Both the position numbers and the translations under genes were made by a program. Positions 1 through 64,000 of a stretch of DNA of 64,000 nucleotides are shown here, piece by piece. Source of the DNA: an uncultured Dehalococcoidia bacterium (GTDB lineage Bacteria > Chloroflexota > Dehalococcoidia > Lucifugimonadales > GCA-2712585). How positions within the stretch are numbered: the stretch's first letter is position 1; each line of letters begins with the position of its first letter. The DNA lies in contig OX638324.1 of the NCBI GenBank assembly GCA_951812825.1, positions 68,977 through 132,976 on the forward strand, read 5' to 3'. The notes below the pieces were generated by a model. It was not told the DNA's origin. It searched no databases and saw nothing but the letters and a program-made list of their open reading frames with translations.

Positions 1-2207
<2,207 letters not shown>

Positions 2208-2211
<4 letters not shown>

Positions 2212-3167
2212 GATTCTCCGTTGAAAAGTTCTCCAACGGAAAGGCCGTTGTGAATTCTCCTTATGGCCTCTCCCAGCAGCGGCGCCACGGAGAGGATGGT
2301 AACCTTGCCGTTCAGGTTATTTTCGGAAAGCGGAACAGTGTCCGTGGCCACCAGTTCCTTCAAGGGACTGTCAATGACTTTGTCGGTTGCGTCCCCTGAA
2401 AAGAGGGCGTGAGTAACGCAGGAGTAGACGTCTCGGGCGCCGCTAGCCTTGAGAGCCTCGGCGGCGGCGATGATGGATCCTCCGGTGTTTATCTCGTCAT
2501 CGAAGGTCAAGACATTCTTGCCCTTTACGTCGCCGATAATGTTCAGGGTCTGGATGGAAGAGGTGTTTCCCTCGCGGCGCTTTTCGACGATGGCAAGGGG
2601 CACGCCAAGACGCTCCGCCACGTCTCTGGCGCGTTTGCTGATGCCCACGTCCACGGCGACGACTACGAGGTCATCGAGATTCTTGTCTCGGAAATAGCGA
2701 ACCAGCAGCGGGAGGGCGGTGAGCTCGTCTACTGGGATGTTGAAGAAGCCCTGAATCTGACCGGCGTGGAGGTCTATGGTGAGCAGTCGGTCGGCTCCGG
2801 CGGCGGTCAGCAGATCGGCCACCAGGCGGGCCGTAATTGGCACACGGGGCTGGTCCTTCTTGTCCGTGCGGGAGTAGCCGTAATAGGGAACCACCGCAGT
2901 GACACGGCCGGCAGAGGCGCGTTTGGCCGCGTCTATCATTATGAGCAGCTCCATCAGGGCGTCGTTCACGGGGGCGCAGACGGGCTGCATTATGAAGACG
3001 TCCCGCTCCCGGATGTTCTCCAGGATGCGTACGAAGCTATTGTCGTTGGAGAACTTGAAGACTTCTGCCCGGCCCACGGAGATGCTCAGGTATTTGCATA
3101 CGTCCTGGGCCAGCTGCCGATGAGAGTTACCAGTGAACACGCGAAGCTCATCGCTCAGTGAGCGCAT
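2208..3167 (-). CDS. prs: Ribose-phosphate pyrophosphokinase
   Basis: Makes PRPP from ribose 5-phosphate and ATP, feeding purine, histidine and pyrimidine synthesis. I chose the ATG at 3167 because a purine-rich GGGGGGAAGA lies just upstream and the protein (319 residues) then matches the usual family length; an in-frame extension to 3242 is possible but not family-like. Seen: VPYYGYSRTDKK, the DLHAGQIQGFF segment and the PRPP loop DDEINTGGS. The last differs from the common DDxxDTGG (Asp to Asn), and the usual PDxGG is VDVGI, so this is a divergent Prs. It is first in a prs-secA transcription unit with a good promoter at 3270-3297. Confidence 0.93.
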
Positions 3168-3269
3168 TCTTCCCCCCGAAGCTGAGATTTTGCCCTGAAT
3201 CATGCCTTTGCACGTGGGAAAAGGATGGGTCAGGTGGGCCATCGAGCAAAGGCCTGGCTGTTCGGCTTC

Positions 3270-3297
3270 ATTATAGCATAGCCCTATCAGTGCTCAA
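3270..3297 (-). promoter_or_regulatory. Sigma-70-type promoter for prs-secA
   Basis: On the minus strand TTGAGC (3297-3292) and a perfect TATAAT (3275-3270) are separated by 16 bases. It lies about 100 bases upstream of the prs start and faces away from purA. Confidence 0.8.
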
Positions 3298-3299
3298 AA

Positions 3300-3330
3300 T
3301 TGGCTATTTACATTTGCTTTTTGCTATACT
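3300..3330 (+). promoter_or_regulatory. Possible purA promoter
   Basis: TTGGCT (3300-3305) and TATACT (3325-3330) are 19 bases apart, about 50 bases upstream of purA and divergent from the prs promoter. The -10 box is good; the spacing is longer than ideal. Confidence 0.4.
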
Positions 3331-3381
3331 GCCTTGGGCCTCCGCGGGGGCCGCTTCATTTGTAACTGACGAGGGAATGCA

Positions 3382-4668
3382 ATGGGGGCGTACGCCTTAA
3401 TTGGGGCGCAATGGGGTGATGAGGGCAAGGGGAAGGTGGTGGACTATCTTGCGTCCAAGGCGCAGTGGGTAGCCCGGTATGCCGGCGGCAACAACGCCGG
3501 TCATACGGTAATGAACCATGGGGGCACCTTCTCCCTTCATCTGGTGCCGTCCGGGATCTTCCAGCCTGATGTGTCCTGCGTAATCGGGAACGGGGTGGTG
3601 GTGAACCCGGAGGTGTTGCTGGAGGAGATCAAGGGGTTGTCTGAGCGAGGGGTCGACGTGAGTCGGATATACCTCAGCGAGCGCGCCCATCTGATTATGC
3701 CCTACCATATTCAGATCGACGCCCTGGAGGAGGAGGCCCGAGGACGGGCGAGCCTGGGAACCACGGGCACGGGGGTAGGCCCTGCATACGTGGACAAGGC
3801 CTCCCGGACGGGAATTCGCGCCGGGGACCTGCTCTACCTGGAGGATGAGCTTCTGCCCCGGCTGAAGCGCGTGGTGGAGGACAAGAGCCGAATTCTGACC
3901 AAGCTGTACGGCCAACCGCCTCTGTCGCTTCAGGAGATCCTGGACCAGTGCGCCCGATGGAGGGAAGGTCTGAAGGACCTGCTCCGTCCCACCAGTTTCC
4001 TGATGCAGCAGGCGATCGAGCGGGGGGATACGATAATCATGGAGGGCGCCCAGGGCACGCTTCTGGACCTGGACCACGGCACGTATCCCTATGTTACGTC
4101 ATCGTCGGCGTCGGTGGGCGGTGCGGCGGCGGGCCTGGGAATACATCCGCGGAGCATCAGCGGCGTGATAGGAGTTTTCAAGGCATATTGCACCCGCGTG
4201 GGCAGCGGCCCGTTTCCGACGGAGATGCTTGACGAACAGGCGGATGAGCTGCGTGAGAGGGCATGGGAGTATGGCACAACCACCGGTCGTGCGCGGAGAA
4301 TCGGCTGGTTCGACGCGGTGGCGGCACGGTACAGTCAGCACATCAACGGGTTTTCGTCGCTGGTGCTGACGCGGCTGGACGTTCTGGATGGCTTTCCCTC
4401 CGTGAAGATATGCGTGGGCTATGAACTGGACGGAGAGCTGCTGGGATACTTCCCGTCGGGCGCGACTCAATTACAGAGGTGCAAGCCGGTTTATGAGGAG
4501 ATGCCCGGTTGGTCGGACCCGACGGAGGGCGCTACCAGGATGGAGCAGCTACCGGCTGAAGCGGCGGCCTACGTGGGGAGGCTGGAGGAGTTGATCGGGT
4601 GCGAGTTTCACCTGATTTCCACCGGCCCCCATCGTGACGAGACGATAATGCTCAAGCCGATGATTTGA
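3382..4668 (+). CDS. purA: Adenylosuccinate synthase
   Basis: Condenses IMP with aspartate using GTP, the first step from IMP to AMP. The 428-residue length is normal. Visible signatures are WGDEGKGK at residues 11-18, the GGNNAGHT motif near residue 37, GTTGTGVGPAYVDK, EGAQGTLLDLDHGTYPYVTSS and TGRARRIGWFD. The start ATG at 3382 follows GAGGGA. The gene stands alone, divergent from prs and convergent with dapA. purB, which completes the AMP branch, is at 52804. No terminator is obvious in the 87 bases to dapA. Confidence 0.97.
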   Translation: MGAYALIGAQWGDEGKGKVVDYLASKAQWVARYAGGNNAGHTVMNHGGTFSLHLVPSGIFQPDVSCVIGNGVVVNPEVLLEEIKGLSERGVDVSRIYLSERAHLIMPYHIQIDALEEEARGRASLGTTGTGVGPAYVDKASRTGIRAGDLLYLEDELLPRLKRVVEDKSRILTKLYGQPPLSLQEILDQCARWREGLKDLLRPTSFLMQQAIERGDTIIMEGAQGTLLDLDHGTYPYVTSSSASVGGAAAGLGIHPRSISGVIGVFKAYCTRVGSGPFPTEMLDEQADELRERAWEYGTTTGRARRIGWFDAVAARYSQHINGFSSLVLTRLDVLDGFPSVKICVGYELDGELLGYFPSGATQLQRCKPVYEEMPGWSDPTEGATRMEQLPAEAAAYVGRLEELIGCEFHLISTGPHRDETIMLKPMI

Positions 4669-4755
4669 GGGTCTGCCGGCCCATTTTCGCGCGGTAGCCC
4701 ACGAAAGCTTAGGTCAGAATCGTCCCCTGACTAGCCAGCTATTCCGATGTCTGTG

Positions 4756-5649
4756 CTAGATGGGCAGGTCTACGGGGTAGTCTTCCAGCAGCTTGTCTAC
4801 CTGGGCGGCCATGTTTGCGTCGGCGGGGATGAGGGGTAGGCGGGGTTCGCCGATGTCGAAGCCTACCTTGGCGTAGGCGTACTTGAGGGGGATGGGGTTG
4901 GAGGCGATGCCGGTCATGCCGTTGCAGACGGGGAGGAGGCGGAGATGCTCTTCGGCAGCCTCTCTAAGATTTCCTTTGACGGCCAGGTCAATCATGCGAC
5001 GCATCTGCTTGCCGAAGAGGTTGGAGACTACGCAGATGACGCCATAGCCGCCCATGCAGAGGAGGGGGAAGGTGTCGCCGTCGTTGCCGCTCCAGATGCG
5101 GAAGCCGTCGGAAGCGCCGTCGATGGTTTGCGCCATGAGCTCGAAGTCGGCGGTGGCGTCCTTCACGCCCACGATGTTGTCCACGTGGCTGCATCGGACG
5201 GTGGTTTCGAGGGACATCTTGGTGCCGGTGCGTCCGGGTATGTTGTAGAGGATGCAGGGCAGGTGGGTGGACTCGGCGATGGCCTTGAAGTGGCGGTAGA
5301 TGCCCTCTTGGGGGGGCTTGTTGTAGTAGGGGACGGTAAGGAGCAGAGCGTCTACGCCGACCTCTTCCGCCTCGCGGCTGAGGTTGATGCTGTCCCAGGT
5401 GGAGTAGTTGCCGGTGTTGGCGATGACGGCGCCGCGGTCGCCAATGGCGGCCTTTGTTTCGCCCCAGAGCTTGAGCTTCTCTTCGTGGCTGAGGGTGGGG
5501 CCTTCGCCGGTGGTGGCGCCGACGACTAAGCCGTCGCTGCCGGAGTCCAGCAGGCGATTGGCCAGGTCGCGGGTCTTGGGCCAGTCCACCTCGCCGTGTT
5601 GGTCCATGGGCGTGACCATGGCTGTCAGTAGTCGTCCAAGCTCTACCAT
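4756..5649 (-). CDS. dapA: 4-hydroxy-tetrahydrodipicolinate synthase
   Basis: Condenses pyruvate with aspartate semialdehyde, the committed step to diaminopimelate and lysine. Length is 297 residues (family about 290). The TIM-barrel signatures are present: GATTGEGPTLSHEEK with the Thr pair, YNIPGRTG carrying the catalytic Tyr, and the Schiff-base Lys in GVKDATADF. GGAGGA lies about eight bases upstream of the ATG. It is the last gene of rpsO-pnp-dapB-asd-dapA, with 36 bases between it and asd. Confidence 0.96.
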   Translation of the reverse strand: MVELGRLLTAMVTPMDQHGEVDWPKTRDLANRLLDSGSDGLVVGATTGEGPTLSHEEKLKLWGETKAAIGDRGAVIANTGNYSTWDSINLSREAEEVGVDALLLTVPYYNKPPQEGIYRHFKAIAESTHLPCILYNIPGRTGTKMSLETTVRCSHVDNIVGVKDATADFELMAQTIDGASDGFRIWSGNDGDTFPLLCMGGYGVICVVSNLFGKQMRRMIDLAVKGNLREAAEEHLRLLPVCNGMTGIASNPIPLKYAYAKVGFDIGEPRLPLIPADANMAAQVDKLLEDYPVDLPI

Positions 5650-5685
5650 GGCAGTCCTCCAGCTATACGTGCAAAACCCATTGGG

Positions 5686-6723
5686 CTACGGCTCAGAAGA
5701 AGCGGCGAGGGTCTTTGGAGTGAGACAGTCCCTTCTAACTACCTCTTCAGCTATTTGGAGGGCGTTAAGGGCGGCGCCCTTCCTGAGATTATCTGCGACT
5801 ATCCAGAGGGCCAGGCCGTTGTCGATGGAGGGGTCGCGTCGGATGCGACCCACGTAAACGTCATCGGTGCCGGCCAGGTCCAAAGGCATGGGGTAGGAGT
5901 CGCGGAAGACGGTGACGCCCGGCATTTCGTCGAGGAGTTGGGTCGCCTCGGCGGGGTCCATGGGGTTTTCGAACTCCAGGTGGACCGCCTCGCTATGGCA
6001 GGTGTAGACGGGCACGCGGACGCAGGTGGCGGAGATTCCCATGTAGGGATCGTGGAGAATCTTCCGCGTTTCGTTGATCATCTTCTCCTCTTCCTTGGTG
6101 TAGCCGTCATCGAGAAAATCGTCGATGTGGGGGAAGAGGTTGAAGGCGAGGGTGTGGGGCATGGCGTATGCGCTTGTGGGGGCGCCGGTCAAGACGGCTT
6201 GGGCTTGGTCGGTCAGTTCCTGGACCGCGCCCGCGCCCGCGCCGGAGGCGGCCTGGTATGTGTCTACGATGACGCGGCGGATGGGGTTTGCGCGGTGGAG
6301 GGGATAGAGGGCCATGACCATCTGGATGGTGGAGCAGTTGGGGGTGGCGATGATGCCCTGATGGTCCTCCACGTCCTGGCCGTTGATTTCGGGCACGACG
6401 AGGGGGACGGCGGGGTCCATGCGATAGGCGGAGCTTTTGTCGACGGCCACGGCGCCTTTGTTGACGGCGACGGGGGCGAAGCGGCGGCTTACCGGCGAAC
6501 CGGCGGAGATGAAGGCGAAGTCGATGTTTCGAAAGGAGTCTTCCGTGGTCTCCTGGACCTCGTATTCCTGACCGGCGACGGAGATTCGTGTGCCGGCGGA
6601 GCGTTTGGAGGCAAGCAGCTTGAGATGGTTGACGGGGAAGGAGCGCTGTTCCAGGATTCTCAGGAATTCACGGCCCACGACGCCGGTGGCGCCTATTACT
6701 GCTATGTTGAAATATCTGCTCAA
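5686..6723 (-). CDS. asd: Aspartate-semialdehyde dehydrogenase
   Basis: Reduces aspartyl phosphate to aspartate semialdehyde with NADPH, at the branch to lysine/diaminopimelate, threonine and methionine. The nucleotide-binding GATGVVG is at residues 11-17; the catalytic Cys lies in TPNCSTIQMV near residue 130; the substrate-binding Arg and general-base His follow in CVRVPVYTCHSEAVHLEFENP. At 345 residues it is normal. It sits 10 bases after dapB and 36 before dapA, giving a dapB-asd-dapA lysine module. Aspartokinase is not in the window. Confidence 0.96.
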   Translation of the reverse strand: MSRYFNIAVIGATGVVGREFLRILEQRSFPVNHLKLLASKRSAGTRISVAGQEYEVQETTEDSFRNIDFAFISAGSPVSRRFAPVAVNKGAVAVDKSSAYRMDPAVPLVVPEINGQDVEDHQGIIATPNCSTIQMVMALYPLHRANPIRRVIVDTYQAASGAGAGAVQELTDQAQAVLTGAPTSAYAMPHTLAFNLFPHIDDFLDDGYTKEEEKMINETRKILHDPYMGISATCVRVPVYTCHSEAVHLEFENPMDPAEATQLLDEMPGVTVFRDSYPMPLDLAGTDDVYVGRIRRDPSIDNGLALWIVADNLRKGAALNALQIAEEVVRRDCLTPKTLAASSEP

Positions 6724-6733
6724 CTTTTGGTTG

Positions 6734-7525
6734 CTATATTCCTAAAATTTTGTCCAAGCCTAGCACAAGGCCCTTTATGTTAACAACTTCACGGATGGCA
6801 CGGAGGACGCCGGGCATGTAGCAATCACGGCCCAGGGTGTCGTGGCGCAAAGTGAGGGTCTGACCCTGGGCGCCGAAGACAACTTCGTGGTGGGCGCTGC
6901 GGCCGGGCTGGCGCAGGCTGTGGATTCCGACGCCATCGACGCGAGCGCCCATTGTCCCTTCGATGTTGTGTCGTTCGGGTTCATTGTAGACGAATTCTCT
7001 TCCGTCGGCGGCCGCTTGGGCTATGGCTATGGACGTGCCGGAAGGGGCGTCTATTTTCCCTTCGTGGTGGGACTCGATTATGTCAATGTAGTCGAAGAAG
7101 GGGGCCGCTTTTTGCACCAGGCTTTGGAGCACTATGGCTCCGAGGGCGAAGTTGGGCGCGACGACCACGCCGACGCTCTTCTCACGCGCCCTTTCGTCCA
7201 TCAGACGGACAGCATCGTCGGTGAGGCCGGAGGTGCCTGTGACGAAGCAGACGCCTGCTTTGATGGTGGTGTGGGCTGCGCTTACTGTGGCGTCGGCGTT
7301 GGAGAAGTCGACCACAACGTGGGGCTTGGTCTGGAGGACCAGGGACGACAGGTCTGACGAAAGGGGAATGGAACCGGAGCCGTCGTGCAACTGCATTCGG
7401 TTGTCAGGCGCGACGATGTCGACGCCGCCCACGGGCTGTGTATCTTCAGCCTCGCAGATTGCCTTGAGGGTTTCTTGTCCCATCCTGCCGGCCACGCCGT
7501 GGATGAGGACTCTGATTTCTGCCAT
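6734..7525 (-). CDS. dapB: 4-hydroxy-tetrahydrodipicolinate reductase
   Basis: Reduces the DapA product with NAD(P)H to tetrahydrodipicolinate. The Rossmann motif HGVAGRMGQE is at residues 9-18, and the family signature ESHHEGKIDAPSGTS contains the catalytic His pair and Lys. Length is 263 residues, as usual. The start ATG at 7525 follows GGAGCG. The gene is separated from pnp by about 180 bases holding a repeat element, but no terminator with a T-run is seen, so read-through from rpsO-pnp is plausible. Confidence 0.96.
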   Translation of the reverse strand: MAEIRVLIHGVAGRMGQETLKAICEAEDTQPVGGVDIVAPDNRMQLHDGSGSIPLSSDLSSLVLQTKPHVVVDFSNADATVSAAHTTIKAGVCFVTGTSGLTDDAVRLMDERAREKSVGVVVAPNFALGAIVLQSLVQKAAPFFDYIDIIESHHEGKIDAPSGTSIAIAQAAADGREFVYNEPERHNIEGTMGARVDGVGIHSLRQPGRSAHHEVVFGAQGQTLTLRHDTLGRDCYMPGVLRAIREVVNIKGLVLGLDKILGI

Positions 7526-7601
7526 TGAACGCTCCGAGCGGAAGCTACGCTATAGTGTATAGGGCGACGGGAGATTTGGCTACTGATGAGGAGAGAGGAC
7601 G

Positions 7602-7677
7602 GGATGCTTCGTCGAGGGGGCTCCTCAGAATTACGTCTTTGAGAAAACGGGAAGGGCGCCCACGAGGGGCGCCCCTA
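7602..7677. repeat. Intergenic repeats (families A and D)
   Basis: Two elements lie side by side between pnp and dapB. Bases 7602-7635 are a copy of a dispersed sequence (core CTTCGTCG...CTCCTCAGAAT) also found near 38256, 44064 and 52008. Bases 7654-7677 form an inverted repeat, GGGCGCC and GGCGCCC, next to CCCCTAC, a border shared with copies near 23431, 40961, 42083 and 43201. Such short repeats are common between genes in many bacteria; their role is unknown. Confidence 0.7.
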
Positions 7678-7704
7678 CGAAGCAATTGTTGAGTCAGGAT
7701 ACAG

Positions 7705-9975
7705 TTAGCGGCTGGGAGGGCGGCGGTAACCACCAAAGCCGCCACCACCACCACGAGGACCGGAGCCGGGGCGATCCTCCCTGCGGGGGCCGCTGTTGCG
7801 TCCGGGGCCGCCTCTACGTGGCGGACGACCGCCGCCACCGCCACCACCGCCGTAGGGCCTGCCGCCGCCGCGATTGCCGCCGGGGCGTCCGCCGCTGAAT
7901 TGACGGCGTGGGGGGCTTTCCTCGCCAAATAGGGCGCGTCGGGAGAGGTTGATGCGACCCAGATGGTCTATCTCCTGGATCATCACGGTTATCTCCTCGT
8001 CCATCGCCACTCCGTTGTCCATAGAGGCCATCTCCTCCGTACGCAAGAGGCCGTCCTTACCTGGCACGAGTTCGATGAAGGCGCCGAAGTTGGTCATTCT
8101 CACCACCTTGCCGGTGAAGATGTCACCCACCTCCAGTTCGCGGGTCATATTCTCGATGCGGGTGCGGGCCTTGCGGATGGCGTTATCGTCGTTTGCCCCA
8201 ATCATGACCACGCCGCCGTCGTCGATGTCCACCGTGGCGCCCGATTCCTCGATGATGGCTCGGATGTTGCGTCCGCCGGGGCCGATGACAGCGCCTATTT
8301 TGTCGACGGGGATGGTGATGCGCTCCATCTTGGGGGCGTACTGGCTGAGGGAAGTGCGCGGTACCTGGATAGCCTCCGCCATCTTGTCGAGGATGTGAAG
8401 ACGGCCGACTCTGGCCTGCTCCAAGGCAATCTGCAAGATTTCCTGGGTGAGGCCCTGAACTTTGATGTCCATCTGCAGGGCGTTTATGCCCTTGGCGGTG
8501 CCAGCCACCTTGAAGTCCATGTCGCCGAGGAAGTCTTCAACGCCCTGGATATCGGAAAGGACGGCGTAATTGCCGTCGTCGCCCATAATCAGGCCCATGG
8601 CGACACCGGCAACGGGACTCTTGACGGGCACGCCCGCGTCCATGAGGGCGAGGGAGCTGCCGCAGACGCTGGCCATGGAGGTGCTGCCGTTGGAACTCAG
8701 GACCTCGGACACGATGCGGAGGGCATAGGGGAAGTCTTCCTCGGAGGGGAGGACGGGCTCGATTGCCCGTTCCGCCAAAGCGCCGTGACCAATTTCACGT
8801 CGTCCGGTGAACATGCGACCGGTCTCTCCGACGGAATAGGGCGGGAAGTTATAGTGGTGCATGAAGCGCTTGCTGTCCTGGGGGCTTAGGGTGTCGAGGG
8901 TCTGCTTCATGCCGATGGTGGCGAGGGTCGCGATGCTCAGCACCTGGGTCTGGCCTCTGGTGAACAGGCCTGTGCCGTGGGTGCGGGGCAGGATGCCAAC
9001 CTCTGATGTAATTGGGCGGATTTCGTGGGCCTGGCGACCGTCGGGCCTGACGCCCTGGTCGAGGATTCGGGAGCGGACCACGTCCTTCATCATGGACTTG
9101 AAGATGCCGGATATCTGCTTGGGATCTTCATCGTCTAGCGCCGCGAACACCTCGTCCTTGAGCTGCTGCTCCGCGTCCTCTCGCCCGGCTTTGTCGGGGG
9201 TGGGCGCCAAAGCCGCTTCCAGGCGTCCGTTCAGGACGCCTTCCACGCGACGCTTCAGGTCCGATTCGTCCGAAACTTTCGGCTCGGGCATCTTGGGCTT
9301 GCCCACGGCGGCGACCATTTCGTCAATCAAGTCGATAATCTGGTCGTTGGCCTCCTGGGCACGACGGATGGCCTCGAGGGCGATTTCCTCCGAAACCTCA
9401 GTGGCGCCGGCTTCCACCATTCCTATGGCGCCGCGAACGCCGGCGACGGCTACGTTCAGGGTGCTTTCCTCAATTTGCTCGAAGGTGGGATTAACGATAT
9501 ATTCGCCGTCCTTGTAGGCCACGCGGCAGGCGCCGACGGGCCCATTGAAGGGGATGTCTGATATGGACACGGCGGCAGACGCGCCGACGATGCCAAGCAC
9601 ATCCGGAGGATTCTCCTGGTCGGTGGAGAGAACGGTGAGGACTATCTGGAGGTCGTTGTGGAGGCCCTTGGGGAACTGGGGTCGCATGGGTCTGTCCACC
9701 AGCCGCGCCGATAGGACGGCCTCGGTTCCGGGCCTGCCTTCGCGTCGGAAGAAGCTGCCGGGAATCTTGCCGACGGCGTAGAGCTTCTCTTCGAATTCCA
9801 CCGTGAGGGGCAGGAAGTCTATGTCGGGTCGGGCCCTGGAGGACATGACTGCCGTGGCAAGCACAACAGTGTCCCCGCAGGCAATTTTGACGGCGCCGTT
9901 GGCCTGGGAGGCCAGTTTACCGGTCTGCAAAGTGAGCAGCTTGCCGCCGATCTGTCTCTGAAAAGTATGTTCCAT
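7705..9975 (-). CDS. pnp: Polyribonucleotide nucleotidyltransferase (PNPase)
   Basis: A phosphorolytic 3'-5' exoribonuclease in mRNA decay. Two RNase PH domains come first, then a KH domain (about residues 545-610, with IGAVIGPGGRNIRAI) and an S1 domain (VGDIFTGKVVRMTNFGAFIEL), ending in a tail of about 70 residues rich in Gly and Arg. I chose the ATG at 9975 because the protein then begins MEHTFQRQIGG, in line with the family; a TTG at 9990 is the alternative. An AGAAGGA box is 16 bases from the ATG and one base from the TTG, ideal for neither. The gene follows rpsO, the classic order. Confidence 0.96.
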   Translation of the reverse strand: MEHTFQRQIGGKLLTLQTGKLASQANGAVKIACGDTVVLATAVMSSRARPDIDFLPLTVEFEEKLYAVGKIPGSFFRREGRPGTEAVLSARLVDRPMRPQFPKGLHNDLQIVLTVLSTDQENPPDVLGIVGASAAVSISDIPFNGPVGACRVAYKDGEYIVNPTFEQIEESTLNVAVAGVRGAIGMVEAGATEVSEEIALEAIRRAQEANDQIIDLIDEMVAAVGKPKMPEPKVSDESDLKRRVEGVLNGRLEAALAPTPDKAGREDAEQQLKDEVFAALDDEDPKQISGIFKSMMKDVVRSRILDQGVRPDGRQAHEIRPITSEVGILPRTHGTGLFTRGQTQVLSIATLATIGMKQTLDTLSPQDSKRFMHHYNFPPYSVGETGRMFTGRREIGHGALAERAIEPVLPSEEDFPYALRIVSEVLSSNGSTSMASVCGSSLALMDAGVPVKSPVAGVAMGLIMGDDGNYAVLSDIQGVEDFLGDMDFKVAGTAKGINALQMDIKVQGLTQEILQIALEQARVGRLHILDKMAEAIQVPRTSLSQYAPKMERITIPVDKIGAVIGPGGRNIRAIIEESGATVDIDDGGVVMIGANDDNAIRKARTRIENMTRELEVGDIFTGKVVRMTNFGAFIELVPGKDGLLRTEEMASMDNGVAMDEEITVMIQEIDHLGRINLSRRALFGEESPPRRQFSGGRPGGNRGGGRPYGGGGGGGGRPPRRGGPGRNSGPRREDRPGSGPRGGGGGFGGYRRPPSR

Positions 9976-10019
9976 TACAATAGGTATCAAATCCTTCTAA
10001 GGTTAAAGAGTGGGAATAA

Positions 10020-10045
10020 AAGGAAAAAGCGCCCCGTCGGGACGC
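10020..10045 (-). terminator. Hairpin with T-run between rpsO and pnp
   Basis: Immediately after the rpsO stop, the minus-strand transcript can form a 7-bp stem (GCGTCCC with GGGGCGC, one G-U pair) around a 3-base loop, followed by TTTTT. It has the form of an intrinsic terminator or attenuator. Because pnp has no clear promoter of its own, partial termination here would set the ratio of S15 to PNPase. Confidence 0.7.
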
Positions 10046-10309
10046 CTATCTTCTGAGGCCGAGCCTGGATATAAGGGACCTGTATCGGGCGACGTTCTTG
10101 CGGGTGAGATAGTTGAGCAGCTTTCTGCGGCGACCCACAAGCCTAAGAAGGCCCACCCTGGTGTGGGTGTCCTTCCGGTGAAACTTGAGATGTTCCGTAA
10201 GTTCTTTGATTCTTCCCGTCAGGACGGCCACCTGTACTTCTACTGAGCCTGTGTCCCCCGGGGTCTGGGCGTGTTCCGCCATAATGGCCGACTTACTGTC
10301 TTTGTTCAC
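10046..10309 (-). CDS. rpsO: 30S ribosomal protein S15
   Basis: Binds the central domain of 16S rRNA early in 30S assembly. The 87-residue length is typical. Signature segments are [17 protein letters not shown] and [22 protein letters not shown], ending in a basic [14 protein letters not shown] segment. The start is a GTG at 10309; an internal ATG at 10282 would remove the conserved N-terminal helix. First gene of the rpsO-pnp-dapB-asd-dapA unit, with a promoter at 10348-10375. Confidence 0.96.
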
Positions 10310-10347
10310 GTACTCTTTCTATTCCCTCTTTCTCTTTTCAAGCACGA

Positions 10348-10375
10348 ATTATAACATAGCCGGGGTACGTTTCAA
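10348..10375 (-). promoter_or_regulatory. Promoter for rpsO-pnp
   Basis: On the minus strand TTGAAA (10375-10370) and TATAAT (10353-10348) are 16 bases apart, about 40 bases upstream of the rpsO GTG. It lies in the short divergent region shared with rsmI. Confidence 0.8.
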
Positions 10376-10407
10376 ATACGGCATGTCATTTGTTGGTGGA
10401 AATTGGT

Positions 10408-11235
10408 TTGACTCTATACGTTGTAGCCACGCCCATAGGCAATTTGGAGGACATTACCCTTCGCGCCATGCGGATCCTGCGCGAGGTGAAGCTAATCGCC
10501 GCCGAGGATACCCGGACGACGCGGAAGCTGCTGGCGCGGTACGAAATCAGGACGCCTCTGTTGAGCTTTCACCAGCATAATCACGTCCGGCAGATGCCCA
10601 GGATTCTTGAAGCTTTGGCGGAGGGAGACGTGGCGTTGGTGAGCGACGCAGGGGTTCCGACGGTTTCGGACCCGGGGGCAGAGTTGGTGCGGAAGGCATT
10701 GGAGTTGGGCATTACGGTGACGCCGGTTCCCGGGGCTTCGGCGGTTACAGCTGCACTTTCAGCGTCGGGGATGCCGGCGGACCGGTTTACGTTTGTCGGG
10801 TTCCTTCCGCGCCGTCGGAGCGACAGGCTCAGGATGCTGGAGGGTCTGAGAAGCATCGAGACCACGCTGGTGCTCTTCGAAGCTCCGCACCGGCTTCGGA
10901 GCACGCTTGTGGATATTCATTCGGCCTGGGGAGATCGGAGAATGACCGTTTGCAGGGAGTTGACGAAGAAGTTTGAGGAGGTGTTTGCAGGCTACGTGTC
11001 TGAGGCGCTGGAGCGATTTGACGAACCGAGGGGCGAGTTTACGCTGGTGGCGGAGGGGGCGGAGCCGGCGGGGGCGGAGGTGTGGGACGCGGAGCAGGTG
11101 AGGGAGGCGTTGATGGAGTTGAAGGGGGAGGGCGTTAGGGCGAAGGAGGCGGTGCGGCGGGTGGTGGATGCTTCGGGGGTCAGGCGGAGCGTGGTGTATG
11201 GGGAGTGGCTGTCGCTGGGCGAGGGCGGTCAGTAG
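10408..11235 (+). CDS. rsmI: 16S rRNA (cytidine-1402-2'-O)-methyltransferase
   Basis: Uses S-adenosylmethionine to 2'-O-methylate C1402 in the decoding centre. The tetrapyrrole-methylase fold is clear: LYVVATPIGNLEDIT at the N terminus, EDTRTTRKLL, SDAGVPTVSDPG, and PVPGASAVTAALSASG. I chose TTG at 10408 because the protein then starts MTLYVVATPIGN, like its family, with GGTGGA seven bases upstream; an in-frame TTG at 10390 is possible. Length is 275 residues. The C-terminal part (after about residue 225) is Glu/Lys/Arg-rich and matches the helical tail of RsmI. Confidence 0.94.
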   Translation: MTLYVVATPIGNLEDITLRAMRILREVKLIAAEDTRTTRKLLARYEIRTPLLSFHQHNHVRQMPRILEALAEGDVALVSDAGVPTVSDPGAELVRKALELGITVTPVPGASAVTAALSASGMPADRFTFVGFLPRRRSDRLRMLEGLRSIETTLVLFEAPHRLRSTLVDIHSAWGDRRMTVCRELTKKFEEVFAGYVSEALERFDEPRGEFTLVAEGAEPAGAEVWDAEQVREALMELKGEGVRAKEAVRRVVDASGVRRSVVYGEWLSLGEGGQ

Positions 11236-11747
11236 GAAGGAATCGACCCTCTGAATCTGATGGGGATGGGGGTTGGTCTCACAGAAACGAAGGATTCGTA
11301 TCAGGCGTGGGCGGGATTCGTTTCCGGGAACGGAGATGGGGTGAACTGGGCTGATTCAGGCGTGGATCCGAGGGTTTTGGGCATTGGTTTTCGTTTTTAA
11401 AAATCCTGCCAAATGAATTGCCGAATTCAGGCAGGCAGCGTTGAATTCTGCGGGGCAGATGCGCCCGGGGGAGGGGATTGATGGCACAGTTGTTTTATTC
11501 ATGACGGATAGGTTATCAGAGGTGAGAGGAGTTTGGCAATGGAATTGTGTCACAGGGGGAAGGGTGGATCGGTGAGATTGAGGTCGGGGATTGGACGGGT
11601 GACGGGCGGGTGGAGTGGTACCTCGATATACTACGTACCGAATTTGGGCGGGATTGTGCTAAACTTGACGCCCTGGAGCGGCGGTGCGGGATTCCGGCAG
11701 CGCGCTCTGAACGGCGACTACGCGGCTGGAGGAGCGAACTAGCGTCT
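11236..11747. other. Long non-coding region between rsmI and metG with repeats
   Basis: About 510 bases without a supportable gene. Bases 11287-11372 hold two copies of a TCAGGCGTGG-type unit with GGATTCGT elements, a family that recurs at 40787-40920. Bases 11425-11448 contain GAATTCA...TGAATTC, a 7-bp inverted repeat. GGAGGAG at 11728-11734 serves metG. A GTGGTACCTCG segment near 11614 slightly recalls a T-box, but the rest of such a leader is not recognisable. No convincing promoter was found. Confidence 0.5.
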
Positions 11748-13421
11748 ATGCCGGAGCGGATTTTTGTAGCGGTGGCCTGGCCTTACGCCAACGGGTCGCT
11801 GCATCTGGGTCAGATAGCGGGCTGCTACCTGCCGGCGGACATCTTCGCCCGGTATCACCGGATGAAGGGCAACCGCGTCATCATGGTTTCCGGCAGCGAC
11901 CAGCACGGAACGCCCATTACGATTCGTGCCGACCGGGAGGGTATTTCGCCCCAGGAGATTGTGGACCGATTTCACGCCGAGTTTCTGGATAGCTGGAGCC
12001 GGTTGGGGATCAGCTTTGACCTTTTCACCACCACGGGGACGGAGAACCACGCCCAGGTGGTGCAGGAACTCTTTCTCACCCTGCTGGAGAAGGGGTATAT
12101 CTACAAGGACTCGATGTTGCTTCCGTATTCCGCGGAGCAGGATCGGTTTCTGCCCGACAGGTATGTGGAGGGGATCTGCCCGTTCTGCGGAGACCCCGGG
12201 GCCAGGGGAGACCAGTGCGACGCCTGCGGCAGGACGTTGAATCCCACGGACCTGATTGAGCCCCGGAGCGCCATTGGGGGCTCGATTCTGGAGTTCCGGG
12301 AGTCGGAGCACTTCTTCCTGAAGCTGACGGCATTCCAGGAGCCGCTGCTGGAGTGGGTGAAGAAGCAGAGCCACTGGCGTCCGAACGTGTTGAACTTCAC
12401 ACAGCGTTACCTGGAGGACGGGTTGAAGGACAGGGCCATCACTCGCGACATTCAGTGGGGGATCAGGATTCCGCTGGAAGGCTACGAGAGCAAGCGCATC
12501 TACGTGTGGTTCGAGGCGGTGACGGGGTATCTATCGGCGGCGAAGGAGTGGGCGCAGCGGGAGGGGGAGCCGGAGGCGTGGGAGCCGTACTTCCGCGATT
12601 CCGAAACTCGCGGATACTATTTCATCGGGAAGGACAACATACCCTTCCATACGATAATCTGGCCCGCCATGCTGATGGGGGACGGGAGCTTCGAGCGTCC
12701 TTACGACGTTCCCGCGAACGAGTTTCTGAACATGGAGGACGCGAAGATTTCCACCAGCCGGAACTGGGCCGTCTGGCTGCCGGACTACCTGGACAGGTTC
12801 GAGCCGGACCCCTTGCGGTACGTGCTTTCGGCGATCATGCCGGAGAGCAGTGATTCCAACTTCTCGTGGCCCGACTTCGTACGTCGGAACAACCAGGAGC
12901 TAGTGGCGACGTATGGGAACCTGGTGCACCGGGTGCTGACGATGACTCATCGGAACTTCAAGGGGACATTCCCGCAACCGGGGGAGTTGGACGCAGAGGA
13001 TGAGGCGATGATGGACAGGATTCCAGCGGCGCTTGATGAGGCTGCCCGGAATCTTGAGTCGTGCCGGTTCAGGCGGGCTCTCTCTGTCGCCATGGACCTT
13101 GCCCAGGCAGCCAACCGATACCTTGACGTGAAGGAGCCATGGCGCACTCGCAAGACCGACCTGGAGAGAACGGCCACCACACTGTGGGTATGCCTCAACG
13201 TCCTGTCCTGCCTGCGGACTATCACCTATCCCTTCCTGCCCTTCAGCGCCCAGCGTCTTCACGAAATGCTGGGATACGAGGGGGGTGTGAAGGACGCCGG
13301 CTGGAAGCTGGACGTAGTTCCCATGGGAAAGTCCTTTGGCAAGCCCGCCCACCTCTTCAGCAAGCTGGACGATTCGGTAGCTGAGGAAGAGCAAGAACGA
13401 CTTCGGGCGGCGGCGCGGTAG
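11748..13421 (+). CDS. metG: Methionyl-tRNA synthetase
   Basis: Charges tRNA-Met with methionine. The class I motif HLGQ (a HIGH variant, in GSLHLGQIAGCYLPADIFARY) is at about residues 18-21, and the knuckle has two CxxC pairs (CPFCGD, CDACGR), so a zinc-binding domain is present. The KMSKS loop appears as ISTSRNW (about residue 345), a substituted form seen in some MetRS. I placed the start at ATG 11748 because the family begins here; 67 further in-frame codons upstream are not conserved-looking. No C-terminal tRNA-binding (EMAP-like) domain. Length 557. Eight bases separate its stop from the next gene. Confidence 0.94.
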   Translation: MPERIFVAVAWPYANGSLHLGQIAGCYLPADIFARYHRMKGNRVIMVSGSDQHGTPITIRADREGISPQEIVDRFHAEFLDSWSRLGISFDLFTTTGTENHAQVVQELFLTLLEKGYIYKDSMLLPYSAEQDRFLPDRYVEGICPFCGDPGARGDQCDACGRTLNPTDLIEPRSAIGGSILEFRESEHFFLKLTAFQEPLLEWVKKQSHWRPNVLNFTQRYLEDGLKDRAITRDIQWGIRIPLEGYESKRIYVWFEAVTGYLSAAKEWAQREGEPEAWEPYFRDSETRGYYFIGKDNIPFHTIIWPAMLMGDGSFERPYDVPANEFLNMEDAKISTSRNWAVWLPDYLDRFEPDPLRYVLSAIMPESSDSNFSWPDFVRRNNQELVATYGNLVHRVLTMTHRNFKGTFPQPGELDAEDEAMMDRIPAALDEAARNLESCRFRRALSVAMDLAQAANRYLDVKEPWRTRKTDLERTATTLWVCLNVLSCLRTITYPFLPFSAQRLHEMLGYEGGVKDAGWKLDVVPMGKSFGKPAHLFSKLDDSVAEEEQERLRAAAR

Positions 13422-13429
13422 GAGCACCC

Positions 13430-14413
13430 TTGTTAAAGAGCTTGGACGCCAAGGCCCTACGGATTTACCAGCCGATTACGGGAGAACTTCTTCAGGTAGC
13501 TGAGAATCTGAAGAGTCTGCGCCAAGGGCAAGACCAGCATATGACGCCCTTGCTAACGTACCTGTTCGACCGTGGGGGCAAGGGCATGCGTCCAGCCGTG
13601 ACCCTTCTGGCGTCCACCCTGTACGGAAAAGATGCGCCGGCAGCGATAACTATGGCCACCGCCGTAGAGCTTCTGCACATAGCAACGCTGATTCACGACG
13701 ATACCGTAGACAACTCGCTGACGCGCAGGGGGATGGACACAATCAGCAGCCGGTGGGACGAAAACGTGGCAATCTTGCTGGGTGACTATGTTTTTGCCGC
13801 CTCTGCGACGTTTGTTTGCGACACGAACAACATTCGGGTCATTCGGCGGTTTTCTGAGACGATCATGGACCTTTCCAGCGGACAGTTGATGGAATATTTC
13901 AACGGTCACAACGTGGAACAGACACGGAAGCTCTATGAGGACCGGATCTATCGCAAGACGGCGTCATTGTTTCGCACCGCGGCCGAATCGGGGGCAATTC
14001 TGGGAGGGGCGCCGGAGGAGGGGATAGACGCTCTCGCGCAGTATGGCTACAACATTGGCATGGCCTTTCAGATTGTGGACGATATTCTGGATGTGAGTGG
14101 CGACGCCGACGAGATTGGCAAACCTGTGGGGAATGATTTGCTTCAAGGAGTGTTGACACTTCCCAGCATCAAGCTGCTGGAACGGTACCCGACGGACAAC
14201 CCTGTTCGCGCTTTCTTCGCTAACCCGGACGAGAAGACCCACCTGAAAAATAGCCTCAAGATGATGCAGGAGTCGGACATCCTTGATGAGTGTCATGCCG
14301 ATGCCGAGAAGTATTGCGCGAAGGCCCTTCGGATACTTGAAGGGCTTCCGGATTCGCAATCTAGGGAGTCGCTCAGCATTCTGGCGTCCTACGTAACGAA
14401 GAGGCAGCGTTAG
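13430..14413 (+). CDS. Polyprenyl diphosphate synthase
   Basis: A trans-isoprenyl diphosphate synthase that adds isopentenyl diphosphate to an allylic primer. Both Asp-rich motifs are intact: HDDTVD (about residues 88-93) and DDILD (about 215-219); GGKGMRP near residue 50 binds isopentenyl diphosphate. The length, 327 residues, fits long-chain synthases such as the quinone side-chain enzymes, but product length cannot be read. The start is TTG 13430 with GGAG five bases upstream. It is co-oriented with metG and convergent with the amidohydrolase. A degenerate relative lies at 46628. Confidence 0.9.
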   Translation: MLKSLDAKALRIYQPITGELLQVAENLKSLRQGQDQHMTPLLTYLFDRGGKGMRPAVTLLASTLYGKDAPAAITMATAVELLHIATLIHDDTVDNSLTRRGMDTISSRWDENVAILLGDYVFAASATFVCDTNNIRVIRRFSETIMDLSSGQLMEYFNGHNVEQTRKLYEDRIYRKTASLFRTAAESGAILGGAPEEGIDALAQYGYNIGMAFQIVDDILDVSGDADEIGKPVGNDLLQGVLTLPSIKLLERYPTDNPVRAFFANPDEKTHLKNSLKMMQESDILDECHADAEKYCAKALRILEGLPDSQSRESLSILASYVTKRQR

Positions 14414-14422
14414 GCCAGCGCT

Positions 14423-15970
14423 TCAAGCCTCCCAGACAACTTGGCCCCCGACAATGGTCATCCGTACTTCTACGTTACCTATGTTCTCTGCCGGCGTTTG
14501 GGTGGGATCATCGGACAAAAGGACAAGGTCGGCGTATTTTCCCGGACGGATTGAGCCCAGCAACTCTTCCTGAAAGCAGGAGTGGGCGGCGTGAATAGTC
14601 CACGCATTCAGGGCTCGATTGGCTGAAACGGTCTGGTTGGGGCCGATGCTGCGACCGTCGGAAGCACGACGCGCGACTGCCGCTTGAACGTGGAGCAAGG
14701 GGTCTGGAAGCGCAACGGGAGCGTCGGAGCCGGCGGCCCAGGGGATTCCGGCGTCGTCCAGAGAAGCCAGAGGGTAGAGTTGAGGAATCAGGCCCGGATC
14801 GACTTGGGCGAGGTATTTGGGGCCGTGGTGGTAGACGAATCCTGGTTGGGTTACGACCATTGCGCCGCTATCTTTGACCATTCGCAGGATTTCAGTGGGC
14901 CCTTCGGCGCAGTGCTCAATGCGGTGGCGGGGATCCTGGCGGGGGTGGGCGCGGTTGGCGGCGGTGATGGCGCGGGCGGCGGCGATGATGGATTCGGCTT
15001 CTATTGCGTGAAAGGCCAACTGCCTGCCTTTCCGGTGGTGGTGGTTGGAGATTTCGGTCAGCTCTTCCGGGGTTGGGTGAAGGGCGCCGGAGGTGGCGGT
15101 CAGCATGACTTTTATTGCGCCCAATTTCAGGCCGCTTTCAGCGTCGATAACTGCGGCGTTGAAGAGATCATCGTCGTCTGCGTGGGGTTGGCCGGCCATC
15201 ATAGTGACTCTCGGAATCAGAGTTTCTTCCTGCCTCAGGCGACTAAAGGTGCGCCATTGCTCGACGCCGTTGGTTGGGCCCGCGTCCTGGATTGCGGTTA
15301 CGCCTTTGGAGAGGAGGAGGGTGTTCGCTTGTTTGACTCCGACTTCGAACTCGTCCTGCTTTCGGAAGGGCCTCATCATGCGGCCAATCTCTTGGGTCAT
15401 TTCAAGGAAGACGCCCGAGGGTGAATCTGATTCATCTCGGAGCACAACGCCGTGGGCGGGACCTTTGAAGGTTGGACCGATGCCAAGGAGTTTCATGGCG
15501 GCGGTGTTCAGGACGGTGGCGTGGCCGGTGCGGTGGTCGAGACGCACCGGATGGTTGGGCGAGGCCCAGTCCAGGTCGGCGGCGGTGGGATGACGAGCTT
15601 CCTTCAGCAGATATTCATCGTAGCCGTAGGCGCGGACCCACCGGTCGGTGGGGGTTCGCCGGGCCTTGCTGGCGATGAGGCGAGTTACGTCTGATATTGA
15701 AGGGGCATAGTCGGAGCTGCAGTCCAGCTGGAGAAGGCGGGAGGCAAGGGCGAAGAAGTGGCAGTGGGCGTCGTGGAAGCCGGGTATCAGAGTCATGCGG
15801 TGGCAGTCTAGACGCTGGGTTCCCGCATCAGAAAGTGGCGCGAGGTCCTTGTCGCAGCCGACGGCAAGGATGCGACCGTTTCTGATGGCGACAGCGTTTG
15901 CCAGTGGTTGGGAGGGTTCCTGGGTCAGGACTCGGGCGTTGAACAGCAGAAGGTCGGCTTTGGGAGTCAT
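14423..15970 (-). CDS. Amidohydrolase family protein (YtcJ-like)
   Basis: A 515-residue member of the amidohydrolase_3 group, metal-dependent TIM-barrel hydrolases of unknown or varied substrates. Seen: an N-terminal beta-sandwich piece, the metal-binding HxH in PGFHDAHCHFF (about residue 67), FHAIEAESI, RIEHCAEGP with a metal-ligand His, and WAAGSDAPV with the catalytic Asp. The C terminus closes the beta-sandwich (GKYADLVLLSDDP). It is the last gene of the minus-strand unit with lipA, 54 bases after the small unknown gene. Substrate not predictable from sequence. Confidence 0.9.
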   Translation of the reverse strand: MTPKADLLLFNARVLTQEPSQPLANAVAIRNGRILAVGCDKDLAPLSDAGTQRLDCHRMTLIPGFHDAHCHFFALASRLLQLDCSSDYAPSISDVTRLIASKARRTPTDRWVRAYGYDEYLLKEARHPTAADLDWASPNHPVRLDHRTGHATVLNTAAMKLLGIGPTFKGPAHGVVLRDESDSPSGVFLEMTQEIGRMMRPFRKQDEFEVGVKQANTLLLSKGVTAIQDAGPTNGVEQWRTFSRLRQEETLIPRVTMMAGQPHADDDDLFNAAVIDAESGLKLGAIKVMLTATSGALHPTPEELTEISNHHHRKGRQLAFHAIEAESIIAAARAITAANRAHPRQDPRHRIEHCAEGPTEILRMVKDSGAMVVTQPGFVYHHGPKYLAQVDPGLIPQLYPLASLDDAGIPWAAGSDAPVALPDPLLHVQAAVARRASDGRSIGPNQTVSANRALNAWTIHAAHSCFQEELLGSIRPGKYADLVLLSDDPTQTPAENIGNVEVRMTIVGGQVVWEA

Positions 15971-16024
15971 GGTTTGAGTCCGTTGACTGATTCTGGCGCC
16001 GATAAGTCCTTGGGTATTGGCTCT

Positions 16025-16351
16025 CTAGCCGTCCGGTGCGGAATCTATGAAAATCTTGACGGCGTGCCAGACGAACATTTCCGGGGTGAGGCTGAGTTCT
16101 TTTGAGAGGTCCTTGACCTGCTGGGCCAAGGGACCGGTCAGTGAGAAAGTAACGCTTTTTTCGGCCTCCGCCCATAGGAGGAGGAGCCGCAGGGTCTCCG
16201 GGTCCAGCCGGGCCACGGCTTCGGGGTTTTCGTCGGAGTCGATCGGGCGGCGGTGGAGGGTGACGGCGCCGTCGCTGCTTTCCGCCCAGTAGGAGAAGTG
16301 ACCGTCGTCACCGATGGTGAATGTGCCTTTGATACCCGGGGAGTCAGGCAA
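16025..16351 (-). CDS. Small unknown protein with RHH-like C terminus
   Basis: A 108-residue protein I do not recognise. It starts at TTG 16351 inside the end of lipA (8-base overlap), with no ribosome-binding site, which suggests coupled translation. The N-terminal half has short beta-like segments (GTFTIGDDGHFSYWAES). The C-terminal third, SVTFSLTGPLAQQVKDLSKE followed by LSLTPEMFVWHAVKIFID, has the strand-helix-turn-helix rhythm of ribbon-helix-helix DNA-binding domains; that is my inference from pattern alone. It could equally be a small structural partner. The tight overlap argues that it is expressed. Confidence 0.65.
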   Translation of the reverse strand: MPDSPGIKGTFTIGDDGHFSYWAESSDGAVTLHRRPIDSDENPEAVARLDPETLRLLLLWAEAEKSVTFSLTGPLAQQVKDLSKELSLTPEMFVWHAVKIFIDSAPDG

Positions 16352-17219
16352 CGTCGGCAGCGTCGTGCTGTTCGTCGGCGTGGTAGGAGCTGCGGACTAG
16401 GGGGCCTGATGCGACGTGCTTGAAGCCCAGATCCCTGCCTATGGAAGCAAGGTCGGCGAACTCGGAGGGGGTGTAGAACCTGTCTATGGGCAGGTGGTCC
16501 TTTGTTGGGCGGAGATACTGGCCGATGGTGAGGAGGTCGCAGCCCACGGCGCGGAGGTCCTTCATGGTAGTCACGACGTCTGCGGCAGACTCGCCCATGC
16601 CGACGATGATGCCGGACTTGGTGGGGATGTGTGGGGCTATTTCCTTTGAGCGGCGGAGTAGGTTGAGGGAGAGTTGGTAGTCGCCCCTGGGGCGGACTTT
16701 GGGGAAGATACGTCGGACGGACTCGATGTTGTGGTTCAGCACCGCGGGGCCCGCCTGGAGGACCCGCCGCAGGGCCAGGTCGGAGCCTTCGAAGTCGGGG
16801 ATGAGGACTTCGACACGACAGGTGGGGAGTACCTTCTTTATCTGTTGAATGCACATGGCGAAGACGAGGGCGCCGCCGTCGGCGAGGTCGTCCCGGTTGA
16901 CGGAGGTTATGACGCAGTAGTTGAGGTTCATGCGTTTGACTACTTTGGCGAGGCGCTGGGGCTCGCCTACGTCCAAACCCGATGGGCGGCCGGTGGTGAC
17001 GGCGCAGTAGCGGCAGGCGCGGGTGCAGATTTCGCCGAGTATCATGAAGGTGGCGCTGCGGCGTTCCCAGCAATCGCCGATGTTTGGACAGCGGGCCTCT
17101 TCGCAGACGGTGTGCAGGTTCGAACTGCGCATGAGATGCTTTAACTGCCGGTAGTTGGAGCCGCCGGGCATGGGGACCTTAAACCATTCGGGGAGTCGCG
17201 GCCTGGTTCGGGTTGTCAT
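16344..17219 (-). CDS. lipA: Lipoyl synthase
   Basis: A radical-SAM enzyme that inserts two sulphurs into octanoyl groups on lipoyl carrier domains. Both iron-sulphur cluster motifs are visible: the auxiliary-cluster cysteines in CEEARCPNIGDC and the radical-SAM CxxxCxxC in CTRACRYC. Other signatures are ITSVNRDDLADGG and GIIVGMGE. I chose ATG 17219 because it overlaps the gmk stop as ATGA; a longer in-frame start at 17252 lies inside gmk. Length 291. lipB is not in the window. Confidence 0.95.
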   Translation of the reverse strand: MTTRTRPRLPEWFKVPMPGGSNYRQLKHLMRSSNLHTVCEEARCPNIGDCWERRSATFMILGEICTRACRYCAVTTGRPSGLDVGEPQRLAKVVKRMNLNYCVITSVNRDDLADGGALVFAMCIQQIKKVLPTCRVEVLIPDFEGSDLALRRVLQAGPAVLNHNIESVRRIFPKVRPRGDYQLSLNLLRRSKEIAPHIPTKSGIIVGMGESAADVVTTMKDLRAVGCDLLTIGQYLRPTKDHLPIDRFYTPSEFADLASIGRDLGFKHVASGPLVRSSYHADEQHDAADVA

Positions 17220-17845
17220 TGAATCGTCACGCGTCTTGTGGGAATGCGGCACTTCTCCGCCGTAACGATGGCGTCGATACAGAAGGCGGCCAGGTCCAGT
17301 CGCTGGTTGTGGTTGACTACCCTGTATTCAAAGTCATCCATGGCTTTCATTTCGCCGCGGGCGGCCTTGGTGCGGAGGCGGAGGCTTTCCAGGGATTCGC
17401 TTTTGCGGAAGCGGAGTCGACGCTCCAGTTCTTCGATGGATGGCGGGGCGAGAAAGACCATGAGGGCGTCTTTGACCACGTTGCGGACGGTGGCCGCGCC
17501 CTGGATGTCGAGCTTTACGAAAACGTCCTTGCCCCTGGCGAGGGCGTCTTTCACCTGCTGCTTGGGCACGCCGTACCAGTTTCCGTATACCTCGGCGCAC
17601 TCCAGGAATTGTTCGCCTTCGCGCATGTGCTCGAACTCCTCGGTGTCCAGGAAGAGGTAGTCGATGCCGTTTCGCTCGGTGCGCCGTCGAGGTCGGGTGG
17701 TAGCCGTCACCACGAAGTGCCAGGGCCTGTCGAGCTGGCGCATGTACTGGAAGACGGCGTCCTTGCCGACGCCTGAAGGGCCTGAGACGACCACCAGCAG
17801 GGGGTCTCCGAACCTGTCGGGATAGTCTGGGTTAATCAAGTCCAA
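17216..17845 (-). CDS. gmk: Guanylate kinase
   Basis: Phosphorylates GMP and dGMP to the diphosphates. The P-loop is VVSGPSGVGKDAV (about residues 19-31), with Asp where most homologues have Ser; TATTRPRRRTERNGIDYLFL is the GMP-binding region, and LDIQGAATVRN carries the second conserved block. Length 209. The start is TTG 17845 with only a weak upstream GAGAG; TTG 17839 is an alternative. Between tyrA (30 bases upstream) and lipA (4-base overlap) in a single minus-strand unit. Confidence 0.94.
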   Translation of the reverse strand: MDLINPDYPDRFGDPLLVVVSGPSGVGKDAVFQYMRQLDRPWHFVVTATTRPRRRTERNGIDYLFLDTEEFEHMREGEQFLECAEVYGNWYGVPKQQVKDALARGKDVFVKLDIQGAATVRNVVKDALMVFLAPPSIEELERRLRFRKSESLESLRLRTKAARGEMKAMDDFEYRVVNHNQRLDLAAFCIDAIVTAEKCRIPTRRVTIQ

Positions 17846-17875
17846 GGCTGACTCTCAATTGGCAGGCGACCTCGT

Positions 17876-18895
17876 TTAGCGGCGGTTGTTGCGTCCTTTT
17901 TTATCGTCTTCCTCTTCTCCCAGGAGACCACGGGTGGCCCTGTCTCCGAACATCAACGTGGACGCGGTGCGACCGAAGGAGAGGGGTTTGGGGCGTTCGT
18001 AGTCGGCCCTGGCCCACGGGGTGATCACGCCGTCGAGCCACTTTTCACGCTCCTCGAAGGCGGTCTCGAACAGGTCATAGAGGGGCTGCGCCGGTTCTTC
18101 CTCTCGCATGATTCCCTTTATGCGCTCAAGCTCCACGATGAACTCGTTAATCCAGTGGATGATGCCTTCCTGATTGGTGAGGCAGACGTCCCGGTGCATG
18201 GCGGAATCCCCGGAGGCGAGGCGCGAAACGTCCCGAAAGCCGGAGGAGGCGAGATGGCTAATGTCTCCCCACTGGGGGCTTTTGGAGGTGGCGCCGATGA
18301 GGGCAGCCGAGAGAACGAAGGGGAGGTGGCTGACGGCGGCGACGAAGCTGTCGTGCTCCTGGGGGTCGATGAAGAAGGGCTTGGCGCCCATTGCGGAAGT
18401 GAGGTCGACGATGGTGCGGACGCCCTTCTGGCTGGCGCCGGGGCTGGGCACGATGCACCAGGGCCTGTCGTTGAAGAGATCGCCGTCGGCGTTGTCGGGG
18501 CCGGGGGTCTCGCGTCCGGCGAGGGGGTGGCCGCCGACGAAGTCCACGTGGCTGGGGAGGAATTCCTTCGCCCACTGGAGGACTTCCGCCTTCGTACCCC
18601 CGGTGTCGGAGACGATGGTCCTGTCGTCGCTGCGGCGGAGGCGGGGGCCGATGTGTTCCATGACGTCCTTGATGGCCATGACGGGAGTGGCGATGAACAC
18701 CATGCTGGCGTCGGAAACGGCGGCGATCATGTTGTTTTCGACCCGGTCCACGGCCTTCATGCTCTTGGCCTTGTTGGCGCGGTACCTCTCCAGGTCCGTA
18801 CCGACAATCTCGACGTTCTTGATGCCCACCTTCTTGATGGCGAGTCCGAGGGAGGCGCCTATGAGGCCCGTCCCGATAATTGTTATGGTGTCCAT
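17876..18895 (-). CDS. tyrA: Prephenate dehydrogenase
   Basis: Oxidatively decarboxylates prephenate to 4-hydroxyphenylpyruvate for tyrosine synthesis. The Rossmann motif IIGTGLIGASLG begins at residue 5; GGHPLAGRETPGP near residue 140 and SHLPFVLSAAL near 200 match the catalytic and helical dimerisation regions. Length 339. No fused chorismate mutase or ACT domain is present; the tail is charged (GEEEDDKKGRNNRR). The ATG at 18895 follows an unclear ribosome-binding site. Downstream of the unknown gene at 18945. Confidence 0.9.
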   Translation of the reverse strand: MDTITIIGTGLIGASLGLAIKKVGIKNVEIVGTDLERYRANKAKSMKAVDRVENNMIAAVSDASMVFIATPVMAIKDVMEHIGPRLRRSDDRTIVSDTGGTKAEVLQWAKEFLPSHVDFVGGHPLAGRETPGPDNADGDLFNDRPWCIVPSPGASQKGVRTIVDLTSAMGAKPFFIDPQEHDSFVAAVSHLPFVLSAALIGATSKSPQWGDISHLASSGFRDVSRLASGDSAMHRDVCLTNQEGIIHWINEFIVELERIKGIMREEEPAQPLYDLFETAFEEREKWLDGVITPWARADYERPKPLSFGRTASTLMFGDRATRGLLGEEEDDKKGRNNRR

Positions 18896-18944
18896 GCAAT
18901 TCCCCTGTGGATAATTTGGTTAGTGCGACGGCTCCGGTTGAACT

Positions 18945-19727
18945 TCACGTTAGAGGGTGGTGGAGACATTCGTATTCTTCGTCGTGGTCGGGGTGGGTGT
19001 TGCCGCCGGGCATCCCGGAGGGAATGACGGCGCTTGCTCGCTCGGAGCGGGGTTTTCGCTGCCGGGGTAGTTCCAGCAGGCGCTGCTTCATGGTCTTCAG
19101 CGACTCTTCGGAAGCGCTTCCCACGTCGACGACTACGGCGTCCACGCCTACGTCGCGGAGGGCCTCGAGCTCCCTGGCGGAGAGGTCTGATGGGACCTGG
19201 ACCAGCAGGTATTTGTCGAACATGGTGCGCATGGATGCGATGTCGATAAGGCTTTGGAGGGTCAGGGGGCCGTCTATGGTAATGAAAGCGGCGCCGATGG
19301 GCAGGTCTTCCAGGGCGCGGAGAAATCCGTCTCCCGCGTCCGCGGGGAGAGAGAGAACGAGGTCGGCGCGGTCGTCCTTGGCGGCTTCCACTGAGGCGGT
19401 TGCGGCATCGACCAGAAAGAAGTCGCAGCCCTTTTCGACCAGACCACCAGCAGTGTCGCCGCTCAACTCGGCAGATTTAATGCCCCAAGGCGTGGAACCG
19501 AGGGCTTCGGCCAGGGCGGTGAGTTCTTTGTCGGAAGTCTCGCTGTCCAGAAGGGCGCCATCGGCGTCCAAACTTGACAGACGTGTGGCTTCTTCCAGGG
19601 CGTTTTCGGAGAGGATGCCGATGAGGGCCATGGCGGGGGTCTGGGCTGTGTGACTGGAAGCGCCGAAGCCGATGGGGGCGGGGGAGCCGCGGCTGATTTT
19701 CTCGATTCTGGATACAAGTTTGCTCAT
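18945..19727 (-). CDS. Unknown protein upstream of tyrA
   Basis: A 260-residue protein I cannot assign. The start ATG at 19727 is chosen for its GGGAG five bases upstream and the promoter at 19755-19784; the open frame continues upstream without family-like content. It shows alternating hydrophobic strands and helices (FFLVDAATASVEAA, DLVLSLPADAG, AAFITIDGPLTLQSLIDIAS, YLLVQVPSDLSARELEALRD, VDAVVVDVGSASEESL) that suggest a (beta/alpha) barrel. The tail is rich in Arg, His and Pro. No catalytic motif recognised. First gene of the unit leading to tyrA, gmk, lipA. Confidence 0.75.
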   Translation of the reverse strand: MSKLVSRIEKISRGSPAPIGFGASSHTAQTPAMALIGILSENALEEATRLSSLDADGALLDSETSDKELTALAEALGSTPWGIKSAELSGDTAGGLVEKGCDFFLVDAATASVEAAKDDRADLVLSLPADAGDGFLRALEDLPIGAAFITIDGPLTLQSLIDIASMRTMFDKYLLVQVPSDLSARELEALRDVGVDAVVVDVGSASEESLKTMKQRLLELPRQRKPRSERASAVIPSGMPGGNTHPDHDEEYECLHHPLT

Positions 19728-19754
19728 CAATTCTCCCTTTAATCGGGTACGTTT

Positions 19755-19784
19755 ATTGTGCCGTTCAAGGGCGCGCTCTGTCAA
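19755..19784 (-). promoter_or_regulatory. Promoter for the unknown gene-tyrA-gmk-lipA unit
   Basis: On the minus strand a perfect TTGACA (19784-19779) is followed after 18 bases by CACAAT (19760-19755), about 30 bases upstream of the 19727 start. Confidence 0.6.
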
Positions 19785-19882
19785 TTGGGTTTGTCGCAAC
19801 CCGTCACAACGGGGACGGCTGGATGATGCAAGGTTGACGGGGGTTGCGAAATCCACCTTAGACGCAGAATTTCCGTGTATGC

Positions 19883-19911
19883 TTGACAATGAATTGCGAT
19901 TCATGTCTACT
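19883..19911 (+). promoter_or_regulatory. Promoter with palindromic spacer before the substrate-binding protein
   Basis: A perfect TTGACA (19883-19888) and a weaker TCTACT (19906-19911) are 17 bases apart. Sixteen of the 17 spacer bases form an exact inverted repeat, ATGAAT-TGCG-ATTCAT (19889-19904). A palindrome exactly between the two boxes looks like a regulator's binding site, though no regulator gene is adjacent. Confidence 0.55.
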
Positions 19912-20023
19912 AGCGCACGTAGAGAAAAGCCTTGGGGGTGAAGCATTTTCTGAATTGCTTTGACGCCTTAGGGCGAGATTCCTCTGCGAAATCAACGCAC
20001 ACCATTTTCAGGAGGTGGTAAGA

Positions 20024-21880
20024 ATGTATAGGATATCCAAGTATGGGCTGCGACTGTCTGCCCTGCTACTCTCATTGGCGCTGGCGATGACGCTTGTCAT
20101 AGCCGCATGCGGCGGGGACGACGATGACGCACCGGCGGCGACGGCTGCGCCGGCGCCCACGGCGGCCCCAACGGCGGCGCCCGCGCCTACCATGGCACCC
20201 ACGCCAACGGCGATGCCCACCACGGCGGCCCCGCCGGCGGAGCCGGAGCCGGTTTCGCCGCGACTGATTCTGGCGGTGCCACCACCTTCTCAGGAAGTAG
20301 GCGTTATACACCTGGCCAACAACCTGACGAACTCCTTCCTGGTGCATTACGACCATCTGATTGCGTCGGACCCGCAGACGGCGGCCTACGGGCCCCAGAT
20401 TGCCACGGAGTGGGACACCTCGCCAAACGGCAAGGTCTGGACATTCAAGCTCCGGGACGACGTGCCCTTCTACGGAAAGGATGGGAATCCCTCAGACTAT
20501 CACCTGACCTCGGAGGACGTGGTCTTCAGCTTCAACCTGCTGATTGGCGTTGGAACGGAGAAGGCGATCAACCCCGCCAACTGGGAAGGGTATGCAGGCA
20601 GGGAAGACGCTCACAAGACCAATGGCGACTTCGAAGTCATTTTCGACATGCACGTGGTCCAGTTGGACCTTCTAACGTTCATGTCTGACGAGGTTGAGAG
20701 CGGGATTTCGAGCAAGGGCCACTGGGACGCCGTTGGCGGCGAAGACGGCTACAACGACAATCCCATAGGTTCGGGACCCTTTGCCCTGCAGGAGCTCAAT
20801 CAGGGGGTCAACTATCTCTTTGATAGGGTGGAGAACCACTGGCGTCATACGCCGTTCTTCCACCAGTTGGAGATGAAGATGATCCCCGAATCCTCGACAA
20901 GGCTGGCTTCCCTGATTACGGAAGAATCCCACCTGGCAGTAGTGCCCAGGGACATTCACGACCAAGCAACCGAAGCGGGGATGGCTATTTACCGGGCCAG
21001 CATTCCCGGGGGTCACTTCAACATGAGGCTACCCTGGTATAAGCCGCAGAACTACGTGAAGCCGGACGGTTCGAAGGCGTATTCCGCCGGGCCGGAAGGC
21101 CCCACGAAGGGCTACGACCCCGAGGACCCGTTGCGTGACACGAAGGTGAGACGGGCCCTCATAATGGCCATGGACCGCAATGAGATAAATGACGTGTTCT
21201 TCCAGGGCAGGGCAATACCGAACCCGATGGACTACTTCCCGCCGTGGTCGGACATCTTCAAGGACGACTGGGCTCCCTTCCCCGGGCCTGACGGCGCGAC
21301 AGGGGCCGCGGGCGGTTGGGATCACCCACATGACATAGAAGGCGCGAAGGCTTTGCTGGCAGATGCCGGTTGGCCAGACGGCGGCTTTACCGTGACCATC
21401 CACGTGCCCAACAACCACTCTCTGGTGCCGGAGATGCCGGACGTCGCCGAGCAGATCGGCGTCTACTGGAGCGAGATTGGAGTGGACACGGAGTTCGTCT
21501 CGCTGACGAACCAGCAGGTGTTCGCGACGGCGTGGACGAGGGAGAAGTCCCAGGCGGTCTACATGAACGTTTCGCCCAAGTCGGCCCACCCCTGCGTGGC
21601 GATGGTCTTCAACCGGTACGAGTCGGGACGAGGCTTCTTCGACTATGACGAGGTCTCGGAGTACAAGAACCGGTGTGACCAGCAGGAGGACCACGAGGAG
21701 CGCCGCCAGTTGACGCTGGACTTCGGTGACTGGTGGTACGAGCGCACAGTGAACTTCCCCATTCTGTGGGTGTTCCAGGAAGGGGCGTACAACCCCGGCG
21801 TGCTGGAGGACTACAGCGTGAACCTGCTGCACCACGCACCCGTGCGCTATCACGAGTTCACGAAACCCGTATACCAGTAA
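20024..21880 (+). CDS. ABC transporter substrate-binding lipoprotein (SBP_bac_5 family)
   Basis: An extracytoplasmic solute-binding protein of the peptide/nickel family. The start ATG 20024 follows GGAGG by eight bases. Residues 1-28 are a signal peptide ending in the lipobox VIAAC (Cys29), then an Ala/Pro/Thr-rich linker to about residue 75. The rest matches family 5: TEWDTSPNGKVWTFKLRDDV, YHLTSEDVVFSFN, NPIGSGPFALQEL, LRDTKVRRALIMAMDRNEIND. Length 618. No permease or ATPase gene is adjacent, so this is an orphan subunit; its ligand is unknown. It has its own promoter and a strong terminator. Confidence 0.92.
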   Translation: MYRISKYGLRLSALLLSLALAMTLVIAACGGDDDDAPAATAAPAPTAAPTAAPAPTMAPTPTAMPTTAAPPAEPEPVSPRLILAVPPPSQEVGVIHLANNLTNSFLVHYDHLIASDPQTAAYGPQIATEWDTSPNGKVWTFKLRDDVPFYGKDGNPSDYHLTSEDVVFSFNLLIGVGTEKAINPANWEGYAGREDAHKTNGDFEVIFDMHVVQLDLLTFMSDEVESGISSKGHWDAVGGEDGYNDNPIGSGPFALQELNQGVNYLFDRVENHWRHTPFFHQLEMKMIPESSTRLASLITEESHLAVVPRDIHDQATEAGMAIYRASIPGGHFNMRLPWYKPQNYVKPDGSKAYSAGPEGPTKGYDPEDPLRDTKVRRALIMAMDRNEINDVFFQGRAIPNPMDYFPPWSDIFKDDWAPFPGPDGATGAAGGWDHPHDIEGAKALLADAGWPDGGFTVTIHVPNNHSLVPEMPDVAEQIGVYWSEIGVDTEFVSLTNQQVFATAWTREKSQAVYMNVSPKSAHPCVAMVFNRYESGRGFFDYDEVSEYKNRCDQQEDHEERRQLTLDFGDWWYERTVNFPILWVFQEGAYNPGVLEDYSVNLLHHAPVRYHEFTKPVYQ

Positions 21881-21929
21881 TCTCCGGATGCCGCAAGGTT
21901 TGCGGATCGGGATTGAGAGGATGACAACA

Positions 21930-21962
21930 GGGGCGTCGGGGCTGAGGCTCCGACGCCCCTTT
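21930..21962 (+). terminator. Intrinsic terminator after the substrate-binding protein
   Basis: A perfect 10-bp stem, GGGGCGTCGG (21930-21939) with CCGACGCCCC (21950-21959), followed by TTT, 50 bases after the stop codon. Confidence 0.85.
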
Positions 21963-21997
21963 GACAACAGCAGAAGAGGCGACTAAAGGAGGACCCT

Positions 21998-22717
21998 ATG
22001 ATTGAGATTCAAGGAAAGATGGTTTACGAATCCCTGGAGGAGGTCATCGAGCCGAATCACACGGCGTTGATGATCATTGACATGCAGAACGGCCTGGCAT
22101 CGTTGGACGGATATACGGCGCGTCACAGCAAGTTCAGCATCGCCCACCAGCGGGAGATTCTTCCCGGGGTGCAGAAGATGCTGGCGGCGGCGAGGGAGAT
22201 GGGCATCTGCATAGTCCACGTGCAGGTGGTGTTCGACAAGAATGGTGGATCGAGCTCCCCGGCGTGGCTGTACATGAGCTCCCGCCTGCGCGATCTGGGC
22301 GCTTACTGGGGACACTCGATGGGGAACGACAGGCGGACCAGCCAGGAGGTGCTTATCGACGGCACGTGGGAGGCAGAGATAATTCCTGAACTGGAACCGC
22401 TGCCCAACGAGATTGTGGTGAAGAAGCACCGCAACACGGCTTTTGTGAATACCCGGATGGACCAGATTTTGAAGTCCAACCGGATAGATTCTCTGGTGGT
22501 GACGGGCACGAGCACCGCCGGGTGTGTGCTGGCGACGTGCCTGGACGCATTGTGGAACGACTACTACACGGTTGTGGTGTCCGACTGCATAGCGGACGGC
22601 TTCCCGGAGAGGCACGAGGCCGGCGTGGCGATATTGCGGGAGAAGTTCGACATGCCCACCAGCGACGAGGTGCTGGGGATATGGGCGAAGCAGCGAGTGG
22701 GGGTTACGGCAGCTTAG
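21998..22717 (+). CDS. Isochorismatase-family cysteine hydrolase
   Basis: A 239-residue member of the isochorismatase-like hydrolase fold, which includes nicotinamidases, carbamoylases and other amidases. The catalytic triad can be placed: Asp in LMIIDMQNGL (about residue 28), Lys in VVKKHRNTAF, and Cys in GTSTAGCVLATCLDA with the preceding backbone turn. AAAGGAGGA stands upstream of the ATG. It lies just beyond a terminator, so it needs its own promoter, which I cannot see. Substrate unknown. Its stop region overlaps the convergent gene by four bases. Confidence 0.88.
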   Translation: MIEIQGKMVYESLEEVIEPNHTALMIIDMQNGLASLDGYTARHSKFSIAHQREILPGVQKMLAAAREMGICIVHVQVVFDKNGGSSSPAWLYMSSRLRDLGAYWGHSMGNDRRTSQEVLIDGTWEAEIIPELEPLPNEIVVKKHRNTAFVNTRMDQILKSNRIDSLVVTGTSTAGCVLATCLDALWNDYYTVVVSDCIADGFPERHEAGVAILREKFDMPTSDEVLGIWAKQRVGVTAA

Positions 22718-23373
22718 CCTTCGCTGATATTGGAGTACTCGAACAGGGACCCAGTGGCGGCGCCTAAGGGCGCCGCCGTTATTCTCAGGTTCCAGAGGAT
22801 TTCATCTACGGCGTCCAGGATGAGACGGTCGAATTTGGCTCGACGCAGGGTCTTCCAGCGTCGGCCTCTGAAGATGGCGACGCCCCCGGAAACGTCGACG
22901 GTTGCGTCGTAGACGACTCGGTGGCCCTGAGAGGAGAAACCGCGCAGCTGCTTTTGCACCAGTCTGCGGCCTTTCAGGTCTATGGAAAGAGCGCAGGTAA
23001 CCAGTTTGGGCTGCCAGGGCAGGCGCAACCGGACACCAAAGTCCTGGAGGCCGGTGATACGGCATTCGACGCAAGATTCGTTGGGCCGAGTGGATTCCTC
23101 CAAGGGTCGGAAGGGGCGAAAGCCGTTTTGTCGGAGGGCGCTGACCAGCTTGGAGACAAGGGTCTCCATTGATGTTACGCGGCCTCGCCAGGTTCTCAAA
23201 GGAGTCAGTTCAATGCCCTGCAGGGCGGAGTAGCGGCGGAAGCCAACGCGGACGTGCCGGGGCATCAGGGGGGACGATGGCGCGGAGGCGGACGAAATTC
23301 CGTCAAAGCGACGGCCCCCGTTCTCTGATGTAGAGCTGGGAGACCAGGGTTTTATGTCAAGCGCTTTCGCCAA
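22714..23373 (-). CDS. Unknown protein convergent with the hydrolase
   Basis: Up to 219 residues, not recognised. The N-terminal 35 residues are Ser/Pro-rich and look unstructured; the start (TTG 23373, or ATG 23265 or 23169) is uncertain and no ribosome-binding site decides it. The core has regular strands and amphipathic helices (LVTCALSIDLKGRRLVQKQL, HRVVYDATVDVSGGVAIFRG, FDRLILDAVDEILWNLRI). There is no signal peptide. The long open frame and the protein-like core argue for a real gene. Confidence 0.6.
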   Translation of the reverse strand: MAKALDIKPWSPSSTSENGGRRFDGISSASAPSSPLMPRHVRVGFRRYSALQGIELTPLRTWRGRVTSMETLVSKLVSALRQNGFRPFRPLEESTRPNESCVECRITGLQDFGVRLRLPWQPKLVTCALSIDLKGRRLVQKQLRGFSSQGHRVVYDATVDVSGGVAIFRGRRWKTLRRAKFDRLILDAVDEILWNLRITAAPLGAATGSLFEYSNISEG

Positions 23374-23428
23374 ATCCAGATGATTATATAGCCTTGGAAG
23401 GGTCGGTTCAAACCCAATTCAGGGAGAT

Positions 23429-23450
23429 GGTAGGGACGTTTTCGCCCCTA
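23429..23450. repeat. Family D hairpin after purH
   Basis: TAGGGACG (23431-23438), a TTTT loop and CGCCCCTA (23443-23450) can fold as a near-perfect 8-bp hairpin 15 bases beyond the purH stop. It resembles the GTAGGGGCG repeats elsewhere in the window and could act as an mRNA 3'-end structure; there is no T-run on the purH strand. Confidence 0.55.
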
Positions 23451-23464
23451 TGAGAATCGGGGGA

Positions 23465-25003
23465 TCAGTGTCGGAAGTGACGGGCGCCGGTGAAGACCAT
23501 GGCCAGGCCGCGGGAATTTGCGGCGTCGATGGAGTCCTGATCGCGGATGGAGCCTCCGGGCTGAATGATGGCGGTCACGCCACCATCGGCGGCGGTGATT
23601 ACGTTGTCTGAGAAGGGGAAGAAGGCATCGGAGGCCAGCACGCCGCCTTCGGCCTGGTCGCCGGCGGCGCGGAGGGCCAGAAAGACGCTGGTGACGCGAT
23701 TTGGCTGTCCCGCACCCATGCCGATGAGAGAGCGGTCTTTGGCGAGGACGATGGCGTTGGACTTGACGTGTTTGGCGGCCTTCCAAGCGAATTCAAGGTC
23801 GCGCATTTCTCGCTCGTCGGGGGTTCTTTCGGTGACGACCTTCCAGGTTGAGGTGTCTTCCTGGCCGACATCAGGGGTCTGGACCAGCAGGCCTCCGGTT
23901 ATGGGGCGGAGGTCGTAGCCCGAGCCAACATCTATTCTTGCATTTCGTTGGATGACCCGCAGGTTCTTGCGTCGCTTCAGGAGCGCCAGAGCTTGCGGAG
24001 AGTAGGCGGGGGCGATGATTACTTCGTAGAAGACGCCCCGCATGGCCTGGGCCGTCGATTCCTCGACGGTGGAGTTGAAGCCGACGATGCCGCCATAGGC
24101 GGAAACGGTGTCTCCCTGGAAGGCGCGGGTGTAGGCCTCTTTCTGGTCGGGATGGCTTGCGAGGCCGCAAGGGTTGGTGTGCTTGATGACGGCCACGGTA
24201 GTTGCTTCAAAGTCGCTTACAACCCTCCAGGCGGCGTCGGCGTCTACGATGTTGTTGAAGGAGAGGGCTTTGCCGTGAAGGAGTTGGTCGCCGTCGTTTT
24301 CGGCGGCTGATGACGATCGGTAGAGAGCGCCCTGCTGGTGGGGGTTTTCGCCGTAGCGAAGGTCGTGGGCCTTGGTGTAGGTGAGGCTGAGTTCGGACGG
24401 CAAAGCGTCGCCGAGGGTGGATTCGGGGGCGGCGAGGTACGAGGCGACAGCGCTGTCGTAGCGGGAGACGTGGCGGAAGGCCTTGTGGGCCAGAACCCTT
24501 CGGTCAGTGGCAGTGAGACCTGCGCCGTCGAGCTTGTCTGCAATCCAGCCGTAGTCCGACGGGTCGCAGACCACGGTGACGGCGGGGAAGTTCTTCGCTG
24601 CGGCACGAAGCATAGATGGACCGCCTATATCGATGTTTTCGAGGGCGTCGGCGAGGGTTGTATGGGGGTTGGACACGGTCTGCTGGAAGGGGTAGAGGTT
24701 GGAGACGACGACGTCGATGGGGTCGATATTATGGCTGGCAAGCTGGGATAGATGGTCGGGATCGTCGCGGCGGGCGAGAAGGCCGCCGTGGATGCGGGGA
24801 TGGAGGGTCTTGACGCGGCCTTCCAGAATCTCCGGGAAGCCGGTCAGGTCTGAGACCTTCGATACGGGCACACCGGCTTCGTTGGCGAGGAAATCGTAGG
24901 TGCCGCCGGTGCTGACGAGGGAGTAACCGGCATTGTGGAGGGCGCGGGCGAAGGGGGCGAGGCCCGTCTTGTCATAGACGCTGATGAGGGCGAGGCGGGG
25001 CAT
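23465..25003 (-). CDS. purH: Bifunctional AICAR transformylase / IMP cyclohydrolase
   Basis: Catalyses the last two steps to IMP. The N-terminal IMP cyclohydrolase (MGS-like) domain begins LALISVYDKTGLAPFARAL with STGGT near residue 32. The transformylase domain shows RYGENPHQQGALY, SFNNIVDADAAW, IKHTNPCGLAS with the catalytic Lys-His, and SDAFFPFSDNVITAADGG. Length 512 fits. It is the third gene of purF-purM-purH, 23 bases after purM. Confidence 0.97.
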   Translation of the reverse strand: MPRLALISVYDKTGLAPFARALHNAGYSLVSTGGTYDFLANEAGVPVSKVSDLTGFPEILEGRVKTLHPRIHGGLLARRDDPDHLSQLASHNIDPIDVVVSNLYPFQQTVSNPHTTLADALENIDIGGPSMLRAAAKNFPAVTVVCDPSDYGWIADKLDGAGLTATDRRVLAHKAFRHVSRYDSAVASYLAAPESTLGDALPSELSLTYTKAHDLRYGENPHQQGALYRSSSAAENDGDQLLHGKALSFNNIVDADAAWRVVSDFEATTVAVIKHTNPCGLASHPDQKEAYTRAFQGDTVSAYGGIVGFNSTVEESTAQAMRGVFYEVIIAPAYSPQALALLKRRKNLRVIQRNARIDVGSGYDLRPITGGLLVQTPDVGQEDTSTWKVVTERTPDEREMRDLEFAWKAAKHVKSNAIVLAKDRSLIGMGAGQPNRVTSVFLALRAAGDQAEGGVLASDAFFPFSDNVITAADGGVTAIIQPGGSIRDQDSIDAANSRGLAMVFTGARHFRH

Positions 25004-25026
25004 GGGATGGAGGGCAGTTGCGCCCG

Positions 25027-26046
25027 CTACCTCTGCATGTGGACCTGGGTGGAGTCGGTCCGCTTTACCACCTCGCCCATGACCACAGCGTCGGGGAGAG
25101 AACGCTGCAGGGACGGCCAGGCGTCGTGGTCGCAGATGAGGACCATGCCCAGGCCCATGTTGAAGACCTGGTACATCTCCAGAGGGTCTACTTCGCCGAC
25201 GTTCTGGATGAGGTTGAAGATTGGGTGGGGTTCCCAGGCGTCGAGACGGACGCGGGCGGCGAGCTGTTCGGGCAGGAGGCGGGGGATGTTGTTGGGGAGA
25301 CCGCCTCCGCTTACGTGGACGACGGCCTTGAGTCGTCCGAAGTGAGGCTTGAGGGTGTGGTAGTAGGACCTGTGAGGCTTGATCAGCTCCTCGCCGAGGG
25401 TGTGGCCGAGCTCCGAGTATTGCTGATATAGGATCGAGGGGTTGTCGTCGATGTCGAAGACCTTTCGGACGAGGGAGTAGCCGTTGGTGTGGAGACCGCT
25501 GGAGGGCAAACCCAGGAGGACGTCGCCTTCGACAACGCTGCTACCGTCGATGATGGCGGACTCTTCGACGGCTCCAACGACGGTGCCTGCCAGGTCAAAC
25601 TCGCCGTCGGCGTAGAGGCCCGGCATCTGGGCGGTCTCGCCGCCTACGAGGGCGCAGTCGGATTCACGGCAGGCCCAGACCATGCCGCGCAGCATGGGCT
25701 CGACTATCTGGGGGTCGAGCCTGCCAAGGGAGATATAGTCGAGGAACATGAGGGGATGAGCGCCGCAGGTGACGATATCGTTGACGTTCAGGTTGACGAG
25801 GTCGATGCCGAGGGACTCGTAGTGTCCGAGCAGGGATGCGACTTTCAGCTTGGTTCCGACGCCGTCGGTGCTTGCGGCCAGTACGGGGTTCTTGTAGTTG
25901 CGGAGGCGATAGAGTCCGGCAAAGGCTCCTACGCCTTTCAGCACTTCCGGGCCGTGGGTCAGGGAGGCGAAGGCCCCGATTCGCTCCTTAAGAGACTCGA
26001 TGCCCTGAAGGTCGACCCCGGCGGACTGGTAGGCATTAGATGCCAT
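25027..26046 (-). CDS. purM: Phosphoribosylformylglycinamidine cyclo-ligase
   Basis: Closes the imidazole ring (AIR synthetase), using ATP. I chose ATG 26046, with AGGA seven bases upstream and the family-like MASNAYQSAGVDL start. Seen: LAASTDGVGTKLKVA (about residues 55-70), VNDIVTCGAHPLMFLDYI, GGETAQMPGLY, and HVSGGGLPNNIPRLLP. Length 339. It is followed by purH (23 bases) and preceded by purF (35 bases). Confidence 0.97.
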   Translation of the reverse strand: MASNAYQSAGVDLQGIESLKERIGAFASLTHGPEVLKGVGAFAGLYRLRNYKNPVLAASTDGVGTKLKVASLLGHYESLGIDLVNLNVNDIVTCGAHPLMFLDYISLGRLDPQIVEPMLRGMVWACRESDCALVGGETAQMPGLYADGEFDLAGTVVGAVEESAIIDGSSVVEGDVLLGLPSSGLHTNGYSLVRKVFDIDDNPSILYQQYSELGHTLGEELIKPHRSYYHTLKPHFGRLKAVVHVSGGGLPNNIPRLLPEQLAARVRLDAWEPHPIFNLIQNVGEVDPLEMYQVFNMGLGMVLICDHDAWPSLQRSLPDAVVMGEVVKRTDSTQVHMQR

Positions 26047-26081
26047 GCAGGGTTCCTGCACCAATTGGCGACGGAGGACAG

Positions 26082-27530
26082 CTAGTCAATGAATTCACCG
26101 GAGCGCTCAAGCACCAGCTTGTCCATTTCCAGCTGAATGGGAATGGGGTAGTTGCCGCTGAAGCAGGCGTGGCAGAAGCCGTTGGACTTACCGCTTACCA
26201 CGTCGAGCAGTCCGCCTTCGCTGAGGTAGCCCAGGGAGTCGACGCCGATGAATTGGCGGATTTCCTCCACGGTCATGTTGGCGGCGATGAGTTCGCGGCG
26301 GGTGGCCATGTCCACGCCGAAGTGGCAACTCCAGCGGATGGGTGGGGCGCAGACGCGCATGTGGATTTCCTTGGCGCCGGCGCGGCGCAGCAGGCGCACC
26401 ACCCTGGGGGTGGTGGTGCCGCGGACGATGCTGTCGTCAACGACGATAAGGCGTTTTCCCTGGATAACGTCGGGCATGGGGTTGAACTTGAGCTGCACGT
26501 CCAACTCACGCAGGCTCTGGTCGGGCTGAATGAAGGTCCTGCCCACGTAGCGGTTCTTTATGAGGCCATCGCTGTAGGGGATGCCGATTTCCGCGGCGTA
26601 ACCCATGGCGGCGGCTGTGGCGGAGTCGGGGATGCCTATGACCACGTCGCCCTCGGCCGGCTGCTCCCTGGCCAGCTTTGCGCCCATGGCGCGTCGAGCG
26701 GAGTAGACCTGGGAACCGTCGATCTGGGTGTCAGGGCGGGCGAAGTAGATGAGCTCAAAGACGCAGAGGGCGCGCCTCTGGTCTCTGCCATCCCAGATGA
26801 AGGAGCGCATGCCGTTTCGATCGATAATGACGGCCTCGGCGGGCTCAAGCTCGCGGACGTATTCGGCGCCCACGTGGTCGAGGGCGCAGCTTTCGGAGGC
26901 TACTATCCAGCCGCCGCTGCTTAATCTCCCCAGACAGAGGGGGCGAACGCCGAGGGGATCCTTGATGCCGATGACTACGTCCCTGGTCTGCACTACGGCG
27001 GAATAAGCGCCTTGGGCGTTACGCATGACGTAGGCCAACCGGTCCTCCCAAGTCTCGCCGGAGGCGTTGGCGAGCAGATATGCCAGCACCTCGGAATCGC
27101 TGGAGGTCGAGAAGCTCACGCCCCATTCGGACTGGAGTTTCTTGCGGAGGGCCAGGGCGTTGACCAGGTTGCCGTTGTGGCCCAGGGCAAGCTGACCGTT
27201 TACGCCGGAAACGACGAAGGGTTGGGCGTTGGCGAGGGTGCTGGAGCCGGTGGTGGAGTAGCGTGTATGGCCGATGGCCATGTCGGCTGTGAGGTGCTCC
27301 AGCGTGTCTTCCCGGAAGGCCTGGGCCACCAGGCCCATATCGGTGTGCACCCGGAGGAACTGTCCGTTGGAGGAGGCGATTCCGGCGCTCTCCTGGCCAC
27401 GGTGCTGCAGAGCGAAGAGGCCGAAGAAAGCGAGGCGAGCGGCCCGATTTCTGGGTGAATAGACGCCTACCACCCCACATTCTTCCCTAGGTTTGTCCGA
27501 GAAGGGCCAAGGCCTCTGGCGTTCAGCCAT
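26082..27530 (-). CDS. purF: Amidophosphoribosyltransferase
   Basis: First committed purine step: PRPP plus glutamine to phosphoribosylamine. The ATG 27530 is preferred (AGGGGG about five bases upstream); GTG 27536 is possible. A propeptide of about 17 residues precedes the nucleophilic Cys in EECGVVGVY, as in the self-processing Bacillus type. The PRPP loop is VVDDSIVRGTTTPR. Cysteines in MRVCAPPI and CHACFSGNYPIPI fit the 4Fe-4S cluster of that type. Length 482. Promoter at 27550-27578; heads purF-purM-purH. Confidence 0.97.
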   Translation of the reverse strand: MAERQRPWPFSDKPREECGVVGVYSPRNRAARLAFFGLFALQHRGQESAGIASSNGQFLRVHTDMGLVAQAFREDTLEHLTADMAIGHTRYSTTGSSTLANAQPFVVSGVNGQLALGHNGNLVNALALRKKLQSEWGVSFSTSSDSEVLAYLLANASGETWEDRLAYVMRNAQGAYSAVVQTRDVVIGIKDPLGVRPLCLGRLSSGGWIVASESCALDHVGAEYVRELEPAEAVIIDRNGMRSFIWDGRDQRRALCVFELIYFARPDTQIDGSQVYSARRAMGAKLAREQPAEGDVVIGIPDSATAAAMGYAAEIGIPYSDGLIKNRYVGRTFIQPDQSLRELDVQLKFNPMPDVIQGKRLIVVDDSIVRGTTTPRVVRLLRRAGAKEIHMRVCAPPIRWSCHFGVDMATRRELIAANMTVEEIRQFIGVDSLGYLSEGGLLDVVSGKSNGFCHACFSGNYPIPIQLEMDKLVLERSGEFID

Positions 27531-27549
27531 CTCCACCCCCTAAAGCTGG

Positions 27550-27578
27550 ATTATAGACCGGGACGTATTCCGGGTCAA
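27550..27578 (-). promoter_or_regulatory. Promoter for purF-purM-purH
   Basis: On the minus strand TTGACC (27578-27573) and TATAAT (27555-27550) are exactly 17 bases apart, about 20 bases upstream of the purF start. Confidence 0.85.
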
Positions 27579-27611
27579 CGGGAAGGGTTGACGTCTGGTT
27601 GGGTTTTCATA

Positions 27612-28277
27612 TCAGCGCCTGTTGGAATTGCCCTTTGGGTTTATTGAAACGCGGCGACCGTTGCCCCAACCGGAGCTTTCCGTGGTGACCGAAGGGTTGT
27701 TTGACAGGGCCATGTGTACGACGCGGCGTTCAGCAGGCGGCATGGGCTCCAGGGAGATGGAGCGTCCGGTGGCGGCTACCTTGTTGGCGACGCGCTGGGC
27801 CAACTCTTGGAGGGAGCGCTGCCTTCTGAGGCGGTACTCTTCCACGTCCAGAAGCACGCGGACGTTCTCGTCCCGGTTTCGGTTGACGATGATGTTGACG
27901 ATAAATTGAAGGGAACGGAGAGTTTCGCCGCGACGGCCGATGAGCAGGCCGGCGTCTTCGCCTTCGATGTCCACCTGCGGGCCACCCGACTGGGGGTCGT
28001 GGGCGCTTCGCAGTGTGCAGACGGCAGCCGCTCCGGCCAGGTCCAGGATGTGAGAGATGACCTCCATGGTCTTGTGGCCGGCGTCGTCCAGGGCGGAGAG
28101 CTTGCGCACTCGAATCTTGGCGTCTTCCGAGCCAATGCCGAGAAAGCCGACTTTGCCGGGGCTAATTACTTCTACTTCTACCTCGTCGCGAGCGGCGTCG
28201 AGCTCGTGCATTGCGACTTCGATTGCTTCGTCGACGGTTTTGGCCGTTACTACTCTTGTCTGTGGATCCTGCGTCAT
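27612..28277 (-). CDS. jag: Jag/KhpB RNA-binding protein (Jag_N, KH, R3H)
   Basis: An RNA-binding partner commonly encoded with yidC. I chose ATG 28277: GAGGAGG lies nine bases upstream and the Jag_N domain (VVTAKTVDEAIEVAMHELDA...GKVGFLGIG) begins directly after. The KH domain carries IEGEDAGLLIGRRGETLRSL (about residues 110-130); the R3H-like end has PMPPAERRVVHMAL. Length 221. Its first 116 bases overlap the 3' end of yidC in a different frame, a long overlap for bacterial neighbours. Confidence 0.93.
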   Translation of the reverse strand: MTQDPQTRVVTAKTVDEAIEVAMHELDAARDEVEVEVISPGKVGFLGIGSEDAKIRVRKLSALDDAGHKTMEVISHILDLAGAAAVCTLRSAHDPQSGGPQVDIEGEDAGLLIGRRGETLRSLQFIVNIIVNRNRDENVRVLLDVEEYRLRRQRSLQELAQRVANKVAATGRSISLEPMPPAERRVVHMALSNNPSVTTESSGWGNGRRVSINPKGNSNRR

Positions 28278-29097
28278 CGGTTGTTTCCTCCTCGGGCTGA
28301 GAATTTTCTTCATCCTTATCATCGCTGTCCTCAGATACAGGTTGCGATGACTTGCGGAAGAGAGGCTCCCAACCGGTTATTGGATACTGGGTAAATACGC
28401 CCACTACGTTCGACACCACCCAGTAGAGGGCCAAGCCGCTGGGGAAAGTCATGCTGAGCAGGCCGAGCATGATGGGCATCATCCAGAGCATCATTGACTG
28501 GGTGGACTGCTGGCGCGGGTCCGCCGAGGGCATGGACGTCATCTTCTGCTGGACCCAGGTGGAAGCGCCGACCAGCAGGGGCATAACGATGTTGGTGGGG
28601 TCCGGCTCGGCGAGGTTGAGCCAGAGGAAATCGCTGCTAAGGGGTATGGCCTCATGGACGTTGGGCACCCAGGAATACAGCTTTTCGGAGAGGGATACCA
28701 GCCTGTCGGGATTGGTGGGCAGGGTTTGAACGAGGGCCTGGAAGAGGCCTATCCAGATGGGGAACTGGATGAGCAGGGGGCCGAGGCAGCCGATGGGGTT
28801 GACGCCGGCCTCCCGGTACATCTTCATGGTTTCCTGGGAGATCCTCTTGGAGTCTCCCTTGTACTTGTCCCGCAGCTTCTGCATCTTGGGCTGAAGGGCG
28901 GTCATGGCGCGCATCTGCCGGACCTGCCGGAGGGTCAGGGGAGTGGTGAGTACGCGGATGATGATGGTGAAGGCAATGATGGAGAGGCCCATGTTGCTGA
29001 ACAGCACGGAGTACAGGAACACCAGACTGTTGATCATGGGCCGCAGGATGCCCTGATTCCAGATGTCGGTGAAGAGGTTGGCTAGGATATATTCCAT
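28162..29097 (-). CDS. yidC: Membrane protein insertase YidC/Oxa1
   Basis: Inserts and folds inner-membrane proteins, alone or with SecYEG. The 311 residues lack a large periplasmic domain, as in Gram-positive-type YidC. Membrane segments are visible around residues 20-60, 105-125, 165-185 and 205-245 (GLSIIAFTIIIRVLTTPLTL, IGCLGPLLIQFPIWIGLFQA, MLWMMPIMLGLLSMTFPSGL). The tail is acidic (EDSDDKDEEN) then strongly basic (RRRSRRGRSRSN); the last 38 residues lie inside the jag overlap. A basic tail is known to help YidC/Oxa1 bind ribosomes. Confidence 0.95.
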   Translation of the reverse strand: MEYILANLFTDIWNQGILRPMINSLVFLYSVLFSNMGLSIIAFTIIIRVLTTPLTLRQVRQMRAMTALQPKMQKLRDKYKGDSKRISQETMKMYREAGVNPIGCLGPLLIQFPIWIGLFQALVQTLPTNPDRLVSLSEKLYSWVPNVHEAIPLSSDFLWLNLAEPDPTNIVMPLLVGASTWVQQKMTSMPSADPRQQSTQSMMLWMMPIMLGLLSMTFPSGLALYWVVSNVVGVFTQYPITGWEPLFRKSSQPVSEDSDDKDEENSQPEEETTDDAGSTDKSSNGQNRRRSNRSRNARARRRSRRGRSRSN

Positions 29098-29107
29098 GGT
29101 TGTTTGG

Positions 29108-30328
29108 CTATTCCCGGGTTTCCAGGGTCCAGGATACTCTCCATCTATCCACGTCCAAGGACCTTACCACACCGTCAACGTCTCCGAAATAGATGCGAGC
29201 CAGTTCCCCGGAGCCGGAAGCGGCGAGGGAGGCGCGGATGTCCTTCTCAAGGTCCAGGGGCACCTCCTCGGCGGTGCCAGTGCCCAGATCCAGGATGGAT
29301 ACTACGCCACTTTTTGCGGCGACGACCATCTTGTCGTCAACAAGGGCGGGGGTGGCGTTGACTATGTAGCCGATTTCGTGGATCCACAGGGGAGGGTCGC
29401 CGTCGCGCCGGTCGAGAGGGAGGGCGAGGACTTGCCCTCCCATGTCGGCGGCGTAGACGGTCTCGCCGTCGGAGACGGGACCGGCCCACCACCATCCATC
29501 GGAAGAATATGTCCACAAGACGGTGGCGTTGGAGGCATCGAGGGCGTAGAGAGTGCGGTCGAAAGAGCCGAAGATTACGGCATTCCCTACAACGAGGGGG
29601 TTGGTGACGATTGCGCCTCCGGTCTTGAATTTCCAGACTTCCTGGCCGGATTCGACGGAAACGGCGTACATATAGCCGTCCATGGCGCCGAAATAGGCCA
29701 CGCCGTTGGTGATGGCAGGCGTGGACCAGATGCGGCGTTCCTTGCCCAGTTCCATCAGGAGTCCCTGGGTCTGGTAGGTCCAGAGGCGGTCGCCGGTGGT
29801 AGCGTCGAAACAGTAGAGCCTGCCGTCTTCGGAGCCGACGATCAGCCGGCTGCCGGCAAGGACAGGGCCGCCGACGAGGGCGCCTTCGATGGTCTTTTCC
29901 CATTCGTCCTGTTGAAGCTGGCTCCTGTTGTCTGCCTGTCTGTTCCTACTCAGGGCCAGGAGGCGGCCCGTTTCCTCGTCGGTGTGGGCGCTGCTCAGGT
30001 AAACGTGGGTGTCGCTGACGGCGGGAGAGCCGAAGATGGAGCCGAGGCGATTTTCCTCGCGGGGTTTGTATTCCCAAATAGGGCCTATGCGTTCGTCCCT
30101 GTCCATCTCCTGAGCGTTCAGGGCAAGCACGTTACCGTCGCGGGTTCCGGTGTAGACGACACCATCAACTGCGGTGACCGGCGTCCAGCCTTCGGCGACG
30201 CCGATGACGTTCCCCGGAGCGCAGCCCGCCAGGACCAGCGACAGGAGAGCGATGGCGGGAATTAAGGAGAGGAGACGCGGCTTGGGAAAAGCCGAAGGGA
30301 GGGCGATTGTGGAGAGTGGATTTGTCAT
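29108..30328 (-). CDS. PQQ-type beta-propeller lipoprotein (BamB-like fold)
   Basis: A 406-residue predicted lipoprotein: the signal ends with the lipobox LVLAGC (Cys36). The rest is a series of propeller blades of the PQQ/pyrrolo-quinoline repeat type, each with a Trp-containing turn and a short strand such as VVYTGTRDGNVLALNAQ, GRLYCFDATTGDRLWTYQTQ, GYMYAVSVESGQEVWKFKTG and RTLYALDASNATVLWTYSSD. It sits between yidD and yidC, 3 bases after yidD and 10 before yidC. A role in envelope protein assembly or quality control is an inference from fold and location. Confidence 0.85.
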   Translation of the reverse strand: MTNPLSTIALPSAFPKPRLLSLIPAIALLSLVLAGCAPGNVIGVAEGWTPVTAVDGVVYTGTRDGNVLALNAQEMDRDERIGPIWEYKPREENRLGSIFGSPAVSDTHVYLSSAHTDEETGRLLALSRNRQADNRSQLQQDEWEKTIEGALVGGPVLAGSRLIVGSEDGRLYCFDATTGDRLWTYQTQGLLMELGKERRIWSTPAITNGVAYFGAMDGYMYAVSVESGQEVWKFKTGGAIVTNPLVVGNAVIFGSFDRTLYALDASNATVLWTYSSDGWWWAGPVSDGETVYAADMGGQVLALPLDRRDGDPPLWIHEIGYIVNATPALVDDKMVVAAKSGVVSILDLGTGTAEEVPLDLEKDIRASLAASGSGELARIYFGDVDGVVRSLDVDRWRVSWTLETRE

Positions 30329-30331
30329 GGG

Positions 30332-30544
30332 CTAGGGTACGGGGTCGTAGCCCTTTCCTCCCAGGGGACGGCAGCGGCCCAGGCGTTTCAGGGAAAGCCA
30401 GCCGCCTCTGAACGTGCCATAGCGCTCTATGGCCTGGTGGGAGTAGTGGGAGCAGGTAGGTTGAAACCTGCAGGAAGTTGGGAGAAAAGAAGAGAGGGCT
30501 AAGCTGTAAAACCTGATGGCGGCCATTGCCAGGCGCTTAAACAT
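30332..30544 (-). CDS. yidD: Membrane protein insertion efficiency factor YidD
   Basis: A 70-residue protein of the YidD family, which assists YidC-dependent insertion. The conserved cysteines and aromatic residues are readable: SSFLPTSCRFQPTCSHYSHQ and ERYGTFRGGWLSLKRLGRC, ending in PLGGKGYDPVP. The N-terminal amphipathic helix (FKRLAMAAIRFYSLAL) fits membrane association. Start ATG and rnpA stop overlap as TGATG. Confidence 0.95.
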   Translation of the reverse strand: MFKRLAMAAIRFYSLALSSFLPTSCRFQPTCSHYSHQAIERYGTFRGGWLSLKRLGRCRPLGGKGYDPVP

Positions 30545-30897
30545 CAGTGTTCGCTGCTCCGGGGCGAGCTTTCCAAGAGATTGCTCCTTCTCAGTAGGTT
30601 GTGGACGGCCCGTTTCAGGTTTTGGAAACTGGCGTCCACACTGTTTTTTCTTACGATGAATACCAAGTCCCAGCCAGCCTTGACCGGCGCAAGCCTGAGG
30701 ATCTCCTTGAGTCTACGCCTGAGCCTGTTTCTAACAACGGCATTGCCGATTCGGCGAGTTGCGATAAATCCAAAGCGGGTTTCTGCTTCGTTATTGGGGA
30801 GGGTTCTCAATACGAGAAGATTGTTAACCCAAACCCTGCCTTCAGTGCGTATCTGGGAAAACCTTCGGCTGCTTCTTAACCGCTGGTCTCTCCGCAT
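30544..30897 (-). CDS. rnpA: Ribonuclease P protein component
   Basis: Protein subunit of RNase P, which matures tRNA 5' ends. At 117 residues it matches the family; the signature RNR motif is ATRRIGNAVVRNRLRRRLKE (about residues 45-65), with FIVRKNSVDASFQNLKRAV following. It lies 16 bases after rpmH and overlaps yidD by one base. Confidence 0.94.
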   Translation of the reverse strand: MRRDQRLRSSRRFSQIRTEGRVWVNNLLVLRTLPNNEAETRFGFIATRRIGNAVVRNRLRRRLKEILRLAPVKAGWDLVFIVRKNSVDASFQNLKRAVHNLLRRSNLLESSPRSSEH

Positions 30898-30913
30898 GAA
30901 CTTCGGGCATTGT

Positions 30914-31051
30914 CTAAACGGTAAGCCGGTGGCGGCCCTTGAAACGACGCCGCTTGAGGATGTTTTGGCCTCCGCGACTCCGCATTCGGCGGATGAAACC
31001 GTGGACTCGCTTACGGCGGCGAACTTTGGGCTGGTACGTACGCTTGGGCAT
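30914..31051 (-). CDS. rpmH: 50S ribosomal protein L34
   Basis: A 45-residue basic protein, shorter than most gene-calling cut-offs. On the minus strand ATG at 31051 opens [19 protein letters not shown], then [20 protein letters not shown], ending HRLTV and TAG, the near-invariant L34 sequence. GGAG lies about ten bases upstream. It leads the rpmH-rnpA-yidD-lipoprotein-yidC-jag unit from a consensus promoter. Confidence 0.97.
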
Positions 31052-31077
31052 TCTGTTTCAGTCTCCTAAGTTAGAGG

Positions 31078-31106
31078 ATTATAATTATTGGGCAATTCCA
31101 TGTCAA
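31078..31106 (-). promoter_or_regulatory. Full-consensus promoter for rpmH-rnpA
   Basis: On the minus strand TTGACA (31106-31101) and TATAAT (31083-31078) are exactly 17 bases apart: both boxes match the sigma-70 consensus at all six positions. About 27 bases separate the -10 box from the rpmH ATG. Confidence 0.95.
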
Positions 31107-31160
31107 TTTGCGGTGTCACTGTTGTGGGGCAAATTAAATAGTTTTGGGGGAGAGCAGACG

Positions 31161-31904
31161 TTGAAGGGCAAAAAGAAGCGGCTGGACGTGCTGTTGGTGG
31201 AGCGGGAGATGGTGGAGAGCCGGGCCAAGGCGCAGGCGCTGATAATGGCGGGGGAAGTCTCCTCCGGGGGCAGGGTTGTGACCAAACCGGGCATGGTGGT
31301 GTCCACGTCAGCCTGCATCAGCATTCGGGAAAAGCCGCCATTCGTCGGACGCGGCGGCATCAAACTCGCCCATGCTTTGAAGGAATTTGGGGTGAACCCC
31401 GAGGGCTTGACGGGGCTGGACGTGGGGGCTTCCACCGGAGGGTTCACCGACTGCCTGCTGCAGCGGGGCGCACGACGAGTGTACGCCCTGGACGTGGGGA
31501 GGGGCCAGTTGGACTACGGCCTGCGTCAAGACGATCGGGTGGTTGTGATGGAGCGGGTGAACGCCCACTATGCCTTCGAGATGCCGGAACGCGTTGACGT
31601 GGCTACGGTGGACGTTTCTTTCATCTCGCTGACGCGGGTGTTGCCCAATGTTTTGGCCCACCTTAAGCCGTGGGGCAGTGTGGTCGCGCTGGTGAAGCCC
31701 CAGTTTGAGGCACAGCGGCGGGAGGTGGGGAAGGGCGGTGTGGTGCGCGATCCGCTTATTCACGCGAGGGTTTTGGGTCGGATGACCAAATGGGTGGCGG
31801 AAGCGGGGCTGCGGCTACGTTCGATAACGCCTTCGCCGATTCTGGGAGCGGCGGGCAATCGGGAATTCTTTATGCATCTGGGTTTTTACGAAGATGGGCG
31901 GTGA
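31161..31904 (+). CDS. tlyA: TlyA family rRNA methyltransferase / hemolysin-like protein
   Basis: TlyA proteins join an N-terminal S4 RNA-binding domain to an FtsJ-like methyltransferase; characterised members 2'-O-methylate 16S and/or 23S rRNA cytidines. Seen: S4 (KRLDVLLVEREMVESRAKAQ, residues 5-24), GLDVGASTGGFTDCLLQRGA (SAM motif I, about residues 85-104), LVKPQFEAQRREVGKGGVVRD. I chose TTG 31161, preceded by GGGGGAGAG; a long in-frame extension overlaps rpmH antisense and is not family-like. Length 247. Overlaps the next gene by 11 bases. Confidence 0.92.
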   Translation: MKGKKKRLDVLLVEREMVESRAKAQALIMAGEVSSGGRVVTKPGMVVSTSACISIREKPPFVGRGGIKLAHALKEFGVNPEGLTGLDVGASTGGFTDCLLQRGARRVYALDVGRGQLDYGLRQDDRVVVMERVNAHYAFEMPERVDVATVDVSFISLTRVLPNVLAHLKPWGSVVALVKPQFEAQRREVGKGGVVRDPLIHARVLGRMTKWVAEAGLRLRSITPSPILGAAGNREFFMHLGFYEDGR

Positions 31905-32796
31905 GCCGCGGTTTCTGGCCATCGGACACGTGTCTCGGGACCTGACTGAGGGTGGGCGTGCAGCAGGCGGGGCGGGCTTGTATGCGTCGGTGACGGCGGC
32001 GCGGTTGGGATGGCGGACGGGACTGGTGACGAGAGGCGCACCCTGCGAGGCCCGGGAGTTTCTGGATTCGCTGGAGATGGTTGTGGACGAGCCCTCGGAT
32101 ACGACGACCACCTTTGAGATCCGCTATTGCGGGGATGGGCGTCGGGTGGGGCTGAGGGAAACTGCGCCGCCCATCGAAGGAGGAGGGTTGCCGGAAGGTT
32201 GGAGGGATGCGGAGGTGGTGATGCTTGCTCCCGTGTTCCAGGAAATTCCAACTTCGCTGTCGGGTCGGTTTTCTGGGGCGCTTCTGGGCGTCGCGCCGCA
32301 GGGGTGGCTGCGTAGGGCTTCGGCGGAGGGGGTGGTGGAGGCTTCGGACTGGTATGACGCGGAGGTCTTGGGGCGGGCGCACGTGGTGGTGCTATCGGAG
32401 ATGGACGTGCCCGGGGGACGCATTCCAGACCGCTGGCTTGACCACGAGGGAATCTTCATCCTGACCAGGGGCCGACGTGGGGCCGTTATGCGGCACGAGG
32501 ACAGGTGGCACAGGATTCCCGCCTATCCGGCGCGGGAGGTTGACCCCACGGGCGCCGGGGATGTATTCGCCGCCGCCTTTCTGATACGATATTTTGAGAC
32601 TAACAACGCCTGCGCAGCGGGTATCTTCGCCAGCTGCGCCGCATCATTGAAGGTGGAGGACAGCGGAGTGGGGGCAATACCTGCGAGAGAGCAGATTCAC
32701 GAGAGGATGAGCCGCTTCCCAAGTCTGAAGGTGACGGCGTGTATATCAGACAAATCCCAGGTCTACAATTCAGGAGTCTTCAACAACGATGTTTAG
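31894..32796 (+). CDS. PfkB-family carbohydrate kinase
   Basis: A 300-residue member of the ribokinase/PfkB family. The second PfkB signature, DPTGAGDVFAAAFLIRY, with the catalytic Asp, is at about residues 216-232; the N-terminal GGxAG-type motif is present as AAGGAGLYASVTAARLGW. The mid region lacks the usual first signature, so the sugar or nucleoside substrate cannot be named. It overlaps tlyA (11 bases) and ileS (8 bases), so the three genes are surely one unit. Confidence 0.88.
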   Translation: MGGEPRFLAIGHVSRDLTEGGRAAGGAGLYASVTAARLGWRTGLVTRGAPCEAREFLDSLEMVVDEPSDTTTTFEIRYCGDGRRVGLRETAPPIEGGGLPEGWRDAEVVMLAPVFQEIPTSLSGRFSGALLGVAPQGWLRRASAEGVVEASDWYDAEVLGRAHVVVLSEMDVPGGRIPDRWLDHEGIFILTRGRRGAVMRHEDRWHRIPAYPAREVDPTGAGDVFAAAFLIRYFETNNACAAGIFASCAASLKVEDSGVGAIPAREQIHERMSRFPSLKVTACISDKSQVYNSGVFNNDV

Positions 32797-35700
32797 CAAG
32801 GTGAGCAGCAGGGTCAGCTTCCCTGATATGGAGCGAGAGGTGCTCCAGTATTGGAAGGAGCACGATATATTCGAGAAGAGCGAGCAGGGCGAGGACAAGG
32901 CCCTGTTTATGTTTTACGAGGGACCGCCGACGGCCAACGGGAGCCCCGGCATTCATCACGTGCTGGCCCGCGCCTTCAAGGACGTCATCTGTCGCTACAA
33001 GACGATGAAGGGCTTTCGTCCCCTGCGGAAGGGCGGCTGGGACACCCACGGGCTGCCGGTAGAGCTGGAGGTGGAGCGACAATTGGGCCTAACGTCCAAG
33101 CGGCAGATTGAGGAGTACGGCATCGCGGAGTTCAACGAGAAGTGCCGCGAGAGCGTGTTCAAGTACGTGAGGGAGTGGGAGGACTTGACGGACCGGATTG
33201 GCTACTGGGTGGACATGAAGGACCCCTACGTGACGCTGCACAACTCCTATATCGAGACGGGGTGGTGGATTCTGAAGGAGATGTGGGAGAAGGGCCTCAT
33301 CTACAAGGGGATGAAGGGGACGCCGCACTGCCCGCGCTGCGTGAGCTCGCTGAGTTCCCACGAGGTGGCGTTGGGGTATCAGGAGAATGTGCCTGACCCA
33401 TCGGTTTATGTGAAGTTTCCCGTGGAGGATGCCACCGGATTGGTGGGTGAAGGTGACGGCCTACCGGAGAAGTTGTACCTGCTGGCGTGGACAACGACGC
33501 CGTGGACGCTGCCCGGTAACACGGCGTTGGCGGTAGACCCGCAGGCGGACTATAGCCTGGTAGAGGTGGAGACGGATGAAGGGACGGAGGGGCTGATTCT
33601 GGCCGACGCACTGGTGGACTCGGTGGTTGGGGAATCCTGCCGTAGGGTCAGGTCGTTCAAGGGTGCGGAGCTGGTGGGGGGGTCCTATGGGAAGCTGTAC
33701 GACGCTGCGGCGAACGGGGTGGAGGTCTTCCGGTTCGTGCGACCGGAGGGGTCGACGGGCGAGGCGACGATGCTGGAGCCGGTGGACGACTTCACGCCGG
33801 CGGTTATCAAGGGGGACTTCGTGTCGCTGGACGAGGGAACTGGGATTGTGCACATCGCGCCGGCCTTCGGAGACGAGGACCTTTCGGCGGGGCGCGGCGA
33901 CGCACTGGCCTTCGTGCAGCAGGTGGACCTGCAGGGTGTCATTACCGGCAACTTCCCCTTCGCAGGCAAGTTCGTGAAGGATGCGGACAAGGACATCATG
34001 GCGGACCTGGAGGAGCGGGGCCTGCTGCACAGGCGGGGCATCTATCGTCACACCTATCCCTTCTGCTGGCGCTGCAAGACCCCGCTGCTGTATTACGCGA
34101 AGGAGTCCTGGTACATCCGCACGACGGCGATGAAGGAGCAGTTGATTGCGAACAACCGGAAGATCAACTGGCACCCGGAATATATCAAAGAAGGTCGGTT
34201 TGGAGAGTGGCTGCGGAACGGGGTGGACTGGGCCATCTCGCGGGAGCGGTACTGGGGCACACCCATACCCTTCTGGCAGTGCGAGAGCTGCGAGAAGTAC
34301 CACTGCGTGGGCAACGTGGCGGAGTTGAAGAGGATGGCCACGTCGGAGTGTCGCGACGGCATCGATACGCTGGACCTACATCGGCCGTACGTGGACAAGG
34401 TGACCATCGAGTGCCCGGACTGCGATGGGGTCATGCGGCGCGTTCCAGAGGTAATGGACGCGTGGTTCGATTCAGGTGCGATGCCCGTGGCCCAGTGGAA
34501 CGTGACTTCCAGGGAAGACCTGGAGGCTATCCGGCGGAACGGGCTGTTTCCAGCGGAGTATATTTCGGAGGCGGTGGACCAGACCCGGGGCTGGTTCTAC
34601 AGCTTGCTGGCAATCTCGACCCTGGTGATGGGGCAGCCCAGCTACGAGAACGTTATCTGTTTGGGGCTCATCCTGGACGAGAAGGGCCGGAAGATGAGCA
34701 AGTCCCTGGGCAACATCGTTAACCCGTGGGAGGTGCTGGATGCCCAGGGGGCGGACGCCATCCGGTGGTACCTTTTCACCGCGGGACAGCCGGGGGACTC
34801 GCGCCGCTTCTCTCAACGGCTGGTGAACGAGGTGGTGCGTCGGTTCATGTTGACGTTGTGGAACGTGTACTCCTTCTTCACCACCTACGCTGAGATTGAC
34901 GGGTATAACCCCAAGGAGCAGCATGGGCCGGCGGAGCCGACGTCCGAGCTTGACCGGTGGATACTGTCGGAGATGAACCAGCTGGTGCTGCAGGTGGACG
35001 AGGCCCTCGACGGGTACGAGCCGACGAACGGTGGAAGGAGGATTCAGGAGTTTGTGGACCTGCTTTCCAACTGGTACGTGCGCCGGAGCCGGCGGCGGTT
35101 CTGGAAGAGCGAGAACGACGAGGACAAGCTGTCTGCCTATTCCACGCTGTACGCCTGCCTGGTTACTTTGTGTCGGTTGATGGCCCCGTACACGCCCTTC
35201 GTGGCGGAGTCGATGTACCAGAACCTGGTGCGCTCGCTGGACGGCGAAGGTGCCGAGAGCGTTCACCTGGACGATTTCCCAACTGCGGACGTGAGCCGCA
35301 TCGACGAGCCGTTGATGGAGGCCACGCGGCTGGCGATGAAGCTTTCCAGCCTGGGTCGGGACGCCCGCTCCAGGGCGGGCAAAAAGGTGCGGCTGCCCCT
35401 GAGCCGGGCGCTGGTGAGGACGAGGGACGCTTCCGAGGGGATGCACGTGGGGCGGATTGTGGCGCAGCTGCGTGAGGAGCTGAACATCAAGGAGATTGAG
35501 CTTGTGCAGCACGGCGATCCTCTATACGAGACAGCGTTGGCAGCTTCGGGCCGGAAGAAGCGGGCGGCAAAGCTGGGAGACCTGCAAGCCGCGCTGGACG
35601 GCGGCTACATGGTGGCCATCGACACGGCGGTGACGCCTGAACTAGCCCAAGAAGGTATGGCGCGTGAGCTGGTGCACCGGATTCAGAACATGCGCCGAGC

Positions 35701-35908
35701 CGCGGGGTTTGAGGTGACGGACAGGATCTTTTTGTATTTTGAAGGGCCTGCGGAGGTTAGGCAGGTGGTTGCGACCTTTGGCGATTACGTGCGGGTGGAG
35801 ACGCTGGCGGAGGCTATTCGTCAGGGAGAGGCGGAGGAAGGGGCGCACGTGGAGTCGCACAAGCTGGAGGGGATGGAGCTAACGCTGGGAGTACGGCGGG
35901 TAGGCTAG
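32789..35908 (+). CDS. ileS: Isoleucyl-tRNA synthetase, type 2
   Basis: Charges tRNA-Ile. The 1039-residue length and the EGPPTANGSPGIHHVLARAF segment place it in the eukaryote-like IleRS2 group rather than the usual bacterial type 1. The class I signature is GIHH at residues 54-57, in place of HxGH. KMSKS is intact at 635-639 (GRKMSKSLGN). The editing (CP1) domain with TTPWTLPGN and the zinc-finger cysteines CPRC, CWRC and CESC are visible. Starts inside the kinase gene end (8-base overlap). Confidence 0.96.
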   Translation: MFSKVSSRVSFPDMEREVLQYWKEHDIFEKSEQGEDKALFMFYEGPPTANGSPGIHHVLARAFKDVICRYKTMKGFRPLRKGGWDTHGLPVELEVERQLGLTSKRQIEEYGIAEFNEKCRESVFKYVREWEDLTDRIGYWVDMKDPYVTLHNSYIETGWWILKEMWEKGLIYKGMKGTPHCPRCVSSLSSHEVALGYQENVPDPSVYVKFPVEDATGLVGEGDGLPEKLYLLAWTTTPWTLPGNTALAVDPQADYSLVEVETDEGTEGLILADALVDSVVGESCRRVRSFKGAELVGGSYGKLYDAAANGVEVFRFVRPEGSTGEATMLEPVDDFTPAVIKGDFVSLDEGTGIVHIAPAFGDEDLSAGRGDALAFVQQVDLQGVITGNFPFAGKFVKDADKDIMADLEERGLLHRRGIYRHTYPFCWRCKTPLLYYAKESWYIRTTAMKEQLIANNRKINWHPEYIKEGRFGEWLRNGVDWAISRERYWGTPIPFWQCESCEKYHCVGNVAELKRMATSECRDGIDTLDLHRPYVDKVTIECPDCDGVMRRVPEVMDAWFDSGAMPVAQWNVTSREDLEAIRRNGLFPAEYISEAVDQTRGWFYSLLAISTLVMGQPSYENVICLGLILDEKGRKMSKSLGNIVNPWEVLDAQGADAIRWYLFTAGQPGDSRRFSQRLVNEVVRRFMLTLWNVYSFFTTYAEIDGYNPKEQHGPAEPTSELDRWILSEMNQLVLQVDEALDGYEPTNGGRRIQEFVDLLSNWYVRRSRRRFWKSENDEDKLSAYSTLYACLVTLCRLMAPYTPFVAESMYQNLVRSLDGEGAESVHLDDFPTADVSRIDEPLMEATRLAMKLSSLGRDARSRAGKKVRLPLSRALVRTRDASEGMHVGRIVAQLREELNIKEIELVQHGDPLYETALAASGRKKRAAKLGDLQAALDGGYMVAIDTAVTPELAQEGMARELVHRIQNMRRAAGFEVTDRIFLYFEGPAEVRQVVATFGDYVRVETLAEAIRQGEAEEGAHVESHKLEGMELTLGVRRVG

Positions 35909-35909
35909 G

Positions 35910-37370
35910 TTAGAGGGGGCTGGCGGGGCGTTCGCCTAGGCGCACCTGGAAGTTGCCCGTCTGACCGTCACGCCAAACTTCCACGTCGACAACCTGGTCC
36001 ACGGCGAACTTCAGGCGCAGCAGCTGGACGAAGTCGCGGGTGCCCTCGGTGGGCTCACCGTCCATCGAGACTATTATGTCGTCCGCTTTAAGGCCACCCA
36101 TTTCTGCGGGGCTGTCGGACACGAGACTTCGGATGAGGATGCCGCGGCTGAAGGGGACTGCCATTTCTGCGGCGGTCTCCGGGTCTAACTCGGACACGAT
36201 TACGCCGAGCCAGGGCCAGCGGACCTTGCCCCACTGAATGAGCTGGTTTGAGACGTGGATGGCCGTCTCGCCGCCAACGGCGAAGCCGATTCCCTCCACG
36301 CTGCTACCGCGAAGGACGGCGGTGTTGATGCCGACGATTTCGCCGTTGAGGTTCATGAGCGGGCCGCCGCTGTTGCCGGGGTTGATGGTGGCGTCCGTCT
36401 GGACGAGGCCGTAGAGGACGTTGCTCTGGTCGGGGGCAAAGCTTCTATCAAGAGCGCTGACGATGCCCAGGGTCACGGAGGGGCCGCCGGGAAGGGCGAG
36501 GGCGTTGCCGATGGCGATGACCCACTCGCCCACGCGGACGGCGGAGGGGTCGGCGAAGGGGATAAAGGGCAGGGAGGGTTCGTCGGCGCGGAGGAGGGCG
36601 AGATCCGTGAGGGGGTCTGAGCCGACAAGTTCGGCGTCGAGCTTTCGCCCGTCGTCGAGGGTAACGGTTATGCTGTCGCTGCCTTCAATGACGTGATGGT
36701 TGGTGAGAATGTGCCCGTCGAGGTCGATGATGACTCCGGAACCGCTCTGGGGGCGGGTATCGGTTGTGAAGCCCTGTTGCACTTCGGCGAGGGCGACGAC
36801 GGAGACTACGGCGGCCCTGACATCCTCCACCATGGATGCGATGTCGTGAAGGGCAGTGACAGGGGGCGGACTTTCAGGCGACGGGTTTGGGGTGAAGTGG
36901 GGTGTAGGGGTGAGTTGGGGCGTGGGCGCTTCGGTGGGTGGTGTAATCGGCGTGGGCGACGCGGTTGTCTCCGGCGTTGGTGTTGGTGCGGGGGCGGGAG
37001 CGGGGGCAGGGGTTGGCGTCGCTGCTGGGGTCGGGTCAGGCGTGGGGGTAGGCGCAGGAGTTGGCGGAGGGGCGGGAGTGGGAACCGGGGTGGGCGCAGC
37101 CGTAGGCCAGGGTGTGGGTGGAGGGTTGGGGGTCGGTCGAGGCTGGGCTGTGGCGGGCGGAGGCGGTGATAGAGTGGGGAGAGCGACCACGGGCTGAGGC
37201 GTCGCAGCAGGGGGTAGAGTCGGTTGGGGAATGGCGGTGGGATCTTCGGACCTGCTTGGGAAGCAGGCGACGACGAAGAGGCCCGCGACGATGAGCGCAA
37301 GAAGCATTACGGCGGAGCGTGAGGGCCTCATCTTTCGGATTGCCAGAGAATTCGGCGCTTTTTTCATCAT
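35910..37370 (-). CDS. HtrA/DegP-type serine protease, lipid-anchored
   Basis: A trypsin-like envelope protease with a C-terminal PDZ domain, for protein quality control. A signal ends in the lipobox FVVAC (Cys36). Then comes a linker of about 130 residues that is almost only Pro, Thr and Ala. The protease domain shows the triad: His in ILTNHHVIEG, Asp in DPLTDLALLRAD, Ser in INPGNSGGPLM. PDZ: MAVPFSRGILIRSLVSDSPA and GLKADDIIVSMDGEPT. Length 486; ATG pair at 37370/37367. Convergent with ileS with one base between stops. Confidence 0.92.
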   Translation of the reverse strand: MMKKAPNSLAIRKMRPSRSAVMLLALIVAGLFVVACFPSRSEDPTAIPQPTLPPAATPQPVVALPTLSPPPPATAQPRPTPNPPPTPWPTAAPTPVPTPAPPPTPAPTPTPDPTPAATPTPAPAPAPAPTPTPETTASPTPITPPTEAPTPQLTPTPHFTPNPSPESPPPVTALHDIASMVEDVRAAVVSVVALAEVQQGFTTDTRPQSGSGVIIDLDGHILTNHHVIEGSDSITVTLDDGRKLDAELVGSDPLTDLALLRADEPSLPFIPFADPSAVRVGEWVIAIGNALALPGGPSVTLGIVSALDRSFAPDQSNVLYGLVQTDATINPGNSGGPLMNLNGEIVGINTAVLRGSSVEGIGFAVGGETAIHVSNQLIQWGKVRWPWLGVIVSELDPETAAEMAVPFSRGILIRSLVSDSPAEMGGLKADDIIVSMDGEPTEGTRDFVQLLRLKFAVDQVVDVEVWRDGQTGNFQVRLGERPASPL

Positions 37371-37427
37371 GTGTCTGATACGTTTCGAATTTCCACTCGG
37401 ATTTAGGGTCCAGCGCCTCGCCCGTGC

Positions 37428-38159
<732 letters not shown>

Positions 38160-38255
38160 TGGCCCTCCAGTTCTATGTTATCAGGGGAATTGCGGAGAAT
38201 TATGAAAGGGGTCTTAACAATGGGGGTGCGGGGGCGCTGACTGTGGCCCGGTGGC

Positions 38256-38290
38256 GAGATTCTTCGTCGCGGGGCCTCCTCAGAATGACA
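38256..38290. repeat. Family A repeat between hflX and rph
   Basis: A 35-base copy with core GAGATTCTTCGTCGCGGGG then CCTCCTCAGAATGACA, nearly identical to 44064-44098. The complement begins TGTCATTCTGAGG, a type of intergenic repeat common in several phyla. Confidence 0.75.
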
Positions 38291-38319
38291 TGTGGGTGGG
38301 TGAAAGGGTGCAGGGAGGG

Positions 38320-39513
38320 TTAGACGATGCGGCCGGCCCAGCGGTCTACGAGGACGCTCTGGATCTGCTCCACCAGGGCTTCGATGTTCCAGCCGGTGAC
38401 GGCGGACACTTGCACGGCTGGGTGGGGCGAGGGGATTTCGCGGGTCTGGACGCCGTTGCTGGAAACGAGGTCCATCTTGTTCAGGACCAGGAGTTGGGGT
38501 TTGTCGGAAAGGTCAAGCTGACGGAGGGTGTCTTCCACCACATGGACCTGGCCTGCGCTGCCGGGGTTGGAGGCGTCGACCACGTGGAGGAGGAGGTCTG
38601 CATCCTGGAGGAACTCGAGAGTGGCGTGGAAGGCGGAGATGACCGTGGGCGGGAGCTTGTTGATGAAGCCGACGGTATCGGTAATCAGGATTTCGTCGCC
38701 GTGGGGCAGACGTATCTTGCGGGTGATGGGGTCGAGGGTGGCGAAGAGGCGGTCTTCGGAGGGTACGCCGGCGTGGGATAGGGTGTTGAAGAGGGTGCTC
38801 TTGCCTGCGTTGGTGTAACCGACTAGGGAGGCTACGGGGAGGCCGGAACGCTGACGGCGATCACGCTGGAGCTTTCTGGTGCGTTTCACGCGCTCAATCT
38901 GGTTGTTGAGGCGCTTGATTCTGCCGCGGATGAGGCGACGGTCGGTCTCTATCTGGGTCTCGCCGGGCCCACGGGTGCCGATGCCGCCGCCGAGGCGCTC
39001 CAGGTGGGACCACTGGCCTGCGAGGCGGGGGAGCAGGTACTGGTGCTGGGCGAGCTCCACCTGAAGCTGGCCTTCGCGGGTGCGGGCGTGACGGGCGAAG
39101 ATGTCGAGGATGAGGGCGGTGCGGTCGATGACCTTTTCGCCCAGCTTTTCCTCGAGGTTGCGCTGCTGGGTGGGGCTGAGTTCATCGTCGAAGATGACCA
39201 CGTCGGCTTCAAGCTCGCGCTTGAGATCACGGAGTTCTTCCAGCTTGCCCTCGCCGACGTAGTAGGGGGTTCGCTTGTCGAGCCGCTGTGACACGGACGC
39301 GACGACTTCCGCGCCGGCGGTGTCGGTCAGCTGGGCGAGTTCGGACAGGGAGGCTTTCAGGCTACGGGGGCTGCCCGCGCTCTTCAGCTGCGCGCCGACG
39401 AGGAGGGCGCGCTCCGTATGGGCCAGGGGCCACGAATTTCGCTTGGAGATGGTTCTAGGCCTCCGGCGGAGGGGGGATATTCCAGGAGTTGAGGCGGTCG
39501 ACGCCCTTGTCAA
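38320..39513 (-). CDS. hflX: GTPase HflX
   Basis: A ribosome-associated GTPase. The G1 motif is [12 protein letters not shown] (about residues 213-224), G3 is DTVGF, followed by the switch region and NKMD. The N-terminal HflX domain is recognisable ([53 protein letters not shown]). The start is uncertain: the nearest standard in-frame start is TTG 39513, which overlaps the aminotransferase gene by 59 bases and has no ribosome-binding site, whereas a GGAGG sits nine bases before an ATC at 39450. Confidence 0.9.
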
Positions 39514-40636
39514 TCATTTCGTCGGGTGTGGTGAGGGAGAGGCGGATGTAGCCTTCGCCGTTCTCACCGTAGCTGGAGCCTGGGGTTACTACGAGGGCTA
39601 AATCGTCGAGGAGTCGGGCGGTGAAGGAGGCGGAGGTGTAGCCGGGGGGGACTTTGGCCCAGACGTATAGGGCGGCCTTGGGGGGGACTACGCCGAGGCC
39701 GAGGCGCACGAGGGCGTCCATGACCTTGTCGCGTCGCACCTGGTAGATGGCGTTGTTGGAGTCGATGTGGTCCTGGGGGCCGGTGAGGGCTTCGATGGCC
39801 ATTTCCTGGATGGCCTGGGGGATGCCGGAGTCCAGGTTGGACTTGATGGTGAAGAGGGCGTGGACCATGTCGGGGTTGCCGACGGCGGAGCCGAATCGCC
39901 AGCCGGTCATGTTGAAGCATTTGGAGAGGGAGTGGAACTCGATGCCCACGTCCTTTGCGCCCTCGACTTCGAGGAAGCTGAGGGCCTTGTAGCCATCAAA
40001 GACGACCTCGCTGTAGGCGGCGTCGTGGAGGATACCGATGTCGTACTCGCGGGCGAAGGCTATGGCCTCTTCGTAGTAGGCCTTTTCGGCGACGGCGCCG
40101 GTGGGGTTATTTGGGTAGTTGAGCCACATGACCTTGGCGTCGCGGGCGACCTCGGCGGGGATGGCTTCCAGGTCGGGGAGGAAGCCGTTCTCTTCCAGGA
40201 GGGGCATAACGTAGGACTCTCCACCGGCGAAGAGGGTGCCAGCGGCGTAGACGGGGTAGGCGGGGTCGGGGATGAGGCAGACGTCGCCAGGGTCGAGGAA
40301 GCAGAAGGCGGCGTGGCCGATGCCCTCTTTTGCGCCGATGAGGGGGAGGACTTCGGAGGCGGGGTCGAGGCCGTCGACGCCGAAGCGGGACTTGTACCAG
40401 TCGGCGATGGCCTCGCGGACTTCGGGGAGGCCGTCGGTCTCGGGGTAGCGGTGGTTGGCGGGGGTGCGGGAGGCTTCGATGAGGCGGTCGATTATGGGTT
40501 CAGGGGTGGGGATGTCTGGGTCACCGATGCCAAAGGTGACGATTTCAACGCCTTCGGCGCGCTTTCTGGCGATGATGCGGGAGATTTCGACGAAGGGATA
40601 GGGGGCGAGTTTGTCCAGGCGGGCGGAAAATTTCAT
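39455..40636 (-). CDS. dapL: LL-diaminopimelate aminotransferase-type class I aminotransferase
   Basis: A fold-type I PLP aminotransferase of 393 residues. The start [20 protein letters not shown], the [20 protein letters not shown] segment, [20 protein letters not shown] and the PLP Lys in [17 protein letters not shown] fit the LL-DAP aminotransferase (DapL) group, which makes LL-diaminopimelate directly from tetrahydrodipicolinate. Genes dapA, dapB and dapF in the window, with no dapD/dapE, support this. A broader amino-acid aminotransferase role cannot be excluded. Last bases overlap the hflX frame. Confidence 0.8.
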
Positions 40637-41160
40637 GTTTTTGGTGTTTCTCTACTTTGCGGTATTGCCGGGTGCTGAGATATTTGTCCCGGCGGTTGCG
40701 TTGTGGATATCAGTCGTCAGAGTGGTCGCAGGCGAGTCAAATATATCGGCTTGTGGTGAAGGCCGCAACTTTGGGAGTTGGGGGGTGGACTCGTTTTGGG
40801 GAGGTCAGGCGTGGGGAAGACTCGTTTGGGAAAACGAGTCGGAGCGGATTCGTGCCTGAGATTATTCGTTTCAGGCGTGGGGACTCGTTTCAAAAAATGT
40901 TAGGCAAACGAGTCTGTTTTTGGGGTGATGGATTCCCGCTTTCGCGGAAAAACGGGAGAGGTAGGGGCGTGCGGGTTCGCATCGTTGTTAAGGTGCATGG
41001 GTTGTCTGAGGGAAGGGTAGCAGGGTGTGGGGATAGGCGGCAATGGGGAGAATGGCACAACGCCAGGAGGGGGTGGATGAATAGGGATGTGGGCGGTTCG
41101 CGAACCTCACCTACAGGGGAAAAAGATGGGTTCCCGCCTACGCGAGGACACGGGAGGGGG
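40637..41160. repeat. Non-coding region with a palindrome array and dispersed repeats
   Basis: 524 bases between dapF and dapL without a supportable gene. Bases 40787-40920 hold three GACTCGTTT units (40788, 40819, 40882) and two inverted copies AAACGAGTC (40832, 40906). They form two perfect 9-bp hairpins (loops of 4 and 15 bases), the second followed by TGTTTTT. TCAGGCGTGG units separate them. Family B copies (ATTCCCGC..TTCGCGG) are at 40928-40955 and 41126-41150, a GTAGGGGCG copy at 40961, and a perfect 12-bp palindrome GGTTCGCGAACC at 41095. Confidence 0.75.
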
Positions 41161-42024
41161 TTAGGAGGGCCAGCGGCCGGAGAAGACTTCGGTGGCGGGG
41201 CCTTCGAGGTAGACTTCGCCGAGACCGTCCCACTCGATGGTGAGAGTGCCGCCAGGGAGGGTTATGTCAACATTGTTGCCAACGAAGCCGTGGAGATGGG
41301 AGGCGACCATCATGGCGCAAGCGCCGCTGCCGCAGGCCATGGTCTCGCCACTGCCTCGCTCCCAGACTCGCGCATTGAGCTTGTTGCGACCGACGCGGTT
41401 GACGATCTCGAAGTTGACGCGGTTGGGGAATATGGGGTGATGCTCGACCTTGGGGCCGATGGTGTGCAGGGGGAATTGCTCCACTGGGGTGTCGATGAAG
41501 GCGACGGCGTGGGGGTTGCCCATGGAAACGAAGGTGAGCTTGAGGTCGACGCCGTCGATGGTGAGGGGGTAGTCGGCAACTGCTTCGCCGATGTTGCGGC
41601 CCTTCGACAGGCTGACAACCACGGGTATGTTCCTGGGAAGCAGGGTGGGAGCGCCCATGGCGACGCGGGCGCGGGTGACCCGGCCGTTTTCGCTGGTGGG
41701 CGTGACGGTGCGGACGCCGCCAAGGGTCTCGACGGTGAGGCCGCCGTTGGCGGGGGCTGCGATGTTGCGTTCGATGGCGAACTTGGTGAAGCAGCGGATA
41801 CCGTTGCCGCACATTTCGCCTTCGGAGCCATCGGCGTTGAACATGCGCATCTTGAGGGCGGCCCTGTCGGAGTCCATGATGAGGATGAGACCGTCACTGC
41901 CGATGCCGAAGTGCCTGTCGCTCATGGCAACGGAGAGGGCGGGCCAGTCTTCGTTAATGCCGCGGGCGTCCACGTAGACGTAGTCGTTGCCGCAGCCTTC
42001 CATTTTGGTGAATTCAATGCTCAT
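41161..42024 (-). CDS. dapF: Diaminopimelate epimerase
   Basis: Converts LL- to meso-diaminopimelate with a two-cysteine mechanism. Both catalytic cysteines are present: EMCGNGIRCF (first Cys, about residue 75) and MACGSGACAMM (second, about 225). The N terminus MSIEFTKMEGCGNDYVYVDA matches the family, and ATG 42024 has GGAGG eight bases upstream, so I prefer it to an in-frame start at 42057. Length 287. Follows an extended -10 promoter at 42048. Confidence 0.95.
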   Translation of the reverse strand: MSIEFTKMEGCGNDYVYVDARGINEDWPALSVAMSDRHFGIGSDGLILIMDSDRAALKMRMFNADGSEGEMCGNGIRCFTKFAIERNIAAPANGGLTVETLGGVRTVTPTSENGRVTRARVAMGAPTLLPRNIPVVVSLSKGRNIGEAVADYPLTIDGVDLKLTFVSMGNPHAVAFIDTPVEQFPLHTIGPKVEHHPIFPNRVNFEIVNRVGRNKLNARVWERGSGETMACGSGACAMMVASHLHGFVGNNVDITLPGGTLTIEWDGLGEVYLEGPATEVFSGRWPS

Positions 42025-42047
42025 GTTTGCTGCCTCCGTTGGCGGAT

Positions 42048-42056
42048 ATTGTAGCA
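42048..42056 (-). promoter_or_regulatory. Extended -10 promoter for dapF
   Basis: On the minus strand TGC is followed directly by TACAAT (42053-42048), about 24 bases upstream of the dapF ATG. The -35 region is weak. Confidence 0.5.
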
Positions 42057-42057
42057 C

Positions 42058-42249
42058 AGGATTGGGGGCTGGTTTGAGAGCCTGCCCCTACCGGGGGATG
42101 GGTGTAGGTTTTGGAGGAATCACCCCCATCCAAACCTTCCTCCATCGAGGGGAAGCTTTGCATAACTGCCGAATGCCTCATCCACCCCACCCGAATCACC
42201 CTCACCTCAATCCTCTCCCAGGACGGGAGAGGAGGAAAGAGGGGACGGG
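42058..42249. repeat. Intergenic hairpin repeats between miaA and dapF
   Basis: Contains CCTGCCCCTACCGGGG (family D border), a pair CCTTCCTCC..GAGGGGAAG near 42138, and a perfect 8-bp stem CCTCTCCC (42212-42219) / GGGAGAGG (42225-42232) 18 bases past the miaA stop. All resemble short repeats widespread in Chloroflexota and other genomes. The last hairpin may stabilise or end the miaA mRNA, but no T-run follows. Confidence 0.6.
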
Positions 42250-43209
42250 TCAGCCTTGAAGGTAGTTCTGGATGATGGGGAGGGCGGCGTCGGTGGGGTT
42301 TTCGGTGGCTTGGAGCCAGCAGATGCGGGGGTCTTTCAGCCGGAACCAGGAGTACTGGCGTCGGGCGATGCCGTGGGTGCGGAACTTGATGCGCTGGACG
42401 GCCTCTTCCAGGGACAGCTCGCCGGAGAGGTGGGCGGCGAGTTCCTGGTATCCTACGCCGGACATTGCGGGGAGGGATGGGGGGTAGCCGCTGTCGAGGA
42501 GGTCGCGGACTTCTTCGAGGAAGCCGCGCTTAATCATGTCGTCGACGCGATGGTCGATGCGGGTGTAGAGGTCTTCCCGGTTCATGGTGAGGCCGATGAC
42601 GAGGGCGTCGACGTCGGGGTTTTTGGGTCTGGGGTTTGTGGTGGGGTTCTTGCCGCCGGAGAGGTGGATTTCCAAAGCGCGTAGAACGCGTCGGGGGTTC
42701 TGGGGGTCAGTGCGCTCGGCAGTCACAGGGTCGATGGCCTGCAGAAGCTCAAAGAGGGGCCAGACGCCTCGGCGTTCCAACTGGAACTCCAGGTCGGCGC
42801 GTATGGCAGGGTTGGGGGGGGCTTTCGGGGGCTGCCAGCCTTCCAGGAAGGCCCACACGTACTGGCCAGAGCCGCCGACGAGGATGGGCAGGCAGCTGCG
42901 GGTCTGAACGTCTTTCACTGCGGCGCGGGCCTGCTCCAGAAAGAGGGCAAGGCTGTAGGTGTCGTCGGGGTCGGTGACGTCCAGGAGGTGATGGGGGACG
43001 AGGGCACGGTTTTCAGCACTGGGTTTGGCGGTTCCTACGTCCATGCCGCGGTAGACCTGCCGGCTGTCGGCGTTGATTATTTCGCCGTCCAGCTTTCGGG
43101 CGAGTTCCATGGCGAGGGCGCTCTTGCCGACGGCGGTGGGGCCGACGATGGCGATGAGGGGCGCTGGAGGGAGGGAGGGGGTCACGTCAGAAGCGGGACG
43201 GACGACCAC
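42250..43209 (-). CDS. miaA: tRNA dimethylallyltransferase
   Basis: Adds the isopentenyl group to A37 of tRNAs reading UNN codons. P-loop IVGPTAVGKSALAM (about residues 21-34); NADSRQVYRGMDVGTAKP; HHLLDVTDPDD; and GGSGQYVWAFLEG where most have GGTGLY. Length 319. Start GTG 43209 uses an AGGGGCG inside a repeat element as its only ribosome-binding sequence; GTG 43185 is an alternative that avoids the repeat. Last gene of the tsaC-to-miaA series. Confidence 0.93.
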   Translation of the reverse strand: MVVRPASDVTPSLPPAPLIAIVGPTAVGKSALAMELARKLDGEIINADSRQVYRGMDVGTAKPSAENRALVPHHLLDVTDPDDTYSLALFLEQARAAVKDVQTRSCLPILVGGSGQYVWAFLEGWQPPKAPPNPAIRADLEFQLERRGVWPLFELLQAIDPVTAERTDPQNPRRVLRALEIHLSGGKNPTTNPRPKNPDVDALVIGLTMNREDLYTRIDHRVDDMIKRGFLEEVRDLLDSGYPPSLPAMSGVGYQELAAHLSGELSLEEAVQRIKFRTHGIARRQYSWFRLKDPRICWLQATENPTDAALPIIQNYLQG

Positions 43210-43223
43210 AAGGGTCGCCCCTA
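43199..43223. repeat. Family D element at the miaA start
   Basis: CGACC (43203-43207) and GGTCG (43213-43217) form a short hairpin next to CCCCTAC, as in the other family D copies. The element covers the predicted miaA start codon and ribosome-binding site. Confidence 0.5.
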
Positions 43224-43262
43224 CTGGGGAGGGTTGTAGGAGTAAATGACGGTCGAGTCACA

Positions 43263-44042
43263 TCAGTCCGTTCCCTTGGCCTCTGCGGTAAGTCTGACGA
43301 TTTGGGCGAACTGGGCGGCGTCTAGGCTTGCGCCGCCAACGAGGGCGCCCTGGATGCTGGGCTGTTCCAGGAAGGCCGTGACGTTTTCGGGGTTGACGCT
43401 GCCGCCGTACAGGACGGCGATTTTCTGGGCTGTTGCATCGTCGTAGAGGTTGGCAAGCTCCGTTCTTATTGCGCCGCCGGTGATGTCGGCGACGACGACG
43501 GGGGTGGCTGGGACGCCGGCGCCGATGGCCCAAACGGGCTCGTAGGCGATGACGACGTGGCGGGGGTCGGCGATGCCGGAGAGGCCGGTTTCCAGCTGGC
43601 GACGAACGACGGCTTCGGCGGCTCCCTGACGGCGCTGGCTGAGAGTCTCGCCGACGCAGATAATGGGGGTCAGGCCGGCGTCGACGGCGGCTTTCACCTT
43701 CTGTCCCACCACATGGTAGCCCTCCCGCATTATGTGGCGACGTTCTGAGTGGCCGACGATGACGTATCGGCAGAGTCCCTGAAGCATGGTCGGGGAAATT
43801 TCGCCGGTGAACGCCCCGGAGGTTTGGGGGTGGAGGTTCTGGGCTCCGAGAGCGATGTTAGAGTCTTTGAGCAGATCGTGGAGGGGGGCCAGGGAAATGA
43901 AGGGGGGGCAGAGGACTGTCTGGACACCGCCGGGGGGGTCGTCTTCGAGCCTGCGGCGCACATCGGAAGCGAGGGCCATCGCCTCCTGGACGGTGGTGTT
44001 CATCTTCCAGTTGCCGACGGCTAGAAGGGTCGCAGCTGACAT
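43263..44042 (-). CDS. tpiA: Triosephosphate isomerase
   Basis: Interconverts dihydroxyacetone phosphate and glyceraldehyde 3-phosphate. Catalytic residues: Lys in GNWKMN (residues 10-15), His in IVGHSERRH (about 95), Glu in AYEPVWAIG (about 167). The phosphate loop is YGGSVNPEN. Length 259. It follows apgM after 90 bases holding a repeat, and precedes miaA by 53 bases. Confidence 0.96.
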   Translation of the reverse strand: MSAATLLAVGNWKMNTTVQEAMALASDVRRRLEDDPPGGVQTVLCPPFISLAPLHDLLKDSNIALGAQNLHPQTSGAFTGEISPTMLQGLCRYVIVGHSERRHIMREGYHVVGQKVKAAVDAGLTPIICVGETLSQRRQGAAEAVVRRQLETGLSGIADPRHVVIAYEPVWAIGAGVPATPVVVADITGGAIRTELANLYDDATAQKIAVLYGGSVNPENVTAFLEQPSIQGALVGGASLDAAQFAQIVRLTAEAKGTD

Positions 44043-44063
44043 TAGAGGTTACGCCGGAGGGAC

Positions 44064-44098
44064 GAGATCCTTCGTCGCGGAGCCTCCTCAGAATGACA
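44064..44098. repeat. Family A repeat between apgM and tpiA
   Basis: A near-exact copy of the 38256 element (GAGATCCTTCGTCGCGGAG then CCTCCTCAGAATGACA). Confidence 0.75.
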
Positions 44099-44132
44099 GG
44101 CGGATGGGATGGCGAGGAGCGGGGGCAAGGGG

Positions 44133-45341
44133 CTATGCGCCAAACTTGGAGATTTTGCCGGCGTGGGCGAGGGCCAGGGGCATCAGCTCTACGGCGCGGA
44201 TGGTCCCCATGACGCCGAGGGCGCAGGAGCGCTCGTTGAAGGAGGGAGGGCCTTGGGCCCTGGTCCAGGGGGACTTGAGGAGGAAGGGGACGGGGTGCCA
44301 GCTATGGTTGGCCATTACCGACGGGGTGGAGTGGTCGCCGACGATGAGAAATACGTCAGGTTTGAGGTCCATGATACGTGGTATGAAGGTATCCAGCTTT
44401 TCGAGAACGCGCACTTTTTCGTCGAAATTGCCGTCCTCGCCTGCGGTGTCGGCGGGTTTGTAGTGGATGAAGAAGAAGTCGTGGTCGTCCCAGTGTTTTT
44501 CGAGGGTTTCAACTTCGTCAGCAAAGGTCTCGCCGGTGGCGAGGACGTGCATGCCCAGGATGGTGGCGAGGCCGCGGTACATGGGGTAGGCGGCGATGGC
44601 GGCGGGGTTGAGCTGGTAGGCGTGGGCCATGGAGGGGAGGTGGGGCATGCCGGAGAAGCCGCGCAGCATGACCATGTTGGCCCGCTCTTCCTGAATTAGG
44701 GTGAGGCGGGCCTGGCGGACGAATTCGTTGGCGGCGTCGGCGGTGGCGCGGGCGGAAAGGGTGAGGGCCTTGACGTTCTGGAGGGCGACGCCGGTGCGCT
44801 GGGGGTCCATTTCAGTCAGATTTTCGGAGAGGCCGTTGCCTCTCATTCTGAGGACGAAGCGGTAGTCTTTGACGGGATATACGCGGATGTCCAGGGAATC
44901 GACTTGGATGCTGTCCAGCTCGCCGCAGAGGGGTTCGCTGAGGGCGGAGGGGATGCGTCCGGCGCGGCGGTCGAGGAGGAGTCCGTGGTCGTCTACGGTG
45001 CAGAAGTTGCCGCGGGCTACGATGTCGCCTTCCTGAAAGTCGATGCCGTTGACGCCCATGGCTTCGAGGGCGCCTCGGCCAATGACGTAGCGGAGGGGGT
45101 CGTAGCCGAAGAGGGCAAGATGGCCGGGGCCGCTGCCGGGAGTAACCCCCGGCATTACCGGGATGGTGAGGCCGAGGGCGCTTTCTCCGGCGGTGGCGTC
45201 GATGTTGGGGAGGCAGGCGGTCTCAAGCTCGGACCTTCCAGTTTTCGGGTGGGGCAGGCCGCCGAGGCCGTCTACGACCAGCATGACTATCTTGGACGAC
45301 GTGCCGACGCAGATGTCGCGAAGATGGGGAACGTCAATCAT
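44133..45341 (-). CDS. apgM: 2,3-bisphosphoglycerate-independent phosphoglycerate mutase, archaeal type
   Basis: Interconverts 3- and 2-phosphoglycerate without a bisphosphoglycerate cofactor; alkaline-phosphatase superfamily. Metal-binding and catalytic landmarks are IVMLVVDGLGGLPHPKTG (about residues 19-36), TPGSGPGHLALFGYDP with the Ser nucleophile, HYKPADTAGEDGNFDEKV, and IVGDHSTPSVMANHSWHPVP. The 402-residue length and these motifs match the archaeal ApgM group rather than the 510-residue GpmI. It lies between pgk and tpiA. Confidence 0.94.
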   Translation of the reverse strand: MIDVPHLRDICVGTSSKIVMLVVDGLGGLPHPKTGRSELETACLPNIDATAGESALGLTIPVMPGVTPGSGPGHLALFGYDPLRYVIGRGALEAMGVNGIDFQEGDIVARGNFCTVDDHGLLLDRRAGRIPSALSEPLCGELDSIQVDSLDIRVYPVKDYRFVLRMRGNGLSENLTEMDPQRTGVALQNVKALTLSARATADAANEFVRQARLTLIQEERANMVMLRGFSGMPHLPSMAHAYQLNPAAIAAYPMYRGLATILGMHVLATGETFADEVETLEKHWDDHDFFFIHYKPADTAGEDGNFDEKVRVLEKLDTFIPRIMDLKPDVFLIVGDHSTPSVMANHSWHPVPFLLKSPWTRAQGPPSFNERSCALGVMGTIRAVELMPLALAHAGKISKFGA

Positions 45342-45366
45342 CAGATTTCAGTTCAGGCATTCTTTA

Positions 45367-46617
45367 TCATTTCGAGCGGAAGAGCCTGTTTGCAGGGGGG
45401 AGCGGCGAACCAACGAGCAGGGCTTTGGTCGGCAAGGCGGAGATGCCCGGCAGTTCCTTTCCTTCCAGGAACTCTATCATAGCGCCGCCTCCGCTGGACA
45501 CGTGATCCATGTGATGACCCAGCCCCAAGGACTCCACGGCTTTGGCCGTAGAGCCACCCCCGATTATAGTTGTCCCGTCCAGCGAGGCCAAGTGGTCGGC
45601 AATGGCGGTGGTGCCGGCGGAGAAGGGTTCTAATTCGAAGACTCCCAGTGGCCCGTTCCAGATTATGGTGCCGCATTGGTCAAGCAGGCGGCAGAATCGT
45701 TCAACGGTCTTGGGGCCGACGTCGAGGATGCGGAGATCCGATGGGACCTGGTCGGTGGGGTAGACGCCTATCCTCGACGGGTTGTCGCTGATTTCCGACG
45801 CTGCGACAACGTCGACGGGTAGATGGATGGACGTCGAGCGGTTGCGCATCAGCATGGCGGCGTAGTCCAGCAGATTGTCTTCCACCAGGGAGGCGCCCAC
45901 TGGTTTGCCCTGGGCTTTGAGGAAGGTGGCCGCCATGCCGCCGCCTATGAGGATGAGTTCTGAGCGGTTGACGAGGTTTTCAATGAGTTTCAGCTTATCG
46001 CTGACCTTTGCGCCGCCGAGGATGACGGCGAAGGGACGGCGAGGGGATTGGAGGGCCTCGCCCAAAACTTCGAGTTCTCGCTGGAGGAGCAGACCGGCGG
46101 CTGAGGGGAGAATGCGGGGCAGGCCGACAATGGAGGCGTGGGCACGGTGGGCGGCGCCGAAAGCGTCGAGGACGAAGATGTCCGCCAGGGAAGCCAGGGC
46201 GTTGGCGAACTGCGGATCGTTGGCTACCTCGCCGGGGTGGAAGCGGAGGTTTTCCAGCAGGACCACCTCGCCGGGGAGCATTTCTGCCACGTGGCTTGAT
46301 GCCTGTAGGCCGATGCAGTCCTGCAGGGCGTGTACGGGACGGCCCAGGAGGGCGGAGAGGCTGCGGGCCACGGGCTTCAGACGCAACGACTCGACGACGC
46401 GGCCTTTGGGTCGGCCCAGATGGGAACAGAGGACAACTTTGCAGTTGCGCTCCAGGAGATATTCGACGGTGGGAAGGGTGACACGGAGGCGGTGGTTGTG
46501 CTCGGAGGTTATTTCGGGGTTATTCGGGTCCAGGGGGACGTTGAAGTCGGCCCTGAGCAGCACGGTCTTGCCGGTGACATCCAGGTCGTAGAGGGTTTGC
46601 TTGTCGCGACGTGTCAT
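45367..46617 (-). CDS. pgk: Phosphoglycerate kinase
   Basis: Produces ATP from 1,3-bisphosphoglycerate. The N-terminal substrate-binding motif is LLRADFNVPLD (about residues 21-31); SHLGRPKGR (about 65-73); ATP-domain motifs VILGGAKVSDKLKLIENL and IIWNGPLGVFELEPF; GGGSTAKAVE near the C terminus. Length 416. Stop is 25 bases before apgM; start ATG 46617 is ten bases after the prenyl-synthase homologue. Confidence 0.97.
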   Translation of the reverse strand: MTRRDKQTLYDLDVTGKTVLLRADFNVPLDPNNPEITSEHNHRLRVTLPTVEYLLERNCKVVLCSHLGRPKGRVVESLRLKPVARSLSALLGRPVHALQDCIGLQASSHVAEMLPGEVVLLENLRFHPGEVANDPQFANALASLADIFVLDAFGAAHRAHASIVGLPRILPSAAGLLLQRELEVLGEALQSPRRPFAVILGGAKVSDKLKLIENLVNRSELILIGGGMAATFLKAQGKPVGASLVEDNLLDYAAMLMRNRSTSIHLPVDVVAASEISDNPSRIGVYPTDQVPSDLRILDVGPKTVERFCRLLDQCGTIIWNGPLGVFELEPFSAGTTAIADHLASLDGTTIIGGGSTAKAVESLGLGHHMDHVSSGGGAMIEFLEGKELPGISALPTKALLVGSPLPPANRLFRSK

Positions 46618-46627
46618 ATGGATGGAG

Positions 46628-47677
46628 TTAGGACCTCTCGTCTGAATTGTGGGGCTTTACAAGATTGCGGGCAAAGTCGAGAAGTGGCTGAAGAGCTTCC
46701 TCTTCCAGGCCCGCGGCCTGAAGGGCGGCTTCAGCCTGGGTGATGTAGTCAGCGACCGTTGATTCAGCGTCGGCTCGGACGTCGTTGGCCTCAAGGAGGT
46801 TAAGAAGCTGCTGCTGGTCATCGGGTTCGAGGACTCGCTTGAAGTATATATCGCCAAGGGCGCGCTTGGTGCTCAGATCGGCGGACTCAAGGAGCGCCGC
46901 AATGGGGTAGAGCTTCTTCTTGTTCAGGAACTGGGGGCTGGCGGTCCCGCCGTTTTGGTTCCCCCACACAGCCTGGACATCCTGTCTGACCTGATAGGCG
47001 AGGCCGAGCTTACGGCCGGCTTCCTGGAAGGCCGCGACGGCGTCCTGGCGGCCGGTGGCGGCGAGGGCGCCGAGGGCCATGGCGCAGGAGGTTACGCTGC
47101 CGGTGAGGTTGGCGGCCATCTTCAGGTAGGAGGAGCGGGAGATGTCGAGACGTTCCTGGTGGGAAAGCTCCAGATACTGTCCCTCGCACATTCGGATACA
47201 GGCCTCATCTAGGATGCCGAGGGCCTGGAGAACTCTGTCCAGAGGGAGGTTGGCGTCAGAAAGGCGGAAGAGGGCGCTGCGGCCAAGGGCGTGGAGGCCA
47301 TCGCCCACGTTGATGGCCTGGCCCGGGCCCCAGACCCACCAGACGGAGGGGCGAGACTCCTGGCGTGGGTTGCCCTCCTGAACGTCCTTGTGCACCTCTA
47401 TGAAGGTGTGGACGAGTTCCATGGCCGCCGCCGCGGGGAGGGCGGGTTGATGGCTTCCGCCTACGGCCTCGGAGGAGAGGAGGGCCAGGAGGGCGTAGGG
47501 GCGCAGGGGTCGGGGCTTGGGGAGGGGTTCGCCCTGCTTGTCGGCCCAGCCAAGCTGGTAGAGCATCATGTCGTAGAGGAGTCCCTCTCGGGGCTGTAGT
47601 ATGGCCTCGAGCTCCGAGTCCAGGTCGGCGTGATATTGCTCCAGGTCCTGGATAATGGACGGCATGTATTCCCTCAT
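46628..47677 (-). CDS. Polyprenyl synthetase homologue with degenerate Asp-rich motifs
   Basis: A 349-residue member of the trans-isoprenyl diphosphate synthase fold: LRPYALLALLSSEAVGG, then HTFIEVHKDVQEGNPRQESR and PSVWWVWGPGQAINVGDGLH, and a second region AYQVRQDVQAVWGN. The order and spacing are those of a GGPP-synthase-like enzyme. However, the first motif is KDVQE (97-101) instead of DDxxD and the second QDVQA (232-236) instead of DDxxD, so metal-diphosphate binding should be impaired. Start ATG 47677 overlaps the tsaC stop as ATGA. Perhaps a non-catalytic partner of the enzyme at 13430; that is speculation. Confidence 0.85.
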   Translation of the reverse strand: MREYMPSIIQDLEQYHADLDSELEAILQPREGLLYDMMLYQLGWADKQGEPLPKPRPLRPYALLALLSSEAVGGSHQPALPAAAAMELVHTFIEVHKDVQEGNPRQESRPSVWWVWGPGQAINVGDGLHALGRSALFRLSDANLPLDRVLQALGILDEACIRMCEGQYLELSHQERLDISRSSYLKMAANLTGSVTSCAMALGALAATGRQDAVAAFQEAGRKLGLAYQVRQDVQAVWGNQNGGTASPQFLNKKKLYPIAALLESADLSTKRALGDIYFKRVLEPDDQQQLLNLLEANDVRADAESTVADYITQAEAALQAAGLEEEALQPLLDFARNLVKPHNSDERS

Positions 47678-48309
47678 AGGAGCGCTCCATCTATGGCTAC
47701 GCCGCAGACTTTCTGTATTTCCCTGAGGCTGATGGCGCCGGTGCGGAGTATTATGGGACGTTCTCCCGTTATGTCAACCACGGTTGAAGGCAGGCCTCGG
47801 TGGGCGGGGCCGCCGTCCAGGACGTGGTCTATGGCGTCTCCCAGAGTACGGTTAACGTCCTGGGCTGTGACGGGGTCGGGGCCGCCGCTGAGGTTGGCGC
47901 TGGTGCCTACGATGGGCTTGCCCAGGGCGCGGGCAAGGGCGCGGGGGACTTCGTGGTCGGGGACGCGAACGCCCACGGCGCCGGTGGGGCCCAAGACGGG
48001 GTCGGGCAGGCCGGGGGCAGGTTTCAGAACGAGGGTCAGGGGACCGGGCCAGAAGGCATCCGCCAAAGCGTGGAAATGGGGGGAATCGGGCCGGCCGACG
48101 AGTTCAACGTTGTCGGGCTCGGCGAGGAGGAGGGGGACGCCCTTGTCGGCGCTTCTGCCCTTCACTTCGAGGATTCTGGCGAGGGCGTTTAGGGAGAAGG
48201 AGTCGCATCCCAGGCCGTATAGGGTATCGGTGGGGTAGGCTACCACCCCATTGCTGCGGAGTAACTCCGCCGCCAGTTCTATACCTCTCTCTATATCAAG
48301 CGAAAGCAT
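47674..48309 (-). CDS. tsaC: Threonylcarbamoyl-AMP synthase (Sua5/YrdC)
   Basis: Makes threonylcarbamoyl-AMP for the t6A37 modification of tRNAs reading ANN. YrdC domain: VVAYPTDTLYGLGCD (about residues 22-36), KGRSADKGVPLLLAEP, FWPGPLTLVLKP, VGVRVPDHEVPRAL, PIVGTSANLSGG. Length 211, without the Sua5 C-terminal domain. No ribosome-binding site before ATG 48309; an extended -10 (TGCTATACT) lies about 55 bases upstream. Leads the tsaC-prenyl homologue-pgk-apgM-tpiA-miaA series. Confidence 0.93.
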   Translation of the reverse strand: MLSLDIERGIELAAELLRSNGVVAYPTDTLYGLGCDSFSLNALARILEVKGRSADKGVPLLLAEPDNVELVGRPDSPHFHALADAFWPGPLTLVLKPAPGLPDPVLGPTGAVGVRVPDHEVPRALARALGKPIVGTSANLSGGPDPVTAQDVNRTLGDAIDHVLDGGPAHRGLPSTVVDITGERPIILRTGAISLREIQKVCGVAIDGALL

Positions 48310-48343
48310 GCTTTAGTATTGGGCCGCTGCTCAGGCGTGAAAC

Positions 48344-48371
48344 TTGACTGAGAACGGCATCTGAGTATAGC
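48344..48371 (+). promoter_or_regulatory. Promoter for guaA and the pur operon
   Basis: TTGACT (48344-48349) and TATAGC (48366-48371) are 16 bases apart. It would give a leader of about 120 bases before guaA. A minus-strand TATACT overlaps it for tsaC. Confidence 0.6.
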
Positions 48372-48462
48372 ATAGGCCTTAATCTCAGGTACAGGGTGGC
48401 CGTGCAAGGGCGTGACTCGGCAAAAGTATGAGGAGCCACTAATTCCAGATCGTTTTGCTAAT

Positions 48463-48490
48463 CGGCGGGCTGTTGCCCGCCGTTTGGTTT
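48463..48490 (+). promoter_or_regulatory. Attenuator-like hairpin in the guaA leader
   Basis: CGGCGGGC (48463-48470) and GCCCGCCG (48475-48482) form a perfect 8-bp stem with a TGTT loop, followed by TTTGGTTT. The only upstream gene is divergent, so this terminator-like structure lies in guaA's own leader. The guaA ribosome-binding site GAAGGAG starts a few bases later. Upstream of it GGGCGTGACTCGGC (48408-48421) is faintly like the 5' half of a ZTP riboswitch, without a clear 3' half. Confidence 0.55.
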
Positions 48491-48500
48491 GAAGGAGCCG

Positions 48501-50168
48501 ATGACAGTTCATCAGTCGACTCCAAGCCGCCGCATTGCTACCAGCGACGACTTGGAAGTTTCCGCCTACCTTGAAATAGCCAAGGAGAAGGAGGGGCAGG
48601 GCTCCCAGCGGCCTGAGGAGACGCCCAAGGTATCGGAAGGCGTGGTCATCATCGACTTCGGCTCCCAGTACAGCCACCTGATTGCGCGGCGCATCCGCGA
48701 GCTGAACGTCTACAGCGAGGTGGTGCCCCACACCTCCGCTTGGGAAGACGTGCAGGCGATGAATCCCAAGGGGGTTATCCTTTCCGGCGGGCCGGCCAGC
48801 GTCTACGACGAGGGAGCGCCGCTTGCGCCGGGCTGGGTGTACCAGAAGAAGATGCCTGTGTTGGGGATCTGCTACGGGATGCAGGTGCTGGCCCACCAGC
48901 TGGGCGGACGGGTGACCCCGAGCACCAAGCGGGAGTACGGCCACGCCGTTTTACACCAGAACGTGACAGATTCGGCGCTGTTTCAGGGGATGGACGTCAG
49001 TATGCCCGTGTGGATGAGTCACGGGGACCAGATTCAGAGTCTGCCGCCCGGGTTTTCCGCACTGGCGTACACGGACAACTCTCCCATTGCGGTTATGGCG
49101 GGCTTCGACAATGTGTTCGGCCTGCAGTTCCACCCGGAGGTTGCGCACACGCCTCAGGGCAAGGGGATTCTGGAGAATTTCTTGTACCGCATCTGCGGAT
49201 GTCAGAGTCGCTGGACGGTGGACAACTTCGTCCATTCGGCCATCCAGAAGGTGCGGGACCAGGTGGGGGATGGCAAGGTTATCTGCGCCCTGTCCGGGGG
49301 AGTGGACTCCGCCGTGACCGCTACGTTGATACACCGGGCGATTGGGAACCAGCTGACGTGTATTTTCGTGAACAACGGGCTTCTGCGGAGGGAGGAGGCG
49401 GAGCGGGTGCAGCGGACGTTCCAGCAGAACCTGAGCATGAACCTGCTATATATGGACGTTTCCCAGCGGTTTCTGGAGCGGCTGGTGGGGGTGGTGGACC
49501 CGGAGCAGAAGCGGAAGGTTATCGGGGAGGAGTTCATTCGCGTTTTTGAAGACGCGGCAACGGAGCTGAGCGACGCCGACTTTCTGGCGCAGGGGACTCT
49601 GTACCCGGACGTCATCGAGAGTCAGACTTCGGAGAACCAGGCTTCGGCGACCATCAAGACCCACCACAACGTGGGGGGCCTGCCAAAGGATATGAATTTG
49701 AAGCTGGTGGAGCCCCTGCGGTACCTGTTCAAGGATGAAATCAGGGGAGTGGCGTCGGCGCTGGGGCTGCCGGAAGAGATTGTGATGCGGCAGCCGTTTC
49801 CCGGCCCGGGCTTGGCCATTCGATGCCTGGGAGAGGTAACGCCGGAGAAATTAGAGATACTCAGGGCGTGCGATTGGATAGTGATGGACGAGATCAAGGG
49901 GGCGGACCTGTACCGCCACCTGTGGCAGACTTTCGCGGTGCTGACCGACGCTCGCAGCGTGGGGGTTATGGGGGACTTTCGCACCTACGGCTACGCGGTG
50001 GCCGTTCGCGCCGTTTCCAGCGAAGACGCCATGACAGCGGACTGGGCGCGGCTGCCATACGACGTGCTGGCGCGGATCTCCAGCCGCATCGTCAATGAAG
50101 TCCCGGAAGTGAACCGGGTGGTGTACGACATCACCAGCAAGCCGCCAGGGACGATTGAATGGGAGTAA
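48501..50168 (+). CDS. guaA: GMP synthase (glutamine-hydrolysing)
   Basis: Aminates XMP to GMP. Class I glutamine amidotransferase: [19 protein letters not shown], catalytic Cys in [16 protein letters not shown], His-Glu in [12 protein letters not shown]-pyrophosphatase: [20 protein letters not shown]. The C-terminal dimerisation domain ends [10 protein letters not shown] chose ATG 48501 (GAAGGAG upstream); TTG 48489 is possible. About 45 residues precede the amidotransferase core, a longer, charged N terminus than usual. First gene of a purine series; length 555. Confidence 0.96.
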
Positions 50169-50220
50169 GATTCAGATGTTCGTCGGCAGTGAGATAGGCG
50201 AGTGAGAGTGAGTTAGGCTG

Positions 50221-51513
50221 ATGCGCGTGTTGGTTATTGGTTCCGGCGCCAGGGAGCATACCCTGGCCTGGAAGCTCAGCAAGAGTCCGCAGGTGGATAA
50301 GGTGTTTGTGGCACCTGGTAATGCAGGAACGCAGGAAGTGGCCACAAACGTGGGGATACAGGCGGACGATATTCCCAAGCTGGCAATGTTCGCCAAGCGA
50401 TATTCAATCAACCTCACAGTGGTGGGACCGGAAGACCCGCTGGCCAATGGAATAGTGGACCGGTTCCAGATGGCTGGGCTGACCATTTTCGGCCCGTCGA
50501 GAGACGGCGCGCGCATAGAGGCGAGCAAGTCTTTCGCTCGCATGCTGATGCGGAAATACGATATTCCTTCGCCGGAATTCAAGATTTTCAACAACTACTC
50601 CGAGGGCTACGAGTTTCTCTCCAACCACGAAGGGCAGGTGGTGGTGAAGGCGGACGGTCTGGCGGGAGGCAAGGGCGCCCTGATATGTCGAGACCAGGAG
50701 GCGGCAATCAACGCGCTGTATGATTGCATGGAGGACCGAATTTTCGGGCCCGCCGGAGCAACGGTGGTGGTGGAGGAGATGCTGGAGGGCCAGGAGATAA
50801 GCGTGTTTGCCTTCACTGACGGGGAAACAGTGTCGTCCCTCACAGCGGCCTGCGACTACAAACGGCTGCTGGACGGGGACCGGGGCCTCAACACAGGGGG
50901 GATGGGCAGCTACGCACCTGCGGACGTGTGGGACAAGGAGTTGGAGAAGCAGGTTCGCGAGCAGGTGATGGAGCCGGTGGTGCACGGCATGGCCAACGAG
51001 GGATATCCTTATCGTGGCGTGCTATACGCGGGACTGATGCTGACGCATGAGGGTCTGCGGGTGCTGGAGTTCAACTGTCGACTTGGAGACCCGGAGACGC
51101 AGGTGATACTGCCGCCGATGAAGTCGGATCTGGCGCAGGTGATGCTGGCGAGCATGGACGGCAGGTTGAGGAGGACGAGGGTGAACTGGGGAAACCAGTC
51201 CTGCGTAGGAGTCGTCGTCGCATCACGTGGCTACCCAGGCGAGTACCGCCGGGGGCTGGAGGTCAACGGACTGGACATGGTGGACAGCGATATACTAGTC
51301 TTCCATGCTGGCACCAGAAGGTATGCATCCGAGGTGGTGACCACCGGCGGCAGGGTGCTTACGGTGGTGGGCTCCGGCCCGACGGTGACGGACGCTTATG
51401 AGCGGGTCTACGATAACGTGGAGCGGGTGACGTTTCAGGGCTGCCACTTCAGAAGGGACATCGGCCTTATCGAGGGGGAACCGCCCCCTGGCGAGAGGCC
51501 AAGTAACGCTTGA
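50221..51513 (+). CDS. purD: Phosphoribosylamine-glycine ligase
   Basis: Second step of purine synthesis, ATP-grasp enzyme. MRVLVIGSGAREHTLAWKLS at the start; VGPEDPLANGIVD; ATP-grasp KADGLAGGKGALIC (about residue 140); NTGGMGSYAPA; EFNCRLGDPETQVILP. Length 430. ATG 50221. It follows guaA by 52 bases and precedes purE by 13. Confidence 0.97.
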   Translation: MRVLVIGSGAREHTLAWKLSKSPQVDKVFVAPGNAGTQEVATNVGIQADDIPKLAMFAKRYSINLTVVGPEDPLANGIVDRFQMAGLTIFGPSRDGARIEASKSFARMLMRKYDIPSPEFKIFNNYSEGYEFLSNHEGQVVVKADGLAGGKGALICRDQEAAINALYDCMEDRIFGPAGATVVVEEMLEGQEISVFAFTDGETVSSLTAACDYKRLLDGDRGLNTGGMGSYAPADVWDKELEKQVREQVMEPVVHGMANEGYPYRGVLYAGLMLTHEGLRVLEFNCRLGDPETQVILPPMKSDLAQVMLASMDGRLRRTRVNWGNQSCVGVVVASRGYPGEYRRGLEVNGLDMVDSDILVFHAGTRRYASEVVTTGGRVLTVVGSGPTVTDAYERVYDNVERVTFQGCHFRRDIGLIEGEPPPGERPSNA

Positions 51514-51526
51514 AAGGTGATAGTGA

Positions 51527-51985
51527 ATGAGTAGAGTTGGTGTGGTTATGGGAAGCTCTTCCGACGAGCCGGTGGTACAGGCTACCATCGACGTGCTGGA
51601 GGACCTGGGAATCGACTACGAGGTACGGGTCATGTCGGCCCATCGCAGGCCCAAGGCGGTGATGGATTACGCGATTTCGGCGCGGGATCGGGGCATCGAG
51701 GTTCTGATTGGCGCGGCGGGAGGGTCCGCGGCGCTTCCGGGAGTGCTGGCCGCATGGTCCACGCTGCCCGTCATCGGGATACCTTTGGCCAGCAGCGAGT
51801 TGGGGGGTTCGGACGCCCTGACGGCCATAGCGCAGATGCCGCCCGGAGTGCCCGTTGCGTGCGTCGCGGTGGGGTCTTGGGGCGCTCGGAACGCCGCATA
51901 CCTTGCGGCGGAGATTCTGGCCCTGCAGCATGAGGATGTCAGAGAGTCTTATGAGGCATACAGAAAGAAGCTGCAGGAAGGATAG
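51527..51985 (+). CDS. purE: 5-(carboxyamino)imidazole ribonucleotide mutase
   Basis: Rearranges N5-CAIR to CAIR (class I PurE). VGVVMGSSSDEPVVQ (residues 4-18) binds the nucleotide phosphate, and the catalytic His lies in MSAHRRP (His39). The next block reads GAAGGSAALPG where class I enzymes usually have GAGGAAHLPG, so the second conserved His is Ala here (residue 69). Length 152 fits class I. No purK in the window. RBS AAGGTGA before ATG 51527. Confidence 0.93.
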   Translation: MSRVGVVMGSSSDEPVVQATIDVLEDLGIDYEVRVMSAHRRPKAVMDYAISARDRGIEVLIGAAGGSAALPGVLAAWSTLPVIGIPLASSELGGSDALTAIAQMPPGVPVACVAVGSWGARNAAYLAAEILALQHEDVRESYEAYRKKLQEG

Positions 51986-52007
51986 GGGAAATGACGGACG
52001 TGGGTAC

Positions 52008-52034
52008 GAGATTCTTCGGGGGATCTCAGAATGA
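52008..52034. repeat. Family A repeat after purE
   Basis: A shortened copy (GAGATTCTTCGGGGGATCTC then AGAATGAC) of the element seen at 38256 and 44064. Confidence 0.65.
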
Positions 52035-52055
52035 CGTGCAAGGGGTGGGCATTCA

Positions 52056-52811
52056 GTGAAGGACTCAAGGATTCCTGACAAGGGTCCCGCCGTAATTTGC
52101 GACTTCGACGACACCACGGTGCTGGAGAACGTGGCGGAGATGCTGCTGAAGGAGTTCGGCGGCGAGGGATGGCAGGAGTATCAGCGGCAGAACGTGCAGC
52201 ATCGGATGACGCTGAAGGAGTACCAGGAGCGGGCCTTCCAGACGGTGAAGGTGGGCCGGGAAGAGATGAAGGACCACGTCAAGAAAAACGCCACGCTTCG
52301 TCCTCACTTCAAGGCCCTCTACGAGCACTGCCGGAAGAACAACATCCCCTTGGCCATCGCTACCATGGGGCTGGACTTCTACGTGGAAGCATTGCTGGAG
52401 AGGGAGGGGATGGAGTCGGTAGAGTGCTACGCGGCGGATACGGAGTTTACCGAAGAGGGGATTAAGTACGAGTACCGGTACGCTTCCAAGGACTGCTGGC
52501 AGCCGGGGAACTGCAAGTGCGCGGTATTGGAGCGGTACCGTCAGAAGGGTCACTCGGTGATTCTCTTCGCGGGCGACGGGAAGACGGACATCTGCCCGGC
52601 GGACCGCTCGGACATCGTCTTCGCACGTCGATATCTGGAGGAACATCGGGAGGAGATGGGGCTGCCCTACGTGAAGCTCTCAGACTTCTCGAAGATGGTA
52701 CGCACTCTGAAGGAACTGAGGGGGAAGAGGGAAGAAGATGGATTCCCGCCTTCGCGGGAAAACGCAGACGTAGCGGGGACTCCGGCTCCGAGGGAGTCAA
52801 GAGATGATTGA
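52056..52811 (+). CDS. MtnX-like HAD-family phosphatase
   Basis: A HAD-superfamily phosphatase of the MtnX/phosphoserine-phosphatase-like (subfamily IB) type. Motif I CDFDDTTVLEN gives the nucleophile Asp16 and Asp18; motif II Thr in IATMGLDFYVEALL; motif IV FAGDGKTDICPA. The substrate may be a sugar or amino-acid phosphate; MtnX itself acts in methionine salvage, but no other salvage gene is here. Start GTG 52056. The last 24 or so residues are encoded by a family B repeat (52738 onward) and look foreign to the fold. Its stop overlaps purB by 8 bases. Confidence 0.85.
   Translation: MKDSRIPDKGPAVICDFDDTTVLENVAEMLLKEFGGEGWQEYQRQNVQHRMTLKEYQERAFQTVKVGREEMKDHVKKNATLRPHFKALYEHCRKNNIPLAIATMGLDFYVEALLEREGMESVECYAADTEFTEEGIKYEYRYASKDCWQPGNCKCAVLERYRQKGHSVILFAGDGKTDICPADRSDIVFARRYLEEHREEMGLPYVKLSDFSKMVRTLKELRGKREEDGFPPSRENADVAGTPAPRESRDD
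52738..52764. repeat. Family B repeat inside the phosphatase gene 3' end
   Basis: GATTCCCGCCTTCGCGGGAA (52741-52760), a hairpin-forming repeat also present in a diverged form at 40928 and 41126. Here it is read in frame as the tail of the HAD protein. Confidence 0.75.
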
Positions 52812-54096
52812 ACGGTATACGAGGCCACGGATGGGCGGGGTTTGGTCGGAGCGAAACAAGTACGACCTCTGGCTTCAGGTGGAACTGGCGGTGTGCGAGG
52901 CGTGGACCGAGGAAGGAACGATTCCCCTTTCGGACATGGAGAAGCTGCGGGGGGTGACGTACGACTACGAACGACTGGAGGAGATTCTGGCCGTCCACCG
53001 GCATGAGATGACGGCGTTTCTCCAGTCTATCACGGAAGGCTTCGGTCCGGAGGGGCGGTGGCTGCACCTGGGCCTGACGACGAGCGACGTTTGGGACACG
53101 GCGACCAGCCTTCAGATTCTCGACGCCATTGACCTGCTGGATGCAGAGATTGACGCGCTGATGGACGCCATCAAGTCGAGGGCGTTGGAGCACAAGGACA
53201 CGTTGATGATAGGCCGGACCCACGGGATTCACGCCGAGCCGGTGACCTTTGGGCTTAAGCTGGCGGTTTGGTATGACGAGATGCGGCGCAACAGGGACCG
53301 GCTGGCCCATGCACGGTCGGGTATCGCCTACGGGAAACTCTCCGGGCCTGTCGGGACCCATGGAACGGTGCCGCCGTCTATAGAAGCGGCGGTGTGCGAG
53401 CGGTTGGGCCTTAAGGCGGCGCCGGCATCGACGCAGATACTCCAGCGGGACCGGCACGCCGAGTACGTAATGACGCTGGCGCTGATCGCCGCGTCGTTGG
53501 AGAAATTCGCTACGGAAATTCGGGGACTTCAACGCACGGAGATCCGGGAGGTGTCGGAGCCATTTCCGAAGGGGCAGCCAGGGTCGTCGTCCATGCCGCA
53601 CAAGAGGAACCCGGAGCTTTCGGAGCGGGTGTGCGGGCTTGCGCGTTTGATTCGCGGTCATGCCACGACAGCGCTGGAGAACGTGGCGCTTTGGCACGAA
53701 CGGGACATCAGCCACTCGTCCGCCGAGCGTTTGATTCTGCCGGACGCCTCTATAGCCCTTGATTATGCTCTCAGCCTGATGTCGGGCCTCGTGCGCGACC
53801 TGAACATTGACTCCAACCGTATGATGTACAATATCGAATCGACTCATGGCGTGCTCTTCTCTCAGCGAGTGCTCCTCGCCCTGATTGAACAGGGAATGGA
53901 GCGGGAACCGGCTTATAGCATCGTCCACAACCGGGCGATGGAGAGCTGGGAGAGCGGCCAGGACTTTCGGAAGATGATGAGATCGGACCCGGACGTGAGC
54001 AGGGCGCTTTCGGCGGAAGAGTTGGACGCCCTATTTGATTACAGGTATTACGTAAGGCACGTGGACGAGATTTTCGAGCGTGTCGGGCTGAAATAG
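52804..54096 (+). CDS. purB: Adenylosuccinate lyase
   Basis: Splits SAICAR and adenylosuccinate, acting in both IMP and AMP synthesis. Fumarase/aspartase superfamily: TTSDVWDTATSLQI, IGRTHGIHAEPVTFGLK with the catalytic His, and the flexible signature loop PGSSSMPHKRNPELSE. Length 430. ATG 52804 overlaps the end of the phosphatase gene. Nine bases before purC. With purA at 3382 the AMP branch is complete. Confidence 0.97.
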   Translation: MIERYTRPRMGGVWSERNKYDLWLQVELAVCEAWTEEGTIPLSDMEKLRGVTYDYERLEEILAVHRHEMTAFLQSITEGFGPEGRWLHLGLTTSDVWDTATSLQILDAIDLLDAEIDALMDAIKSRALEHKDTLMIGRTHGIHAEPVTFGLKLAVWYDEMRRNRDRLAHARSGIAYGKLSGPVGTHGTVPPSIEAAVCERLGLKAAPASTQILQRDRHAEYVMTLALIAASLEKFATEIRGLQRTEIREVSEPFPKGQPGSSSMPHKRNPELSERVCGLARLIRGHATTALENVALWHERDISHSSAERLILPDASIALDYALSLMSGLVRDLNIDSNRMMYNIESTHGVLFSQRVLLALIEQGMEREPAYSIVHNRAMESWESGQDFRKMMRSDPDVSRALSAEELDALFDYRYYVRHVDEIFERVGLK

Positions 54097-54105
54097 GAGG
54101 AATGG

Positions 54106-55005
54106 ATGGAAGCACTGATGGAGACCCGTTTGCCCAACCTGATGTACCGGGGGAAGGTGCGAGACACGTACAGTCTGGATGACGAGACGCTGCTGATGGT
54201 GGCCTCGGACAGGATTTCGGCCTTCGACGTGGTGCTGCCCACGGGCATACCGCTGAAGGGGCTTGTGCTCAGCCGGATATCATCCTTCTGGTTCGATAAG
54301 ACGGCACACCTGATACCGAACCACCTGATTGCCATGGGGGACTCGCCCGGGGCTATTCCGGCGGACTCGCCCGTGGGTGAGGTGCCGGAGGATATTGCCC
54401 GGCAGGCGATGGTGGTTAAGAAGGCGGACAGGGTGGACGTGGAGTGCATCGTGCGAGGATACATTGCGGGTTCTGCCTGGTCGGAGTACCGGAGGGAAGG
54501 GACGGTGTTCGGGAAGCCGATGCCGTCCGGCCTGAAGGAAGGACTGATCTTCCCGGAGCCGATTTTCACTCCCACCACCAAGGCGGAGGAGGGACACGAC
54601 GAGAACATCAGCCTGGAGGAAGTGCGGAACATGGTGGGGGCCGACGTGGCGGCCCAGCTGGCGGAAAAGAGCATCGCAGTCTACGAGTACGCGAGAGACT
54701 ACGCTGCCGGCAAGGGGATTATTCTCGCCGACACGAAGCTGGAGTTCGGGTTCGTGGACGGGGAGTTGATTCTGATTGACGAGATTTTCACGCCGGACTC
54801 GAGCCGCTTCTGGGACATGGAGGGATATGAGCCGGGGAAGGACCAGCCGAGCTTCGACAAACAGTACGTGAGGGACTGGCTGGTGGGCCAGGGTTGGGAC
54901 AAGGAGCCGCCGGCGCCGGAATTGCCGGATGAAATAGTGGCGAACACATCGGCGCGTTACCAGGAAGCATTCCGCAGACTCACCGGCATGGAGCTTCTGG
55001 CTTAG
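54106..55005 (+). CDS. purC: SAICAR synthase
   Basis: Joins aspartate to CAIR with ATP. Seen: MYRGKVRDTYSLDDETLLMV, ASDRISAFDVVLPTGIPLKG, CIVRGYIAGSAWSEYRREGT and LADTKLEFGFVDGELILIDE. Length 299, as in the longer bacterial/fungal class. Start ATG 54106 with AGGAGG five bases upstream. A possible in-frame alternative is ATG 54118. Stop 80 bases before the next gene. Confidence 0.96.
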   Translation: MEALMETRLPNLMYRGKVRDTYSLDDETLLMVASDRISAFDVVLPTGIPLKGLVLSRISSFWFDKTAHLIPNHLIAMGDSPGAIPADSPVGEVPEDIARQAMVVKKADRVDVECIVRGYIAGSAWSEYRREGTVFGKPMPSGLKEGLIFPEPIFTPTTKAEEGHDENISLEEVRNMVGADVAAQLAEKSIAVYEYARDYAAGKGIILADTKLEFGFVDGELILIDEIFTPDSSRFWDMEGYEPGKDQPSFDKQYVRDWLVGQGWDKEPPAPELPDEIVANTSARYQEAFRRLTGMELLA

Positions 55006-55085
55006 GGAAAGTCCCCGTTGAGGAGCTTCAACGCGTTTGGCAGGAACCGGCCGGTCTGACGCAGCGTTGGTTAGGGAGAAAGAGA

Positions 55086-55817
55086 TTGCCTGAAAGCAGC
55101 AGAAGAAACAGGGCGAAGCGAAGCCGTCATTCGCCGAATCGGAGACGGCGCTCGTCGGAGCGGAGACAGTCCGTACAGACGGACATCGCCAAGCCCAGAA
55201 TCCGTCCGAGGACGTGGAAGAAGATTCGTAGGTGGGGCCTTTATGTGGTCCTGGTTACTGCTGCCTTGGCCATTATCGCCGGTATTCTCGTCGCCGACAT
55301 TGGCAACAGCATTTTTGGCGGCGGAGGCCCGGGGGATACGGGGACGGGCGAGCAGGTGGGCGAGCGGATAGCTCCCATGCCCGTCCTCTACAGGCCGAGC
55401 AACCACATAGCTCCGGGCAGCAGCTTCGATGGGGAGTATAACTCCACGCCGCCGACATCCGGTCCTCACTGGGATACAGGATGGGCGGGCTGCGGGTTCT
55501 TCGAGGAGGAGAGCCCGGACGAGCAGGTGGTGCACAACATGGAGCACGGACAGGTCATCATCAGCTATAACCTGTCTGACGGGGGCGAGATTGAGCGACT
55601 TGAGGGGATTGCGCGTGGTCTTCCCGGGCGCAGAAGCTGGATGATTATGCGTCCCTACTCCAAGATTGGCGAGGGGCGGATTGCCTTGACGGCCTGGGGC
55701 TGGAAGGACGAGTTCTCGGTATCAGAGTTGACGGAAGAGCGGGTGCAGAGCTTCTACGATGCCCACCGGAACAACTCCGGCGTGGAGTCGATACCCTGCG
55801 GCGGATACATGAACTAG
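55086..55817 (+). CDS. DUF3105 single-pass membrane protein
   Basis: A 243-residue protein with a very basic N-terminal cytoplasmic stretch (residues 1-48, many Arg), one membrane helix (about 49-71, WGLYVVLVTAALAIIAGILV), a Gly-rich linker, and a C-terminal DUF3105 domain: YNSTPPTSGPHWDTGW, then VVHNMEHGQVIISYN with conserved His residues. Cysteines at AGCGFF and IPCGGY could pair. Start TTG 55086 after GGGAG. No function is known for this domain; it lies between purC and purS without an obvious link. Confidence 0.85.
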   Translation: MPESSRRNRAKRSRHSPNRRRRSSERRQSVQTDIAKPRIRPRTWKKIRRWGLYVVLVTAALAIIAGILVADIGNSIFGGGGPGDTGTGEQVGERIAPMPVLYRPSNHIAPGSSFDGEYNSTPPTSGPHWDTGWAGCGFFEEESPDEQVVHNMEHGQVIISYNLSDGGEIERLEGIARGLPGRRSWMIMRPYSKIGEGRIALTAWGWKDEFSVSELTEERVQSFYDAHRNNSGVESIPCGGYMN

Positions 55818-55818
55818 C

Positions 55819-56073
55819 TTGAGATATCTGGCCCGCATCTTCGTGACGCTGAAGCCCACGGTGAACGATCCCCAGGGGGAGACGGTGCTGGCGGGCTTGA
55901 GGACGTTGGGATTCGAATCGGCCAAGAGCGTTCGGGCGGGAAAGTACTTTGAGATGCGGGTGGAGTCGGCCAGCCGGGAGGAGGCGGAAGAACAGGTGCG
56001 GGAGATGTGCGACCGGCTGTTGGCAAACCCGGTGATGGAGGAGTTTTCGTTTAGGTTAGTGGCGGAAGACTAG
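55819..56073 (+). CDS. purS: Phosphoribosylformylglycinamidine synthase subunit PurS
   Basis: Small subunit of the three-part FGAM synthase (PurS/PurQ/PurL), which moves ammonia between subunits. The 84-residue length and YLARIFVTLKPTVNDPQGET, then VLAGLRTLGFESAKSVRAGK fit PurS. Start is TTG 55819, one base after the DUF3105 stop, with no clear ribosome-binding site. purQ and purL are not downstream: the next gene is convergent hisB, and both stops share the CTAG at 56070-56073. Confidence 0.92.
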   Translation: MRYLARIFVTLKPTVNDPQGETVLAGLRTLGFESAKSVRAGKYFEMRVESASREEAEEQVREMCDRLLANPVMEEFSFRLVAED

Positions 56074-56669
56074 CTGTCTATGGTGCCCTTGGTGCTGGGG
56101 ACGCGGCCGGGGTTTCTGGGGTCAGGGGTCAGGGCGTGGCGGAGGGACTTGGCGAGGGCTTTGAATATCGCTTCCGCCTTGTGGTGGCCGTTCTTTCCAT
56201 CCAGGATTCGCACGTGGAGGTTGAGCTTGGCTTCCAGGGCGAAGGACTCAAGGAGATGGTCGACCATCTCGCCGGGGAGGGTCTCCACCATCTGACCTTC
56301 CAGGCCGGAGTTGACGACGGCATAGCCTCTGCCGCTCAGGTCGAGGGCTACCATTGCGAGGGTTTCATCCAGGGGGACGATGGCGTGGCCCATGCGGTGG
56401 ATGCCGGCGCCGCTGCCCATCGCCTCCCGAAAGGCACGGCCTAGACAGATGCCCGTGTCTTCGACGAGGTGATGCCAGCCGGTCTCCAGGTCTCCCTGGG
56501 CTTTCAGTGTTATGTCAATCAGGCCGTGGCGGCTCAGCTGGGCGATGAGGTGATCCAGCATTCCGTTGCCGGTGGAGACTTCGGAGTCACCCTGACCGTC
56601 GAGGTTGATGCTGACGCTTATCTGGGTCTCTCGGGTGGAGCGTTCGATGGTGGCTTTTCGGTGTTCCAT
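56070..56669 (-). CDS. hisB: Imidazoleglycerol-phosphate dehydratase
   Basis: Dehydrates imidazole glycerol phosphate; a monofunctional HisB without a phosphatase domain. Metal-binding motifs DHLIAQLSRHG, GWHHLVEDTG and DGKNGHHKAEAIFKALA are present. I chose ATG 56669 (MEHRKATIERST), three bases after the hisC stop codon start; a longer frame to 56741 lies inside hisC. Length 199, as usual. Last gene of the his series. Confidence 0.96.
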   Translation of the reverse strand: MEHRKATIERSTRETQISVSINLDGQGDSEVSTGNGMLDHLIAQLSRHGLIDITLKAQGDLETGWHHLVEDTGICLGRAFREAMGSGAGIHRMGHAIVPLDETLAMVALDLSGRGYAVVNSGLEGQMVETLPGEMVDHLLESFALEAKLNLHVRILDGKNGHHKAEAIFKALAKSLRHALTPDPRNPGRVPSTKGTIDS

Positions 56670-56670
56670 G

Positions 56671-57757
56671 TTAGCCACCCACCACTTCCCGGAGGGCCTG
56701 GACGAACCCGTCGGTTTCCTGGGGAAGTCCGACGCTGACACGGAGGCAGTCCTTCATTGCATCGTCGGCGTAGGCTCGAACGAAGACGCCCTTCCGGGCG
56801 AGGTCCTGGAAGATGCGCTCGCCCTGACCTTCGGGTAGTCGCATCATCATGAAGTTGGCCGCTGAGGGGATGGGGGTGACGCCGGGGATGTCCTCCAGGA
56901 GGGTGAACATTCTCTCCCGCTCCTCTACGACGGGACGTATGTAGCTCAGGAGAAGTTCCTGGTCATCGAGAGAAGCCATGAGGGCAAGCTCTGCCGCGCG
57001 ATTCATGTTGTAGGGGGGCTTAATTGTCATTATGAGGCGGGCGACTTCCGGGTCCATGGCGCCCAGGCCAACTCGCAGACCCGCTAAACCGGCCCACTTG
57101 CTGAAGGTGCGCAGGACAATGAGGTTGGGGTATTCGGAGAGGAGGGGCATAGCGGTCTGACCGCAGTATTCGTAATAGGCCTCGTCGACTACAACCATGA
57201 CAGGAAGCTCCAGGAGGCGACGGATGTCATCCTCGCGGGCGAGGTTGCCCGTAGGGTTGTTGGGATGGGCGAGGAAGATGATCTTGGAGCGTTCGTCTAG
57301 GGCAAGCTCGATGCTCTCTACGTCGAGGTTGAAGTTCTTGTCGCGTGACACGGGGACGACCTCTGCGCCCACCAGATGGGTGGAGAATCGGTACATGCCG
57401 AAGGTGGGCGTGGGCTCGATAATCTTGTCGCCTTTGCCGACGAAGAGGCGGATGATAAGGTCTATGAGTTCGTCGCTGCCGTTGCCGCAGACGATGGTTT
57501 CCGCGGGTGTGCCGGTGTATTCAGACAGGGCATGCCGCAGGACCGTCTGGTCAGGGTCGGGGTAGCGGTTGTACTGCTCGAAAGCGCCCAGGGCTTTGGC
57601 GACCTTGGGCGAGGGGCCGTAGGAGTTCTCGTTGCCGTTGAGCCGGATTATCTTTTCGGGAGGGATGCCGGCCTCGGAAGCCATGGCCTCCAGGGAGCGG
57701 ACGCCGTCGTAGCCTGCGGGGGCCCGCAGGTGGGGCAGGACGAGTTCTTTAACGTCC

Positions 57758-57765
<8 letters not shown>
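56671..57765 (-). CDS. hisC: Histidinol-phosphate aminotransferase
   Basis: PLP enzyme making histidinol phosphate. RLNGNENSYGPSPKVAKAL, NGSDELIDLIIRLFVG, HPNNPTGNLARE, and the PLP Lys in RTFSKWAGLAGLRVGLG match HisC. Length 364. Its ATG 57765 lies inside the end of hisD (8-base overlap). Confidence 0.95.
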
Positions 57766-59092
<1,327 letters not shown>

Positions 59093-59152
59093 GCAAAGGC
59101 TCCTTGGCCCGCAGCAGTGCCGCTTCTGTCAGGGCGATTCGCGTATGACGCT

Positions 59153-59908
59153 CTAAGTAACATCCAGGCGCTCTTTGATCTCTCTCGCCGCCTCGACTAC
59201 GGCGAACTCCCGGAAGTCGCGAATGCGATTGCTGGGCAGGCGATTGTAGACGCGTTTCAGGTTGTCGGCAGGGTCGGTGAGAAAATCATCCACCTCTTCC
59301 TCAACATGCGGGCTGTCCTTGTACATACGGCGGGCGAGGAAGTGGAGGCGTTCCCACGAGAAGGGGCGGGCGCAGAAGTGGGCAACCCACGCCTGCCAGC
59401 TGTTCAGGGTTTCGCCGTCGATGAAACCGACGCGCACGTAGCGGTCGGAGGCGTGGAGGCGCTTGATTATCGCGTCCATGCCGGGGGCTTCGCGGCGGGC
59501 GTTGCGGTCCATGTCCAGCTGCACGGCCCTGTCGTAGACGTTGGCCTTCATTTCGTCCGGGAAGAGGTCGCTGTTGCCAAAGAAGGGGCGGTAGACCTGG
59601 GTAATCCAGGTCTCGTCGGTGACGAGGTGGCTGAGATAGCCAGCGATGAAGGCGCGGGTAGCGGGACTGTTGCGGGCGGCTTCCGTCAGGTGCGGGTTGG
59701 AGTGGAAGAGCCCCTCCGTGCCCGTGCCGACCTTGTCAACGGAAAGGGGGGCGAAGTGGGTGTGGGAGCGTTTCCACTTGGTGCGGGCGCGGATGTCGGG
59801 GGTGGTGGAGCCGAGCAAGAAGCTGCCCAGGTTCGCGCGAATGGACTCGTCGTCCAAGGCGTCGAGGGTCTTCAGGGCGAAGCTGAAGTGGGTGGGAAGG
59901 TTCGGCAT
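59153..59908 (-). CDS. Zinc-dependent phospholipase C-like protein in the his operon
   Basis: A 251-residue helical protein. MPNLPTHFSFALKTLDAL, then GSFLLGSTTPDIRARTKWKR, HTHF and ATRAFIAGYLSHLVTDETWI give the His/Asp pattern of the zinc-dependent phospholipase C family (His after Thr, TPDI, HxH, GYLSHLxTDE). No signal peptide, so a secreted phospholipase is unlikely; the true substrate is unknown. It starts one base after the hisG stop and ends 60 bases before hisD, so it is transcribed with the his genes. Confidence 0.75.
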   Translation of the reverse strand: MPNLPTHFSFALKTLDALDDESIRANLGSFLLGSTTPDIRARTKWKRSHTHFAPLSVDKVGTGTEGLFHSNPHLTEAARNSPATRAFIAGYLSHLVTDETWITQVYRPFFGNSDLFPDEMKANVYDRAVQLDMDRNARREAPGMDAIIKRLHASDRYVRVGFIDGETLNSWQAWVAHFCARPFSWERLHFLARRMYKDSPHVEEEVDDFLTDPADNLKRVYNRLPSNRIRDFREFAVVEAAREIKERLDVT

Positions 59909-59909
59909 T

Positions 59910-60923
59910 TTAGTCGGTCAGCTGCGAGAGGAGGTTCTCATAGGTATGGCAGCGCTCCTTGAACATGTAGTCGACGCCCGAGGTGGAGATATCGGCGGCA
60001 CCAACGCTTCTGAGGTGGTCGATCATCTCCAGAAGGTTGTCCTGTTCGACCACCACGTTGACGGTGTACCAGCCTTCGCCGTCTACATTATACATCTTGG
60101 AGACAGTGGGGCCACGAAGGCCGGCGAGATGGGGCTGGGCGAGGACGCGGGAGGCGATTTCCTCGGGGGATTCGGCCCTGATGTTGGCGGAAAGCCGGTA
60201 GTGGGGGCGGGCTTGGAGGTAGCCTTCCAGCATCTGCAGAATGCGGCGGAGTTCCTGCAGGGCCTGGGAGTTCTTGCCGATGGTGGCTCTGTTGCCGATG
60301 AGACAGGCCTGGGAAACGAGGATACTGCCGTCTTCCAGGGGGCGCAGACGGTTCTCCTTGAGGGTCTCGCCTGTGGAGGTCAGGTCTGCAATAACGTCGG
60401 CGAAGTTGGCGGCGGGGGCGGCCTCAATGGTGCCGCCGGCGAGGACAAGGGTGAAATAGTTGATGCCGTTTTCCAGCAGGAATCGTTGGACCAGGTTGGG
60501 GTACTTGGTGGCGATACGGAGGCGACGGCCGTTGCGTCGGAAGTCGAGGGCTAGATCGGCGAGGTCGCTGAGTGTGGTAACGTCGAGCCAAGCGCTGGGC
60601 ACGGCCAAGACAAGTTCGCAGTGGCCGAAGCCCAAGTCGGGAATGATGACGATGCCATTGCCGGCCTCACGACGGCTTTCCAGGAAGCGGTCCAGGCCGG
60701 TGATGCCGATGTCGGCGCTGCCGTCCTCCACCTTGGAGGTGACGTCGCCGGTGCGCTGGAAGAGGACGGTGGTTGAGGCGAGCTTTGAGATTACGCCGGT
60801 GTACTTGCGGGCGCTGTGCCGCCGGACATCGAGATTGCAGGCGCTGAGGAAGTCGAGGGTGGACTCATAGAGAGCGCCGTCGCTGGGCAGGACGAAGCGG
60901 AGGCCGTTGCTGGAGGAGGTCAA
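59910..60923 (-). CDS. hisG: ATP phosphoribosyltransferase, long form
   Basis: First step of histidine synthesis, from ATP and PRPP. The catalytic domain has LRFVLPSDGALYESTLDFL, DIGITGLDRFLES, and the PRPP region ADVIADLTSTGETLKENRL. A C-terminal HisG_C domain (from about residue 255: YTVNVVVEQDNLLEMIDHLR) makes it the long, self-regulated form. Length 337, longer than the usual 290-300. Start TTG 60923 overlaps the hisZ-like stop by 4 bases. Confidence 0.93.
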   Translation of the reverse strand: MTSSSNGLRFVLPSDGALYESTLDFLSACNLDVRRHSARKYTGVISKLASTTVLFQRTGDVTSKVEDGSADIGITGLDRFLESRREAGNGIVIIPDLGFGHCELVLAVPSAWLDVTTLSDLADLALDFRRNGRRLRIATKYPNLVQRFLLENGINYFTLVLAGGTIEAAPAANFADVIADLTSTGETLKENRLRPLEDGSILVSQACLIGNRATIGKNSQALQELRRILQMLEGYLQARPHYRLSANIRAESPEEIASRVLAQPHLAGLRGPTVSKMYNVDGEGWYTVNVVVEQDNLLEMIDHLRSVGAADISTSGVDYMFKERCHTYENLLSQLTD

Positions 60924-62119
60924 CAGGGCGCTCCTTCTTCTCGCCGGTCCAGGAGCCGGTCAAGGTCGTAGGCGAATCCGAGGGCGGGCACATCTTTGGG
61001 GCTGCCCATGTTGCGGGCAAGACCGTCGTATCGGCCACCGCCGCCGAGGGAGACGCCGTTGCAGCCATCGATCAGTTCAAAGACGATGCCGGTATAGTAG
61101 GCGATGCCCCGGGCCATGCCCAGGTCCAGGGTGACGGATGCGCCGTCCAGGTCGGCGTCTGCCAGGAGGGTGGTGACGTTCGACAGGGGGTCCAGAGTTT
61201 GAGCATCGAAGCCTTCGGTGCGGAGCAGGTCTTCCGCCGATGCCAAGGCCGATGTGGGGGGACCCTGGATTGTTGCAAGTCTGGAAGCCACCGAGAGGGC
61301 CTGCTGCATCTTGCTCTGCTCTCCGGCGCCATGAGCCTTGCGCAGCAGCCGCTCCGCCACTTCCTCCGGGGTGCGTTGACCGAGGGAGGCGGGATCTTCC
61401 CGCTCAATCATGCCGGCTATGAGGCTGCGGGCTTCTTCTTCCTTGAGTCCGACGAGTTGGCCCATGACGCCGTTGTTTTCTCGTCCGTCGGTCATTAGAC
61501 GGAATTTTGAGGCGCGGTCCGTTACGTCCTGCAAGCCGTCGGCGCCGCTTCGGAGGGAGCTGACGTTATCCAGCAGGAAGACGCGGGCCCGCTCGGAGAG
61601 GGACATCTGGAGAGCGAGGCGGTTGTAGACGCCAAGATCGCCGAGGACGAGCTTGATGTTGCTGACGCCCAGGGCAGCGAGGCCCTGGCAGGCAAGGGTG
61701 AGGGCTTCGGCGTCGGCCTGCGGGTCGGCGGAGCCGATGAGCTCGATTCCTGCCTGGTGGAACTGACGGAATTCGTCGCCATCTCTGCGGTAGCGAAAAA
61801 CGGGGCCGCTGTATTGTACACGGAGGGGGAGTTGCTCCAGGCGATTCTCTTCCAGGCACCAGCGGAGAATGGAGGAGGTGAACTCCGGCCTCAGGCTGAC
61901 GGGATTGCCGCCGGGGTCAACGAAGGAGTAGATCTGGGAGGCCATCTCTCCCCCTCCTTTGCGGAGGAACATCTCCGTAGGTTCGAGGAAGGGGGTGTCA
62001 ATGGCGTGGTAGCCTTTGGCGGAGAAAAGGTCGGACAGGATCGCGTAGGCGCGGTTGAGGTTCTGCCTCGGACCTTTCTCCAGGTCACGGAAGCCTGGAA
62101 GTTTCTTAAGATTTTCCAT
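60920..62119 (-). CDS. hisZ: HisZ-like / HisRS-like protein without anticodon domain
   Basis: A class II synthetase-fold protein of 399 residues that ends after the catalytic core; the anticodon-binding domain of HisRS is absent. It keeps motif 2 (FRYRRDGDEFRQFHQAGIEL) and ARGIAYYTGIVFE. Motif 3 is GFAYDLDRL where HisRS has GFAxGxERL, as in HisZ. The length and position before hisG favour HisZ, the regulatory subunit for histidine synthesis, over a true synthetase. A truncated HisRS cannot be excluded. ATG 62119. Confidence 0.8.
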   Translation of the reverse strand: MENLKKLPGFRDLEKGPRQNLNRAYAILSDLFSAKGYHAIDTPFLEPTEMFLRKGGGEMASQIYSFVDPGGNPVSLRPEFTSSILRWCLEENRLEQLPLRVQYSGPVFRYRRDGDEFRQFHQAGIELIGSADPQADAEALTLACQGLAALGVSNIKLVLGDLGVYNRLALQMSLSERARVFLLDNVSSLRSGADGLQDVTDRASKFRLMTDGRENNGVMGQLVGLKEEEARSLIAGMIEREDPASLGQRTPEEVAERLLRKAHGAGEQSKMQQALSVASRLATIQGPPTSALASAEDLLRTEGFDAQTLDPLSNVTTLLADADLDGASVTLDLGMARGIAYYTGIVFELIDGCNGVSLGGGGRYDGLARNMGSPKDVPALGFAYDLDRLLDRREEGAPC

Positions 62120-62186
62120 AATTGGGAGGGATTGTATACCAGGGGTTTCCGCGCCTTCAAGCTGGGGGGTGCTCGCGGAACCAGGG

Positions 62187-62936
62187 TTACGGGTGGGCCA
62201 GGAGGCCGCCGTCCAGGTATACGGGCTGTCCAGTGGTGAAGTTACAGGCGTCGGAAGCCATGTAGACCACCAGGGGGGCTATCTCTTCGGCCAGTCCCCG
62301 CCGCTTGAGGGGGATGTATTTCTTCAGGTGGTCATTTGCAGTTTGGCCGTCGCCTTCGAGCCAGCCGATGCCGACGGCGTTGACTCGGATGCCCTGGCGG
62401 GCCCATTCCAGGCCAAGACCCCGGGTAAGCTGGAGCACGGCTCCCTGGGTGGCACAGAAGGCGGTGGAATTCCACAGGCCCCGTTCGGCCAAGCCGCTGA
62501 TTATGTTGACTATTCGTCCGCCTCCATTGGCTGTCATCTCTCGTCCAACGCGGTTGGCGAGTAGGTAGGCGGCGCCCACGTTGCGTCGCATCATCTCGTC
62601 CCACTCCTCCAACGTAACCTTGTCGAAGGGTTTGCCGAAGGAGGTGCGTGCGTTGTTGACGAGGATGTCCACTTTGCCCCAGATGGGAAGTAAGGCCTCC
62701 AGGGCTCGCTCCACGGAGGTGGGATCGGAGGGTTCGCCGAAGAGGCCGAGGGACTGACCATCCAGGGAAGCGACTTCCATCATGGCACCCTCGACCACTG
62801 GCTGGTGGGGGCCGAGGATGAAGACCTTGGCCCCGGCTTCTGCGAGGGCGCGGGCAAGGGTGGGAGTTATGCCGTCGCCTTCGCCAGCCAAGAAGGCGAC
62901 TTTGCCATCCAAACGGTACTCAGAGTTGACGGGCAT
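62187..62936 (-). CDS. Short-chain dehydrogenase homologue lacking the catalytic Tyr/Lys
   Basis: A 249-residue SDR-fold protein. It keeps ILVNNARTSFG (about residues 91-101), VNIISGLAERG with a Ser at 147, and the C-terminal GQPVYLDGGLLAHP. The usual YxxxK is FCATQ (Phe160, Gln164) and the TGxxxGIG cofactor turn is AGEGDGIT (17-24). It lies two bases from the next SDR gene and reads through toward hisZ. It may be non-catalytic or use other residues. Confidence 0.85.
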   Translation of the reverse strand: MPVNSEYRLDGKVAFLAGEGDGITPTLARALAEAGAKVFILGPHQPVVEGAMMEVASLDGQSLGLFGEPSDPTSVERALEALLPIWGKVDILVNNARTSFGKPFDKVTLEEWDEMMRRNVGAAYLLANRVGREMTANGGGRIVNIISGLAERGLWNSTAFCATQGAVLQLTRGLGLEWARQGIRVNAVGIGWLEGDGQTANDHLKKYIPLKRRGLAEEIAPLVVYMASDACNFTTGQPVYLDGGLLAHP

Positions 62937-62938
62937 GG

Positions 62939-63754
62939 TTACCTCCTCGATAGCTCTTCCAAGGGTATGGACGGGGCATATCCGGTGGGTGCGAAGCCTC
63001 CGGCGAGACCGCCGCTGTCGATGGTTATGTGCTCGCCGTTCATGTAGTTGGAGGCCGCGGAGGCCAGGAAGACGGCGATGGGGCCGATGTCGGCTGGGGT
63101 AGGGAATTCGCCGATTGGCACCCGATCGGCCATGCGAGGCAGGCTGCCTCCAAAGGATTCAGTGCCACGGGTGGGGATGAAGCCGGGACAGATGGTGTTT
63201 GCGGTAACGCCGTAGGGGCCCAGGCTGAGGGCGAGGGTACGGGTAAGCTGAATCATGCCGCCCTTGCCGGCAGTGTAGGTATACATGTTTCTGCCGCCGC
63301 GCAGGCCGTATCCGGAGGACACGTTGATGATCTTGCCGCTGCCCTGGGAGACCATGGCCCGGGCGACGGCGCGGGAGCAGTAGAACGCGCTGGTAAGGTT
63401 GGCGTCAATGCCGTAGTGCCACTCGTCGTCGGTCATGTCCCAGATGGGCGTGCGGGGCGCGCCAAGCTGGGCGGCGTTGTTGATGAGGACGTCCACCTTG
63501 CCGAATTCCTGCAGACAATGGCGGACCATGCCGTTGACTTGGCCCGAACGGGTAACGTCGGTGGGGATGGCGAGGGCGCGGCGGCCCATTTCGCGGACCT
63601 CCTCCGCCGTTTCTTCTATGGGGCCTGGCCTGCGGGACGCAACGACGATGTCGGAACCGGCGCGGGCGAGGGCTCGGACCATGGCGCGGCCCAGGCCGGT
63701 GCCTCCGCCGGTGACGATGGTGACCTTGCCATCCATTGAGTATCTATCCAGCAT
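62939..63754 (-). CDS. Short-chain dehydrogenase/reductase
   Basis: A classical SDR of 271 residues: VTGGGTGLGRAMVRALA (cofactor loop), VLINNAAQLG, INVSSGYGLRGG, and the active site YTAGKGG (Tyr-x-x-x-Lys). Close to the glucose/3-oxoacyl-ACP reductase groups, but the substrate cannot be named. GGAGG is four bases upstream of ATG 63754, which follows the birA stop directly. The C-terminal SDSGGLAGGFAPTGYAPS-like end is longer than usual. Confidence 0.9.
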   Translation of the reverse strand: MLDRYSMDGKVTIVTGGGTGLGRAMVRALARAGSDIVVASRRPGPIEETAEEVREMGRRALAIPTDVTRSGQVNGMVRHCLQEFGKVDVLINNAAQLGAPRTPIWDMTDDEWHYGIDANLTSAFYCSRAVARAMVSQGSGKIINVSSGYGLRGGRNMYTYTAGKGGMIQLTRTLALSLGPYGVTANTICPGFIPTRGTESFGGSLPRMADRVPIGEFPTPADIGPIAVFLASAASNYMNGEHITIDSGGLAGGFAPTGYAPSIPLEELSRR

Positions 63755-64000
63755 TTATCCTCCTGAGGGGGCGGGCATTCGCTCCGAAGTTTTGAGGGTT
63801 ACTTCTCCGGCGGAGAGGGTCAGCAAGGCACCGTTGTCTCGTCGCAGCAACAGGTGGCCCAGATCGTCTACGCCTTCCGCCGTGCCGGTGACCACGTCTG
63901 CGCCCCACTGCACTTCGACGCGCTTGCCGATGGTCTCTAGATAGTTGCTCCACTTCGGAACGGGGGACCGGCCATTTCTGAGGGCTACGTAGATTTCGTC
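63755..64000 (-). CDS. birA: Biotin-[acetyl-CoA carboxylase] ligase, C-terminal end
   Basis: The last 81 residues of a protein cut by the window edge. ETIGKRVEVQWGADVVTGTA, then VDDLGHLLLRRDNGALLTLS and AGEVTLK match the C-terminal SH3-like domain of BirA/biotin protein ligase, which attaches biotin to BCCP. Whether an N-terminal DNA-binding domain exists cannot be seen. Its TAA is next to the SDR ATG, so both are in one unit. Confidence 0.85.
   Translation of the reverse strand, partial: DEIYVALRNGRSPVPKWSNYLETIGKRVEVQWGADVVTGTAEGVDDLGHLLLRRDNGALLTLSAGEVTLKTSERMPAPSGG

Follow-up and report, generated by a model that had tools for sequence, protein, structure and literature searches.

The gene under study lies on the minus strand (46628-47677) of the window, that is, of the whole stretch of 64,000 nucleotides that was analysed. 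It has an ATG start, encodes a protein of 349 aa and is called PSI here, for pseudo-trans-isoprenyl-diphosphate synthase, on the basis of its open reading frame, its PF00348 match, its AlphaFold2 model and its PDB matches. PSI is preceded by the gene for TsaC, the L-threonylcarbamoyladenylate synthase (47674-48309; TIGR00057, 184.7 bits), and followed by those for phosphoglycerate kinase (PGK; 45367-46617; PF00162, 468 bits), cofactor-independent phosphoglycerate mutase (apgM; 44133-45341; NF003160, 543 bits, above the cut-off), triosephosphate isomerase (TPI; 43263-44042) and the tRNA dimethylallyltransferase MiaA, an enzyme that uses DMAPP (miaA; 42250-43209), all of them on the minus strand and the last two being conserved operon members named from their translations. 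This glycolysis operon is as tight as an earlier note on this DNA had claimed: the start codon of PSI overlaps the stop codon of TsaC in an ATGA (47674-47677), and PGK starts 10 nt past the PSI stop. The gene order guaA / TsaC-PSI-PGK-apgM-TPI-miaA recurs in the 60 nearest genomes.

PSI belongs to the trans-isoprenyl-diphosphate synthase (trans-IPPS) superfamily, scoring 93.7 bits for PF00348 against a cut-off of 27. Its AlphaFold2 model, computed with 46 aligned orthologues, has a pLDDT of 94.0 and a pTM of 0.93, and the best PDB matches are 1wy0 (Z 38.4) and 3nf2 (Z 38.1). Foldseek superposes PSI on 3nf2 with a TM of 0.84 and, together with VIA-align, places the full length of the protein among the trans-prenyl synthases; the Streptomyces coelicolor structure 3nf2 is also the nearest solved relative (E 1e-33). 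The fold is thus kept despite broken motifs, as had been proposed from the letters alone, and VWWVWGPGQAINVGDG is found at residues 112-127 where it had been described.

The central observation of the earlier note, that both Asp-rich motifs are broken, stands. They read KDVQE (residues 97-101; 47375-47389, minus strand) and QDVQA (residues 232-236; 46970-46984, minus strand), so that PSI has neither the DDxxD that marks the first motif of catalytic trans-prenyltransferases nor the DDxxD or DDxxG that marks their second. The first and fifth Asp of the first motif (FARM) and the first Asp of the second (SARM) are metal ligands. At the first site, which is HDDIQD in intact relatives, PSI retains His96 and Asp98 and has lost the first and fifth Asp; at the second, Asp233 is retained and the first Asp is lost. 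One detail of the claim has to be amended, as the norm for the second motif in this subfamily, in the intact relatives and in PDB 3nf2, is usually DDxxG and not DDxxD; what QDVQA lacks, compared with its own subfamily, is therefore the first Asp and the Gly. The other residues that mark a catalytic enzyme are missing as well: in the substrate-binding GKxxRP position (residues 56-62; 47492-47512, minus strand) Lys is replaced by L58 and Arg by Y61, and Lys191 of the KT motif is replaced by Leu (L191). Judged from these residues, PSI is very probably not an ordinary elongating synthase.

PSI is a real gene and no artefact or isolated pseudogene. In SAR202-type Dehalococcoidia, 111 non-redundant eroded copies share the TsaC-PSI-PGK-apgM-TPI-miaA locus. 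What would have refuted the earlier note, a gene confined to one assembly and interrupted by frameshifts, is contradicted by this conservation across the group, nearly all copies being free of frameshifts. An assembly error or a lone pseudogene is ruled out by these 111 copies at one locus together with the dN/dS values given below. Scanning of 84,980 species genomes with the pattern GP[AG]Q[AG]IN[AV]G returned 172 relatives, and the 80 of these that were listed have titles that name Chloroflexota, Dehalococcoidia or SAR202, the one exception being a metagenome-assembled genome labelled Pirellulales. The contig from the latter (L150), with a gene and operon of the Chloroflexota type, is probably mis-binned.

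The 111 eroded copies were compared, residue by residue, with 71 intact relatives. The first, second and fifth Asp of the FARM persist in 35, 96 and 18 of the eroded copies, respectively, the first and second Asp of the SARM in 9 and 99, the Arg of the RP position in 10 and the Thr of the KT motif in 31, whereas His96 is kept in 111/111. The same positions are fixed in the intact relatives, except in two of them at His96. That catalytic positions fixed throughout the 71 intact relatives are broken in 111 copies at the same locus is more than chance. The sites of the first and fifth FARM Asp and of the first SARM Asp vary among D, G, E, A, S, R and Q. Conservation relative to the intact copies is lower in the SARM (0.56) and FARM (0.71) and higher in the helices 118-142 (1.46) and 268-278 (1.59) and in residues 279-284 (2.56); while the metal- and substrate-binding residues vary, His96, Asp98, Asp233, helix E and the segment W113-G127 are kept.

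This pattern bears on whether PSI could be a changed enzyme, whose half-kept sites (His96, Asp98, Asp233, Lys253/255 and Asp/Glu170) run another reaction or sense a prenyl diphosphate. The invariance of His96 and the frequent retention of the second Asp of both motifs would fit such an activity, as would the presence of Asp/Glu170 in 96% of the representatives and of Lys255, within the conserved loop LNKKKLYP after the second motif (residues 251-258; 46904-46927, minus strand), in 98%. However, the active site of an enzyme stays uniform across a group, and here the metal-ligand Asp sites vary freely, GKxxRP and KT are lost too, and the f70 lineage (L185, L187, L252 and L255) has lost even the second Asp and still keeps the gene. 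A changed enzyme is, on balance, quite improbable.

The TsaC/PGK locus carries an intact synthase in other orders of the class (20 genes with 11/11 catalytic residues); PSI is therefore an eroded orthologue of an operon-borne short-chain trans-prenyl-diphosphate synthase. In trees built without the catalytic columns, the eroded copies group with the intact-looking locus copies L130 and L149, and the hopanoid-linked copies discussed below are separate (bootstrap 95, SH-aLRT 78); these and other short-chain copies stand apart from the eroded ones, the deeper branches being weakly supported. The intact L149, in which two residues are unread (X), is the sister of the eroded L139 with support of 100/97. 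The AU test does not reject (p 0.17) a tree in which all eroded copies are united, as after a single loss of catalysis.

Two segments hint at the order of events. The first, WWVWGPGQAINVGDG (residues 113-127; 47297-47341, minus strand), has a QAIN.GD part inherited from the locus ancestor, and W113, G117, P118, Q120, I122, N123 and G125 are invariant in alignment A1. W114 and P118 of this segment are typical of the eroded clade and are present too in the intact L130. The second, KRALGDIYFKRVLEPDD (residues 271-287; 46817-46867, minus strand), is a basic motif, KRxLGxxYFKRVLEP, which is highly conserved in the eroded copies, occurs in the intact L149 and in the early-eroded L139 and L105, and is not conserved in the other intact relatives. 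The occurrence of W114/P118 in intact L130 and of the basic motif in intact L149 suggests that the new surface may have arisen before catalysis was lost. Like the short-chain trans-IPPS at the same locus of other Dehalococcoidia (NF041169/GGPPS-like; nearest structure 3nf2), PSI has the orthologous position, the fold, 30-45% identity and the QAINxGD and CEGQ segments; it differs from them, since their catalytic residues are complete and its own are eroded, with W114, P118 and the basic motif as typical features. The basic motif is not universal, as the copies of G009 (L364:1063-2058) and G047 (L363) are shortened in the stretch after the second motif; both keep QAINAGD and the operon position.

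These shortened copies, the progressive and lineage-dependent course of the erosion and the four genomes without a detected copy are what would be seen if PSI were a functionless, decaying remnant carried along by a packed operon. This is very unlikely: nearly all copies are free of frameshifts and stops, some positions are more conserved than in the intact relatives, the fold is predicted with high confidence even in the most eroded lineage, f70 (pLDDT 92.5), and the dN/dS within the genus equals that of the intact paralogue (0.14-0.33 for PSI and 0.17-0.31 for the paralogue, with dS near saturation). The total branch length is 17.2 for PSI and 15.0 for the intact short-chain paralogue. The fold of PSI, its helix E and its clade-specific surface are under purifying selection.

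The genome from which the window comes has three PF00348 genes: PSI, a gene of the long-chain type at 13430-14413 (plus strand; PF00348, 219.8 bits; TIGR02748, 235 bits) and a short-chain gene near 1.986 Mb. The earlier note had pointed to the 13430 gene as an intact paralogue, and its motifs, HDDTVD and DDILD, are intact indeed; its product, however, is a distant, HepT-like protein of the long-chain type with 23% identity to PSI, and it is excluded as the closest paralogue by the third gene (G000:C1:1986066-1987037), which is intact and 36% identical to PSI. This short-chain paralogue lies about 1.9 Mb from PSI, inside a hopanoid cluster with the order HpnD, squalene-hopene cyclase, HpnA, HpnG-like phosphorylase, HpnH and short-chain synthase (L362:5375-13137; G000:C1 ~1979374-1987136).

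A second intact short-chain gene accompanies the eroded copy in 54 of 57 genomes, compared with 5 of 21 genomes in which the locus copy is intact. The Fisher p of 9e-10 takes no account of the relatedness of the genomes, and the genome lists were put together manually, so that the direction alone is reliable. No second short-chain gene was seen in G017, G019 and G025, which have an eroded copy in assemblies that are 82-91% complete, and none was found in G054, whose locus copy looks intact. Because a closer, short-chain paralogue co-occurs with the eroded copies and the 13430 product belongs to a distant long-chain subfamily, the idea that the latter is the natural partner of PSI is not supported.

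Rate covariation, calculated over 23 genomes and 43 branches, does not single out a partner. Between PSI and the short-chain paralogue, the residual covariation falls short of significance (r 0.18, p 0.24), and the values with TsaC (0.40), LONG (0.39) and PGK (0.34) are slightly higher; among the 23 genomes, there was no signal specific to either paralogue, a result that tells neither for nor against a physical complex. That TsaC and PGK at least equal the paralogues would accord with an adaptor outside prenyl metabolism, a homodimeric scaffold that docks PGK, TsaC and MiaA through its Trp/helix-E and basic surfaces. The TsaC/PGK synteny persists around the copies of G009 and G047, which have lost the C-terminal part, and around those of f70, in which no catalytic residue is left; this would suit the explanation as well. 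But neighbours in an operon are expected to covary, the unrelated pair LONG-PGK reaches 0.52, and the synteny is older than the catalytic loss and hence no pointer to a new role; such an adaptor therefore seems unlikely.

We give an even chance to the role suggested in the earlier note, in which PSI, itself non-catalytic, would be the partner or the regulator of another synthase. Prenyl synthases are dimers, and in this family helices E and F lie at the dimer interface. Given this architecture and the known heteromers of catalytic and non-catalytic subunits, a heteromer or a regulator is the simplest reading; as expected of a non-catalytic heteromer subunit, PSI has an IPPS fold that lacks the Asp-rich motifs, and its genome also encodes a catalytic paralogue that is intact. 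In SAR202-type Dehalococcoidia, the second short-chain synthase (that of the hopanoid cluster in the window's genome) would supply the catalysis, and the operon copy has lost the metal-ligand Asp residues, the binding residues of GKxxRP and the KT motif. PSI would pair with a catalytic prenyl synthase in a heteromer, for which the short-chain paralogue is the first candidate and the 13430 product the second, and may adjust chain length, stability or flux. Against a partner role stand the retention of His96, Asp98, Asp233 and Lys255, which might point to altered chemistry, the distance of the candidate partner genes from PSI, the weak covariation with the short-chain paralogue and the three incomplete assemblies that have an eroded copy but no second short-chain gene. 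A more detailed scenario is speculative and on the whole doubtful: the class-wide operon-borne synthase would have acquired, while still catalytic, a second, non-catalytic role through a surface for docking or regulation (W114/P118 and KRxLGxxYFKRVLEP); once the hopanoid-linked paralogue had taken over the chemistry, it would have survived more than once for that role alone and would link isoprenoid flux to lower glycolysis or to the modification of tRNA.

Plants, animals and a few Gram-positive bacteria are known to have prenyl-synthase subunits without catalytic activity, and the small subunit of mint GPP synthase and HexA of the Micrococcus luteus hexaprenyl synthase are precedents. PSI would be an independently evolved bacterial variant of this kind, and a literature search found no paper that names its family. 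Like the plant small subunit (mint (LSU.SSU)2, PDB 3kra/3krf), PSI has a trans-IPPS fold without Asp-rich motifs alongside a catalytic paralogue, whereas its sequence is too distant for membership of that group (3kra chain B, E 1e-7, against 1e-33 for 3nf2) and the plant partner is known while that of PSI is a candidate. Like HexA and HepS (M. luteus and B. subtilis), it would be the non-catalytic subunit of a bacterial heteromeric prenyl synthase; unlike them, it is not adjacent to its candidate partner, and membership of their family was rejected, as 46/46 members scanned match PF00348 alone and no other Pfam family. Known heteromeric prenyl synthases pair a catalytic with a non-catalytic subunit and are thus precedents for PSI (PMC7839719). 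An analogy from an unrelated enzyme is mammalian PRPSAP, a duplicated subunit with substituted active-site residues in the PRPS complex, where such non-canonical paralogues are kept within the heteromer (PMC12238573).

In this abundant group of marine and groundwater bacteria, a single fixed locus shows the whole course of erosion, from intact copies to fully eroded ones, which makes testable the general question of how an enzyme subunit becomes a pure regulator and whether a new surface precedes the catalytic loss. Annotated as "polyprenyl synthetase", the gene makes the isoprenoid capacity of these genomes look larger than it is.

Three further observations concern PSI and its relatives. PSI was considered as a polyprenyl transferase cargo of Family 2 encapsulins (NF041169) and rejected with 204.5 bits against a cut-off of 450, which the intact short-chain paralogue does not reach either (299.5 bits); the genes beside PSI are TsaC, PGK, apgM, TPI, miaA and guaA, with no encapsulin gene among them. 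The f70 lineage has 0/11 catalytic residues at the locus, and the same genomes carry intact HpnH-linked copies elsewhere. Finally, L248, L251 and L257, from other orders of the class, are divergent synthases of a separate lineage, with an NDxxD-like second motif, an altered GKxxRP and 7-9 of the 11 residues.
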